Shown piece by piece: positions 1-64,000 of a stretch of DNA of 64,000 bases. The DNA is taken from assembly GCA_028015205.1 (NCBI GenBank), contig CM051520.1, positions 34,773,528-34,837,527 on the forward strand, given 5' to 3'. Under the pieces are notes generated by a model. That model saw nothing but the letters and a program-made list of their open reading frames with translations, did not search any database and had not been told where the DNA came from. Position numbers and translations under genes: made by a program. Position 1 is the first letter of the stretch; each line of letters starts with the position of its first letter. Source of the DNA: Mytilisepta virgata (lineage: Eukaryota > Mollusca > Bivalvia > Mytilida > Mytilidae).

Positions 1-470
1 AATGTATGCATATTGTGTTCTTGTGAATAAATCGTAACTTGAACGCTTCACTTTGACATATGGCGGATATAATATTTTCTTTTGATCCTTTTGAAGGTAA
101 GTGTGAGTATTCGTTTATCAATACAATTTATTAAGTGTAATAAAGAAGCGAGGATATGTTTAAATACACCTGGGAACAAATGGAATTTTACATGCAGCTA
201 GAACATTCCAAACTGCTTCTAATGTATATTTAGCTTTTATATTTCTTCAATAAGGTTGATTTAAATTCATTGAAATAAAGGGATTTGACTGTAGATTATT
301 TATAAAACCAGCTAAAAAAAAATAATGATTTCACTTTAAATCGTCATTTCTCAAAAACTTATCCCTAGAATTTCTATAAAAACGATATGTTATTACTTTC
401 GACTTTTCCGTTTCAATGATACTAAATAAACATAGGATCACAAGCTTCGTTTTCGTTGTGGAAAGTCAAC
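1..470. other. AT-rich stretch with a candidate 5' leader exon
   Basis: The stretch is AT-rich. The only gene-like signal is an ATG at 60 that reads MADIIFSFDPFE and runs into a strong donor (GAAG|gtaagtg) at 96/97, in phase 1. Joined to the candidate exon at 7452-7498 the frame stays open for 28 codons. It does not stay in frame with the HEPN exons further on, so it would be a leader or an upstream ORF. It could also be chance. Nothing else is seen here. Confidence 0.3.
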
Positions 471-1176
471 TATAGGTCCTGTCTGTAAAAACAATACAAA
501 TCTTGATTTTTTTATCGCGACGTCGTGACGACGTTATGCTTATTTTGGCTTTTTGACGCTTAATTTCACTCTTCATACAGTAATCAGTCTAATATACTAA
601 GAAAAACGAATCTTTTCACCCCCCCAATAAATTTACTCATAAGATATGAGTAAAAAGAGAATTTCAATGGCAATAATATATCTTCTTTTTTTAAATTCTA
701 GGGACTGGATTTTGAGAAATCATAATTTAAAGTCTAAATATTTGACGTTTTGGGACGATAGCTGCATGCATTCTATGTACAATGTATTTACCCATCTGTA
801 TGCAAAAAAACTTGAAACACCATATAGGTCCTGTCTGTAAAAACAATACAAATCTTGATTTTTTTATCGCGACGTCGTGACGACGTTATGCTTATTTTGG
901 CTTTTTGACGCTTAATTTCACTCTTCATACAGTAATCAGTCTAATATACTAAGAAAAACGAATCTTTTCACCCCCCCAATAAATTTACTCATAAGATATG
1001 AGTAAAAAGAGAATTTCAATGGCAATAATATATCTTCTTTTTTTAAATTCTAGGGACTGGATTTTGAGAAATCATAATTTAAAGTCTAAATATTTGACGT
1101 TTTGGGACGATAGCTGCATGCATTCTATGTACAATGTATTTACCCATCTGTATGCAAAAAAAACTTGAAACACCAT
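471..1176. repeat. 352-bp tandem duplication, two near-identical copies
   Basis: Copy one (471-822) and copy two (823-1176) both start TATAGGTCCTGTCTG and end CTTGAAACACCATA. The only difference I see is one extra A in a late A-run. Each contains the palindrome ACGTCGTGACGACGT. Near identity means a very recent duplication or an assembly artefact. The 64-codon ORF starting at 646 lies inside the repeat and is not a convincing gene. Confidence 0.9.
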
Positions 1177-2318
1177 ATTAAGAAGTATTAAGGGCATACA
1201 TGTACGATACAGTTTCGATCTACTATTGATTTTTCTTTGCGATTTGGCATATTGGTAGTTTTTTCATCGATCTTTCTAAAAATATAAAGAAAATTACAAC
1301 TTCATATGCTACTTTTTGAGATAATTAAGGTTCAATTTTCGGAATGTTTACTAAAATTGTGCAAATATCGTCTTTTCACCTATTTCATTAAAAATCAATT
1401 ACTTTCTTGTTTTGCATAAAGAAAACGAATATCTCTTCCCTTCCGATAAATAAAATTTAGAAGATTTTGTGCTACAAGTTCTTTTCATTTTTTTCAAAAT
1501 ATGTGATATATTACCAAAAACTTTGAATTTAGGCACGATACATCAGTGTATTAAAAAAAATCTGGTATTAATGATTTAATCTACAAATCACATAATGTTG
1601 TCCTTATAATTTGCTATCGAATTCAGTTTCGAAATTAAAGGGTCCTTGATCTCATTTTTTAGATATTTTGAAAAAACTGTCGACTTTTTAGGCATTGGTA
1701 CAACTTTTGATTTTTAGCGGGAAATGAAGTGCCATCATAACGCAAAAACGGATACTCGCGTGGTCCCGATTCCCGCATGTACGAATAGAAGGCTTGGAAT
1801 CACTCTCTTTGTAAAGAATTCCTGATCAAATTATATGTTTTACAACAATTTTGCTTATTGCATCTTTTGTCCTGTCACTAATGGGACATAATGCTGTGGA
1901 ATGCGTTGCTTCTGTAAAAATATTTTTTTATAAAATTGTTTTTTCCATATATATCTAGAGATACTGACAATTTTCGCCGATTATTGAACTTCTGTCTCTA
2001 TCAAAGCAATACATGTATTTTAACGTATATGACTAGCGTTTCTCGGCATATATATGCCTAGTTAGTATTTGTAAATCACCATAATTTAGGAAGTCCGAGA
2101 AATTAATTCTGTAATTTCATTTTTATTAGATGATGTACAAAAATGTAAATGTATATGTATGATACATGGAAGTTGTACACTATCAATTCCTCACAATATT
2201 CATGCACCATTTGAACTAAGGGATTTTACAACTACATGAAATATAAATATAGATGATACAATGTACCATTCCCTCTCTCTCTGCTATGAATTCAAATGAT
2301 TGAGTTGAGATTATTAGT
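1177..2318. other. AT-rich intergenic or intronic DNA, nothing recognised
   Basis: No long ORF, RNA gene or repeat structure is seen. Short poly-A and poly-T runs and a short CT run near 2270 are the only low-complexity marks. Confidence 0.5.
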
Positions 2319-2320
2319 TG

Positions 2321-2451
2321 CACAGTGTGCAATTGTCCTAATACGGGAATTTATCGGGTCAATAAAATTCATATCGGGTGAGGCGAAGCCGAACCCGATA
2401 TGAATTTTATTGACCCGATAAATTCCGTATTAGGACAATTGCACACTGTGT
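2321..2451. repeat. Foldback element with a GC-rich centre
   Basis: Arms of about 59 bp (2321-2379 and 2392-2451) are near-perfect reverse complements, beginning CACAGTGTGCAATTGTCC. They meet at a small GC-rich centre, GAGGCGAAGCCGA. The right-hand 60 bp (TTCCGTATTAGGACAATT...) is duplicated about 90 bp downstream (2508-2568). A looser copy with an inverted AAATCAGGATAAAT follows near 2755, so the whole unit may reach 2310-2780. It looks like a non-autonomous foldback MITE. No transposase is present. Confidence 0.8.
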
Positions 2452-3146
2452 AACGAATTTATCCTGATTTTGTTATCAGACCACTTATTTATTGTTTTTT
2501 TTTCCATGATAAATTCCGTATTAGGACAATTGCACACTGTGTAACGAATTTATCCTGATTTTTTTTAGGACACCACTTATTTATTGTTTTTTCCATCTTA
2601 CATACGTCAGTAATAAACAAAGGGAAGCAACTCAAAAAAAATTTTTTTTTATTAAGTCAATGGTATAAGGGAGATAATTCGAATTGACTTAATAAAAAAT
2701 TGCACTGAAATTTATTAGGACAATATCAGCCAATCAAATTGCGAGAAATTACTCTAAATCAGGATAAATATATACGTCATTGTATGTACATGTATTGTTG
2801 TTGTAGATGACCAGATCAAACATGTAAGGGAACAACCATTTAACTTCAAGGGAGGGGGGGTATGGATTTTTATATTGGTTTGACTTTTTTTTCAGGGTAT
2901 GGACACAATTTTTTTTCGACTACAATCAAACCAAATTAATTTTTTTTTTACCAAGTCGAATCAGAAATTTGTTTTGAGCAATGCCCTGAAAGTAAAAGGT
3001 GTATTTATTCCTATGAAATCACTATCAGTAAATAAAACAGGTATATTCTTTGAATTTGTTTTTATAATAAAACATTTGAATATACTTTTCATTTGTAAAT
3101 TTAAAACAAGATTAGTTCAGATATGTACATCTATGCATATTTAAAC

Positions 3147-3197
3147 AAGAGGCTCAGAGGGCTGAACCTGTATCGCTCACCTGGCATGAAAGCCATT
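3147..3197 (-). repeat. Isolated terminal hairpin of the YY1-array family
   Basis: The sequence AGAGGCTCAGAGGGCT followed by CTGTATCGCTCACCTGG is the reverse complement of the 3' terminus found at 39800-39833 and 62211-62245. No 155-bp core follows it, so it is a solo end or a decayed element in reverse orientation. Confidence 0.7.
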
Positions 3198-6060
3198 ATT
3201 ATTATGTTCAAAATAAATCAAGTCAGGTTTGTATTAAATAATGGTGTAAAGCGTTTCTTGTAATACTTGTGATTGTTTTAAATCAACTCTCGGATTCAAT
3301 TGGGGTCAAGTGGAGCTCACGTTCTACTGTCAATAGGTCTATAGTCTTATACTACATAAAGAATGCAGAAATATTAATTGAACAAACGAAAAAAAAACAA
3401 GAAGGAAATGTTTTGCATAAGGTTTCGTTGTACTGTTAACAATATTTCATGGGAAATGACATTTGAAGGTCACCCTTGTAAAGCAAATTTGTCAGACTTT
3501 ATATGAACATATTCAAAACAGGGTACCTTCTTGGTGTGTAAATCATCTGATTGTTTCTTACATACGGTTTAGTTATTCTTTTAAGGAAATAAATCTGATT
3601 AATTGAGTGTTAGTAGAAATTTAAATACTAATTAGCTTTGACCAGTGGCAGTTTAAGTAGCAGATCATGGAAAGTAATATATTTACACGTGTAGATGTCC
3701 ACCTAAATACCTACTACAGTTTTCCTTGTACTGTTGAAATGAATGCTTTCATTGAAAATATTTTACCTTCACAAACAAGTTATTTAAAATATAATATTCG
3801 TTTCTGGATGACACGTCGTGTGTTAAAACCTATTCAAAAGAAATATTTAAATTATTTTTAAAGGATCAGTACTTTTCGTTACCCATAAACACTTAGTTAC
3901 CCACTATATGAGTGTAACAAAAGGATACTTTTCTATACATTACTTACAAATATAATATGACAGTAGGGATCGAGGAGGGGTAGTTAAGAGTGTCGTCTGG
4001 TGTCTTATTTTGCATTGAACATCTCGATAATTTGATAGCTAATATTGCAATGAATAACCTTGTAAACTCTTAAACAGTAGCTTGCCCTTTAATTTCTAAG
4101 CTGGGAGTAGAGTATCGTTTGGGAAAAGAATACCCTAGAGTAGATATCCCCCTATAAAGACGGTTGTTATCTGGATAAATATCAACAGAAGAATACCGAA
4201 GCGACAAATCTATGTGCAATGTCCATACATCCGAAATCAGATAATGGTAAATCATTTTTTTTACTTGAATGTACAAAAATCTGATTTAAGTTGCTACTAG
4301 CAGTGCACTATGTATTGAAGAAAGAGAAAACTATGAAAATAGACATTTGGTACAGGTCAAGCTAGAATAAGTAAGTATCCATGGGAACGATTGTACAGAG
4401 ACATTGTACAGGTTTCCGAGTAGTTACTGTTTCCGCTGTGGCATGATTCATAGAAAGACTGTGTTGAAATTTGAAATTGATAAATTTTGAATTTCTGTTA
4501 AATGTTGTGTTTCACTCTCTCAGTCAAAGTTGACTTCATTTAATTTTTGTATAATTGTTTAGGTCCGTTTTGTTTTACATGAATTGCTCACAGTGGTATG
4601 CTGATTTCTTTCTGTAATGTTTTGAGATCTAATGTTTTGGTCGCGAATGTAATTCATTAAACCCAATCCTTGTACGCATTTGGTATCTAGGATTATTTAC
4701 AAATGTAAATTTACTTATTACATTTCTGGGTTGGTTGATCCGGGTTTCATGGTATACCCTATTGTCTATACAATCACAGATTAAAAGCCGATATATCCAC
4801 AAATTGGAATCTATTGACCAAATGTTCCCGAACTTTGAATATCTGTTGAGGATAGGACAAGAAGTATCAGCTGATTGTCTATCATGTATAAATTCTGACA
4901 GCACATCCGAAAAATATCGGATTAAAACTCACTATTGAACCTCCTAAAGGTCATGGCATTTATACAATAAATACTGTTCATGATTGTTAGTGTATTTAAA
5001 CATATCTATAAAGAATGATATTTAGTTTAAAGAGGCGTATCGATTTTGTAAAGTTAAACCGATCTTTCATATGACTATTGATTTAACAGTAAGATAGGGA
5101 ATATTACATGTATTATGGTGACAGTTTAATTCGTCAATTAACATAGAGAACTCATGTTGTATATAAAGTTTACTGTGGCAGCCCAAGCACATGTTTTATC
5201 ATCCGTTGGTACGCTTTATCATGCAATATTAATATCGTTGTAATCACTAAACTGAAAGACGCAAACTTTTACATCATTTAATATTTCTTGTTTTATTCCA
5301 TATTATAGAATTATAGTCGTATAAATTTAAAAGACGTACAACCATAAAAATGACCACCGCCGAAGGCGAAGTTTATATTAATGTTTTAGGTCTATTAAAA
5401 CTCATATCAACCGATACAAAAGACTATACTTTGTTTTACGACATAATCCGTTAACTACGTAATTTTAAATCTACATTCTGTGATATGTGTACTCCGTTAA
5501 TCCCTCCCCCGCCCCCAAATAAAGAAGAAAAAAGTCATCTTCTTCCTTAATTCCTATTTTAAACTTCAAAAGTGGAATAAATATACAGACATGAAATTCC
5601 AGAAGATCTTGTAGAGTAGGGGTTTTTCTAGGTTTATCTACTTTGGCAAAATTACGAATTTTTTTGTTGTTGCAAAAACAATTGAGTTTCGATACAATAA
5701 TCAAATATTTAATGATTTATTTTGCATAAAATATGCAAGGTAAAGAAATACTTTCCAAGTCACTGAAATACGCAGTAAAAAGTTGGGCTGTTATATTCCC
5801 ATGATGCAGGTTTTAACTTTATCCAGTTCATGCAGGGGGATATATACGGGGATAAAAAAATCAATAGACGATGAACCAAAAATTAAAAAAAGTATGACAT
5901 CAACCTTCTACTGGGAATTTGAGTTTAAACTATTTGTACGAAGCAAACCAATATCTACCATTAAATACGAAAACAAGTGAAATAAAACACCACGAAATTG
6001 TAATAACATCAGGACCGCCATAATTATACTCATCTTGATTTACGTCTGCGACCGTTCTTT
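3198..6060. other. AT-rich sequence, no supported gene
   Basis: Several 60-90 codon open frames occur on both strands (for example 4070-4276 minus, 4629-4904 minus, 4735-4938 plus). They overlap each other, match no protein I recognise and have no exon-type splice context. I see no RNA gene or repeat boundary. Confidence 0.45.
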
Positions 6061-6065
6061 CAATC

Positions 6066-7272
6066 TCACATTTTTTTAGCCCACCTGGCTATTGCCATCA
6101 CTTGGCAGGAATGATGTTTGTGAGTCATATACAGATATTCCTCATTTAATTTTGATCGAGCAAAACACATGGCCGCCGTAGGCAATTGATGTTTCTGATT
6201 GGCTGAGTTTTTAAAAATCCTTTGAAACTTCTTGGCCAAATGGAACAAAACTTGACAAGAAGAATACATTGCATATGGGAGGCCCTTTACAAAGTCTCCT
6301 CATATCGCCCCGATCGTGCAACAAACATATATATATGGCCGTCATAGACAATTCTTGTTTCTTATTGGTTTATTAAAAAAATTGGCAAATTGGGACCAAA
6401 CTTTGGTGGAATGGTCCATGGATGGCCCCCTTCCAAAATCGTGTCCAGCATCCCGGCGGGGATGGGGGTTCAAAAATATTCTTCTATGTAACTACATGGC
6501 CAATTGGAACCAGACTTTGCAGCAATGGTCCTTGGATAGTTCTCTTTCAGAATTGTGTCCGATCATCTAGAATGTCAACCAAGATGGCCGTCATAGCCGA
6601 ACTTAGTTTAAGATAGGACCTTCTTGTCAGAAACCACTAAGCCAATTAGAACCAAATTACCCTTAGGTGGTCTTCTTTCTGAATAATGTCCGATGACCCG
6701 GAATGTCAACAAAGATGGCCGTCATAGCCAAACATAGTTAAACATAGAACACAACAGGTAAATTCATTAAAAAATCTTCTTGTCTAAAACTATTAAGCCA
6801 ATATGAACCAGATTTGACAGAAATGGTGTTTTAGTGGTCCGCTTTCACCATTATGTCAGATAACTCCGAATGTCAACCAAGAAGACCGCCACAACCGAAC
6901 TTAGTTTAACATAGGACCCTATGGGAAAATTAATAAAAAACTCTTTTTGTCTGAAACAAATGAGAAGATTGGAAGCAAGCTTGGCATAAATTGTCTTTTG
7001 CTGGTCATCTTCCAGAATTTTGTCAGATGATCCGGACTGTCGACAAAAAATGCCGACAATGCTGAACTTAGTTTAACATAGGAACCCACATTTTCTGGTC
7101 TGAAAGCACTTGGACATTTGGAACAAGACTTGGTGGTCATAGTTATAAGATTGTCTTCTTTCAGAATTATGTCCAATAATACAGATGTTTGTTTCTTATG
7201 TGCTTCTATGGCTGTTATGGCTGTTGATTGGTCAATTGAATCCAGGTGAGTGATACATGCTCCTGGGAGCCT
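6066..7272 (+). repeat. Tandem array with YY1-like motifs, element A
   Basis: It begins TTTAGCCCACCTGGC and ends CAGGTGAGTGATACATGCTCC..GGGAGCCTCTAA, the terminal pair of this family. Inside are about seven diverged units of about 150-165 bp. Each carries the phrases 'ctgaaaccactaagccaatt', 'tggtcctctttcagaattgtgtcc' and an AAGATGGCCGYC-type motif. Short open frames inside are by-products of the repeat. Confidence 0.85.
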
Positions 7273-7451
7273 CTAATCTGTTATTCAAAGCTCTGACAAT
7301 ACAACAAAATCTCGCTGGGTGATGAATGAAATGAAATTAGATAATCTCAATAAAATCATTATGTAATAGAATAAATTAGCCTGTAAGCAAATGTTAGAGA
7401 TTAGGCAGAAATTAAAGTTCCTTATATGATTTTTTTCTCTTTAATTTGTAG

Positions 7452-7498
7452 AATATAGAAAATGGGTTAGAAAAAATATCGCCAGATTAAAACTTCAG
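7452..7498 (+). other. Candidate 5' leader exon
   Basis: A pyrimidine-rich acceptor (tttttctctttaatttgtag) precedes a 47-nt block ending CTTCAG|gtaagtc. Spliced to the candidate exon at 60-96 it continues in frame as EYRKWVRKNIARLKLQ. Joined next to 11765-11788 and 15207 that frame would stop soon after, so it would be an upstream ORF overlapping the HEPN start. Transcript data are needed to decide. Confidence 0.3.
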
Positions 7499-7677
7499 GT
7501 AAGTCTTTGAATTCACATAAAAGATTTAAACAAAATCAGATTCAATTTCTATATACCCATTGGATATGTCATTCATTATTCAAAGAAAATGCTTGTACGT
7601 GTGAATACCGTGCGATAATGACCGGTCATTATTTAAAAATTATAATGCCCGCTGTTTCTTTATGTGTAATGTCCTCT

Positions 7678-10600
7678 TTTTAGCTCACATTGCCTAAAAG
7701 GCCATTTGAGCTATTCTCATCAGTTTGCGTCCGTCGTCGTCATAAACTTTTCACATTTTCATCAACTCCTTTGAAACCGCTGAGTCAATTTAAACCAAAC
7801 TTTAGTTGAATGGTCCTTGGATGGTCCCCTTTAACATATGTGTTCGGTTTTCCCGGCCGCCATCCAATATGGTTGCCATGGTCGGACATAGTTTAACATT
7901 GGACCCTATGGGAATTTTAACATTTTTGTTATCTTTTCTGAGACCACTAGGGCAATTTAAACCAAACTTTGGTGAAATGGTCTTGGGGTGGCCCCTTTTT
8001 AAATTTGTGTCCGGTTTCCCCGAAAGCCACCCAATATGGCTGCCGTTGCCGGATTTAGTTTAACATTGAGCCTATGGGAATTTTACTTTTTCGTCAACTC
8101 CTCTGAAACCACTGAACCAATTTAAACCAAACTTTAGTTGAATGGTCCATGGACGGTTCCCTTTAAAATTTGTTTCGGTTTTTCCGGGCGCCATCCAATA
8201 TGGCCGCCATGGTTGGACATAGTTTAACATTGGACTCTAAGAGAATGTTAACATTTTCGTTATCTTTTCTGAGACCACTGGGCCAATTTGAACCAAACTT
8301 TGATGGAATAATCATTTGGTGGCCCCTTTTTAAAAACGTTTTTGGTTTCCCCGAAACCATCCAACATGGCTGCCATTGCCGGACTTAGTTTAACATTGAG
8401 CCTATGGGAATTTTACTTTTTGTCAATTTCTCTGAAACCACTGAACCAATTTAAACCAAATTTTAGTTGAATGGACCTTGGAAAGTTCCCTTTAAAATTT
8501 GTGTTCGGTTTTTCCTGGGCGCCATCCAATATACCCGTCATGATCGGACAAAATTTAACATGAACCCTATGGGAATTTTAACATTTTCGTTATCTTCTCT
8601 GAGACCACTAGGCCCATTTGAACCAAACTTTGGTGGAATGGTCATTGGGTGGCCCCTTTTTGAAAATGTGTTTGGTTTCCCCGAAAGCCATCCAACATAG
8701 ATGCCATTGCGGCCTTTGTTTAACATTGAGCCTAAAAGAATTTTACTTTTTCATCAACTCCTCTGAAACCACTGAACCAATTTAAACAAAACTTTAGTGG
8801 TATACTCCTTGTATGGCCCCCTTTAAAATTTGTGTTCGGTTTTTCCGGGCGCCATCCAATATGGCCGCCATGGTGGGACATAGTTTAACATTGGACTCTA
8901 AGGGAATTTTAACATTTTCGTTATCTTTTCTGAGACCACTGGGCCAATTTGAACCAAACTTTGATAGAATAATCATTTGGTGGCCCCTTTTTAAAAATAT
9001 TTTTGGGTTTTCCCGAAAGCCATACAACATGGCTGCCATTGCCGGATTTAGTTTATGATTGAGCCTATGGGAATTTTACTTTTGTCAATTCCTCTGAAAC
9101 CACTGAACCAATTTAAACCAAATTTTAGTTGAATGGACCTTGGATAGTTCCCTTTAAAATATATGTTCGGTTTTCCCGGGCGCCATCCAATATTTCCGCC
9201 ATGGTCGGACAAAATTTAATATGAACCCTATGCTAATTTAAACATTTTCGTTATCTTCTCTGAGACCACTGGGCCAATTTGAACCAAACTTTGGTGGAAT
9301 GGTCATTGGGTGGCCCCTTTTTGAAAATATGTTTGGTTTCCACGAAAGCCATCCAACATGGATGCCATTGCCGGTGTTAAGTTTAACATTGAGCCTATGG
9401 AAATTTTACTTTTTCGTCAACTCCTCTGAAACCACTGAACCAATTTAAACACAAATTTATTGGTATAGTCCTTGTTTGGCCCCCTTTAAGACTTGTGTTC
9501 GGTTTTCCGGGGCACAATCCAATATAGCTGCCATGGTCGGACATAATTTAACCATGGACCATATGGGAATTTAACATTTTTGTTATCTGCTCTGAGACCA
9601 TTAGGCCAAATGAAACCAAACTTTGGTGAAATGGTCCTTGGGTGGCTCCTTTTAAAACATATGTTCGGTTTCCCCAAACACCAACAAACATGGATGCCAT
9701 TGCCGGACTTAGTTTAACATTGAGCCAATGTGAATTTTACCTTTTCATCAACTTCTCGGAAACCACCGAACCAATTTAAACCGAACTATAGTGGAATAGT
9801 CCTTCCCTTTAAAATTAGTGTTCGGTTTTCCGGGGTGCTATCCAATATGGCTGTTATTGTCGGACATAGTTGAATGGTTCTTGGGTGGCCTCTTTCCAAA
9901 AATACATCCGGTATCCCCGACGTCCAACCGACATAGCTGCTGTTACTATAAATACAAAAGAGGGGGATGAAACTACAAGACAAATTGGAACCAAACTTGG
10001 CACATGTGGCAGTAATGGTCCTTAGGGGGTTCTCCTTCAGAAGTATGTCCGATGACCCGGACTGTTTACCAAGATGGTCGCCACAGCCGAAATTATTTAA
10101 ACATAGGGCCCAATGGGAAAATTCATTGAAAAATCTTCTTGTCTGTAACCACTTGACCAATTGAAACCAGACTTTGCAGCAATGGCATTTATGTGGTCCT
10201 CTTTCAGAATTGTGTCCGATTTCGCGGACTGTGATCCAAGATGATCAACACAGCCGAACTTTGTTTAACATAGGACACTATGGGAAATTCACTCAAAAAC
10301 CTTCTTGGCTGAAACCACTTGACCAGTTGGAACCAGACTTGGCAGCAATGCTCCTTAGATGTTCCTCCTACAGAGGTCCGTCCGATGACCCGGACTTTCA
10401 ACCAAGATGGCCGCCACAACCCAAATTAGTTTAACATAGGGCCCTATAGGAAAATTCATTGAAAAATCTTCTTGTCTGAAACCACATGACATATTGGAGC
10501 CAGATTTGGCAGCATGGTCCTTAGGAGGTCCTCTTTCAGAAATGTGTCCGGTTCCGTGGACTGTGAACCAAGATGGCCACCACATCAGAACTTAGTTTAA

Positions 10601-11043
10601 CAAAGGACCCTATGGAAATTCACTCAAAAATCTTCTTGTCTGAAACCACTAAGCCAATTAGAATTAGACTTGGTAGCAATGGTCCTTAGATTGTCCTCTT
10701 TCAGAATTGTGTCCGATCCCCCGGATTGTCAACCGAGATGGCCGCCACAGCCGAATTTAGTTTAATATAGGACTCTATGGGAAAATTGATTTAAAAATCT
10801 TCTTGTCTGAAACCACTTAGCCAGTTGGAACAAGACTTAGCAATAATGGTCTTTAGATGGTTCTCTTTTAGAAATGTGTCCATTGAATGGACTGTCAACC
10901 AAGATGGCTGCCACAGCCGAACTTAGTTTAACATAGAACCCTATAGAAAAACCAGCCAAATTGAGTGCAACACTTAAATTTTTAGTCCTGCTCAAGGTGA
11001 AAAGTTAAATCAAGATGAGCGATACAGGCTCTTTAGAGCCTCT
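7678..11043 (+). repeat. Large YY1-motif array with higher-order ~325-bp periodicity, element B
   Basis: The 5' end is TTTTTAGCTCACATTGCC..GGCCATTTGAGCT, a hairpin leader. It is followed by the CGTCCGTCGTCGTC phrase shared by the family. From about 7765 to 9780 two monomer types alternate. The first has 'ccgggcgccatccaatatggccgcc'-like wording and the second 'gaaagccatccaacatggctgcc'-like wording, giving a dimer of about 325 bp repeated about six times. From about 9780 to 10960 the monomers revert to the element A type. The 3' end is GAGCGATACAGGCTCTTTAG then AGCCTCTAG. It lies upstream of or within the 5' part of the HEPN gene. Confidence 0.85.
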
Positions 11044-11764
11044 AGTTTAAAACACACAAGTTATTCAGATTTATTCAAGCAAAAACTCTGAAGTATATAA
11101 GTAAGCCATTTCCATACATTACAATGAACATGGTTTTAAATAAAAAGACAAAGTCATTTTCAATATGTTCTCAAAATAAATTTTTGCACAAAAACTACAT
11201 AGTAGATGAAATGTTGATGACATTTAGTAATGCATTCAACTGAGATAAAGCTCTCGTCTGCGGCTTGAGAATTATCGATGTTTCGGTCAATACGACTGCC
11301 TCTTGGACAGTCTATAGTTCATGATAATACCCTCCTCATAAGTATGTATATTATATAAATATTGCATTTATTCAAATCTATAGGATACTTTTGCTTGCGG
11401 TAAAGTTTAACCGTTTTGCAAATTGTGGAAGACCTTTGATAAGAAACTGCTTAATAACAGTTAGAGGGTCCCTCGTGCCTTTATCGCTTACCTGTGTATC
11501 ATATGCAGAATTAAAGCGGAATACATTGTTTGTAGTCCTGTCAATTAATTTTAGAAATTTTTTTGAGTGACTTAATCCCCCATTGTGCCATTAACGCTAG
11601 TCGCAGCAACAGCTATTAACCTTGCGGGCTTGTTCTTTTGCAGCCTTACATTTTATAACTTACAAGATATTCATTCAAAGTAAGCTGTTATCTATTACAT
11701 GTAAATACCATTAAATATACAAACACGTCATGTTTTATATCTCATATTGTTGATTTTTTTAAAG

Positions 11765-14700
11765 GTCCAAGACTGCAAACATGGCGCAGTAAGTATACTG
11801 TTTAAAAATTAATCAGAATATACCGGAATAACAAACAACAGAAAAATAAATTAAACACTGAACTAATCATATAAACTGAAAACTGTGAATGCCATAAAAA
11901 ATATCAGGTAAAGAGATATCCTGCCGCCGGTAGAGAATTATTTTATCTAAAAATAATAATAAAGGCACAAACTTCCGTATGTTCTCTCGTATAAATATAG
12001 ATTATATTAAATGTGCAGATCTGCTGTGTTCAAAGCAGGCCATTCTAGCTGCCTAATGTCATCTCACGATTTAGTGTGATTTTACATTTTCGTACATGTC
12101 ACAGCTGGTTGGCTAGCTTCTTCTTAGTATTGGCACTATGTGTAATGGCTTCGATTTGCCTTAATTCAATATTTTATTATTTTGATATTCTTTGTTGTAT
12201 TCAAACATTTCTTTTATAAATTATTTCTATTCAGTAAATATACATGTGCCCAATTTTAACCTTAAGATGTCAAACTTTCAGTGACCAATTCACTCCATAA
12301 ATCCTAAAATGATGGATCGTTGCAAATTTTCTACCAATCTCACTAGGTTTCATTGTGACAGAACCATTCTCGTTTTTAGCTCACCTGGCCTATAAGGCCA
12401 CATGAAAAATTGCCATCATTTTGAAATCACTGAGCCAATTGGAACCGAACTTTATTGGAATGGCCCTTGGGTGGCCCCTTCCATAATTTTGTCCGATGAC
12501 ATGGACTGTGAACCAAGATGCCCCCTCCCCCCCCCCAGCCGAGCTTTGTCTAACATTGGACCATATGGGAAATTCATTTAAAAATTTGCTTGTCTGAAAC
12601 CCCTTGACCAATTGGAACCAGAATTGGCAGCAATGGTCCTTTGGTGGCCTTCTTTCAGAATTGCGTCCAAAATTGATTTAACATAGGAACCTATGGAAAA
12701 ATTCATTTAATAAAACTTCTTGCCTGAAACTAGACTTTGCAGCAAGGATCCTTCAATGGCCCTCTTCCCGAATTGTGTCCAATGGCATGTTCTGTCAACA
12801 AAGATAGCCGTCACAGCTGAACTTAGTTTAACATAGGACCTTATTGAAAATTCGTTTAAAAAATCTTCTTATCTGAAATCACTGAGCCAATTGGAATCAC
12901 AAGAATGGCAAGAATGATCCTCATATGGTCCTCTTCAATATTTATGTATATAAATGTCAAATGACCGGGACTATCAACCTAGATGAATGCAACAGCCGCA
13001 CTTAGTTTAACATTGGACCCTATGGGGAATTCCTTTAAAATTCTGATTGTCTGAAACCATTTGAACAATTGGAACCAGGCTTGGCAGCCCTTTGGTGGCC
13101 TTCTTTCAGAATTGTATCCCATGACCCAGAAAGTGAACCAAAATGGCTGCCACACCCGAACTTACTTTAACTTTTATTCCTTGTATTGGACATGTTAGAT
13201 CTCCTTAGCTGGGTTGAATTTCTAAAACTTGTCATTTTAAGCACAAATGTAAACTTCTGTAATTTTTCAGTTTATGCATCAACAGATGCGCAAAAATGTT
13301 TTACAATTTTATTTTTCTAAAACGTGGGCCCATAGGTCCTAATTTTAGAAAATTGTGACTTTAAGCTTAAGATCTATTTCGTGTTGCAATTTATGCTTTT
13401 TATTCATATATATATTATTTTCCTACACTATCTGTGGATGCTTAGTAAGGTTTTATAATTTTATTTTCCAAAATTTGGACCCACAGGGTCAATTTAAGTT
13501 TGTTACGTAATCTTATCTTTTATTTTTACATTAATGCCCTTTATTTATATGCAGTATTGTCAAATAACATATGCAGATGCGCAATAAGGTTTTATAATTT
13601 AAATTTTTGTAAAAGTGGGGCCCGTAGGGTTTAAAATTTGAAATTTTCATTAAAAGCTTGTGACCTAAACTCCTCTTTCATTTTGCAATTTATGCATTTT
13701 ATTTGTAAAAATGTATATAATAAGTTCCTACAATATATGTACATGCGCAAATCGGTTTAAAGAATTTTGATTTCTAAACTTGGGGTCCACTTGGTTTGAA
13801 TTTAAAAAATTGTAAGATTAAGCCTGTGATCTAAGCTATGTAGGGTGTATTGTTTAAATTCTTAACAGAATGATTGTATATTAATTTAAAATGCGAATAA
13901 GGTTTTATATTTTTCCTTTAATTTCACTTTTTCGTTATATAGATAATGTCTTGTCGTTAAATAACGACAAAATTCAAGACTTTCTACATCTTATCTACCC
14001 CAGTGAGCTTGAAATTAAGGATACTACAGATACAGCAAAGTCCGCTTCATATTTGTATTTGTTTCTTGAAATAGACTATGAGGGACGTTTGAAGACAAAA
14101 CTTTATGACAAACGTGATGATTTCAACTTTCCTATTGTTAATGTTCCCTTCTTGAGTAGCAATATACCAGCATCGCCTGCATATGGCGTCTACGTTTCTC
14201 AGCTTATCCGATTTTCAAGGGCATGCGTCAGTTACCATGACGTTCGACAAAGAGGATTACTGCTGTCACAAAAGCTTCTTAAGCAGGGTTTTATCAGGGA
14301 AAAGTTGATGTCATCACTTAGGAAATTTTACGTCGTCATCACATTGACCATTACAGTGTTCCAATATCTAAGATGATGTTGGACCTGTTTCCACTGTCGT
14401 ATCCTTTCATGTGCCTCCACCGATTTGTGACTTCCACCGGATTGACTTTGTTGAACTTCATGACGGGTGCCGTACCCTTCCGGAGAACCTGGGTTCACTC
14501 CTGGTTTTTATAGGAGTTCGTGTTGTTCATTGTTTTTTAGTTTTCTGTGTTTATTTGTTGTGCTTGTGGTTGTTCATTTGTCTTCCCGGGTTTGTCTGTC
14601 CAATGGATTACGTTTGTTTTGAATTTTCCTTCGCTATATTTGTCCTTTTTTCATGCACTAATTTTTGTAATAGAGCAAATTTTATCAGTATTCTATTATA

Positions 14701-17700
14701 ACATTTGCATGTTAATGAATGTAATTAATGTATAAAATATAATTATAATTTAATTTGTCGATGATGCATTTTTGTAGAAAACCAGAGAAGTCATTGCTGT
14801 CACTATATTTGTCCGAGATATATCTGATGTAAAATTGACTTCTTTAGAATTTTTTAATAAAAATGGGAAACATGGCAAACAACATTTATCAAGGTTATGA
14901 CAGACAACACGTTTTTTTCGAATTTCTTATGATATTTAAAGGTCTGATATCTTATGAATTATTATCTCATAATTAGCTTTTAAATTATTACAATGAATTA
15001 AGAGACATTACTTAAAACGATATTTTCTTGAAGAACAAATGTAACGCATACAGTGTTTTCCCGGTAAAAGTAAATGTTTTTGTCATAGATTCTGGGCATG
15101 CTAGATTAAAGTTTTTTTTATGAATTCTGTTTGACTGAAAACTGAGATAACTTTTTCCAAATTTCCAAATAATGCTTCAAGTGAAGATGTAATTATTGTT
15201 TAATAGGCCAAGTCAGTCATTGGAGGAGGAAGATAATTTTATAAGAGTGTTCAAGTTAGTAACGGAAGCAGGAACAGATGCTGTTAGACAGAAATTTGAT
15301 CATTATTTCCAACCAACTGCTCTTGTAACAACCTTAAAAAAACATGAACCAAAGTTAAAACAATTAAATATGGAACGAAGGTTAACAGGGAAACAAATGA
15401 CACTTTTGTTTCCAGCAACAGGTAAAAGCAATATTTGGCACCTTGTATTTATCTCAAGATGAATATCCAAATACAATTATGAAACTGAATGCAGAATTTA
15501 AAGAAAAAAATCGGAAAGAGTTTCTCGACTTTGTCTGATTATATTTGATTCATTGCTTACAAAGGTTTATTAGTATTAAAACGTCATTATACATGTATTT
15601 TTTTTATTAAAAATTATATTTCCACATGTGAAATACATAAGTGATGATACACGTATTCAAGGCAATTAAATACCTCTTCTCTTATCCAAGATTTAGCGAA
15701 GGTCTGGATTGTATGATATAGGTCGATATCCAATTTTATATTTAATTTCAATATCGAACATGTACAATGAAAATTCAGAAACATCAAGATTACCTAACAG
15801 TAAAAATGTATGCCTGTACGTTGTTTTAAATTTGATAACACTATATCTAAAATATTTTTTGTTTATAAAATTATTCGTTTGTTGTATTTTGTACTACATG
15901 CATTTCAGGAACACCGTCCTCGAGAGATTTTGACTTGACTCTAATGATTTGCCTAATAAGAAATTTAACAGCCATCACTCCTCCAATATACGGGTTTGAC
16001 AAACAACCACCAACTTCAGAGACCACTGAAGGAGCCGATATTGCTAGAATTAAATTCTCTCGAAATAAACTTGCTCATGCTGAAACTAATACCATCAGTT
16101 CGAGTGATTTTAACATTCAGTGGACGGACTTGACAAACGTAAGTAGGGTACATTTATTTTCTAAAGGTTGTTTTGAAACATTAATAATTAAAACCGAAAT
16201 CTTGTGCTTTGCTTAAGATAACCGTAATTGTGAAAATGTTTCGTGTAAATAGATGAAATTAAATCACATAATATTCTGATAAAGCCGTGAGGAGTTTTTA
16301 GTATGATTAAAATTAAATTGTACTTGTACCGGTAAACTTCTACTTTTTTACAATAGGCTATTGTACGACTTGGAGGACCACAGTATCAAACAGTTTGCAG
16401 TGAGATGAAGTCCATCAAATTGGTTAGTGGTAGTGATCTAAAAGATTTCAAAAACCAACTTTCAGTTCTACGTGAAACATTTTCAGAAGGTAAACACATT
16501 GTGTTAAGATATCTGCTCCCTATGCAAATTGTAGTATTAGATATACCCCTAAGGTTAGAAATAATTCAAAACAAATTGAAGTTTTAATCCACTTATTTAA
16601 TTGTGGAGTAGAATTATGATTGCGATATATTAAAATGTTTGTCCAGATAACTCCACCTAAAAAGTTTAAGTTAGAACGCATGCAGGATGATTGTACACAC
16701 GTTGAATGTTTGCAAAAGTTTTTGTCAATTTTTTGGTGAAATTACATGTTTGTCCGTACACCTCCTACAGTTAGCAAGGTAGAAAATACATGTTTGTCCG
16801 TATACCTGCTACAGTTAGCAAGATAGAAAAAAGTCTATTATACAAGGTAACTGTACACATATTGACGATTCCATTGGTTCAAATTTTCTCTGAATGGTGT
16901 GTTTTTGAATCTTTTCCTATAACGTACAATACACAACAGCATATATTAAAGAACTTGCGGGACATCATATATGTCTTATGGACAAATTGAATAATACAAT
17001 TATTTAAAAGTTAGGGGTACAGGGCGATGTGAACTTCTGAATGTTAATCATTTCCTAGGAAACTACTAGTCTAATTCGTAGCAAACGTTGGTGTAATTGT
17101 CCCTGGATGATCCACTGCAAGGTTTATTAGAGAAGTCTGGGTAACTAGAAAATATATTTTCCAATAATATTTAAGATTTCAAATATTTGCCTTTATGTAG
17201 TTTATGAATCAAACTCTATGTAAACTGTAGTTGATCTTTTTTCAGTAATGTATCGGATAAGCCGACTGCCATCAAAAACTTAGTTTAACATTAGACAATC
17301 CGGGAAAAATTTACTGTAAAATCCTCTTGTCTGAAACAACTCGGACAAAAAGAACCAAACAATTATTCTTAGGTGGTCCTCTTTCAGAAATACAATGAAT
17401 ATCAAATGACCCCACCAGCCATCCAACATATACACATGGTTGAAAGAGAAACGCATGTTTGCAAATGTTGTTTTATGATCATTTAATTTAGGAATCATAT
17501 TCTTTTCAAACCAAATAATCGTCAGTAATTAAATTGTAAACATTATTCATAGGAAAAATAATTAGAAACTGTGTTTTTATTATTTATATAAACATTCAAT
17601 TTTTTAAAAATTATGGGTCGTTGAAATTTTATCCAACAATATTTTAATTCGAAATCGAAATATGCTCTGGTCTGAATTCAGGCGTTTAATATTTGTCTCG

Positions 17701-20480
17701 ATTAATGACATTTTATACGCGTTAAACGATTGTCAAGTTTCTGCACACACGCACACGATTTGCACGTCATACGCACATGATCCACACGTTACATATATTT
17801 TTGATGAATTACACGATTATCCATCAGAATTATTCCCGACGACCGGTGCAACCTTTAAGATGACTGCCATAGGCAAACTAAATTTAACATAGGAACCTGG
17901 GGAGAAATCTCTTAAACGTCGTCTTGTATGTAACTATCGGACCACCTGGAATGATCCTTAGATGGTTTAATCTATCTAATTACTTTGTCCGCCATCCTTG
18001 ATAGCCACCACAGTCGAACATAGGACTCTATGGAAAAATTCACTTAACATTTTTCTTGTCCAAATCCATTGAAGCAATTGGAACTATCTAGGCAGCAATG
18101 CACCTTAGATTGTCCTCCTTTAGAAGTATATCCAATGATCCCGCCTGCCATGCATGGTGCATGAGGCAATTTCAATAGGGCCAATCAAGATCGAAAAGGA
18201 GAACACCATTTATTCTGCCTTAAGAGGAAATGACATCCAAGCGATTAATACATGCATGACTCTGGGAGGCTCTAGATAAAAGTGTGTCCGAACGTATATC
18301 TCTAGGACTAACTTTGAAATATAGAAAAATGAGCAAAAATATAATTTAAAATGTTTTCCTCTGAAAAAAATTGAGCAATTTAAACCATTCTGTGGCGGAT
18401 GGTCCATTTTGAAAACTGTTTGAAATGAACAAATCGGCATATTTACATTAAAGATCTTCTATTTTGAAATTACAGCGGTATTATAAATTAATTATTCTTT
18501 GGGTGTCGCTTTCAAAGTTCATTAAATGTTGTCTTGTGTCGAAACCATAAACTAGTATTATACTGAATATTATTTAATTTCCTTTTTATAACATCTGAAT
18601 GAAAAATTATACCCAGACTATCGGTACATACTTCTGAGAACTCATAGATTTTTTACATTGTTTTTTGCTTCAAAATACGAAACACAAAAGAATAGAGATA
18701 TAGAAAATCAATACCATTTTCCCTAAAAGATGAGCATTTGTCATTTCATGATATAAATCTTAGTCAATTTAATTTTGTTGAGTTACCTGTATATTCTGTT
18801 AGATGCAATATCAAATAAGTTTAATATGTATTTCAGAGCTGAATGAAATCAGAGAGGTAGAAATAAAAGGTAATAATTTATATATATTTTCATGAGTTTT
18901 AAACATTAATAAACTTAAAGCACATGAGTCTACCCCCGGTTTTTTTGGTGGGTCCATGTTGTTCATATGTTTTTAGTTTTTAATTATAGTGCATGTTTTG
19001 TTTTTGTCTTTTCGTCGTTGTTCTCCGGAGTTTGTCAGTTGTTTTGATTTTCCCCTCCTTCGAATGAGTTAAAAGTCGACGGAATATGCATATCTTGTGC
19101 ATAACAAATATTATCAAAAAGTGTATCAATTCCACAGAGTCGAAGCCGCTGCTGTTAGGACTCAACTCCAGAGCTGTTGCTAGTATTTCGGTACTAACAT
19201 AAAATTGATGCTTTAGGTTTTTATTTTTTGTAATATATATTTTAGGTATTGCGTACAACTTACCAGTTGTTTATCGTTATAATGTGCATATCAAGTGCAT
19301 CAAAATTCCTTTTATAAATTGAGACCATTGTTTTATATCCAGATAAATGAATGACCGTTGTTGTTCTCACTTTTGAGACAGGGAAGTTCTTTCCTTCGAA
19401 TATCCCTTTGGTAAGTGTGAGATAAGAAATTTACGTGCCCTTTACCAACAAACCGTCTTCTCAGGCTTTTTTACAAAATACGCTTAAAAAATGTACATTC
19501 TTTACGAGAAGTATTAGTCAAATATAAAGTTTACATTAAAATGCTATTCCAGTTCAAAAGAACCATTAAACTCATTAGAATTGTAATTATAACAATCCGC
19601 AAACTCGGGCGAATGTTTCATATATTATGAGGTCCCAAAAGGGGAAGTAACAATGGTACACAACTCATTTTTGGCTTGTTGTTGCGAGTGTTTGGGGTGA
19701 GAAACAGAATCAAATACCATGGAAAGTACAAGACTGGAAAATATTAGACACCCTCGGGCAAAATTTCCAAAGTCTCCATCTCGGCAAGCCTCGTTGGAGC
19801 AGGGAAATCTTACCCTCGGGTGTCTGAGATTTTCTGGTCTTGTATTTTCCCCGGTGTTAGACTCTTTATATCTCTCTTTAGGAAAATTATTTTTCTTAAG
19901 TCTTTCTCGATCCGGAAAAAATGTGATGAAAATAGCAGAAAGTTTTCAATTAGAATTATCCTATATTAGTCTTGTTTTGGTGGCTTATTTATATATTTAA
20001 CGCTAGGTTTGTCTCAAAATGTAAGAAATTTCATTATATAATGCAAATAACGCTAAAGTTAAATGTTATTAAATGTTAAGACAGACACTCTCAACTCAAA
20101 ACGACAATCATTAGACATGTGATCCGATAAATGCAAGAGAAAAACATATCTCCTTACTCTCATAATCTTGGGGATACGAAGTTCGGATCCAATAATCATC
20201 CTTTGCTTTTAAATGTTACGCATAATATCAAAGTGTTCGAATAAACCATGATAATATAGCCTACATGGTCCTGTTCCTGTTTTCGTCAATGTTGCATTCA
20301 AGACAATACCAAATATAACATTCATGTGTTATTGATCATCCATACATTTCAATTGTAAAATTATCACAGATAGGAAATGTACATGACTATTAAGTATATC
20401 TAACTATTTTTAAGGAATAAAGAGAAAATTTCAAGAATTCGTAGATGGACAGAATGAAGTAATTCCTCTCCATATAAGAG
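11765..20480 (+). CDS. DZIP3-like HEPN domain protein, N-terminal part, spliced (3' end not found)
   Basis: Coding exons, all with GT-AG borders and matching phases, are 11781-11788 (ATGGCGCA), 15207-15421, 15909-16138, 16357-16489, 18837-18869 and 20415-20480. An acceptor at 11764/11765 suggests that the start codon lies in a later exon of a leader. The joined frame is open for about 228 residues, starts MAQPSQSLEEEDNF and matches the HEPN domain of DZIP3/hRUL138-like proteins by its phrases LTAITPP, EGADIARIKFSRN and IVRLGG. RNKLAH fits the R-x4-H motif of catalytic HEPN RNases, with the usual polar residue after R. In molluscs and cnidarians such domains usually sit at the N terminus of large, expanded immune-like proteins with NACHT, STAND or repeat domains (recalled family knowledge). 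The frame exits in phase 1 at 20480. I found no downstream exon, so it is either truncated or has a very long next intron. Confidence 0.8.
12373..13190 (+). repeat. YY1-motif array in intron 1 of the HEPN gene, element C
   Basis: It begins TTTTTAGCTCACCTGGCC TATAAGGCCACATGA and contains about five diverged units with 'ctgaaaccccttgaccaattgg' and 'ggaccctatgg' phrases. A C-run interrupts the motif near 12530. No clean 3' hairpin follows. The array passes directly into the 150-165 bp tandem repeat downstream. Confidence 0.75.
13200..13885. repeat. Degenerate tandem repeat, ~120-165 bp unit
   Basis: The phrases 'gcaatttatgc', 'agatgcgcaa.aaggtttta' and 'gggcccatagg' recur at about 13268, 13388, 13525, 13684 and 13880, with variable spacing. 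It joins array C to the RT fragment without a clear border. Confidence 0.65.
13891..14760 (+). pseudogene. Reverse transcriptase C-terminal fragment, Penelope-like type, with conserved 3' tail
   Basis: A 161-codon open frame contains RYIDNVLSLNN, then LEIKDTTDTAKSASYLYLFL, KLYDKRDDFNFPIV and YGVYVSQLIRFSRAC. This is the end of a YxDD reverse transcriptase family common in mollusc and cnidarian genomes. The YxDD box has become YIDN (D to N at 13945-13947), which would kill catalysis. The fingers and first palm motifs are missing 5'. A non-coding tail (about 14380-14700; 'ggtttttataggagttcgtg') recurs inverted at 52.4-52.6 kb and 53.29-53.4 kb. Assignment to Penelope-like elements is by resemblance only. 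No GIY-YIG domain is present. Confidence 0.6.
14761..15190. other. Intron 1 remainder, AT-rich
   Basis: This is non-coding sequence between the RT tail and HEPN exon 2. I see nothing beyond A/T-rich runs and a possible branch and pyrimidine context before 15207. Confidence 0.5.
15207..15421 (+). CDS. HEPN gene exon 2
   Basis: The acceptor is TTTAATAG|GCCAAG and the donor is ACAG|gtaaaagc. The exon completes the codon left split by ATGGCGCA and encodes SLEEEDNFIRVFKLVTEAG through to LTGKQMTLLFPATG. This corresponds to the helical start of the DZIP3-type HEPN domain. It ends in phase 1, which matches the next exon. Confidence 0.85.
15909..16138 (+). CDS. HEPN gene exon 3, carries the R-x4-H motif
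   Basis: The acceptor is CATTTCAG|GAACACC and the donor is GACAAAC|gtaagtag. It reads TPSSRDFDLTLMICLIRNLT, then the family hallmark LTAITPP, then DIARIKFSRNKLAHAE and DFNIQWTDLTN. R and H of RNKLAH are intact, so catalytic or RNA-binding function is not excluded. It ends in phase 0. Confidence 0.88.
16357..16489 (+). CDS. HEPN gene exon 4
   Basis: The acceptor is TACAATAG|GCTATT and the donor is CAGAAG|gtaaac. It encodes AIVRLGGPQYQTVCSEMKSI and then an amphipathic stretch KDFKNQLSVLRETFSE. The last block of the HEPN domain commonly contains IVRLGG. Two small exons follow: 18837-18869 (ELNEIREVEIK) and 20415-20480 (IKRKFQEFVDGQNEVIPLHI), each bounded by clean splice sites in phase 1. Confidence 0.82.
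17030..18275 (+). repeat. Degraded YY1-type array in intron 4, element D
   Basis: Family phrases survive in pieces: 'gaacttagtttaacattag' near 17280, 'ggtggtcctctttcagaa' near 17370, and 'gacgaccggtgcaacctttaagatgactgcc' near 17840. The 3' end is CATGACTCTGGGAGGCTCTAG at about 18253-18273. About 350 bp of unrelated AT-rich DNA (17500-17810) interrupts it. Confidence 0.6.
18930..19100 (+). repeat. Fragment resembling the RT-element 3' tail
   Basis: The run 'ggtgggtccatgttgttcat...tttttagttttt...ttgtctttt..tccggagtttgtcag' parallels the tail after the RT fragment at 14500-14600 ('gtgttgttcattgttttttagttttctgtg...cttcccgggtttgtctg'). It has no coding sequence. It probably is a solo 3' end of the same retroelement group. 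Confidence 0.4.
19721..19850. repeat. Foldback element with CGGCAAGCCTCG centre
   Basis: Arms 19721-19768 and 19803-19850 are imperfect reverse complements (GGAAAGTACAAGACTGGAAA against TCTGGTCTTGTATTTTCC, and CACCCTCGGG against CCCTCGGGTG). The centre holds CTCGGCAAGCCTCG. The 93-codon ORF from 19719 is a by-product of this palindrome. Confidence 0.75.
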
Positions 20481-20852
20481 GTAAGTAGTTGGATAAATAT
20501 TCATACGTCAACATTATCCAAATGTTTATACGTCTTTGTGTGTCACTTTAAAATATAATATAATATTTGACAGATTTATATTATTCAGTTTCATTTTCCC
20601 ATGTTTCGTTTGACTTGCTGAATGGTCCCAGTATAGCAAAAGCTGGTCATGTCTTGCTCTCTGTATTGGCTGTCTGGAAAGTCCCAAAAGAACCTGAAAT
20701 AACACATAGATAGCATGGGATACAATTTGTTTCAAATACGATAAATTTGGACACAGAAAGGGTTCTTGTAGATGGACGAGATATGTTATACCACGTGGAA
20801 AAGTGGTATTTTAAAAGATCAAACGATCTGGGGTTAAACAGAGAGTTCAAGG

Positions 20853-21236
20853 CAATCTAATTAAAAACCGATCCTCATCGCTCCCGTTTCCTGATATGTC
20901 GCGTGGGAGATCTAACGAAACCCGCTTTGAGGTCACATGTGAGTGACCTCGTAGGTGTGTCCTGTTCGACCAATGAAATTGCGGCTTAGGCGATCTTGTA
21001 AGTTGATCGTGTGGTAAAGGGATGTAACTCATTTTATTAACGAAGAAATCGTCAGTCCCCAGAATTCATAAACTTTTTTGATTGGCTTATTGATAGGAAG
21101 TCAACTCATTTGCATGTCTTTATAAATTCATAAGTTCCAGTTCACTCACATGTGACCTCAAAGGGGATTTCGTTAGATCTCCGACGCGACATATCAGAAA
21201 ACGGGAGCGATGAGAGATCGGTTTTTAATTAGATTG
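20853..21236. mobile_element. Mutator-like MITE, long TIRs with 9-bp target-site duplication
   Basis: Terminal inverted repeats of about 95 bp begin CAATCTAATTAAAAACCGAT at 20853 and close with the reverse complement at 21236. They include GATATGTCGCG / CGCGACATATC and GGTCACATGTGAGTGA / TCACTCACATGTGACC. A 9-bp direct duplication AGTTCAAGG flanks both sides (20844-20852 and 21237-21245). Long TIRs plus a 9-bp duplication are typical of Mutator-like elements. The interior has no coding sequence, so the element is non-autonomous. It lies just beyond the last HEPN exon found. Confidence 0.85.
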
Positions 21237-21286
21237 AGTTCAAGGTGATGTCCGATTTCAGGGAAGCATCCTCTCTCTTCCTTTAT

Positions 21287-22030
21287 TAGGTCGTTTGGCC
21301 TATAAGGCCATGTGAGCTTTTGTCATCACTTTGCGTCCGTCGTCCGTCCACATTTCACATGTTCCCCTTCTCTGAAACCACCAGTCCAAATTGAACCAAA
21401 CTTGGCAGGAATGTTAATTGGATGGTTCTGTATAAAATTTATGTTTTTGTGCTGACTGGCTTTTCAACATTGCTACCAAGGGCAGATAATTTATTCTGAT
21501 TGGACGTACCTTCAAAGAAATGTGTATAAAGGTCTTCTTGTCAGAAAGTACTCAGCCAATCGAAATGTTTTTATGCACAAACAAGCATAGGATGAACCTC
21601 TACAAAGGTATGTTTTTTGGTGCCAATCGAAAATTGAAAATCGCCGCCACAGGAGGATTTACCTTAACATCGGAACCTATAGGGAATTTGGTACAAAGAT
21701 CTTCTTGTCAGAAACTACTGAGCCAGCTGAAATGTTTTTGATGTGTGAATGATCATTGGATGCATCTCTAAAAAATTTATGTTTTTTGTGCCGATCGGAA
21801 AATTCAAGATGGCCGCCACAGCCGGGCCAAGTTTAACATTGGACCCTATGGGGAAATTTGTATAAAGGTCTTTTTGCCTGAAACTACCAAGCCAATTGAA
21901 ATGTTTTTTTGCATGAAGAAGTATTGGACGAATCTCTACAAAAAATGTTTTTTGTGCCGGTCGGAAATTCTAGATGACCGCCACAGCCGGAATTAGTTTA
22001 ACATTGGGGCCTATGGTGAATTTTGTACAT
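21287..22030 (+). repeat. YY1-motif array, element E
   Basis: The leader is GGCCTATAAGGCCATGTGAGCT, followed by the CGTCCGTCGTCCGTCC phrase. About four units of about 165 bp follow, each with 'gaaactac.gagccaa.tgaaatgttttt' and 'ttttgtgccgatcgga' wording and a GATGGCCGCCACAGCCG motif (21811, with weaker versions near 21640 and 21975). No 3' hairpin is seen. Confidence 0.75.
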
Positions 22031-22292
22031 TTATTAAAGGAACTGAAAGATGTAAAATTATAAAAATGTGCTTCTGACCTTAGCCTTGCAAAAAACAATA
22101 ATACTGGTTATCACAAAATTTATAACCTGTATTACAGATTGCAAAACAACAGCATGAGACGCCACTGAAACCCCATATACCCCAAAATTTAATAGCATGC
22201 GTCAAATAAAGATTGTCAATAAATGAGAATTATACATTCAAACACTGAACATTGTGACAAGAGACATTAATTGAAAATAGAGCTTCTGGATT

Positions 22293-23090
22293 TATAGCTC
22301 GCCTGTCCTAAAAGGACATTTGAGCTTTTGTCATCATTCGGCGTCCGTCGTAAACGTTTTCAAAAATCATCTCTTCTGAAACCACTGAACCAATTACAGA
22401 CGTTCCAAGTCTCAATTATCCTTATGGTATCTAGAAAAAGTTTGTTTTATTTTCTTGTCCGTCAAGAAACATGGCCGCCATAGCTAAAAAAAGAACATAG
22501 GGATAAACTGCATTTTTTGGCATATATCTCAAAAACTAAAGCATTAAAAGTAAAACTGACATGGAGTAAAATGTTCATCTTGTAAAGATCTACCTGTCAT
22601 GAAATTGTCAGACGAATCGGTTAACCCTTTGTTAGATTATTGCTCCTGAATTATTAGTTTTTAGGACATTATGCAGATATTATAGATAAAGAAAAACTGT
22701 AAACCGTAAACTGTTCAACAAACTAAGATCCATAAATACGTCAACATTACCAAAATCGTTAATTGACCCCTTAAATGAGTTGTTGCCCTTTAAAGACAGT
22801 TTTTCACATTTTGTTGGTCATTTTTGTAAACTTTCAAAAATCTTCTTCTCTGAAACTACAGGATCAATTTCAACCAGTCTATGGCTGAAAGATCCTAAGT
22901 GTATCAAGTTTAAAGTTTGTGTTTTATTTTACTATCCATAGAGAAACATGGCTTCCACGGTTGAAAATAGAAAATGGGTAAAAATGCACCAAAATCGTCA
23001 ATTAAATCCATATAGAAGTGTCTGCCCTTGAAAGATTATTGACATGTTAACAGTAATTATCAGTAAAAATAGTGGTCTGACATATTATCA
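22293..23090 (+). repeat. YY1-array family, diverged subfamily, element F
   Basis: The leader ATAGCTCGCCTGTCCTAAAAGGACATTTGAGCT forms a hairpin and is followed by GGCGTCCGTCG. The two or three units that follow have long spacers ('tcaaaaactaaagcattaaaag' and similar), and ACATGGCCGCCATAGC occurs once (22470). Confidence 0.65.
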
Positions 23091-23099
23091 CAGATATTT

Positions 23100-23585
23100 A
23101 GAGCATAAATTGAAATAAATTAAACGGTAGATGTACAAATAAAATGGAGATTCAAGGTTTAAGGTCATTGAAAAAGTCCAAAGCAACCGATGAATAAGTC
23201 TCCAACAACCATATATATTTGGGTTAAGGACGCTATAATTTACCTGTGCAAGTCAAAAAGAAAGGTCAAGAGACAAGGTCATTTAAAAATTCCATACCAA
23301 CCGATGAAAAAATCCACCGCAACCATATATAATTAGATTCAGGACCCTATAATATAGCTGTACAAGTCTATATGGAGGCTCAAAGGTCAGGGCCACTGAA
23401 AAAATCCATAGCAACCGATGAAAAAGTCTCTAGTATCCAGATATATTTGTATTCAGGACCCTATATTTTACCCGTAGAAGTAAAAAAATACATGATTGTC
23501 AAGAGTCAAGGTCATTGAAAATGTCACTAGCAACCATATATATTTTGGTCTAGGATTCTATATTTTAGGTGTACAAGTCAATGCG
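23100..23585. repeat. Tandem repeat, ~115-120 bp unit, 4 copies
   Basis: The repeated phrases are 'aaggtca.tgaaaaa.tccatagcaaccgatgaa', 'caaccatatata' and 'ttcaggaccctataat..agctgtacaagtc', at about 23160, 23275, 23390 and 23505. It directly follows element F and is probably part of it. Confidence 0.75.
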
Positions 23586-23599
23586 TGTTAAGGCGAGTA

Positions 23600-25540
23600 A
23601 AGCGACGGTATACATTAAATAGAAAAATTAAGCATTTTCAGTGACAAATCTAAGCAAGTGATCAAATGGGTGTTTGAATTTGGAAAAACCGGAATGAAAG
23701 AAATCTGTGGTGGGGCTTGTATAATATTAAACTAAGCAGGAAAATAGAATATAAAAAGAACACTTGGAAAACGAAATTAATATTTAAAAGCTTAGTTTTT
23801 ATTTCCACTATTTACATGGCAAAATTTACGGTAAACAAAAACACAATGAAGTAATGGTTTATTCCGTAACTACCGTTTATTATTGTCATATACTACTGTA
23901 CATGTTTTATGCCATGATTTACTTAATATTTGAATTCAGATCAAACATCTTATTAAAGATATTTCAATATGAAGAAGAACTAATGTCTAGGAGACAACAG
24001 CCCATCTCAACAATTCACTGACCAAAGATCTAGAGGTCACATGCTATCTCCGGTGAAATGGAAAATTCCAACTAAGTGTCGAGATGAAAATGATGAAACA
24101 CTCTAGTTGATAAATAAGTATGCTCGACATTTGATGGACCATCAATTATTGTTAAGAAACAAAACAGTTTGAAGGGACAAACATGCGAGTGGCCAATGGG
24201 ACGGCGCAGTTAATATAAAAAGAGGGTAGACTTGTTGTGTAGGACAACAAATGCAACGCACTTGAAATGTGCATAGGCAAATAAATTTTCCCGTTGATAT
24301 TGTATGAGAAAACGCGACATTGGAAAAAGTAAATTCTAAAAATCCATGTATTAGTTTTTCTTCTTAGCTATATAATTCTACCTAAATAAGCTTTCTTTAT
24401 TTTGGGCATTAGTAGATGCATTGAAAAGAATAGCATCTAAAGAGAAACACTTTCAGACATCAAGCGCTTTATTTAGATTTTTTCCCTTCATTCCAATGAT
24501 TGTTTTGTTAATTTATCAAAAATAATAATTTCTCTATTCACTACACCAACATGCTGTGCTAGAATATTCAGCACACCAATTAAACACACAGAGAAATACA
24601 TATTCATGTAACCAAATTCGGGCGATTTGCGATTATTTGTTCAGTCCGAAGTACAATATTATAATGTGATAGTCGTATATATACTGCTCATTATCAAAGC
24701 CTTGGCGTATTCGAGCTTCGAACCTGTTAAACAAAAATGTATATGAAGAACACTAATATAGCTTTCAGATGCAACCAAAATGGGACAGTGAGTGGAATTG
24801 ATTGGTAAAGAAGTCAACTGTTTTAAGTCTTTAAGGATTTGGCAAAATATACATGTTATATATACATGTAAGGATGTGTAAATGTTTAACCCACAATTCC
24901 TGAATGCGCCGTCAAAATGACAAATAAATCAACAACTTACACTATCCATTTTATATATGCTATCTTCACCTGGCGTGGGTATTTTTATGCGACCATTTTG
25001 GCATATTCCTCATTGCCTTCAACTTATCTAACATTATTTGAGACAGGATGGGGATAGTTGGTATGTAATTATCACCGTGCCGAAAGTTCGAAACTTTGGA
25101 CTTTGCCTCGAGGCCACAAGATAAATGTATTTCTCTTAAAAACAAACAAAAAATGACCCGTGGAAACAGTCCAAACAGAACAAAATCGAATATCCTCGAA
25201 CTCGTATTAAGGTATTATGCTAAAAGTTTTCGAATTCTGATGTTTGATCTGCGGCAAGAAATAGAGTGAAAATGTATTTCAAGGTATCAAGTAATTAATG
25301 AAATTTTCTAAAGTAGTAGGGATAGAAAGTTGGAACTTAAATCACAACTGAGGTTAGATATGCTAACTTGACCAAAGGCGTCAGCATTTCCATGCGGCCC
25401 ATTGAGGCATATTCCTAAGGCAGTTGAAAAAGCAAAACATCGTTTCCCTGAAATCCACTTTCACAATCTGCGATTCGATCGTGAAAACTGGTAAATCATT
25501 AATAATACGACATTCATGAAACGTGTCTGCTGTAATAATT
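23600..25540. other. AT-rich sequence, no gene seen
   Basis: No ORF of note, no splice-bounded open block that continues the HEPN gene in phase 1, and no recognised repeat. Short degenerate inverted and direct repeats only. Confidence 0.45.
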
Positions 25541-25574
25541 TCAGTTTTTCAGAAATGTGCAGCCTAGATACGCT

Positions 25575-25990
25575 AGATGCCAGTTTTTTATTTTATTTTA
25601 TTTTATTTTGTTTTCTAAACTACGTCAAGTCGGTCCCAACTTAACGCAACATTTTTTTTTCAAAGAGTGTCAAATAGTAGGACCAATTTATGTCGTTTTG
25701 AAAAAAAAATCAAATTGTGTAAAAAAAACTAGAACAGTTTCAAAATGACTTGAACGTGGTTTTTTTTTCAAAATAAGTCCGTAAGTGCGTCAAAAGTCGG
25801 TACCAACTTAACACGAATTATTTTTTGAATGCGCCAAACCTTTGTTCCTGCTTCACATAATTTTATATATATTTTTTAAAGTGCTTCAAAAGTAAGGACC
25901 CAGTTACATTTTTAAATCAACAATTATGGCTAATTTGACAAAATTTAATTTGTTTTCAAAATGCGTTAAAAATTAAGGTCTAAAAGAACC
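25575..25990. repeat. Degenerate tandem repeat with T- and A-runs
   Basis: Phrases of the type 'gtca.agtcggtaccaacttaac', followed by a poly-T run and 'aa.tgcgtcaaaa', recur at about 25625, 25675, 25780, 25875 and 25965. Units are irregular, roughly 60-110 bp. The leading ATTTT repeats form a short microsatellite. Confidence 0.5.
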
Positions 25991-26089
25991 TAAAATAGAA
26001 AACGATCAGTTGATCAAAATTTACCGTAAAATGTTTAAAGGCTACGAGCATATGTATGGCCTGATCGCTTCTCTTTTTATTGTATATTA

Positions 26090-27075
26090 ATAACATTGTA
26101 GACAACTGTTCAAGTTTATATCGCGCTTGTTTGCCGATGATATCTCACTTTCATATTCGGAAATTGAAGTATATCTAAATTCAGACTTTCAAGTAATTTT
26201 TTATTGGTCTAAGCAGTGGTTGGTAAATTTCATTCCTAAATGGTGGTTTTTTTTTTACTTTTAGAACAGCTTATAAACCTACCACTGTTTTTAACGGCGA
26301 ACTCATAACATGTGTGGACATCCACAAACATTTAGGAATAACATTTAGTTCAGATTGTAAATGGAGCTGTCATATTAACAATATTGTACAAAGCAAATCT
26401 AAACAATTGCCCTTACTACACTTTTTTGATACCATTTTTGATGCGCAAGATGTGCACATTTCGTCGATTTAAGTTTCATCAGTTGTGCTCAATCCTAAAA
26501 TTCTGAAAACCAAAACAACAATCCAAAAAGTTGAAGAGCAAATTCGAAAATGCAAAAATATTCAAAAACTGTAAATCCAAAAACCATCTAAGGACAGGGC
26601 TACAATTTTGTGCTAAAATAGTATCAATTTTGGGTAAGTATCGAAATACCAGCTACTGAGCTGGTGAAAATTACGTAAAGTTTAGTTTACTCTCAACAGG
26701 CAAAACCTGGAAAATTTTATATTTCATTTATAGTTCCTATGTTAGAATACGCATGTGAATTATGGGATGGGTGTAATAACTAAGATATCAGTAAAATTGA
26801 AGGAATCCAAATCGAGGCAGCTAGAATTGTCATAGATTTGCCTAATTATAAACTTGCAAGTATTGAATCGTTATATTTTGAGAGAGGTTAGGAATCAAGA
26901 GTCAAGAAGACGCAGAAGGAAATTGGAGATGTTTTATAAAGTTTATCATAATAATTGTCCATCTTATTTACAAGACTGTTTAAATTCTTTTCCTCCACGA
27001 AATCCCGACTTTATTTTAAAGAATAATAGTAACTACAGATACATATACCCACTTACTCGTCTTCAGTTTGACTAA
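26090..27075 (+). pseudogene. Non-LTR retrotransposon (CR1/L2-like) RT relic
   Basis: A frame through 26110-26250 reads RLFADDISLSYSE with the catalytic FADD box at 26130-26141, then FYWSKQWLVNF. A further frame gives VDIHKHLGITFSSDCKW, the usual 'kyLGv.l...l.w' block. After a disrupted part (26440-26700), a 73-codon frame to 27075 carries RRRRRKLEMFYKVYHN and a conserved C-terminal tail. Several stops and frameshifts and a foreign insert near 26440-26600 make it a dead copy. The SINE downstream carries its own target-site duplication and so inserted separately. Confidence 0.75.
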
Positions 27076-27174
27076 AATTCAAAGTTGGGTACTCAAAGTC
27101 CTTTGGTAAATGTCTTCATCGCTCTATAACTTGAGAACCATTTGTAGTTAAGTCATGATTCCATCTCGGTTTAG

Positions 27175-27535
27175 GACCGCCTCGGTGGTCTCGTGGTAGC
27201 GTGCTCGCCCCGAGTGCGGAAGGTCGCGGGTTCGATCCCCGGCCGGGTCAAAACCAAAGACATTAAAATTGGCATTTGCTGCTTCTCCGCCAAGCACGCG
27301 GCATCTAGGAGTAAGAGCAAAGACTGGTCGGCTCGAAGTCAGTATAATGTGTCCGAGTGAGGTGATATGTCTTCCTGCGGACAGTCACCTCGTGAGCTAG
27401 CACATTAAAAATCCGACTTAGCGTGTCGGTCTAGTACAAAGCAGGGATCATATTCATTATCATATCAACATGTTCTCGTCCTGATATGCACCTGGTTGCC
27501 AGTGGACGTTAAACAACATTCATCCATCCATCCAT
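27175..27535 (+). mobile_element. tRNA-derived SINE, full length, 14-bp target-site duplication
   Basis: The 5' tRNA-like head (27178-27250) has an A-box-like TGGTCTCGTGGTAGC and a perfect B box GGTTCGATCCC, so internal RNA polymerase III promotion is expected. A conserved body follows ('taagagcaaagactggtcgg', 'tgtcttcctgcggacagtcacctcgtga'). The tail is a CATC repeat. Identical 14-bp duplications CCATCTCGGTTTAG flank it (27161-27174 and 27536-27549), proving target-primed insertion. Fragments of the same family occur at 43381-43412 and 50595-50800. It is not a functional tRNA gene because the acceptor and anticodon parts do not form a full cloverleaf. Confidence 0.93.
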
Positions 27536-27549
27536 CCATCTCGGTTTAG

Positions 27550-29020
27550 AAAAACATTTTCCACAACTAGAATTAATTACAGTATATGGTGTTCCTATTC
27601 TTACCGATAGTAGTATATACCTTTTTGTTGTCAGGTGAAACGGAGGTGTCGGCTTTTCACGTGACATTACATACATTATGAGATAGATTGTTTCAGAATT
27701 AAAAGACAGATTGATGTACATGAATAATACTATAACAATCCATTCAAACTGAAGAAAAATGTTCTTTTGAATGCAAAACACTTCAATCTAAACTCAGAAA
27801 ATTTACACAATGAATTTTAATTCCGGTAAATGTTTGTCTGGATGTGTAGGTAGGTCAGTTCTCATATTTCTATGTCAGTAACTGCTACAAAATCAATCGG
27901 AATTCATTCATAACACTGGCTTCATATACTTGATTAGAGATAAATTAAGGCATTAAATGTTTACAACCTAAATAGATAAGACAGTTTGTCCCTAACTGAT
28001 AAGAGTTTACGCATGCTTAACTTGAAGAACTAATAAAAACTGATTTTCTATCTACTGAATGCAGAATTTATTTTCCCTGTTTTATTTTATTGTTTCCTGA
28101 AACATGACGGACATGATTCAATATTTGAAATATCACATATTTTTTGTCGTAATTTAGAATTTTTTAATGCATGTATTATTGCGCCGACCGGTCATCGTCT
28201 GTGTTTCATGTTGAATTGGACTTGATTCAATCTGTACCTCTTTGGCTCTGGCATATGTCCTTTTCAAATGTACTGTATTTATAAACTCAACTAAACAGTA
28301 AGCTTTTATGTGGCTATGTTTTAATTATTGTATTGAAAATAAATTGCTCCACTACTAACATGACTAACGCACTGGTTAATGCCAATGCACTGCGTTCCTA
28401 ACTCAGTAGTATTAAACAGTGACCGAAATATCGATGACCCATATTTATAGTTAACTGTACATGTATGTAACTTATATGTATGTCAAGAGTTCAATTCTTC
28501 CGTGTTATATTATATTCGCGGGATTATATTACGTTACCTGTAATAATAGTTTCTCCTAGTCTTGACGTGTTTTAATCGGTGTGATGAAAATATAATATTT
28601 TTAACCACTTCTAGGTGATTAAATTTCTACGTGGGAATTACCGCCGTTTTTTTCTACAGTTATTGGAACGATAAACTAGAGCAGCCCCGAAATGGCGTTG
28701 AAAATCGAAAATTTAACTATCTTGGGTGGAGAAATTCCATAAAACCCTCGTACCTGAAGGAGAATCTATAGTTATCTTTTAACAATGATTAGTTACTAAA
28801 TATTATCCTAAATAAACATAGCAGCATTTGTACAGTTATCAAATTAACATGAAACGAAAATTCCAAAAAGATAATGACGGATCAGCGCAATAATACATGT
28901 ATTAACAAATTATAAATTATGACAAAAAATATGTTATATTTTCAAAATTTATCTTTCATTTAGACTATATAATCACTGTTTGTTAACAACACATTTTTCT
29001 TATGAATGTGTTATTATACA
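27550..29020. other. AT-rich sequence, no gene seen
   Basis: No protein-like frame or structured repeat is recognised. A 90-codon minus frame (27509-27781) partly overlaps the SINE tail and is not gene-like. Confidence 0.45.
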
Positions 29021-29026
29021 TTTATT

Positions 29027-29151
29027 GACTTTGATATAGGTTAATACCTGGTTTTATCAACCCTGAAAAAATTATATCCACCGAGCCAACGGCGAGTGTG
29101 GATATTATTTTTGAGGGTTGATAAAACCTGGTATTAACCTATACCAAAGTC
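29027..29151. repeat. Foldback element with GAGCCAACGGCGAG centre
   Basis: Arms of 55 bp (29027-29081 and 29098-29151) match with few differences (TAGGTTAATACCTGGTTTTA against TAAAACCTGGTATTAACCTA). The 16-nt centre is GC-rich. Looser outer inverted segments (TATTATATGAC near 29166 and GTCATATAATA near 29515) suggest a larger element of about 28990-29530, duplicated internally. Confidence 0.8.
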
Positions 29152-29534
29152 GATGAATGTTTTATTATATGACTGTTTTTTATGTTTTATTATATGACTG
29201 TTTTTACTTTTACTCTGCAAGTTTCTAATAAAAAAAAGAATAACAGTATCAATTTATTTCAACAATAACAAGTTAACAGTGAAAGAACGATTTTGATTGG
29301 CTGATATTTTAAATTCAACCAATCAAATTAATGCTTGTTTCCTAATGTTGAATTCTATTTTTAACGACTGGAAAGTGATAATTTTTTTCTATTTTTAGCC
29401 ACTCAAAAGTCAAAACCTTTATATCACTCTATTTTTAACTACTTTGAAGTTAACATATCCTTTGCATTATACTTTTCATGGTATCCTGGGCCAATCAAAA
29501 TCAAGATAAATATTTGTCATATAATATAACTAAT

Positions 29535-31050
29535 ACACATATTTTGATGAACTATTTTCCTCCGACTACGAGGGGGTAGTTGGGCCTAGTCCGAAGGCAA
29601 AGATAAGAATATATCAAGAATTGTTAACATGCATTGTCAAACAATGAAAACCAGACTGATACGGGCCGTAAATTGTCATTTGTCCTGGGATTGCCATTTG
29701 TCCACGGCCGCAGATTCTTACCTTAGGTTCCACTATAAAATTAGCATTTTATTTCTTGTTTAGTTTCGGAAAATACGTTTCAAATTTTTAAAACTGATGG
29801 TTAAAATTAGCTGATAATTATGATTTCTAACCATGAAGCTGATTTATGCTCAAAGATAGGATGTTTGAAAATTAACATAATCTCATTTGGATATTGTTTA
29901 TGCATTGACCTAAGGGGCATCTTCATCTGACTTTGTAGATCAGCATCTTTTGTGGGTTTTTTTTGTAAGTGTGAAAATTTTGCACGAAGTTTTGAAATGT
30001 AAATTACGAAAAATAAGCCGAAAAACCTGCACTATTTGATTTATTTATTAAATGGCCCACTGCTATGTTTGATTTATGCCATATGTCATATCCATTGAAA
30101 TTCTACATTGTCCTAGAATTGGGTCTCTACAATGCATTTTGCACAATATTTTGGCGTTTCGTTGCTATGGGGGAAATTGTTAAGTTTGCTGGACCGGCTC
30201 AAGTTGTGCCGTATATTGTATATATATATATATGTATGGGTCTAAAAACCAAAATAAAGTGAGGATTGTGCATGACATACAAGTGGCTAAAATTCAACTC
30301 AAAATGACAATTGTATATATAGTACTACCTTTAGGCTATTAGTAGCCAGCTAATAAGTACATGTAATACAATACCCATGAAATCTTTATTTTATTAAATG
30401 ATTTTATTTGACTTTTGAAAATACAAATATGAGGGGTATCTTCTGTGACGTAATTGTTGTCAAATGTCCTTAGCAACCAGATTATGTATTTTTCAACAAT
30501 CCGCAATGAAACAATATAAGAACATGACTATAGTTCATATGCAGTAATAGTGAAAAAATACACTTTCCACTATCCATTTGTATATAGAAGGAGACAAATA
30601 TTGTTGAGAAATATATGTTCATTTGATTTTCTATCAATTCAAACTCTTGCAAATCATGCAAATGTTATCCAAAGAACTACAGTACCAGTAAGCTGGTAAC
30701 AAGCGGTTATTTTCATACATACCAATGCTCTGAATTTCTCCAAAACCTCCTGAAATTTGACCCCATTACCGGGTTACCTAGTTGAATGTAATATTCTGCA
30801 GGATTTCTCATTTCCCAGGAATTTATTCGGTGCTTATACTTATAATAATGTAACATAGACAACTTCCTTCTCCAAATGAAGTCACCACGAGGTCTTCATC
30901 ACAGTGGATACCATATGTATTTAAATCTTGTGTTTTCATTACTGCTGTTCCAGTCAAAATATCAAGAATTAAGATAACATTTTACATCAAAATAAAGTAA
31001 TCTCCATAAACATTTATTCAAATTTTTGCACGACGCAAACAACTTCTAAA
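29535..31050. other. AT-rich sequence, no gene seen
   Basis: No coherent frame is seen. A short (TA)n tract lies at 30216-30234. The CTAC/GAAGG-rich block at 29565-29605 resembles the GC centres of the foldbacks but has no matching arms that I could find. Confidence 0.4.
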
Positions 31051-31065
31051 TACCTTAACATCGTT

Positions 31066-31360
31066 TTCGCCGATGGGCTTCGCCCTGGACCCACTGGAGA
31101 CCTTGAGCGGTCCCCAGGTGCCCAGACCCCTTGCTAAAATCATGGTGAAATCTACATTGACAAATGACCTTGAATAGGGTGCTGACAGGTGAATGGGGCT
31201 GCACTTGAATTGTGTAAAAAAATGGACGTGTAAAACATGTACCGATTGAATTTATATAATAGAAACTAGACATTGAACCCGCGCGAGCGCGGGAAAATAA
31301 GCATTTTTTTGTGGTGGCCATATTGACTTTAAAAAGTTGTTGCGGCCATGTCATTCATGG
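31066..31360. repeat. GC-rich block with two short palindromes
   Basis: It contains GGGCTTCGCCC (31075-31085) and CCCGCGCGAGCGCGGG (31278-31293), each a tight hairpin in otherwise AT-rich DNA. YY1-like GGTGGCCATATTG and GCGGCCATG follow at 31314-31350. I read it as part of an unidentified repeat. The minus-strand frame across it has no known protein features. Confidence 0.45.
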
Positions 31361-31989
31361 AACAGGGACTCAAAATGGATGTTATGGCAGGCTTTCCATA
31401 AACTTTCCTGTCAAGTAGGTGGTATCAACTGCTAGTTTCATGTCTATATATGCTGTAGTATTCCACAAATGGATGTTAATGCAAACTTTAACCAAAGTCA
31501 ATGAAGTGTGAAATGTAGGTCAACGTGACCCAATTGTCATATGGCCGTTCGTTACTACCGAAGATGTATCCACTGATGAAGTAGACTGTATGCAACGTAC
31601 AATTACTAAAATGGACCTTAAGGTTCCATCAGTCAAAATCTATGACGAAAACACAACCACATAAATTGTCAATATTTTTATTGTTACAATTAATTCTGAA
31701 CTGGAACTTGATGAAAAGCTTTCATTAAATACACATTTCATAATGCATTACCTTTTCCTTCAAAAGAAATATGAAAATGAAATTATACATGTTGTAGATG
31801 TAAACATTTCCTTAGTGACGGGTGAATTTTTCAAAAGATGAGTTAGGTAGAGCATATTTTGGGAAAATAATTGTTCCATTGTCATCATGGGCAGGGCAAG
31901 CGAGGCTTAATTTTACAAATATTTCCAATAATCAGACGATAAAACGTTTTTAGTGTGTGGCTGCGTATGCTGTCCACGTTTATAAAGAT

Positions 31990-33680
31990 GTCCGAGATAA
32001 ATTTCGTCATTAATTATTGTACAAATTAGCTAATCTAGGAATGGGAAAGCATTTATATTACCCAATAAAAAATATGTTATCAAAGACAAACATTGCTCTT
32101 AAGTTAGAAGGATGTCATTCAGAATATTTCTAAATAAACAGGGGAGTAAAACAAGGGGATTCACTTAGTCCTACTCTTTTCAACATGTTTATAAATGATT
32201 TAAGTTCAAACTTTGACAGGGATGATTGTCAACCTTCAATTCTTCTAAACTCAAAAGTTGGTTCTCTGTCATTTGCAGATGATCTACTTATCATTTCAGA
32301 AAGTAAAGAAGGTCTTCAAACAAGTGTAAATAATTTAAGTGAATATTGTGGAAAGTGGCAGCTAACTTTAAACGTTAAAAAGACGAAAACTATGATAGTT
32401 CAAAATAATTGTATAAATTCTGATTCATTCATCAGTTTTAATGATGAGAGAATTCAAAATACTTTCGAGTATAAATTTTTAGGATGCTTATTAAAAAGCA
32501 ATGGTAATCTAAAGTCTAGTCTAAATGATCTAGCAAAAAAGGCAAGAAAGGTATTATTTTTACTTAGAGAAAAAGCCATGTCTATGGGAAATTTCCCAGT
32601 TAAAGTAATGAATAACTTATTTGATAAATTAATTAGACCAATTTTAACTTATAGTTCTGAGATTTCTTTTATGGACTACTATTTGCCCTTTTATAGGGCA
32701 AAAAAGAGAGCAGCCCAGACAAATAATAGAGTAGATTATATTTCCTTTGTGGATAAAACTTCTTTAGAAAAAGTACACTTAAATTTTTGTAAGTCTCTAT
32801 TAGGGACAAAGAAATCTTCTTCAAATATTGGTGTGAGAACAGAATTAGGAAGATATCCTATTGAAAACTTCATACATAGTCAATCACTTCTATATCTAGC
32901 AAGACTTCACACAAATGATATAAATCCATTGCTCAAAGAATCTTTTGAACTTACTAAAGCACTTGACAATCAAGGCACTTACAGCTGGTACACCTTTGTT
33001 AAAGATATTGTTTCAGAAGTAGAAAATGGAGACAATATTTCTAGTTGCAAGTCATTAAAGGATGTAAAACTTTTGAAATATTCTATAAAAAATGGTGTAA
33101 ATGAGAAATTTAAAAAGATATTTTTAGATAGAATAAATGGATATGATGAAAATAGTAAATTCTATCTATATAAGAAGTTAAATCCATCTCTCAAAGGAGA
33201 GTTTTATCTTACAGATCCATTATTTTCAATTAGAAATATATTCACAAAACTGCGTATTAGTGATCACGACCTCGAAATAGAAAAAGGTCGTTATTATAAA
33301 ATCCCTCGGCAAGATAGAATTTGTAAAATTTGCAAGACTATTGAAGATGAATCTCATTTCATTTTAAAATGTAAAACTAATAGTAAAATAAGGGAAACTT
33401 TGTTTAATAGTCTTAAGCTTGAAAATAGAGAATTTATAAACATGACAGATGATGAAAAACTGGTCTTTTTGCTTAACCCAACAAATAATAAACATATTAG
33501 AATGGTTGGCTTCTTTTTAAAGCAGTCATTAGAACTGAGGGCAGAAGTCTCATAATTCATTTGATTTGTTATAATGTCTGTTATTAATACTTATGCGTAT
33601 AATATTTGTATGTCTTTGTCACAAACTATATGTTTATGTTTAATGACAAATAAAAGTTCTAATATTAATGATAAAGATGA
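31990..33680 (+). pseudogene. Non-LTR retrotransposon RT and C-terminal zinc knuckle, 5'-truncated
   Basis: A 456-codon open frame (32185-33555) begins inside the RT domain at FINDLSSNF and has the catalytic FADD at 32272-32283 in SLSFADDLLIISES. Later come WQLTLNVKKTKTM and FEYKFLGCLLK. Near the end CKICKTIEDESHFILKC gives a C-x2-C-x7-H-x4-C knuckle, typical of LINE ORF2 C termini. The same frame extends upstream to about 31990 and includes RGVKQGDSLSPTLFN, but a TAA at about 32131 interrupts it. No endonuclease domain is present. The element ends in AT-rich DNA near 33680 without a clear tail. It resembles CR1/L2-group elements. The long intact frame suggests a fairly young copy. Confidence 0.85.
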
Positions 33681-33728
33681 CCATTTTGTAAAAATATTTT
33701 TATGTAGGGCTCATGGGGAATTATACAA

Positions 33729-33840
33729 TCTCCCATGCAGATTTGTCGGTCCTTGCTCTCTCCAATCTCCCATGCAGAGTTGTCGGTCCTTGCTCTCTCT
33801 CCAATAGAGCAAGGACCGACAACTCTGCATGGGAGATTGG
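33729..33840. repeat. Perfect 35-bp hairpin, 9-nt loop, plus extra left-arm copy
   Basis: Arms 33762-33796 and 33806-33840 are exact reverse complements (CCAATCTCCCATGCAGAGTT...; AACTCTGCATGGGAGATTGG). The loop is 33797-33805. A near copy of the left arm with one change (CAGATTTG for CAGAGTTG) precedes it at 33729-33764. The outer flanks also partly pair (GGAATTATACAATC against GATTGGGAATTATA). A transcript would form long double-stranded RNA. Confidence 0.9.
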
Positions 33841-33844
33841 GAAT

Positions 33845-35205
33845 TATATTGATATAAGATATATTTAGGCAGGTCACATGACAAATAATGTAAAAATAGA
33901 TAATGGTTGGTTTTAGCACTTTTTGCAAGGTAAACATCCGAGCAATCCAAAAAAAAAAAACAACTAAGTTAGGAATTCCTCTGAACTTTACCTCTTCAAA
34001 GTTCATAACCTTTACAGTTAGGAGAAATTGCGTTATTGTAAAAAAAACAATCCTGAATACATGAAGCGGAAACATCCCCCTCGAAGGAGAATGTTTTCAA
34101 TTTGTTTTATTCTTCTTCCGTATTTTCAAACAAAAATACATTTAAAATATGTGCATACTTGTTTATTTAAATCAATCGGTGTTAAAATGATGCATTCGAG
34201 AACCTTCTAAGGGATATGTTGGGAGAATTCATATCGGAAAAGTGCATACAAATTCAATTTGCACATAAACAAAACTGCAGTTTAAATTTATAAATGCAGA
34301 TTGTCAAGTCCGATAATTACCTTTATAATCTGAACACTACATCGTTTATTTTGAACCACGCGTTTTGCCGCCTATTCGGCTAATTCGTAAATTTGGTATT
34401 ATAGATGGTAGTTTTTTATTTGATTTTTAGTCAATATTACTATTAAATCTTGTAGATGTAAATTAATCAACTACGGACACTTATTTAAGAATGCACAGTC
34501 GTGCACGATGCGGTTTTTGGAACATGACTGAGGTTTTTAATTATTAAACATTACATACTACAGTATTTTTATAACCAACACCTAATATAAAAATCAATAA
34601 TAGGCTTGACATGTCGGAAAATATTAATCTCACAACAGGGAAAGGCAAGACCGGAAAAAGAACTGAGAACTGAGAAATATTTTTCGAGGGCGTCTGAAAT
34701 TTCTTGGTCGTGCACTTTTCAGCGGGTGGTAAAAGGTTACGTGCAAAGTATTTGCTGTTTTTTATTTAACATGTTTTGTTTGAAGGTCGTTTTTCACAGT
34801 GTTTTGTGCAAATTGATAAAAAATTCAAATTGCAAGCCAAATTTTAAATTTTCTTTCATCGTGCAAATACATTTTATTTCCCGTTCGTCCGTGCACAGCA
34901 CCAAGCTTCCAATCTAGGTACAAAGCATCAGTGTGATTTTAACTACAAAAAGATGAGAAAAAAATTCTTAAGAAAATGGGTTTATGTACAAAGTCAGAAA
35001 ATGACAATTTTTGCAATTTATTTCTTCCTTTTGGTATAGTTACGCGTGCCTTTCTATATACATAATTACTTAGAATTTTTGTCAGACTTTGTAATTGTTT
35101 ATTTCTGTTATAATTCCAATGTTGTTTTCTAAACATTAAATGCAGTAATTTCAATGGCTAACAACAACTTCCGGTAAAATGTTTATAACTTGATAAATTC
35201 CATTC
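33845..35205. other. AT-rich sequence, no supported gene
   Basis: Open frames of 60-136 codons occur on both strands. The minus 33665-34075 frame runs through the hairpin. None has a recognisable domain. No RNA gene is seen. Confidence 0.4.
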
Positions 35206-35209
35206 ATGA

Positions 35210-38082
35210 AGATTCATTAAATCAACAGACTCCAATGCAAAACTAACAGCTTAAAACAAAATCAATAGACTCAGGTACAAAACTAACGAACATCGATGTT
35301 AAGCGAACAGCATAAAATAAAATCAACAGACTCCAATGCAAAACTAATGAACATCGATTTTAAACGAACAGCTTAAAATAAAATCAACAGACAAATGGAC
35401 ATCTACCCATGTCAAACAACCAATGTCCGAATTAACGCCAGGTGGCGGTGTGATTCTGAAACCTTGCTGTATAGAAATATTCATCCAGGAATCCAGGAAG
35501 TAAATAGTTTGCAAGACCGAGCTTGCTAATCAATTTCATGATTGCGAGCATAGGCGGATGCAGAGGGCAGGTGCGGATCTAGAATTTTAAAAGGGGGGAT
35601 TCCATGTAGGCTGCTTTTGGCAAATTTTTGCAATTTTCATTAGGCATTTTTTTTACTTTTCAGAAAAGGTAGGTCCATCTCTCCGAACCCCCTCCTTATT
35701 CCCCCAATTCGGTTGGGGGGGCCTTATCTAGAAAATTTATAAAATTTACTACCGGAATGATTTGGCCAAATTTTTGTCCGGGCCCCCATTTAAAGCCAAA
35801 AAATATAGCGCTCTGTTTTTTTTCAATATGTGTATCCGACCCCAGCGAGTTTGTTAAAAAAAAGCTCGCCAAATTTCAAAAGATTGCTATTAATTAGGGA
35901 TATTTTGGGAACCCATGGTCCATTTTTGTCTTATTCTTTAATCCTTCCTTTCTGTAAACATGTAAAATAAAGAGTCATCGGCACCACTCATCGCCCAACT
36001 CCTCTACCCATACCCCCCCCCCCCCCCCCCCTACGGAAACATAGAAGAAAACACGCCAAGTTCCCCAAACCTTTGTTTAAAACTAAGGTCTTCGGGGTCT
36101 AGGCGATAATATGGGTGGGGTAGTTGGGCCATGAGTCACTAGTTGTAGTGTATGGGGCTGTTATTTGCATAAAACAAACGCCTGTTGGAAAATTGCGAAA
36201 GTTTGCCAAAAAGCACATAGCCTGAACCCCTTTTATCCCCGGATTGAATTCCCCCTTTTAAAAATACTAGATTCGCACCTGCCCCCTGCATCCAACTATG
36301 CACACAATCGTAAAATTGGAATTTCCACAAAAAAAAAATGAAAACATTAACTCAAAGACACAATCTCAAGATATCATGACAAAACTGACTCGACGATCCG
36401 TCCACTACATGGCACTTGCAGAGTGATTCTTCTGTAGGAATCTAGGAATTAAAAATATACACGAGTAAAAATAGCTGATAGAATATTTTTAATTTTATAG
36501 CGGTATTTTGATTATACTCTAAAAGATGCAAAGTAATGAAACGTGTTTTTTAATTAACTATATAGTAATAAAAAATAATTTTGTCATGCCTAGGCAATTA
36601 ATTGTGCCATGTAATAGGACGGATCGTCGTGCAGCAATATTTGTCGGTATTTTCATGATCCCTTGAGATAATGTTTTCATTTTTTTTTATTTATGTGAAA
36701 GTCTGCAAGACCTAGCTGGTTAATGAATTTTACGATTGCGTGTATATAGGCGGATGCAGGGGGGAGGTACGAATCTAGCTAGGATTTTTTTAAAACGGGA
36801 CCGGAATTAAATTTGGGAGGAAAGGGGAGGTCCAGATATGCTATATATGTACGTGCTATATGTTTTGGGAAATTTTTGCAGTTTTTCCAAGGCTTTTTTT
36901 AAAAACTTTTCTTCCTTGTTCCGCCTATGTGGGGTGGGGTACCTTATCTAGAATATTATAAATTTACTATGGGAATTCTTTGGCCAAATGTTTGCCCGCG
37001 GCTCCCTTTTAGAGCAAAAAAAATAGCGTCCTATTTTTGGAATGTGTGGATCCGACCCTGGTGAGTTTGTTAAAAAGAAATCCGGTCAAATTTCAAAAGA
37101 TTGCTTTTAATTAGCAGTTGTGTTTTCAGGGCAATTCGTGGAATGCGATTTTTTGGGAATTCGCGGTCCTTTGTTGTCTTATTTTTTAATCCTTCCTCTC
37201 TGTAAAGAAATCTTTTAAAACATGTAAAATAAAGAAAGTCACTGTCAACCCCGGCAGGCTTCATCACCCCCCCCCCCCCCCCCCCCCACCCATACTACCC
37301 CCTAAGACCCGCTGTTTTCTACTATGATTCTGTTCTTCCAAATGTGATTCGAACATGTGTCAACTTTCTAGAAAATTACACTTAAAATTTATAAAATCTG
37401 ACAGCTTTTACCAGTTTCAAAAGTCAATAACAAATAAATTAAGATGTTTTATTATGAAAAATCAAAAATGCTCGCATTGATCAGCACGTTGTCAATTTCA
37501 CTGATATGTCAATCAATTATTTTTGTCATGCCAAAAAATATACCACTGTCCAGTAAAATTTCCCCAAAAAATCTCACTATAGCCGATTTGCAACTGAGGT
37601 AATAATTTTTCGAGTCTTTCCCAGATAGTTTTAAAATTTCAAATTGGGGGTCTTTGGAGCTGACTTTTCCTTATTTATTTTATTGAAACTTAATTTGGAC
37701 ATTTTTAAATTCAGATGAACACACGACGCGCAAAATTGATGATGATTTCATTTAACGCACTAGATCTTTGTTTTCCCAATTGTGTAAATTTTTATTTTCC
37801 ATTAATCGTGATCACACCTTTTCCCACTCCCCTCTTCTAATTTAGCAATCTTTTAAAATTTGCGGATTTTTTTTTAATAACTTGCCCGGACCAAAATTTA
37901 GCCAAATAATTCCGGAAGTAAATTTTATAAATTATCTAGATAAGGTCCCCCACCCCCATTGGCGGAACAAGGAGGGAGGTCTCGGGGATGGCCCGCCTTT
38001 TCTGAAAAGTAAAAAAAATGCCAAGGACTAATTTCGAAGACTTGCCAAAACACAGCCTGCATGGAATCACCCTTAGATCCGC

Positions 38083-38123
<41 letters not shown>

Positions 38124-38390
38124 CCTTATCCTATGCTCGCAATCATAAAATTGATTAGCAAGCTCGGTCTTCCAAACTATTTCCTTCCTGGATTCCTGGA
38201 TAAATATTTTTATCTACAGCAAGCTTTCAGAATCACAACGCCACCTGGCGTTAATTCGGACATTAGCTGTCTGACATCTGTAGATGTTTGCATTTGTCCC
38301 TTGACTTTATTTTAAGCTGTTCGTTCAACATCGATGTTTATTAGCTTTGCATTGACTTTGTTTTAAGCTGTTAATTTTGTTTTGACCTCT
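35210..38390. repeat. Nested inverted-repeat complex with poly-C tracts
   Basis: The left arm (about 35215-35790) and right arm (about 37885-38380) are reverse complements over most of their length. Examples are 'ttcatccaggaatccaggaag' against 'cttcctggattcctggat', 'gcgagcataggcggatgc', and 'ggccaaatttttgtccggg' against 'cccggaccaaaatttagcc'. A direct copy of the inner segment lies at about 36730-37290, and an inverted fragment at 36230-36310. C-runs sit at 36013-36031 (19), 37267-37287 (21) and 38084-38119 (36). The outer ends hold a minisatellite of about 60 bp ('aatcaacagactccaatgcaaaactaa') that returns inverted at 38290-38370 and at 39838-39905. No protein is encoded. Confidence 0.8.
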
Positions 38391-38399
38391 TTTTTACCC

Positions 38400-39836
38400 T
38401 TTTCGCTGCCCATAGAACGTCTGGCGACTTGGCGTCCGTCGTCCGTCCGTCTGTAAAGTTTTACATTTTCATCTTCTCCTCTGAGACCCCTACACCTATT
38501 GAGCTGAAATTTGGCCTGAAGCTTCAGTGGAAGGTCCTTTACAAAGTTTGCATAAATCATCCCGGTCCGTCAAACAAAATGGCCGCCATTAGCATTTACA
38601 TGTTCTGATTGGTCGAAATTTTAAACTTCTTCTTCTCTGAAACCGTAAAGCAAAATGAACTGATTTTTTGGTATGGAGCATCTATGGTAGGTTCTTTACA
38701 AAGTTTGCATAAATCATCCTGGTCTGTGAAACAAAATGGCCGCCATGACCATTTACATGTTCTGATTGGTCTAAATTTAAAACATCTTCTCCTCTGAAAC
38801 CGTGAAACCAAATGAAATAATTTTTGGAATGGAGCATCTATGGAACGTCCTTTACAAAATTTGCATAATCATCCCGGTCTGTGAAACAAAATGGCCGCCA
38901 TGAGCATTTACATGTTCTGCTTCTCCTCTGAAACCGTAAAGCCGAATGAACTGATTTTTGGTATAAAGCATCTATGGAAGGTCCAATACAAAGTTTGCAT
39001 AACTCATCCCGGTCCGTGAAACAAAATGGCCGCCATGAGAATTTACATGTTCTGATTGGTCGAAATGTAAAACTTCTTCTCCTCTGAAACCGTAAAGCCA
39101 AATGAACTGATTTTTGGTATGGAGCATCTACGGAAGGTCCTTTACAAAGTTAGCATAAATCTGCTTGGTCTGTGAAACAAAATGGCCGCCATGAGCATTT
39201 ACAGGTTCTGATTAGTCGAAATTTAAAAATTCTTCTTCTCTGAAACCGTAAAACCAAATGAACTGATTTTTGGTATGGAGCATCTATGGAAGGTCCTTTA
39301 CCAAGTTTGCATAACTCATCCCGGTCTGTGAAACAAAATAGCCGCCGTGAGCATTTACTGTTCTGATTGGTCGAAATCTAAAACTTCTTCTCTGAAAACC
39401 GTAAAGCCAAATGAACTGATTTTAGGTATGGAGCATCTATGGAAGGTCCTTTACAAAATTTGCATAAATCTTCTTGGTCTGTAAAACAAAATGGCCGCCA
39501 TGTGCATTTACGTTTTCTGATCGGTCAAAATGTAAAACTTCTCCTCTGAAATGATAAAGCGAAATGAGCTGATTTTTTATATGGAACATCTATGGAAGGT
39601 CCTTTGCAAAATTTGCATAAATCATCCTGGTCCGTGAAACAAAATGGCTGCCATGAGCATTTAAATGTTCTGATTGGTCGAAATTTAAAACTTTTCTGAA
39701 ATCGTAAAGCTAAATGAACAGAATTTTGGTATGGAGCATCTATGGAAGGTCTTTTACAAAGTTTGCATAATTCATACCGGTCCGTGAAACAAAATGGCCA
39801 GGTGAGTGATACAGGCTCAGCCCACTGAGCCTCTTG
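38400..39836 (+). repeat. YY1-motif array, nine units at ~155-bp spacing, element G
   Basis: AAAATGGCCGCC-type motifs start at 38577, 38733, 38888, 39023, 39179, 39335, 39488, 39641 and 39791, so spacing is 150-156 bp with one 135-bp unit. Each unit reads 'ctctgaaaccgtaaagccaaatgaactgatttttggtatggagcatctatggaaggtcctttacaaagtttgcataa' with small changes. The start carries GGCGTCCGTCGTCCGTCCGTC. The 3' end is CAGGTGAGTGATACAGGCTC..GAGCCTCTTG. Both flanks carry the phrase 'aagctgttaattttgttttgac' (about 38366 and 39883), so the element inserted into, or duplicated with, the neighbouring minisatellite. Confidence 0.92.
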
Positions 39837-39939
39837 TTTTTTAAGCTGTTAGTTTTGCATCGGAGTCTGTTGATTTTGTTTTAAGCTGTTAATTTTGTTT
39901 TGACGTTTGTTTACCCTTTCCCCGCCCATAGAACGCCTT

Positions 39940-41005
39940 CCCATTTTTTTTTTTTTAATTTGGCATCCATAAGGTTTTCATTCAGTTTTGGGAGTAAGCA
40001 GGGGCGATCGCAGTATAGTTATTGAAGTTTACTACATTGAAATGTTTGATAATCCACTTCAAATATGTTTTACATTCAGCAATATTGGTTGCATGGCTTA
40101 TGTCCCCAGACCAGCCGAGTAATACTTGGTAAAGGGAACCCCTGCCTATTTGTTTGTTTTTTTTTTTTTTTTTGAAAACTGGGGTTCCAAAAGAAGAGTG
40201 TGACTGGAAAGGTGTTGTATATTTGTAGAGGGTCTTTATAAGACAAATGTTAAATTACATGCCTATATTTATTTTATGAATATCGTAAATAAAAATTTAC
40301 CTGGCTTACAATTTTTTCAGCTCATCTTTTTCATTTAATCTCTTCTATACATTTACGTAAATTAATTGGTCTAATTTTAATTTAGACAAGAAAAACTAAG
40401 CTGTTACCCGGTATGGAAAAGGGGGTATATAGTTACTCCTTTCGATCATATTAACCTAGGCGGTTACTTAATGTAGGCTTTTTACTTTATGTTTTTCATT
40501 AAGTCAGGGGTAAACTTCATTAAATTAAAACAAAAAATAGGAGTTGAAGCTACATGTTTAGCATTGATTAGCAGTTGGCCATTAAAAAATACTTATCTTA
40601 ACAAAGTATGTTTCAGATTTTAACAAGATTAATTGAGCCGTTCGAAGTCGACACGTTTTTTAATTTACCCGAAAATTCCTAATTTTGTGATTTTTCGTGC
40701 ATATTTGATTTTTTTATGGACAAGGCGACAACATCTGACTTTAATAAGGTAACGGTATAGGGGAGCATAAGGACATTTCAGTCTAGTGAGTCTTTTTAGC
40801 AACTTGAAACTTTGATAACAGATACAAAGAACTTGCCAATATTTTGTAATCATTTTTCACCATTTTAGTAACGATGATTTAAGTTTTTTAGAATAATTAT
40901 GAATATTTACATTGGAAACACTGGAAACAATAATAAAATGTGTTCATGTACTTATTAATAAAGTTTCATTTTTTTAGGTAGAAAGGCTACTTAATAACGT
41001 CATGT
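39940..41005. other. AT-rich sequence, poly-T tract, no gene
   Basis: A poly-T tract lies near 40158-40174. No protein-like frame is seen. Confidence 0.4.
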
Positions 41006-41013
41006 TTCCGTGT

Positions 41014-41189
41014 ATGGAAAGCGTGAACCGGTAAATGGTTGATTGTTGTGTTAGAACCGATAAAACGGTTGATTGGTCTTCCGGGTCAGAACACCTATCA
41101 ACCGTTTTATTGATTCATAAAAAACACCAAGCAATCGTTATATCTTTTCGCATACACCAATCAACCAATTATCGGTTCATACTTTCCAT
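41014..41189. repeat. Nested foldback
   Basis: Outer arms 41014-41045 and 41158-41189 (ATGGAAAGCGTGAACCGGTA against ATCGGTTCATACTTTCCAT) enclose inner perfect arms ATAAAACGGTTGAT (41060-41073) and ATCAACCGTTTTAT (41097-41110). The GGTTGATTGG and AACCGATAA words repeat through it. The 63-codon ORF across it is a by-product. Confidence 0.75.
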
Positions 41190-41199
41190 AGATTGCTTT

Positions 41200-43380
41200 T
41201 TATATCTAATAGGTGTCTTTATATGAGCATACTTTATTTTCGATATGCAGAATTTACGGTATATTTCTACATAGTGTGTTAATAACGTCAAAAGAACTAT
41301 ACTTGTGTATGTCTACCCTAGCTCGTTGTGTTTTCCGAAAGGGGAAAGCGTTAACTGTTCAGTACATATACATCTAATAACACATACACGACATAATGAC
41401 TTAAGCAAATTCAATAAACGAAAACTAAACTGGATGTCTTGTATATTTTGTTGATTAGTTTCCGAATTAAATGTCTTGATTATCACATTTGATGTAGGGC
41501 AAAGGTTTATAAAAAAAAGAATGTATTTGCGTAGCCTGATTTCCAGAGAACAAGATTTAAGTTAAAGTGAGCCCGGTTTGATTAATTCGTGTAACTTTTT
41601 ACATTATACATGTATAGCAATGTCTTTCGACGCCATTGTATTCCAACTCATTCTCACATGAAACGTTATTTTAATATTTTATTGTCTTTATTTATTAATT
41701 CATTTATTGATTTATTTTTATTAACTTAATCCATTCATTTTTATATTTCTTTACGGTCCTATGTTTTACATAACGGTTTTCAATATTTAAATTAGATAGG
41801 GTAATACCCATTGAATTTCTTTCTGCACGGATGATTTCGGCGGTCAGTATATAAAGAAAATTTAAAGGCGCGCTTGACCAATGCGACGTTCGTTACAAGA
41901 TAGTAAGGACAAAGTAGTTAGTTTGGTATACTATTCGCCACCCACCCACCCCAGATAACCATCTTATATGTTACTTTCTCATTTCTTATTGACTCTAGTA
42001 TGGTGAAATTTGATGCATTTATGTATGGCTGGTTGTATGTACATGTAGATATGTTAAATATGTTATATTAAATGCGATCTTGTAGCGAACGCACATTTAC
42101 TGTGTTTGGTTTTTTCTACGATATCTAGTTAAGAAAAACTCTATTTTCGGACGAGTGAAACGAGGGAGAAAATTAAGTTATATTCTTTTTTTAGCCAACT
42201 TTCCAATAGATTTTGTTCGATTTGCCTCCCCTACTATACACTAATTGATTAAAATTTACAAACCTCTGAATACCGTGAGTCCCGAATATCAACTTCAATG
42301 GGAAATATATTCAGAGTGGATGGTTTGTAGCAATTTTGCAACAATACGTTTTAAAATATGAAAAGGATTGGAAGAGACTGGCAGGCAAATGGCGATAGTC
42401 CCAATATCTACCTTTTTATATCACGCTATATAGCTTATCTCTCTTCTGCATAACAATTGATAATCTTTAAATATTCTTATATACTATGTTTTATTTCAAA
42501 ATCCATATTTCGCTGTAATATTATGCTCTTAGTGTGCTTGTTTCCTTCTAGTTGATTTATTAAAGCTGTAAAATCAGCTATGAAGGAATTTTCAATCTCT
42601 TTTATAACCAATTGATTTTTAAAACATCATTGTATGTATCTAAATGGGGTTATACAAACACATTTTTCCACGAATTTTGATCCCACCTCGTATGTTGTAG
42701 AACCTTGACAATAACCAAGTGTATGAATTGGAGAGATAAGCGGCCGTGTTTATAAGAATAAGTAGGTTTCATGATGCACAAGATGTACACATTTGGTCGA
42801 TTTACGACTCATCCCACCTCCCTTGGCCAGACCTGTCGGATATTACTCTGAACTGCCAAAAGGGTAATGAATTTTTTATGCCAATTTTGATGGCAAGATG
42901 TGCACATTTCATCGATTTGCGACTTCTAAATCATAGACAATTACTATTTCAAGAAACGAAACTGTTTTGTTTCTTCGTTTAGTAATCAAAATCGTGCTGT
43001 TTCTTGTTTTAGTAATTTTTAATTTTTTTTTAACTTTCTTGCATAATTATGTATTCTATGTACATATGCATATATATCTGTGTGTGTGTATGATTGTTTA
43101 TATATTTTTTTCACTTTTAGTCCATGATACATTTTTTAATTTCGTACAGATGAATGATTTATAGTTTTTCAAAGGTACAGAAAATGCTGTCTTAAAAATA
43201 AAATTAGTCAAAAAAATCTTCGTATATATATTACCAATGCCATTAAAACAGAGTCCGTTACAGAGTCGGTTATAGATCGTACCATAACAATTTGGTTGTA
43301 CCGTGTGATATATCAGACGTTAAAGATACACACAAGTATTTAATCATCTCGTTTCATAAAGAGTTCTTTCCTTTATATGG
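41200..43380. other. AT-rich sequence, no supported gene
   Basis: The phrase 'agatgtgcacatttc.tcgatt' occurs twice here (42780 and 42894) and once at 26448 inside the LINE relic, marking a dispersed short repeat. A (GT)n tract lies at 43078-43090. A tract of C-rich CCACCCACCC lies near 41940. The 78-codon frame 42746-42982 spans two of these repeats and is not convincing as a gene. Confidence 0.4.
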
Positions 43381-43412
43381 GCGTCTCGAGTGCGGAAGGT
43401 TGCGGGTTTGAG
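43381..43412 (+). repeat. SINE head fragment, left half of a split SINE
   Basis: The words CTCGAGTGCGGAAGGTTGCG and GGTTTGA match the B-box side of the SINE head at 27208-27234. The rest of the SINE body resumes at 50595 with GATCCCCAGCTGGGTC. Confidence 0.7.
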
Positions 43413-43509
43413 AAAGAGATATTTACCACAATATTATAGAAATAATCCAAACATTGTAAAAATCTAAGGTCTTTTGTACGGAGCCCCGCAGGGGACACGA
43501 GAAAAAAAA

Positions 43510-43692
43510 ATTATATCGTTATCTCGATTTATGATATCGTCATCACGATTTATGATATCGTTATCTCGATTTATCATATCGTTATCACGATTTATTATAT
43601 CGTTATCTCGATTTATTATATCGTTATATCGATTTAGTATATCGTTATCTCAATTAATTATATCGTTATCTCGATTTATTATGTCGTTATCT
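43510..43692. repeat. 21-bp satellite array, left arm
   Basis: About eight copies of a unit like TATCGTTATCTCGATTTATTA. The mirror array is at 50096-50300 and a third array is at 46248-46392. Each copy is open in several frames (for example the SRFIISL peptide repeat), which explains the spurious ORFs here. Confidence 0.92.
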
Positions 43693-43699
43693 CGGTTAT

Positions 43700-44243
43700 T
43701 AGCTCACCTGGCCCGTCGTCGTCGTCGTACACGTCCCTTCTCCTCTGAAACCATTGGGCCAATTGGAACAAACGTTGGCTGCATGGTCCTTAGGTGGTCC
43801 TCTTTGAGAATTATATCCGATGACCGGGCCTGACATGCAAGATGGCCACCAGAGCCGAACTTAGTTTAACATAGGACCCTATGGGAAATTTACATAAAGA
43901 TATTTTTGTCTACAAGCACTTTGCCAATGAAACAAAAATAGGCAGCAAGGTGGTCCTCTTTCAAACGTATATTCGATGACTCCTTCCATTATCCAAGATG
44001 ACCGGAACAAAACTGGGCAGCAATGGTCCTTAGTTGGTCCTCTTTCAGGAGTATATCCGATGTTCCTGTTCACCATCCAAGATTGCTGCCAGAAATGAAC
44101 TTAGTTTAACATAGGACCTAATGGGAAAGTTCACTTAATGATCTTCTTGTTTAAAAATCAGTGAGCCAATTGGAACTTGACAGCCAGTCAAGATGGACAT
44201 AGTCCAGGTGAGCGATACAGTCTCTTGGGAGCCTCTAGTTATA
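43700..44243 (+). repeat. YY1-type array inside the left arm, element H
   Basis: It starts TTAGCTCACCTGGCCCGTCGTCGTCGTCGTA and ends CCAGGTGAGCGATACAGTCTC..GGGAGCCTCTAG. There are three units of about 150 bp with CAAGATGGCC-type motifs. The mirror copy in the right arm is longer, at 49270-50092. Confidence 0.88.
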
Positions 44244-45113
44244 TTGGTATTTCGATGCAATATTGTTAGTTAAATACCTGTCCACTAACAATCCAAACAA
44301 ATACCCAATTAGGTTCATTATTAGCAAATAATTTCTAAGTTAATTACCATTTGTTTCATTTATAATTCCAATAGTACTAGTCGAGTCATAGTTGTTCAGT
44401 GTTTCGGTTTAGGTTTAAAGAACCAAGCCATATCCTCATCTATAAAGAAGACATGAAAATGTGTTTCCGCCAATAACATAACTATTATATTTTAATATAA
44501 GAGGAATGGGGTTAGACAGTGATGCTCTCTTTCAATAAAAAACTCATGAAAGTGTCTTGCAATTATTTCGTTTAAAAGAATTTTACTTTTATATAGATAA
44601 TAGATAATTTATTTAAGTGTATTCTGTGAGATAATCTTTTATATTTTTATAAACAAACAACAAAATGGATAACAGGAAAAGTCAACAATAACATACCAAT
44701 CAATCAAAGCAACCCAACTGACAAAACGCCGGACAAAAAATATTAGTGTACAAAACACAAACATGAACACAACAGAGAGTCAGGATAGTCTAACTTGGTA
44801 CAGACACTGAATAGTGGCGGGGTTAAACCGGTTTAATGGGTACCCAAACCTCCCGCTTTTTCTATTATGACAGTCTGATGTATAAAACACACTATAAAAA
44901 CCAATACAGTATGATTACCAATAAGGTGACCGCTTGCTAGAAATGAAAATTAGAGAGAAGGGTTTAACATTGAAACTAGCTAAGGCTCTCATAGCTGCAG
45001 GTCGGATATTTCCCTCTACTGAACGAAAAAATCTGAAATAACACTTCCATCAAGGGTTTAATGGTATCTAGTCATAGAGTTCAATAGAAATCGGCAGTAT
45101 TCGTGAGAGGCCA

Positions 45114-46190
45114 TTATGAATTTAGAGTCTTCAAGCCATTGGGAGAAATTGCAATTTTTACAGAATTACACATAATTTCATATTTGTAACCCTTACTGTG
45201 AAAAAATCTTAGGTAACTCCCAAGTTTCTGTGGGTTACTAGCGAGACTGCATTTATTCACGATATTGCAGTAGAAACTAGGGTCGGAAAATCCGTTCATG
45301 ATAAGTGCTTTTCTGGAATCTGGATATTTAGATGAAAGATGTTGATATCTATTATAAAACCTTTTAAAAGCATTAGGCAGCAAATATTTTTTTAGTAATC
45401 GTATGGTTTCGTTCGTTAATCTTCTAGCCGAACGCATATTCGTGCAAAACGACCAAGCTGTGATATGTACACTCTATACGATGGTACCAAAGGCACGTCT
45501 CCATCAAGAAAGGGGAAACTAGTAATTGGAAAGTTAAAATCGTCCCTTTTGTCATAAATTTTAGTACGTATCTCTCCATTTTCGATATTTATTGTAAGAT
45601 CTAAATAAAAACAGAATTTACTATTCTTATTAGTTTTGTTGAAATGTAGCTCTTTTGGATGAATGTCTTTTGCATGTTTAAGAAACTCGGGGTTATCAAC
45701 AGTAAGTACATCATCATGATACCTGCAATTAATCCACTATCAATATTTACCAGTGTTATGAAATCTTGCTATTTTGAAACTGAGCAGCGGACATCCTTAA
45801 CAACCTTAGACTTTATTTTTCACAGGCTTCACTGACCAAATATCTTGAAAATGGTTGATTTATTGAAGTTTTCTCTGCACATTCTCCCTCAGAAAAAAAT
45901 GTTCGCATGTCAATTAATTTATCATGATTATGTATTTTACACTTAAGGAGTTTTTTCATGAAAGACTGTTCATAACAATATAAAAATAAGTCGGCAATAA
46001 GAGTTTGTGCCCATAGGAATCCTGATAAATCTTATGTAATTGAGAAGTAGGAATGGAACAAAATATGATGAAAAATATTTTTTAATATTTTCTGTAGATC
46101 TTTAAGGTTAACAGAGGAACGACGTTGATGCATATTATGGTTTGTTCTTTTGCAATGCGACGGTCGTGGGCGTAGTCAAGGACTCATTAT
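45114..46190 (-). pseudogene. RT pseudogene, left arm (Penelope-like type)
   Basis: On the minus strand a 107-codon frame (45437 to 45114) carries LLKKYLLPNAFKRFYNRYQH and KGYKYEIMCNSVKIAISPNG, the C-terminal part. Upstream, in broken frames, are KIYDKRDDFNFPITSFPFLD and, near 45700-45730, the catalytic region with a Y-x-DD box. It is the mirror of the right-arm copy. Stops and frameshifts split it. No endonuclease domain is seen. Confidence 0.7.
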
Positions 46191-46247
46191 GACTAGTTAT
46201 TATTATTCTTTTTTCTTCAGTAGCTGTTTTTTTGTTGTTCTCGAAAA

Positions 46248-46392
46248 CGATTTATTATATCGTTATCTCGATTTATCATATCGTTATCACGATTTATTAT
46301 ATCGTTATCTCGATTTATTATATCGTTATCTCGATTTATTATATCGTTATATCAATTTGTTATATCGTTATCTCGATTTATGATATCGTTAT
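46248..46392. repeat. 21-bp satellite array, central copy
   Basis: About seven units of TATCGTTATCTCGATTTATTA type in the same orientation as the left-arm array. A direct copy of the left-arm subterminal sequence follows (TTTCGATGCAATATTGTTAG at 46391, compare 44252). Confidence 0.9.
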
Positions 46393-46759
46393 TTCGATGC
46401 AATATTGTTAGTTAAATACGTGTCCACTACCAATCAAAACACATACCCGGTTAAGTTCACGATTAACAGATAATTTCTGACTCAATTACCATTTGTATAA
46501 TTCATGATTTTAATGCCAATACATATGGTCGAGAAAATCATCTCTTAGTTTTCCAGTGTTTCGGTTTAGGTTTTAAGAACCAAGGCATATCCTCACCAGG
46601 CACCCCTAGCCTTTTATTCATTAAGAAGACATGGAAATGTGTTGTCGCCAATCACATATTACTATTAAATTTCAATAGAAAAGGTATGGGGTACGTCATC
46701 GGTCGTCTCTTTTCATGAAAGTGTCTTGCATTTATTTCGTTTAAACGAATGTTTGAATA

Positions 46760-47275
46760 TGATACGAAAAATAAATTCAAGATTCACATCCCACTAGTAT
46801 TTACAACAAGATATAACACGACTCTTTGGCAATTAGGAAGGGCTATTAAGAAGCATTGGTATTATATCCATAATGATGAACAGATCCCAAAACGATGAAC
46901 AGAACAACAGAATCCTCAATAGACCGCCCGAGTTTCTAAAATATGCAAAATACATTTATACAAAAAGCTACATTTTAAATTATTCCAATATATCAACTTA
47001 CACGGCAGCCATTTTGAAAATAGTGGCCATCTTTGATATTTTGAAATGATTGTCTATAGAATTTTCGATGAAGCTGAACAATTCTACGCTAAAATTGAAT
47101 CTGCAAAGAATTGTTTTCTATTTTTAAAGATTTTTAAAAATTTGATAGCGGCCGTTTCAAAAATGGCGGCTATCTTGGACTTTGTAGTATGACGAGGCAT
47201 TACTTCAGATGGTTCCATATTTTTGTTCCAAGTTTGGTTTCAATAGATTGAGCCATTTTCGAGAACACTCTCCAA
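46760..47275. other. Central spacer of the inverted element
   Basis: This is mostly unique AT-rich sequence. Two related blocks near 47000-47070 and 47140-47190 carry 'cagccattttgaaaatagtggccatc' and 'aaaaatggcggctatc', again YY1-like. Confidence 0.5.
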
Positions 47276-47299
47276 AAAAAAACAGCTACTGAAGAAAGA

Positions 47300-48510
47300 A
47301 GCTAATAATAACTAGTTATAATGAGTCCTCGACTACGCCTACGACCGTCGCATTGCAAAAGAACAAACCGTAATATGCATCATCAACGTCGTTCCTCTGA
47401 TAACCTTAAAGATCTACAGAAAATATTAAAAAATAATGGGCGACATGGTTTATTCATCAGATTTTGTTCCATTTCTACTTCTCAATTACATAAGATTTAT
47501 CAGAAATGTGCTTTTGCTTCATTCCATAATCCATCTTATAAATGTTCAAAAATTATTTCTTCGTTTTTGGCAATACTGTGCATCGACAGGTCATTGGGAT
47601 TCCTATGGGTACAAACTCTTATTGCCGACTTATTTTTATATTGTTTTTAAACAGTCTTTCATGAAAAAACTCCTTAAGTGTAAAATACAGAATCATGATG
47701 AATTAATTGACATGCGGAAATTTTTTCTGAAGCAGAATGTGCAGAGAAAACTTCTAAAACTCAACCATTTTTAAGATATTTGGTCAATGAAGCCTGTGAA
47801 AAATAAAGTCTGAGGTTGTTACGGATGTCCGCTGCTAAGTTTCAAAATACCGAGCTTTTCATAACACTGGTAAATATTGATAGTGGATTAATTGCAGGTA
47901 TCTTGATGATGTACTTACTGTTGATAACCCCGAGTTTCCTAAATATGCAAAAGACATTCATCCAAAAGAGCAACATTTGAACAAAACTAATAAGAATAGT
48001 AAATGCTGTTCTTTTTTAGATCTTACTATAAATATCGAAAATAGAGAGATACGTACTAAAATTTATGACAAAAGGGACGATTTTAATTTTCCAATTACTA
48101 GTTTCCCCTTTCTTGATGGGGACGTGCCTTTGGTACCATATGATAGAGTGTACATATCACAGCTGGGACGTTTTGCACGAATATGGCCTCGGCTAGAAGA
48201 TTAACGAACGAAACCATACGATTACTAAAAAAAATATTTGCTGCCTAATGCTTTTAAAAGGTTTTATAATAGATATCAACATCTTTCATCTAAATATCCA
48301 GCTTCCAGAAAAACACTTATCATGAACGGATTTTCCGACCCTAGTTTCTACTGCAATATCGTGAATAAATGCAGTCTCGCCAGTAACCCATAGCAACTTG
48401 GGCGTTACCTAAGATTTTTTCACAGTAAGGGTTACAAATATGAAATTATGGATAATTCTGTAAAAATTGCAATTTCTCCCAATGGCTTGAAGACTCTAAA
48501 TTCATAATGG
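47300..48510 (+). pseudogene. RT pseudogene, right arm (Penelope-like type)
   Basis: The frames follow one another with breaks. 47321-47650 ends IADLFLYCF, the RT block that normally precedes the palm motif. 47650-47774 contains SFMKKLLKCK. The region at 47890-47920 encodes YLDDVL, an intact YxDD box. 47977-48204 holds KIYDKRDDFNFPIT and DRVYISQLGRFARI. 48220-48507 holds the C-terminal block ending ISPNGLKTLNS. At least three frameshifts and an in-frame stop are present. Function is lost. Confidence 0.7.
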
Positions 48511-49269
48511 TCTCTCACGAATACTGCCGATTTCTATTGAACTCTATGACTAGATACCATTAAACCCTTGATGAAAGTGTTATTTCAGATTTTTTCGTTC
48601 AGTAGAGGGAAGTATCCGACCTGCAGTTATGAGAGCCTTAGCCAGTTTCAATGTTAAACCCTCCACTCTAATATTCATTTCTAGCAAGCGGTCAACTTAT
48701 TGGTAATCATACTGTATTGGTTTTTATAGTGTGTTTTATACACCAGACTGTCATAATAGAAAAAGCGGGAGGCTTGGGTACCCATTAAACCGGTTTAAAC
48801 CGGCGTTTTGTCAGTTGGGTTGCTTTGATTGATTGGTATGTTATTGCTGACTTTTCCTGTTATCCATTTTGTTGTTTGTTTATAAAAATATAAAAGATTA
48901 TCTCACAGAATACACTTAAATAAATTATCTATATAAAAGTAAAATTCTTTTAAACGAAATAATTGCAAGACACTTTCATGACTTTTTTATTAAAACAGAG
49001 CATCACTGTCGTACCCCATTCCTCTTATATTAAAATATAATAGTTATGTTATTGGCGGAAACACATTTTCATGCCTTCTTTATAGATGAGGATATGCCTT
49101 GTTTCTTAAAACCTAAACCGAAACACTGAACAACTATGTTTCGACTAGTACTATTAGAATTATAAATTATAAATGAAACAAATGGTAAGTAACTTAGAAA
49201 TTAACCTAATTGGGTATTTGTTTTGATTGTTAGTGGACAGGTATTTAACTAACAATATTGCATCGAAAT

Positions 49270-50092
49270 AACAATATAACCAGAGGCTCCCAAGAGCCTT
49301 TATCGCTCACCTGGACTATGTCCATCTTGACTGGCAGCCTGAAAAATAGCTGTCAAGGTCCAATTGGCTCACTGGTTTTTAAACAAGAAGATCATTCAAT
49401 GAACTTTCCCATTAGGTCATATGTTAAACTAAGTTCATTTCTGGCAGCAATCTCGGATGGTGGACAAGAACATCGGATATACTCCTGAAAGAGGACCAAC
49501 TAAGGACCATTGCTGCCGAGTATTGTTCCAATTGGCCAAGTGGTTTCAGACGACAAGATCTTTAAGTAGATTTCACAAAGTGTCCTATGTTAAACTATGT
49601 TCGACTCTGGCGGCTATCCTGGATGACGGTCGAGTCATCGGATATAATTCTGAAATAGAACAATCTAAGAACCATTGCTGCTCAGTTTTGTTCCAATTGG
49701 CCAAGTGATTTCGGACAAGCAGATCTTTAAGTAAATTTCCCATAGGATCATATGGAAAACTATGTTCGGCTCTGGCGGTCATCTTGGATAATGGAAGGAG
49801 TCATCGAATATACGTTTGAAAGAGGACCACCTTGCTGCCTATTTTTGTTTCATTGGCCAAGTGCTTGCAGACAAAAATATCTTTATGTGAATTTCCCATA
49901 GGGTTCTATGTTAAACTAAGTTCGGCTCTGGTGGCCATCTTGCATGACAGGCGCGGTCATCGGATATAATTCTGAAAGAGGACCGCTTAAGGATCATTGC
50001 AGCCAACGTTTGTTCCAATTGGCCCAATGGTTTCAGAGGAGAAGATCTTTAAAGGGACGTTTACGACGACGACGACGGGCCAGGTGAGCTAA
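49270..50092 (-). repeat. YY1-type array inside the right arm, element H mirror
   Basis: It reads on the minus strand from TAGCTCACCTGGCCCGTCGT (50092) to the terminal hairpin at 49272-49313. It has five units of about 150-160 bp against three in the left arm, so the arms differ in copy number. Confidence 0.88.
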
Positions 50093-50345
50093 TAAACCGA
50101 GATAACGATATAATAAATCGAGATAACGATATAATTAATTGAGAAAACGATATAACAAATCGATATAACGATATAATAAATTGAGATAACGATATAATAA
50201 ATCGATATAACGATATGATAAATCGAGATAACGATATAATAAATCGTGATAACGATATGATAAATCGAGATAACGATATAATAAATCGAGATAACGATAT
50301 AATTTTTTTTCTTGTCGTGTCCCCTGCGGGGCTCCGTACTTTTGT

Positions 50346-50594
50346 CACTTTGCAATATTGAATTATATAAGAAATTGTCAGTGTTTATCTGAAAACTGTC
50401 TGCTCTTCTTTAAATTTTATTTGCATTAATATAGTAAATTGAAGTCCAAAGTGTTAAGCTGTACTGTCATATTTATTTGTATTTAATCACATGTTCATTT
50501 TTGTCATATTTAATGTATATATGTTATCAATAATGAACTCTTGTAACACATTGTATATGTGTCTGAGTGTTTTCCTAATAAATCTTGAAATCTT
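50346..50594 (+). repeat. LINE 3' end fragment flanking the inverted element
   Basis: AT-rich sequence ending 'cctaataaatcttgaaatcttga', with an AATAAA signal and CTTGAAAT repeats typical of CR1/L2-group 3' ends. The SINE body follows at once. The likely order is a LINE inserted into a SINE and the inverted element inserted into the LINE. The left part would be 43413-43470. Confidence 0.5.
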
Positions 50595-50800
50595 GATCCC
50601 CAGCTGGGTCAAACCAAAGACATTAATATTGGTATTTTCTGCATTTCCGCCAAGCACACGGAATCTAGAAGTAAGAGCAAAAATCTACTGGTCGGTTCGG
50701 AGTCTGTATAATGTGTCCGAGTGGGGTGATATGTTTTCCTGCGGACAGTTACCTCGTGACCTAGCAGTACATATTATCAGGTTTTCTGCAAACGTATATC
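50595..50800 (+). repeat. SINE body fragment, right half of the split SINE
   Basis: GATCCCCAGCTGGGTCAAAC and 'taagagcaaaaatctactggtcgg...tcctgcggacagttacctcgtga' match 27235-27400 of the intact SINE. The 5' head is at 43381-43412, about 7.2 kb away. Confidence 0.85.
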
Positions 50801-50809
50801 GTAAAATAT

Positions 50810-52480
50810 CGGCCGCGAGAAACAATGTGAAGCTTTTTCACCCATCCATCCTTTATATAGGTATTCTTACTTATTTTACTTTACTTTTTTACTTTAGCCC
50901 AATTGAAATAACGGTCTGTCCATTTGTACTTTTGACTTAAAACACTGAGAAGTTCTACAAAGTGTTTCTGAAATAAATTTAATTGTGAGGATTGGTCATG
51001 ATGTTTTGTTCAGTTCAGCTGATTTTTACACACTAAAGCATAACCCGCCAATGACGTTGTATACATGTTCCAGACCATACGAGTATGGTCATGATGGTCC
51101 GTACCATTTACATAATATTAGGGTTTTGTGACGGTTATATGCGAAATATTTGCCTGACGCGAAACGGAGGGTAATATGTCAATCAGACCTGGCAAATATT
51201 CGCGGAGGGTAATATGTCACTCAGACCTGGCAAATATTTCGCATATAACCGTCACAAGACCCTTATATTGTGATCATTATACTTCATGCTAATAATTCAT
51301 TTAACTTGTAATTAATTCATTTTACGCATGTAAATAAACGCATCGCTGACTAAGACATTTATTCGAAGCACTCTATTAAATGTACACAAAAACCTACGTG
51401 CCATATAAAGCCGCACGTGGACATACTATCACAGTTCATATGCCGTGTTGCATGATAAATGTACACAAAAACTCACGCGACATATAGAGCCGCATAATGC
51501 GGTATTTGCCGGATAGGTTGGAATTTATATGCGAATTATTAATGTTCCAAATATCACAGTAGTTTCTGGCATGAAGTATAATAAATGAGTATACGCATAT
51601 GGTCGCTGTCGATTCAGACTTATAATTATTTTATATCGTTCCGGTATTTCGAAAATATGATAAAAAATTATATTCTTTTCCAATAAAAGTACTGATCATA
51701 TATAGAATCATCTGTTTAAAACTCGCTTATCGTGTTGAACATGTTGAAAAATATAAGGAAAGAGTAATGGTGTATAAAATACCCTGAAGTTCTGTGAAAA
51801 GAACCATATATATATTTTTATCTGAATGCGATCAACTATATAATGATCTTTAAAAATTTTCTTTTTATTTTCAATTAATTGCTTCTTTGTTTAGATTTTC
51901 GAAAAGAGACATTTTTTTAAAATGATTTATACGATACATAAGCAATTTCATTTACCAAAAGACGTCGAATTTGCCATGATGCCAGAAAACTTCAGAATTA
52001 ATGATTCATAGGGGCGGATTCAGAGGGTAGACGAGTGGGGAAGGCACTATTTTCAATGATGATCTGCCCTTTTTCTCTTGTTGTTTCTCGTTATTTTTTT
52101 TTTTTTTTTTTTTTTTTTTTGGTTAATAAAGATTGTACAACTTTCATTATTGGGGGGGGGGGGGGGGTTACAGGATCAAATCTTCTTTTTGGTACAAAAA
52201 TACAAAATTTGGTAACTTACCGTCACAATACCCAAATTACGACCATGTGTTAAATTTCAGAAGCTGTCGAAAAATTTAAAGCAATTATTATATTTCGACT
52301 GCTGTTGTCATGTTGTAGAACATATTATCTGGATATTTAGTTTGAACTCTGGTCTCTAATGGTCTCTGTGGATGAAAAGTAAATGTAAGAAAGAGGAGTA
52401 AATCAAAAAGCGCAATCCATTAACATACAAATCCGGGAAGACAAATGAACAACCACAATCGCAACAAATAAACACTGAAA
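50810..52480. other. AT-rich stretch with a foldback and homopolymer tracts
   Basis: Arms 51120-51153 and 51229-51263 (GGTTATATGCGAAATATTTG and its mirror) form a foldback whose loop contains GACGCGAAACGGAGG and a 38-bp tandem duplication (GGAGGGTAATATGTCA...). A T-run lies at about 52095-52121 and a G-run of 16 at 52152-52167. No gene is seen. Confidence 0.65.
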
Positions 52481-52770
52481 CAATGAACAACACGAATTAA
52501 CTCCTAAGGATATAAAAACCAGGAGTGAACTCAGGTGCTCCGGAGGGTAAGCAGTTCCTGCTCCGTATACGGCACCCTTCGTGAAGTTCAACAAAGCCAA
52601 TCCGGTTGTAGTCCCAAATAGCTGGAGTATATAAATGTTACGACAGTGGGAACAGGTCCAATATCATCTTCGATATATAGGAATGATGTAACGGTCAATC
52701 AACTCGTGATGACGACCGTAAAATTTTCGAAACGATGACATCAGCTTATCCCTGATACAAATGTACCAAG
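52480..52770 (-). pseudogene. RT-element 3' fragment, copy 2
   Basis: On the minus strand it reads RDKLMSSFRKFYGRHHELID and then the non-coding tail with 'ggtttttatatccttaggagttaattcgtgttgttcattgtttcagtg'-like wording, homologous to 14285-14560. Only the extreme C-terminus and tail remain. Confidence 0.65.
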
Positions 52771-53284
52771 AGCGAATTGAAAAGGGGACCCAAATTAAGT
52801 AATTTGTTAGATTTTCAATAATTAATAATTTTATTCCATCAAAAATATAATTGACAAACAAATCACGGAAATCCCAGAGCATCATCGCTTCAGTCCAACT
52901 AAGAGAAGCATTAAATATTTTATGCATAGTGCGGCATAATGAGCACACGGAAATCTGTAATTTTCACTCTGTTAAATTACCTATATATACAGAAGAAGAT
53001 GGCAGTTTTAAAGGTTAAAGTATAATGAGTGCAGTGGCTGCATTTTCGTATCTAGTGCAGTTTGGGTTCTCTGACGTTACATGTATGCACTTGCTCTCAT
53101 TTATCAAATTTCAAAATGAATCTCAAACTTTTGTTTTTTAACAGGGCACAAATTTTACAATTTTGTAACAGTAAGTTCATTTCTAAATTACCAAAATTTG
53201 TATTAATGAAATAGTTAAAGTAATAATCCACTAACAGTTGCATCAATATAAGTGCTGTTATGACAGCGTATAGTGCTAATGTTA

Positions 53285-53535
53285 GTATCATTGACTCCTA
53301 TAAAAACCAGGAGTGAATCCAGGTGCTCCGGGTGTGTAAACAGTCCCTGCTCCGTATACGACACCCGTCGTGAAATTCAACAAAGTAAATCCGGTGGTAG
53401 TCACAAATCGGCGGAGTTACATGAAATGTTACGACAGTGGGAATTATCTTAGATATTGGAACACTGTGGCGTCAACCAATTTGAGATGACAACCGTAAAA
53501 AGTGATGACATCAGCGTTTCCGTTATAAAACCGTG
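53285..53535 (-). pseudogene. RT-element 3' fragment, copy 3
   Basis: The tail phrases 'cactcctggtttttatagga', 'cacgacgggtgtcgtatacgg' and 'ccactgtcgtaacattt' on the minus strand match copies 1 and 2. Coding sequence is nearly gone. Copies 2 and 3 lie about 770 bp apart in the same orientation. Confidence 0.6.
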
Positions 53536-53715
53536 GTTAAATAATTTGATTTCAAATTTCCTGCGATATAAATATATCTTGAGTTTGAGTTAACCGAAAG
53601 ACTTTAAACTAAAAGGAACAAATCTAACGAAAAACTAAATATATAGTTAATTCTAGGTAGGATGAGTTGTCTTCTAGAGACACATATGTATAAAATAAAT
53701 GACCTTATCTATCTA

Positions 53716-53950
53716 TTAGATATCGGGTAGTCCTTGTATAAATTCTACACCGTCCAAGGTACCGTAAAGTGTTTGGTATTCGCAGTAACACCATAAAATT
53801 TGATCTGGAAAAGGGCACATCATATGGGGGATATTAGCCACGAATCGTTTGACAAAGACCGATTTCCCACTTCCCGTAGGACCGGCAATCAAACAGGTAA
53901 ACGGATGAATCCAAGGCATGAAATGATTCGGATCGAATCCATCGGAACAA
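53716..53950 (-). pseudogene. P-loop ATPase fragment, A32/FtsK-like packaging type
   Basis: The minus frame reads HPFTCLIAGPTGSGKSVFVK with Walker A GPTGSGKS at 53860-53883. It is followed by PDQILWCYCEYQTLY and VEFIQGLPD, the conserved block after the P-loop in a family abundant in marine-invertebrate genomes. It stops right after this block. Walker B and the rest are missing, and 5' sequence is cut off by the repeat at 54.0 kb. Assignment to the genome-packaging ATPases of Polinton/adintovirus-like elements rests on the neighbouring polymerase and on recalled resemblance. Confidence 0.6.
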
Positions 53951-54036
53951 TAAAAGATATTAAGGTCTTTGGTAGGATTACAATAGTAAGGTTCTTCTTG
54001 TTACTGCTGAAGGAATGTGGTTTGTTGCTGCATATT

Positions 54037-54545
54037 GTTGTTACCTATTTTGTGAAATCAACTCCTCCTACAGTTTTTCACCCACATCCTTGAAACTTCA
54101 TAGAATGTTTCTATATATATTGAAGATGTGCACCTCACTTTATGGAGTTATTTCAGGAATTATTGCCCATTTTTCCAAACTTTTGAACTTAGTCGATTTT
54201 TATTGACGTCTTCAATAGAGGGTATCTATTTTGTGAAATCAACTCCTCCCACAGTTGTTCACCCACATCCTTGAAACTTCATAGAATGTTTCTATATATA
54301 TTGAAGATGTGCACCTGACTTTATGGAATTATTTCAGGAATTATTTCCCATTGTTCCAAACTTTTGAACTTAGTCGTTTTTTATTGACATCTTCAATAGA
54401 GGGTACCTATTTTACGAAATCAACTCCCCCTACAATTTTTCACCCGCATCGTTGAAACTTCACAGAATCTTTTAATACATATTGAAGATGTGCACCTCAC
54501 TTTATGGAATTATTTCAGGAATTATTTCCCATTTTTCCAAACAAG
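54037..54545. repeat. Three tandem units of ~185 bp
   Basis: Units begin TACCTATTTTGTGAAATCAA at 54038, 54225 and 54408. They share 'cttcatagaatgtttctatatatattgaagatgtgcacctcact' and 'ggaattatttcccatttttccaaac'. The third is cut short. They separate the ATPase fragment from the rest of the virus-like block. Confidence 0.9.
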
Positions 54546-54771
54546 TGTTTATCAACATGTAATCAAAGCAAATATTGCTTTCTTCACCTATTTCTAATTA
54601 AATTGATGACTGCCTCTGTGCTCGTACACCAACATACAATGTGTCTGATTTTGTCTATATAAATATTCATGACTGCCAATGTGCAATATGATCTTGTAAT
54701 CACCCTTATCACCACTACAGTAAACACCCAGTAAAGCAACCCGGCCATTTGTGCCTTTGACCCATTTTATT

Positions 54772-55315
54772 TTACATTTTTACAAAATCTACATCAGTCA
54801 ATGTTTTGAGTTCTGGTTCTTTCTCTTCAAACAAAAGTGTGATCTTCTTCAGTTCTTGCCATTCGTAGCGACTCAGCGTTATACCTCTCTTGGTTGGTTG
54901 TAAAAACAATTCTCCGTTAGGCACAAAATGTTTTCTGGCGTGAATAATAGGATAGGGTGCTTTAATGATGACATAAACATCTTCTCCCAGATGATATCTC
55001 CATTTTACTGGTTCTTTGTCCTTGATTCTGGTGATCAAGTCTTCCACCACCTCTGTAGTACTGCAACACATTTTCCACTGCATCAACGACAGGCTGACTC
55101 CGATCTTGGTGGGCACCGTTTCACTTTCCCAAAATCTGAGATCTACTCTTTTGCTGCCATTCCATTCTCTCCTCTACCCAGTAGTACTTTCAAAGGAATA
55201 TTGCAATCTGTCATGGCATCTTGGACATCGCTCTTGGTCTGGTCTTTGGTTTTATTTTCTTTACGTGAGATATCATATGTAGTCTGATTCTTCTTCTTGC
55301 TGCCCTATTTATATA
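54772..55315 (-). pseudogene. PC4-like protein with two related units, frameshifted
   Basis: A 114-codon frame (55116 to 54772) contains PTKIGVSLSLMQW and, 70 residues on, PTKRGITLSRYEWQELKK. Each resembles the C-terminal core of the transcriptional coactivator PC4/p15 (LxPTKKGISLsxxqWxxL), a single-strand DNA-binding fold. VYVIIKAPYPIIHARKHFV before the second unit matches the preceding strands. A frameshift near 55145 splits the start of the first unit from an upstream frame holding SDVQDAMTDCNIPLKVLL. A TATA-like TATATAAATA (minus) lies at 55306-55315. In a viral setting such a protein might bind single-stranded replication intermediates (inference). Confidence 0.55.
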
Positions 55316-55378
55316 TCGGAGCCTTCGTGAAGATGGACTGGATTGGTTCTTATATTATGAAACTTGAAACATGATTGG

Positions 55379-55636
55379 CTATCTTTCCGACATCGTGATT
55401 GGGTAACTTCTTCCGTTCCGATCGGTCGAAAATCTGGCATTTTCATTGGTCAATTCCAACTTCTTCGATAGATCGACACGATGGTATACTGTCCAAATAT
55501 GCGGCGCCCAATCCGGAAACTGCTCACAATAGGTACGAGTAAACACCGACAATACGACCAGTCTTCCTTGGTTCACCACATCGTCTTTGAACATGGCAGA
55601 GACGATTCTCTCGTATACTCGTACGTACGGGGTCAT
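55379..55636 (-). CDS. Small protein with weak BH1-like motif
   Basis: The 85-codon frame starts MTPYVRVYERIVSAMFKDD and contains FKDDVVNQGRLVVLSVF. This resembles the BH1 motif of Bcl-2 family proteins (F.DG..NWGR.v.l..f), with Q in place of the usual W. BH2 and BH3 are not evident and the length is short for the family. TATAAAAG (minus) at 55656-55663, about 20 bp before the ATG, supports a real short transcription unit. Viral Bcl-2 homologues block host apoptosis, but here this is only a motif-level guess. It could be an unrelated helical protein. Confidence 0.4.
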   Translation of the reverse strand: MTPYVRVYERIVSAMFKDDVVNQGRLVVLSVFTRTYCEQFPDWAPHIWTVYHRVDLSKKLELTNENARFSTDRNGRSYPITMSER

Positions 55637-55670
55637 CTCTGACTATCTTCACTTCCTTTTATACATGAGA

Positions 55671-58600
55671 CTACTCTGTATTGACAGGCTGGTAACTGTC
55701 TACATATAAACATATAATTACAAAGGCTGCATTAACCTTTTTTTTCGCTCTTGCTAGTAGGTGTAGACTTGATTGTCTACAGAACGAAACCCTCTGTTGA
55801 TTCCGGAGAGAGCCAGAGGTCTTTGACAGGAGAATGTCCATGTATTTCTCTTTGTTAATGTCGTTGGTTCTCTTCTTAACCCGTTTACAGCTGAACTTGG
55901 TTTCGCCTCCAAAGCAAAAATACGTCTTGCTACACAGGGCAATCATCCCGTCACCAATGAATTCTGTTTTGAACATGCAGTCCTGGAGTCCTCTTGTCCC
56001 AAGCAGCCAGTTGTGGTGTGTCAGTACGGGGAAACCAATTCTTCTTCTCTGCTTCAAAGCGCCGACGCAACTCCGGTTTGATTACTTCCTCCAAACTATT
56101 GCCAGAGAGAGCCATGTAGGCACTGTCGGTGTCCATTGCACAATATTGAAAATCATGGTGATCGACAAAGACGTCGTAAAATCGTAGTAAAATTCCAACA
56201 TCCGAAGCTTGGCGTACTGGTAAACTAAACAGCCAATGTGCATGATCAGGTCCAGGTATGTGGTCTTCTTACTCATTTCCACTTCGAAAGTTTTGTCGCT
56301 GAGCTGGTTGCACCGGTGGAAAGAGGGATCTACGAGGTAGCGACTGATCTGGTGTTCCTAGGAGTAAATCACATCCGTGTGCCTTTCCTTGTTGGTCACC
56401 GAATTGCCATAGCTGGAATTACCCCTCGGTTTCTCGTTTTCGGCAATTATCTTTTTATTTGGGTCGGCATCTCCGGCTCGCCTGGCATTAACGAAGGGTC
56501 TGAAACACGCCGACGTCGTGTACTCCACCACATGGTAAATCTTGGTGACTTTCAGTCCGTGGTTGACGTACCATTTAAGCAACGGGGATATTACCATGAT
56601 CTTCTCTCCAAACATGCTGCCGATTAAAGACTTTCTAGGCTGCTGCATGATTCCTTTTTCATCTGCATAACTCTTCATATGGTCCCCAATGTCGTCTTTG
56701 GACACGTCCACGTTCTTAAAGACTAGAGGCATTTCTGCAAATTTTGACTTTAGGTCGTCAGGTACGTGCAGGTCCACTCCCAAGGCACCAAACAACTTGT
56801 CCTTCATCACGGCTCTCATCATGTCGTCTTTGGTCATCGTGGCGAAAAGATCGCAGGGTCTCTGCCTCTGGGATACGAAGGTCTTGATTCCTTGGTCTTC
56901 TCTCTTTTACCGTCCCATTCACTCTCCCACACCTGTTTCACTTGGTAGTCGTTTTCTATGATTTTTCTTGGGTAGTCTTGTATAATTCGTCCAGGCTCCA
57001 AGGGTTTTCTGTCTTGCCCCGAGTCAGGCGAAAACAATGTCCGTGCCACAGGCAGCCGTGGAACTCGTAAACTGTATTAGTTTTCTTACACTAGCCGTCT
57101 ACGGGAAGGCGCCGACGTCCGATCAGTTTTGCCGTGTCGTTCCCCTGGTGTCCTGTCTCCATATGTGGTGTCCTGTCACCTTGGCTTCCCATTCCAACCA
57201 CTCGATTGCCATTCGTTCGTACCTTCGAGGTGTCTGTCTTTTAAAATCATCCTCGCTCTTGCGTCGGGCGAAATGACCCGTTGGCATATCCTGCATGATG
57301 CTCCACAAGAAAAAGGCATTGGTGTCCACACCGTAGATCTTCTTGCACGGTTTTGGGTCTTCGTATTCATCAGGACGAATGAAGGTCTGGTCTTTCTCAT
57401 GGTATCTGTAGAAGACGATGCTGGGTCCAACCACTATGTTTTCTTTGTACAACTCGTACAGACTTTGTTCTTCTCGTCCGGAACGGTGAAATAATCGGAC
57501 AGACCATCGAACATTGTTTTCAGTGTGAGTCCCGGGACGCTGATGCCGTGTTTAAACATGTCCACCTTCAATACTTTGTTATACACAAACATCTTCTCGA
57601 TGGCCTCCAGCATGGGCTCCACGTCTTTGTTGTTATACCATACCAAGAACTCTTTCATGTTCTTTGTGTTCTTTTTCTGCCAGACGTCCCGACACAGCTT
57701 GTACTTTTCGGGTGCAGTGTACTAAAAAATGCCTGGTTTGGTGGTTACTCCATCACTGCCAATTTGCCTAAACCGGTCATCCACTCGTATGGAAAAAAAC
57801 CTTTCTCTTCCGTACAGCTTTCAAAAACTGGGAGTAACTAAATCCGGGAGCCAGGTAGTTGGTGATGTCCAAAAATTTCAACTTCTCCATCTTGATACAC
57901 TAAAATTGTTGTTGCGCTTCACGGTATACTTTATCTTCTGACTTTCCACCAGACGAGTGAAGAAATCTATCTTCATGGCGTTCACGTCGTATTTCCCAGT
58001 GTTCAAGCCAATCACGGGTAATTCTTGGAGATGTCGTTCCAGTTGCTGTTTCAACTTGTACAGGTGATGTTTCTTTTCCTGGCGTTCTCGCCCTTCGTCG
58101 TCTTGGTATTCTTCCAGGTCCCGGTCCAGTCTCTCCTTGATCTCTTCAAAGACACCTGCATACCTGGGCATGAGTAAGCGAAAGGCTTTGTCACTGATTT
58201 CTGTCAAATGTATCAAACACAAATGAACGGTTTCACTGCTATCGCCTTCGGACACGAAACAAACTGGATCTGCAAACTCTGTTACGTTGGAACACACGGA
58301 GACGCTGAGCAAAACGTGCTGGCTTGTTCATTCCAATTTATCCGACTTTGGTTTGTCTGTAGGTTGAAGCATCGCCTCTATATCATGAGTGGCTCTGTAA
58401 GGGTAATATCTGTCTTTTATGGATACCTTCATCCTCCAAACGTTCAAACACGGTCTGCTGTGTATGGTACACGCCGCCGGGATATTTGTAGAGTACGTCA
58501 CCGGTGCAGGTTCTCTCGTGTCTGTGAAGCATGCGCACATGCTTCCACAACTTGTCACATTTGGAACATAGGTAACTGTGAGTGTATTTCTCCATGTCGC

Positions 58601-59819
58601 TGACATAACTGAAATGGTTGTCGTACAAATTCAGGTTCATGCTGTCCTGGAAACTGTAAGGAGAACTTCGTACCAATCTCGCCGCTACGTCGCCGTCTTC
58701 TGTCTCATATGTTGACTTGGAACAGTGGTTCGATGTACGCCAAATCGTCTAAACTTATACCTTTGAAATCACCGCCAAACATTTCTTTTTTCTGCAAATA
58801 TTGTCGATGGTAAGTCTTGGCAAGTGTTTCTACGTCTGTTACGGGAGCTCCGCGGCGGACGGCCAAACACCGGTAAAACACAGGTTGTCATTATATAGTC
58901 CTGTTGATCCACCAACCAGTGCGACAACACCACGATTTTTCAAAATAAAGTCTGGTAACACGACTCTGGCTCCTATCGGGTGTTCCATCAACTTGTTAAC
59001 ATAAAACGTGGCATTTGTCAGTAAATGCACCACCCACTTGGTATCTGGTCTCTGCTGCCGGTTAAACTCCAAAATGTCGTGTCTAATCAGGTGTGGTACG
59101 TTGAAAAATCTGGCGTTGCTCTGGCTGGAATTGAAGTATCTTTGTTCTCTGGTCTCTACGTTCCTCAGTACAAATCCAAACGACACGTTGATCTTGAAGG
59201 CCGTGGTCTGAAGTTCGAAAATGTGGCGAACAATGTCAGGAAAGGTGGCAGTTGTAATCTCGTTCAACATAAAGTTAAACCTATCCGGGACACGGTTGCC
59301 GGTATTTTCTTCTGTCCGGATGGTCTGCCAGTGTCTCAGGTACAAAACCTTGTATCGGGATCTTCTGGCAAAACGTCTGGCTGAAGGTTGACGGATGTCT
59401 TCACTGGTAGGCTGTCTGGTCTTTTCGCAAAGGGGCCAGGTAGTCTCTTGACTCTTGCCTGGTTTCTTCATCCTGGGTTTGGCATCTGGCTTGGTATGCA
59501 ACAATCTGTGGCGAGCAAGGTTGTCCAATCTGTTGTTAAAATACTGCCCACAGTCTGGACACGGCAATGTGTTTTTGTGGGACTCCTGGTGGCGATTCTG
59601 GTTGTCGGCCCTGGCAAACTCCTTTCCACATACCTGGCAGACAATGGACTGGGCTGCATCTGGCTTTCCAGGCTCATTCTGCTGGTGGGTATCTTCGTGG
59701 CGCTTCCTGGCATCTGCCCTGGAAAATTCCTTTCCACATACCTGGCAGGAATACGTCTGGGATGAAGCAGCATGTGTCCTCTGGTGCCGAAGCAGGTTTC
59801 TCTTCTCGGTAGAGAACAT
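55671..59819 (-). pseudogene. Protein-primed family B DNA polymerase with N-terminal zinc fingers, degraded
   Basis: Reading right to left, the N-terminal zinc-finger frame (59819-58839) leads into polymerase segments in changing frames. Landmarks are: a Cys/His segment CSKCDKLWKHVRMLHRHERT (about 58560); Exo I-like HDIEAM (58376-58384); Exo II-like NTGKYD (57986-58003); motif A region GVDTNAFFLWSIMQDMP (about 57326); motif B KPRGNSSYG (56406-56432); motif C DTDS with both aspartates present (56122-56133); and the thumb-side NDINKEKYMDIL (about 55850). The order is that of DNA_pol_B_2 enzymes of Polintons, adintoviruses and adenoviruses. At least six frame changes and several stops break it, so it cannot be active. 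The frames on the plus strand here are shadows. Confidence 0.85.
58839..59819 (-). CDS. C2H2 zinc-finger N-terminal region of the polymerase
   Basis: This is an intact 326-codon frame. Three complete C2H2 fingers (CQVCGKEFSRADARKRHEDTH-like) lie at residues of about 24-46, 60-82 and 89-112. The first finger, ahead of them, has lost its CxxC pair (FSTEKRNLLRHQRTH). A basic linker and a domain with RFNFMLNEITTATF and LPDFILKNRGVVALVGGSTG follow. It breaks after YNDNLCF, where related proteins run on into the polymerase, so the last few residues are out of frame. A TATA box TATATATA lies at 59869-59876, about 50 bp before the ATG. The fingers could tether the polymerase to DNA or mediate terminal-protein contacts (inference). 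Confidence 0.75.
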   Translation of the reverse strand: MFSTEKRNLLRHQRTHAASSQTYSCQVCGKEFSRADARKRHEDTHQQNEPGKPDAAQSIVCQVCGKEFARADNQNRHQESHKNTLPCPDCGQYFNNRLDNLARHRLLHTKPDAKPRMKKPGKSQETTWPLCEKTRQPTSEDIRQPSARRFARRSRYKVLYLRHWQTIRTEENTGNRVPDRFNFMLNEITTATFPDIVRHIFELQTTAFKINVSFGFVLRNVETREQRYFNSSQSNARFFNVPHLIRHDILEFNRQQRPDTKWVVHLLTNATFYVNKLMEHPIGARVVLPDFILKNRGVVALVGGSTGLYNDNLCFTGVWPSAAELP

Positions 59820-59868
59820 GGTCGTTACCTTTTCAAAGGTTCAAGACGAAGTGAGAGGTTGTGCACTG

Positions 59869-59932
59869 TATATATAGCCAGAACGCGGACGTAAAAGAGA
59901 GCACTCCAAAGTCTTCGCTCACGGCCGCGTTC
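59869..59932 (-). promoter_or_regulatory. Compact promoter of the zinc-finger polymerase gene
   Basis: TATATATA at 59869-59876 is about 50 bp upstream of the ATG at 59819 (minus). Just upstream, GAACGCGG (59881-59888) and CCGCGTTC (59925-59932) form an 8-bp inverted repeat that could be an operator or hairpin. Confidence 0.5.
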
Positions 59933-59959
59933 CCCGACATGTTTCAATCCGTTTTCTAA

Positions 59960-60430
59960 TGGAAATTAGCACTGGAAATTGTTCCGAAGACGTCTAAATG
60001 GTTCCGAATGTTGACGAAAACACCCGATTGTTGCCAAAAGCCAGATAATAATTAAAATAATTAAAATAATTAGAAAGTGTATACAAAATGGTTCTTAAGA
60101 CGTACAAATACTTCAGAAGGTCCTTCAGAATATTTAAAATAATAATGGTTCCGAAGACGTCCAAATACTTCGGAATAGCCAGAAAATACTCAAATTAATG
60201 AAAATTAATAAAAAATTAGAAAAATTAAAAAATTATGTAAATATATTACGACTTGTTAAAAAAAATATAATAATAATAAAAATTCAATTTAAAAAATAAT
60301 TAAATAAAAAAAATTAAAATAAAAAAATTCAATACAAAAAAACACAAAAAAAAACAATAAAAAAAAATTAAAAAATTAGAAAAATAAAAAATTATGTAAA
60401 TTTATTTAAGTTTTTTTTTAGTTAAAAAGT
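59960..60430. repeat. Repeats around TTCCGAAGACGTC, then very A-rich DNA
   Basis: GTTCCGAAGACGTC or a variant occurs at about 59980, 60089 (GTTCTTAAGACGTA) and 60147, each followed by AAATACTTC-like wording. From 60190 to 60430 the sequence is almost only A and T, with repeated 'aaaattagaaaaat.aaaaaattatgtaaat'. No gene is present. Confidence 0.6.
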
Positions 60431-60599
60431 AAATATAATAAATATAAGAAAAGAAAAATTATCTCCCCCTTGTATTTTGGAGAAGAATATGGAAAAAATC
60501 CTGGCGGAGAACGTTACCTCCCCCTTGAACTGAAGTTTTGAATTATCTCCACTTGTATTGATGGAGGAGCTCCCTTTGAACTTACTGTTCCTCCTACAC

Positions 60600-61035
60600 A
60601 TGCCCAGACGACACATCCGGGTCCCAGCACGTGACTTACGTCACTTCTGTAAAAAATAATTGTAAACCATCACTTCCGGTTGCGCATGTGCGCAAACCAA
60701 TTCAGGTTCGGTCACGCATTCGCGGTCGGCACATCCGGGTCACTTCCGTAAACAAATCATGGGAAAATGGCGCGAAAATCCATCATGTCCGGCTGCGCAT
60801 GCGCACAAACCACTTCCGGGTACTTCATGTTCCGGTCACGTAGCGCAGACCATACATCCGGGTCCTAGAACACGACTTACGTCACTTCCGTAAAATAATT
60901 ACTGAAAAACATACTGCTTCCGGTTGCGCATGCGCGCAAAATACTTCAGGGTATTTTCGGTTCCGGTCACGTGACTTCCGGTTCCGGTGACGTCATTTCC
61001 TCTTCCGGTGCTGTCACTTCCGGTTCCACCACGCT
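60600..61035. promoter_or_regulatory. CpG-rich cluster of ETS, NRF1, CRE, E-box and E2F-like sites in ~245-bp repeat units
   Basis: Motifs seen: ACTTCCGG at 60672, 60812 and 60974, and again at 61016; NRF1-like GCGCATGTGCGC (60682), GCGCATGCGC (60795) and GCGCATGCGCGC (60926); TTACGTCA at 60636 and 60877, and a full CRE TGACGTCA at 60988; CACGTG at 60628 and 60968; GGCGCGAAA (60769). The order 'acatccgggtcc..cacg..acttacgtcacttc' repeats with a period of about 243 bp. It lies upstream of the polymerase promoter. It looks like a viral or element terminal control region, or an exapted enhancer. Confidence 0.65.
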
Positions 61036-61202
61036 CCACCACAAATGCGACTTTGCCTGTGCTCATATACTACTAAGGAAAAATCAGAATTTCTCCAAAA
61101 ATTATACAGACCATTATAATATCATTAAAAACAACAGTGTAAAGTTTGAAGTTAATCAAGCAAGGCATTTTCAAGATACAGCGCGACATGAAACTCCCCT
61201 TT

Positions 61203-62248
61203 TTAAGCTCACCTTGCCAAAGGCCATGTGAGCTTTTGACATCACTTGGGGTCCGTCGTCCGTCCGTTAACTTTTCACATTTTAATCTTCTTTTCTGAAA
61301 CCAGTGAGCCAAATAGAATTAAATTTGGCAGGAAGCATCTATGTAAGGTCCTTTATAAAGATATCTCATTTCTTCCAGATCGGACAACAAACATGGCCGC
61401 CACGGGCAATTGTTGTTTCTGATTGGCTGAGTTTTCAAAAATTGGTCTCCTCTGAAACTGTTAAGCCAAATGTAACGAAACTTGACAGGAAGCATCTGTG
61501 GGAGGTTGTTTACAATGTTTCCGCATTTCGTCCTGATCGGGCAACAAACATGGCCGCTATGAAAAATTCTTGTGTCTCATTAGTTGATTAAAAAAAATCT
61601 CTGTGGAACTACTGGGCCAAATGGAACGAAACTTGACAGGAAGCATCTATGGGAGGTTCTTTACAATGTTTCCTTATTTTGTCCTGATCGGACTAAAAAT
61701 ATGGCCATCATGGACAGTTCTTGTTTCTGATTGGCTGATATAAAAAAAAAAACTCTTCTTCTCTGAAACTGCTTGGCCAAATGGAACGAAACTTGATAGG
61801 AAGCATGTATTGGAGGTCCTTTATAAAGTCTTCTCATTTCGTCGTGATCAGACTACAAATATGGCCGCCATGGGGCAGTTCTTGTTTCTGATTGGCCGAT
61901 ATAAAAGAAATCTTTCTCTCTGAAATCTCTTGGCCAAATGGAACGAAACTTGACAGGAAGCATCTATGGGAGGTTCTTTACAAAGTTTCCTCATTTCATT
62001 GTGATCGGGTATAACAAACATGGCCGCCATGGAAAAGTTTTGTTTCTCATTGGTTTATTTAAAAAAAAAACCTTTTTCTGTGGAACTGCTTGGTCAAATG
62101 GAATGAAACTTGACAAGAAGCATCTGTGGGAGGTTTTAACAAAGTTTTCTCATTTTGTCAAGATCATGCGACAAACATGGCCGCCATGGCCATTTCTTGT
62201 TTTTGCCAGGTGAGCGATACAGGCTCAGCCCTCTGAGCCTCTAGTTTA
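61203..62248 (+). repeat. YY1-motif array, six units at ~157-bp spacing, element I
   Basis: The 5' end is TTAAGCTCACCTTGCCAAAG then GGCCATGTGAGCT. ATGGCCGCC-type motifs start at 61393, 61550, 61701, 61861, 62020 and 62177 (intervals 157, 151, 160, 159, 157). The 3' end is CAGGTGAGCGATACAGGCTC..GAGCCTCTAG. Unit phrases include 'ggccaaatggaacgaaacttgacaggaagcatctatgggaggt' and 'gattggctga'. Confidence 0.93.
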
Positions 62249-62259
62249 TATTCCTGTGT

Positions 62260-62825
62260 CAGCATTACTGTTATATCAATACGTCTTTATAGTATAAAGA
62301 TGTATCATTATGATAAAGTAATATGTCAGAATAGCATAGTGAGGTGATAAAATAGTATGAAAAGATGGCTCCATATTATATCAAGATGTGTTTGTAGTAT
62401 ACGATTCTATCGTCGTAAGATAGTAATATGACAGAATAGTATGAAAAGCTGGCTCCATGTTATATCGAGATGATTGTATAGTATACAAAAATATCGTAAT
62501 AAGATAGTAAAATGACATAATAGTATAGCAAAATGACAAATCAGTATGAAAAGGTAGCTCCATGTTATATCAATATGTCTTCATAGTATAAAATAATATC
62601 TTCATGACAAAGTAAAATGACAGAATAGTATGAAAAGGTAACTCCATGTTATATCAAAACGTCTTTATAGTATATAAATTTATCTTAGTAGTAAAGCAAA
62701 TTGACAGAGTAGTATAGTCAAATGTCGTAATAGTATATAGAAAATTTGCTTCGTGTTGTATCTCAACCCTTAATGATATGATTATCTTTATCATAAGGCA
62801 GCTGTGGCGTTCCATAAATATCTAT
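62260..62825. repeat. Tandem repeat, ~110-bp unit
   Basis: The phrases 'ggctccatgttatatcaagat', 'gtagtatac', 'atcgtaataagatagtaaaatgacagaatagtatgaaaag' recur at about 62260, 62365, 62452, 62560 and 62640. The last unit (62711-62823) is repeated again at 63588-63703. Confidence 0.8.
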
Positions 62826-62982
62826 AGACAACTACATATCTGTTATAATATGGACAATGGTCAAGAAATAATGATGGTTCATTTTTTCTACAGGATTAAT
62901 ATGCTGCTGAGTAAATGACCTCATTTCCTCCACGAAGAAACCCTCTGGATCCATAATGGGCATCCATAAATGAAGACTAATT

Positions 62983-63142
62983 GGAATGAACGTGCTGTAT
63001 TTGATGTGGTTCCTGCGTAAAAAGTAAGATTTTATTGCCGCAAATTGAGTTAACCTGGCGACACTTGGACAGGTGAACGGATATTTCCGAGAGTAAAATC
63101 GAGTTTTACGCAGGAACCACATCAAATACAGCACGTTTATTC
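62983..63142. repeat. Hairpin: 40-bp arms, 81-nt loop
   Basis: Arms 62983-63022 (GGAATGAACGTGCTGTATTT...) and 63104-63142 match as reverse complements with one mismatch. The loop holds GTAAGATTTTATTGCC and GAGTAAAATCGAG, which extend the pairing loosely. It lies between the direct repeats at 62711-62823 and 63588-63703. Confidence 0.88.
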
Positions 63143-63587
63143 CCATTCTAATGATATCTAATGAATACCATTTTTAGATATTTTCAATTTATAAGTGAAA
63201 GCTAAAAAGTCCGGGAAATTGCATGAGGGAAGTTCGCGCAAAAGATCGTGACGTCACTGGGCTGAAAGTTTGACAAATTTTTCAATGTCATGCTCGCTTC
63301 AAAATCAATAAAATTTAATCGAATAACATTTCTAAAGCACAGATTCCAATAATTCTTCTGGTCGTCCATTATTCAATTCCTGGATCCGAAATACTCGTTT
63401 CTAAAATGGCGAACATGCTTGGTTACATAACGTTAAACGTGGATTTTACGCAGTCTATTAGAAAATCAAGTTGCTTGTTACATTCTCAATGAATAAGAAT
63501 CTGACATTTTTGCGTCTGTGTCAAAATTTATCGATTATGCATGGTCAATTTCCTCCATCATGCCGTCAGTAAAAATGCAAGTGACGC

Positions 63588-63703
63588 AGTATAGTCAAAT
63601 GTCGTAATAGTATAGAAAATTTGCTTCATGTTACATGTATATCTCAACCCTTAATGATATGATTATCGTTATCATAAGGCATTTCTGGCGTTCCATAGAT
63701 ATT
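63588..63703. repeat. Second copy of a ~113-bp direct repeat
   Basis: AGTATAGTCAAATGTCGTAA through GGCGTTCCATAGATATT matches 62711-62823, with several point differences and a short insertion. The 764 bp between the copies may be an insertion or a segment captured by duplication. The final 300 bp of the window show nothing further. Confidence 0.85.
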
Positions 63704-64000
63704 GAAGTTGAAAATATGTGATAAGTAGATTATTACATGACATTTTCTATATCGGCCGTGGTACATGTATCATCCCTCGAACCATATCGGATCTCGGGCA
63801 AAACTGTTGTACCAGTATGGGAGTCTCGGGGTGGTACTAGCGCCTATATGGAAAATGACACGTAATAAGACATATAATACATTACAGGTTTTACCGCGTC
63901 TAGTCCTTTTGTTACGCCTGCAAAATTTCTCCATATACGTATTTCATGCAACATTTAGACAAGTTCAAAACAACACCCACTGTAATTTATAATAAATAAA

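Follow-up and report, generated by a model that had tools for sequence, protein, structure and literature searches.

A 64-kb stretch of DNA from the bivalve Mytilisepta virgata (the window, to which all coordinates below refer) carries four gene relics in a row on its minus strand, which raises the question of whether they are the remains of a single virus-like element and, if so, of which kind. The relics comprise a zinc-finger family B DNA polymerase (PolB), a BH1-type mini-Bcl-2, a tandem PC4 and an A32/FtsK-type ATPase, as a preliminary description of the same DNA had proposed and the present analysis confirms. They are a truncated, decayed endogenous insertion of an adintovirus/Maverick (Maverick/Polinton), because full-type copies in the same genome keep the same gene order and then continue into an integrase, a putative capsid and a putative protease gene. 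Read along the minus strand from 61074 to 53719, the element consists of a terminal repeat, the PolB relic, the mini-Bcl-2 frame, the tandem PC4 relic and the start of the ATPase gene. Of the bounds first given for it, 53716..61035, the right one falls 39 bases short of the true terminus at 61074.

The terminal inverted repeat (60580..61074, minus strand) has its terminus, AGTAGTAT, at 61074 and matches both ends of two full-type copies, F and G, as well as ends of palindromic elements described below. It holds an array of sites that we take to be NRF1-, ETS- and CREB-like. Three NRF1-type sites (two of them overlapping), four CCGGAAGT sites and three TGACGTMA sites lie within 60430-61090, compared with zero, two and two, respectively, in the rest of the window, and each of these counts was reached in 0 of 500 shuffles; SP1 and CCAAT showed no excess in the same interval. 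The motif CCGGAAG occurs 6-12 times in the first 700 nt of 12/12 termini, which are copies of one family, always on one strand, and once in 8.6 kb of PolB body. Judging from these motif arrays, the terminal repeats probably have a second role, as a promoter or enhancer. The subterminal region upstream of PolB (59841..60579, minus strand) is AT-rich at 60180-60430, has a TATA-like site at 59876 and shows weaker DNA matches to the subterminal parts of the loci L012, L020, L023 and L024. All three TATA boxes previously noticed near gene starts are present, as TATAWAW at 59876, 55663 and 55315; they give mild support, because 7.4% of the 1317 minus-strand ATGs in the window have such a site within 60 nt upstream by background.

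The PolB relic (55745..59840, minus strand) comprises C2H2 fingers, an N-terminal (TP/OTU-like) region, and exonuclease and palm motifs in order, distributed over all three frames. An N-terminal alignment scan of the genome_contigs collection led to three contigs (L001-L003), all filed under one tubeworm endosymbiont MAG. The first of them, L001 (QGON01000029.1), encodes a zinc-finger PolB of 1409 aa, whose frame is open at the 5' end, together with an ATPase, an integrase with rve and Chromo domains, and further frames. Its PolB matches the window at 59732-55745 (E 2e-95 and 1e-92), collinearly across all three minus frames, with 12 frame changes when L001 alone is used, 14 with the addition of a short piece that P0002 and P0014 match, and six stops inside the L001 matches as counted from the alignments. 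Since there are no intron-sized gaps to account for these frame changes and stops, the window PolB, which is 87% identical to copy G at the nucleotide level, is a broken gene. The L001 PolB matches DNA_pol_B_2 (E 2.9e-9), and the window relic collinear with it is a predicted protein-primed family B polymerase, as in Maverick/Polinton elements.

The zinc fingers (zf-C2H2, E 2.6e-11, three stretches in the frame 58839-59840) had been considered unusual on a polymerase, and this view has to be abandoned. The 333-aa frame of zinc fingers and PolB N-terminus has 122 homologues, including proteins named from octocoral and amphioxus, and many of them have zf-C2H2 at the same place. A tree built from 38 chosen rows places the window in a group of 18 (100/100) that excludes the rows from tubeworm, octocoral and amphioxus. 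The predicted model of this frame reached a pLDDT of 58, and the N-terminal region of PolB is conserved in relatives. At that pLDDT, the best viral-structure match of the model was a C2H2 protein from Drosophila-associated adintovirus 2 (E 5.3e-6, TM 0.22), which indicates that fingers occur in an adintovirus protein and little more, because most other matches were zinc-finger proteins of other viruses.

Downstream of PolB, a mini-Bcl-2 (BH1-type) frame is open at 55379..55642 (minus strand; ATG at 55636), and the corresponding frame of its relatives has 76 aa. The Pfam match of the window frame to Bcl-2 (E 0.012) is under the curated cut-off, and chance-looking matches of similar E occur in other frames. 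Bcl-2 was the top family in 5/5 copies scanned (the window and four relatives; E 0.0008-0.012, all under the cut-off), and 5/5 PDB matches belonged to the Bcl-2 family, each with E about 1. The BH1-like gene of the preliminary description is thus borne out by the recurrence of Bcl-2 as top family, though every match is below the cut-off. An inner stop is present in 2/6 relatives' Bcl-2 frames, and no homologue of the mini-Bcl-2 was found in the protein collection.

The tandem PC4 relic (54772..55271, minus strand) has one frame change near its start and matches Pfam PC4 with E 8.7e-14. Its double nature, also suggested previously, is confirmed, as the two halves match PC4 independently (2.4e-7 and 2.6e-5). 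The relic has 106 homologues, with identity up to 76%. The frame alone matched nothing in PDB, the family profile matched human PC4 (E 8e-4), and the predicted model (pLDDT 39) was unusable. Outside this genome, no contigs joining PC4 and PolB homologues were matched by size, save 1848/1940, which are short and unlikely to be the same.

The last relic is the start of a packaging-type ATPase gene (53719..54027, minus strand), identified by its match to relatives and 93% identical in nucleotides to copy G. The L001 ATPase matches it at 53913-53725 with 48% identity over 65 aa (E 2e-16), the window gene ends after residue 69 of 207, and the Walker A motif is intact, as had been noted. With this match of the truncated window gene, and with Pox_A32 in copy G at 1.3e-4, just under the cut-off, the gene is a predicted FtsK/HerA-type packaging ATPase. 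The gap between PC4 and ATPase is about 740 bp in the window vs about 114 bp in copy G. The extra DNA (54028..54767), which includes a 181-bp array at 54042-54584, is probably a later insertion, and part of it recurs outside the palindromic element C (L017). A frame at 54594-54779 was considered as a gene and dropped, for it recurs at 93% identity outside that element (L017).

The match to copy G ends at 53719, leaving about 7.5 kb on the far side of G unrepresented in the window. No relative of an integrase, capsid or protease was found in the 64-kb window by comparison with proteins of L001-L003, in agreement with the absence reported at first. Eleven further L001-L003 proteins gave noise only (best E 0.077), and 20 block-shuffled windows searched with the same 13 queries gave a best E of 0.017. 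No second terminus of the element was found in the window. We conclude that the integrase/virion side has been lost from this copy and that the copy is decayed. Rfam returned nothing at gathering thresholds for the window or five loci, and IMG/VR scans with six queries returned no relative. Single-frame Pfam matches in the window are weak when taken alone (Adeno_IVa2 0.0013, FtsK 0.0015, Bcl-2 0.012), and other frames gave unrelated matches of similar weakness in the same scan. Such isolated weakness, together with a window that by itself lacks integrase and capsid genes, would be expected if the relics were unrelated genes adjacent by chance, or a host gene cluster. The rest of the genome makes this exceedingly improbable: copies F and G, which contradict it already, hold the same order between terminal repeats, and PolB is linked to PC4 at 26 listed places.

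These relatives of the truncated adintovirus/Maverick came from searches of the species' own genome (1,034,323,453 bases, 1.03 Gb, in 109 contigs). The PolB N-terminal frame gave at least 248 matches (121 of 2012 candidates scored) and the PC4 frame at least 150 (150 of 981 scored), both being lower bounds. Sixteen 10-kb stretches covering eight elements, together with 20 kb of a ninth, were read through; they represent six PolB palindromes, one PC4 palindrome and two full-type copies, and the other elements are judged from orientation and spacing.

The two full-type copies, F (C4) and G (C1), have lengths of 14.7 and 15.3 kb and are collinear with L001. Their genes all run in one direction, in the order PolB, Bcl-2, PC4, ATPase, a frame like L001's 5677, integrase, two further frames, putative capsid and protease. 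Both copies are bounded by inverted repeats of about 0.4 kb that start with AGTAGTAT, and perfect 6-bp duplications lie outside these. Copy G encodes a predicted integrase with rve (6.4e-15) and a C-terminal chromodomain (Chromo, 9.1e-10), the combination expected of adintoviruses and absent from the window. Its putative protease matches Peptidase_C5 (0.0023, below the cut-off) and shares 38% identity with L001's frame over 105 aa. Close to its far end, copy G also encodes a 346-aa protein in which CARD (3.5e-10) and PC4 (5.4e-5) are combined. The 433-aa protein of G is 53% identical to L001's and had no Pfam, PHROGs or PDB match; from its position and this identity, it is a putative hexon/capsid. 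In copy F, a stretch of about 354 bp is missing from within the putative capsid gene, and therefore all named frames are open only in G.

Both copies thus keep PolB, mini-Bcl-2, PC4 and ATPase together with integrase, putative capsid and protease, as would be looked for in intact relatives, and support the proposal that the relics belong to an endogenised Polinton/adintovirus lineage whose accessory set is distinctive. Among the listed PolB places, 26/121 (window included) have PC4 2.5-7 kb downstream. PolB also recurs without these neighbours, as in the six pairs read, an outcome that the preliminary description had named as one that would refute its proposal; yet paired places coexist with the 26 PC4-linked ones, so the association is genuine without being a necessary one.

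Maverick/Polinton elements are marked by terminal repeats starting with AG and by 6-bp target duplications. Terminal inverted repeats with AGTAGTAT ends and perfect 6-bp duplications are present in 9/9 elements checked, and the window copy keeps one terminus only. The likeness extends to the protein-primed PolB, the integrase and the ATPase, while the palindromic derivatives, in which each arm has its own gene set, are a difference. Adintoviruses were reportedly described by Starrett et al. in 2021. As defined in PMC11071296, they have a PolB with an N-terminal OTU-like domain, a BLASTP-recognisable hexon and an rve integrase with a C-terminal chromodomain; according to the same text, some carry zinc-finger 'Ziftr' genes, and anti-apoptotic homologues are present in most mammal-associated ones. 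The Maverick/Polinton PolB has the layout TP-vOTU-exonuclease-palm, as given in PMC11071308. The present elements resemble adintoviruses in a PolB with a long N-terminal region, an rve and chromodomain integrase, a packaging ATPase and a putative adenain-like protease. Unlike them, they have tandem PC4, CARD-PC4 and a BH1-type mini-Bcl-2, which form a distinctive accessory set, and their zinc fingers are part of PolB. The term PC4 is absent from the main text of PMC11071296, and PC4 together with polinton or adintovirus (whole words) was not found in the literature searched. The contig L001 shares the zinc-finger PolB, ATPase, chromodomain integrase, and putative capsid and protease frames in the full-type order, but has no PC4 or Bcl-2 relative by tblastn, and its sister contig L003 differs in having Rep_fac-A_C and NADAR proteins ahead of PolB.

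Many of the relatives are arranged symmetrically. Among the 121 listed PolB places, 52 form 26 convergent pairs, 8.1-11.9 kb apart, and 43 are neither paired nor PC4-linked. Neighbouring PolB places within 13 kb (n = 32) are oriented +- in 27 cases, ++ in two, -- in two and -+ in one, while neighbours within 13 kb among the 150 listed PC4 places are -+ in 39/39, that is, 39 divergent pairs. PolB frames of at least 1390 aa occur at 45 of the listed places, 33 of them in pairs, 11 with PC4 downstream and one with neither. All six PolB pairs read are palindromic and span 15.05-15.39 kb, with arms 98.9-99.93% alike within an element, a central gap of 0.08-0.94 kb and arm identity of 91.9-98.5% between palindromes. 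No match to Bcl-2, PC4, ATPase, integrase, capsid or protease was found in these six, and in palindrome C the left PolB frame is split in two. The one PC4 palindrome read (14,290 bp) has in each arm an open PC4 of 172 aa, a Bcl-2 frame, a PolB piece in reverse orientation and two other frames. The Bcl-2 frame translated from this palindrome has an inner stop. The left arm contains about 70 copies of a 31-bp unit, and no ATPase, integrase or capsid match was found in the element. The same PolB piece and Bcl-2 are present in two more PC4 pairs (L029/L032 and L033/L034, as 3.4-kb loci only). The central core of the PC4 palindrome is also present in 6/6 PolB palindromes, but has no match of at least 100 nt in F, G or the window. 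Two ideas about the palindromes were dropped: that each class is one half of a split genome, given the PC4 palindrome read without ATPase, integrase or capsid match, and that telomere-like repeats at the palindrome centre reflect telomere fusion, as the orientation of the repeats does not fit.

Palindromes are a known class of assembly or library artefacts (fold-back reads). It is nevertheless very unlikely that the present ones belong to that class, for they recur at 26 PolB and 39 PC4 places, their arms differ by 0.07-1.05% around unpaired centres, and 7/7 read have AGTAGTAT ends with 6-bp duplications outside the whole palindrome. The same duplications bear on whether the palindromes became symmetric only once in the chromosome, through inverted duplication or gene conversion: they imply that the symmetric form itself was inserted. 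Gene conversion would likewise give arms more alike within than between elements, but the six PolB palindromes share one core that the two full copies lack, and we consider an origin after insertion unlikely. The own core, the high copy number and the own frames of the PC4 form might instead indicate an old self-sufficient transposon family with acquired viral genes. Against this, neither integrase nor ATPase was found in the seven read, and their ends and 6-bp duplications are identical in kind to those of the full element, which leaves such a family rather improbable.

The likeliest reading is that the palindromes are satellites that would form by snap-back replication and be inserted, and perhaps packaged, with the proteins of full copies. 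Ends, duplications and length (spans of 14.3-15.4 kb vs 14.7 and 15.3 kb) are of the full type, yet integrase and ATPase were not found in the seven read, so insertion probably relied on those proteins. Arms more alike within than between insertions fit a symmetry made anew in replication, e.g. by snap-back. The within-element arm divergence of 0.07-1.05% would point to young insertions, if the arms were identical at insertion. For the explanation as a whole, namely a truncated, decayed adintovirus/Maverick in the window, its full-type kin, and palindromes that are most likely satellites, we estimate a probability of roughly 0.87.

Judging by the protein families, PolB would start DNA synthesis from a protein bound at each end, and tandem PC4 may coat the displaced single strands, much as the DNA-binding protein of adenoviruses does. 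The mini-Bcl-2 and the CARD protein would act on cell death, the ATPase would fill capsids and the integrase would insert linear DNA. The accessory set suggests that the virus supplies proteins of its own for binding single strands and for controlling cell death. Linear palindromes of roughly genome length, with the same viral terminus on either side, are also known among the symmetric recombinants of adenoviruses (SYREC), which are made in replication and packaged, and among derivatives of linear plasmids with protein-primed replication. The seven elements fit this description in structure and length. They differ in being chromosomal, many-copy and equipped with open polymerase genes; SYREC palindromes appear to be the nearest parallel. 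SYREC was not found among the papers listed, and no palindromic Polinton was found in the titles and abstract openings of the 12 papers listed out of 106.

The analysis connects a decayed relic with relatives that are present in many copies in the same genome, and reveals a form not found described among the papers listed, namely giant palindromes of a protein-primed virus that are integrated with 6-bp duplications but lack the integrase they seem to need. Such palindromes therefore make snap-back replication, trans-mobilisation and the packaging limits of adintoviruses testable from genomes. More tentatively, and in our view somewhat doubtfully, full adintoviruses and genome-length PolB-only and PC4 plus Bcl-2 palindromic satellites might constitute a multi-part integrating virus system, sharing ends and core, in which the satellites would be mobilised in trans by the integrase of the full virus, perhaps packaged, possibly helping or hindering the virus, stored in the chromosomes and still young. 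If true, this system would be an animal counterpart of virophage-like or defective-interfering parasites.

The full-type element copy G of the same genome encodes a 346-aa protein (L025:6470-7507), in which a caspase recruitment domain (CARD, 3.5e-10) is fused to PC4 (5.4e-5). At the equivalent place in the other full-type copy, F, a PC4-like match is present at L022:832-1134.

The PC4 palindrome, a 14,290-bp mirror-image element of this genome, carries in its left arm, between the terminal repeat and PC4, an array of about 70 repeats of a 31-bp unit (L036:3824-6000), which is perhaps a length filler. At its centre, telomere-like (CCTAAC)12 and (GGTTAG)11 repeats face each other (L037:3801-3873 and 4080-4146). 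Also located in this palindrome are frames (L037:2875-3333, 4614-5072, and 5073-5504) that are 152 or 143 aa long and contain CxxC and C2H2-like residues; none of them matched Pfam.

As for the surroundings of the truncated relic in the window, a 157-bp tandem repeat adjoins the element terminus (61286-62202) and occurs again at 38427-39800 and 6100-6381. A dispersed repeat with three copies in the window, which are 72-76% alike (52400-52760, 53294-53540, and 14279-14625), lies immediately left of the truncated end. As well, an open reverse-transcriptase frame is present at 32134-33552 (RVT_1, 3.9e-16).

Among the relatives outside this genome, contig L003 encodes a NADAR protein (L003:28-585, 1.4e-23) and a Rep_fac-A_C protein (L003:875-1363, 1e-9) upstream of the zinc-finger family B polymerase, and the latter protein might be the single-strand binding protein of that lineage. 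The animal-virus-like contigs L001, L002, and L003 are all contained in a bacterial genome record, the Escarpia laminata (tubeworm) endosymbiont MAG, where they probably represent contamination.
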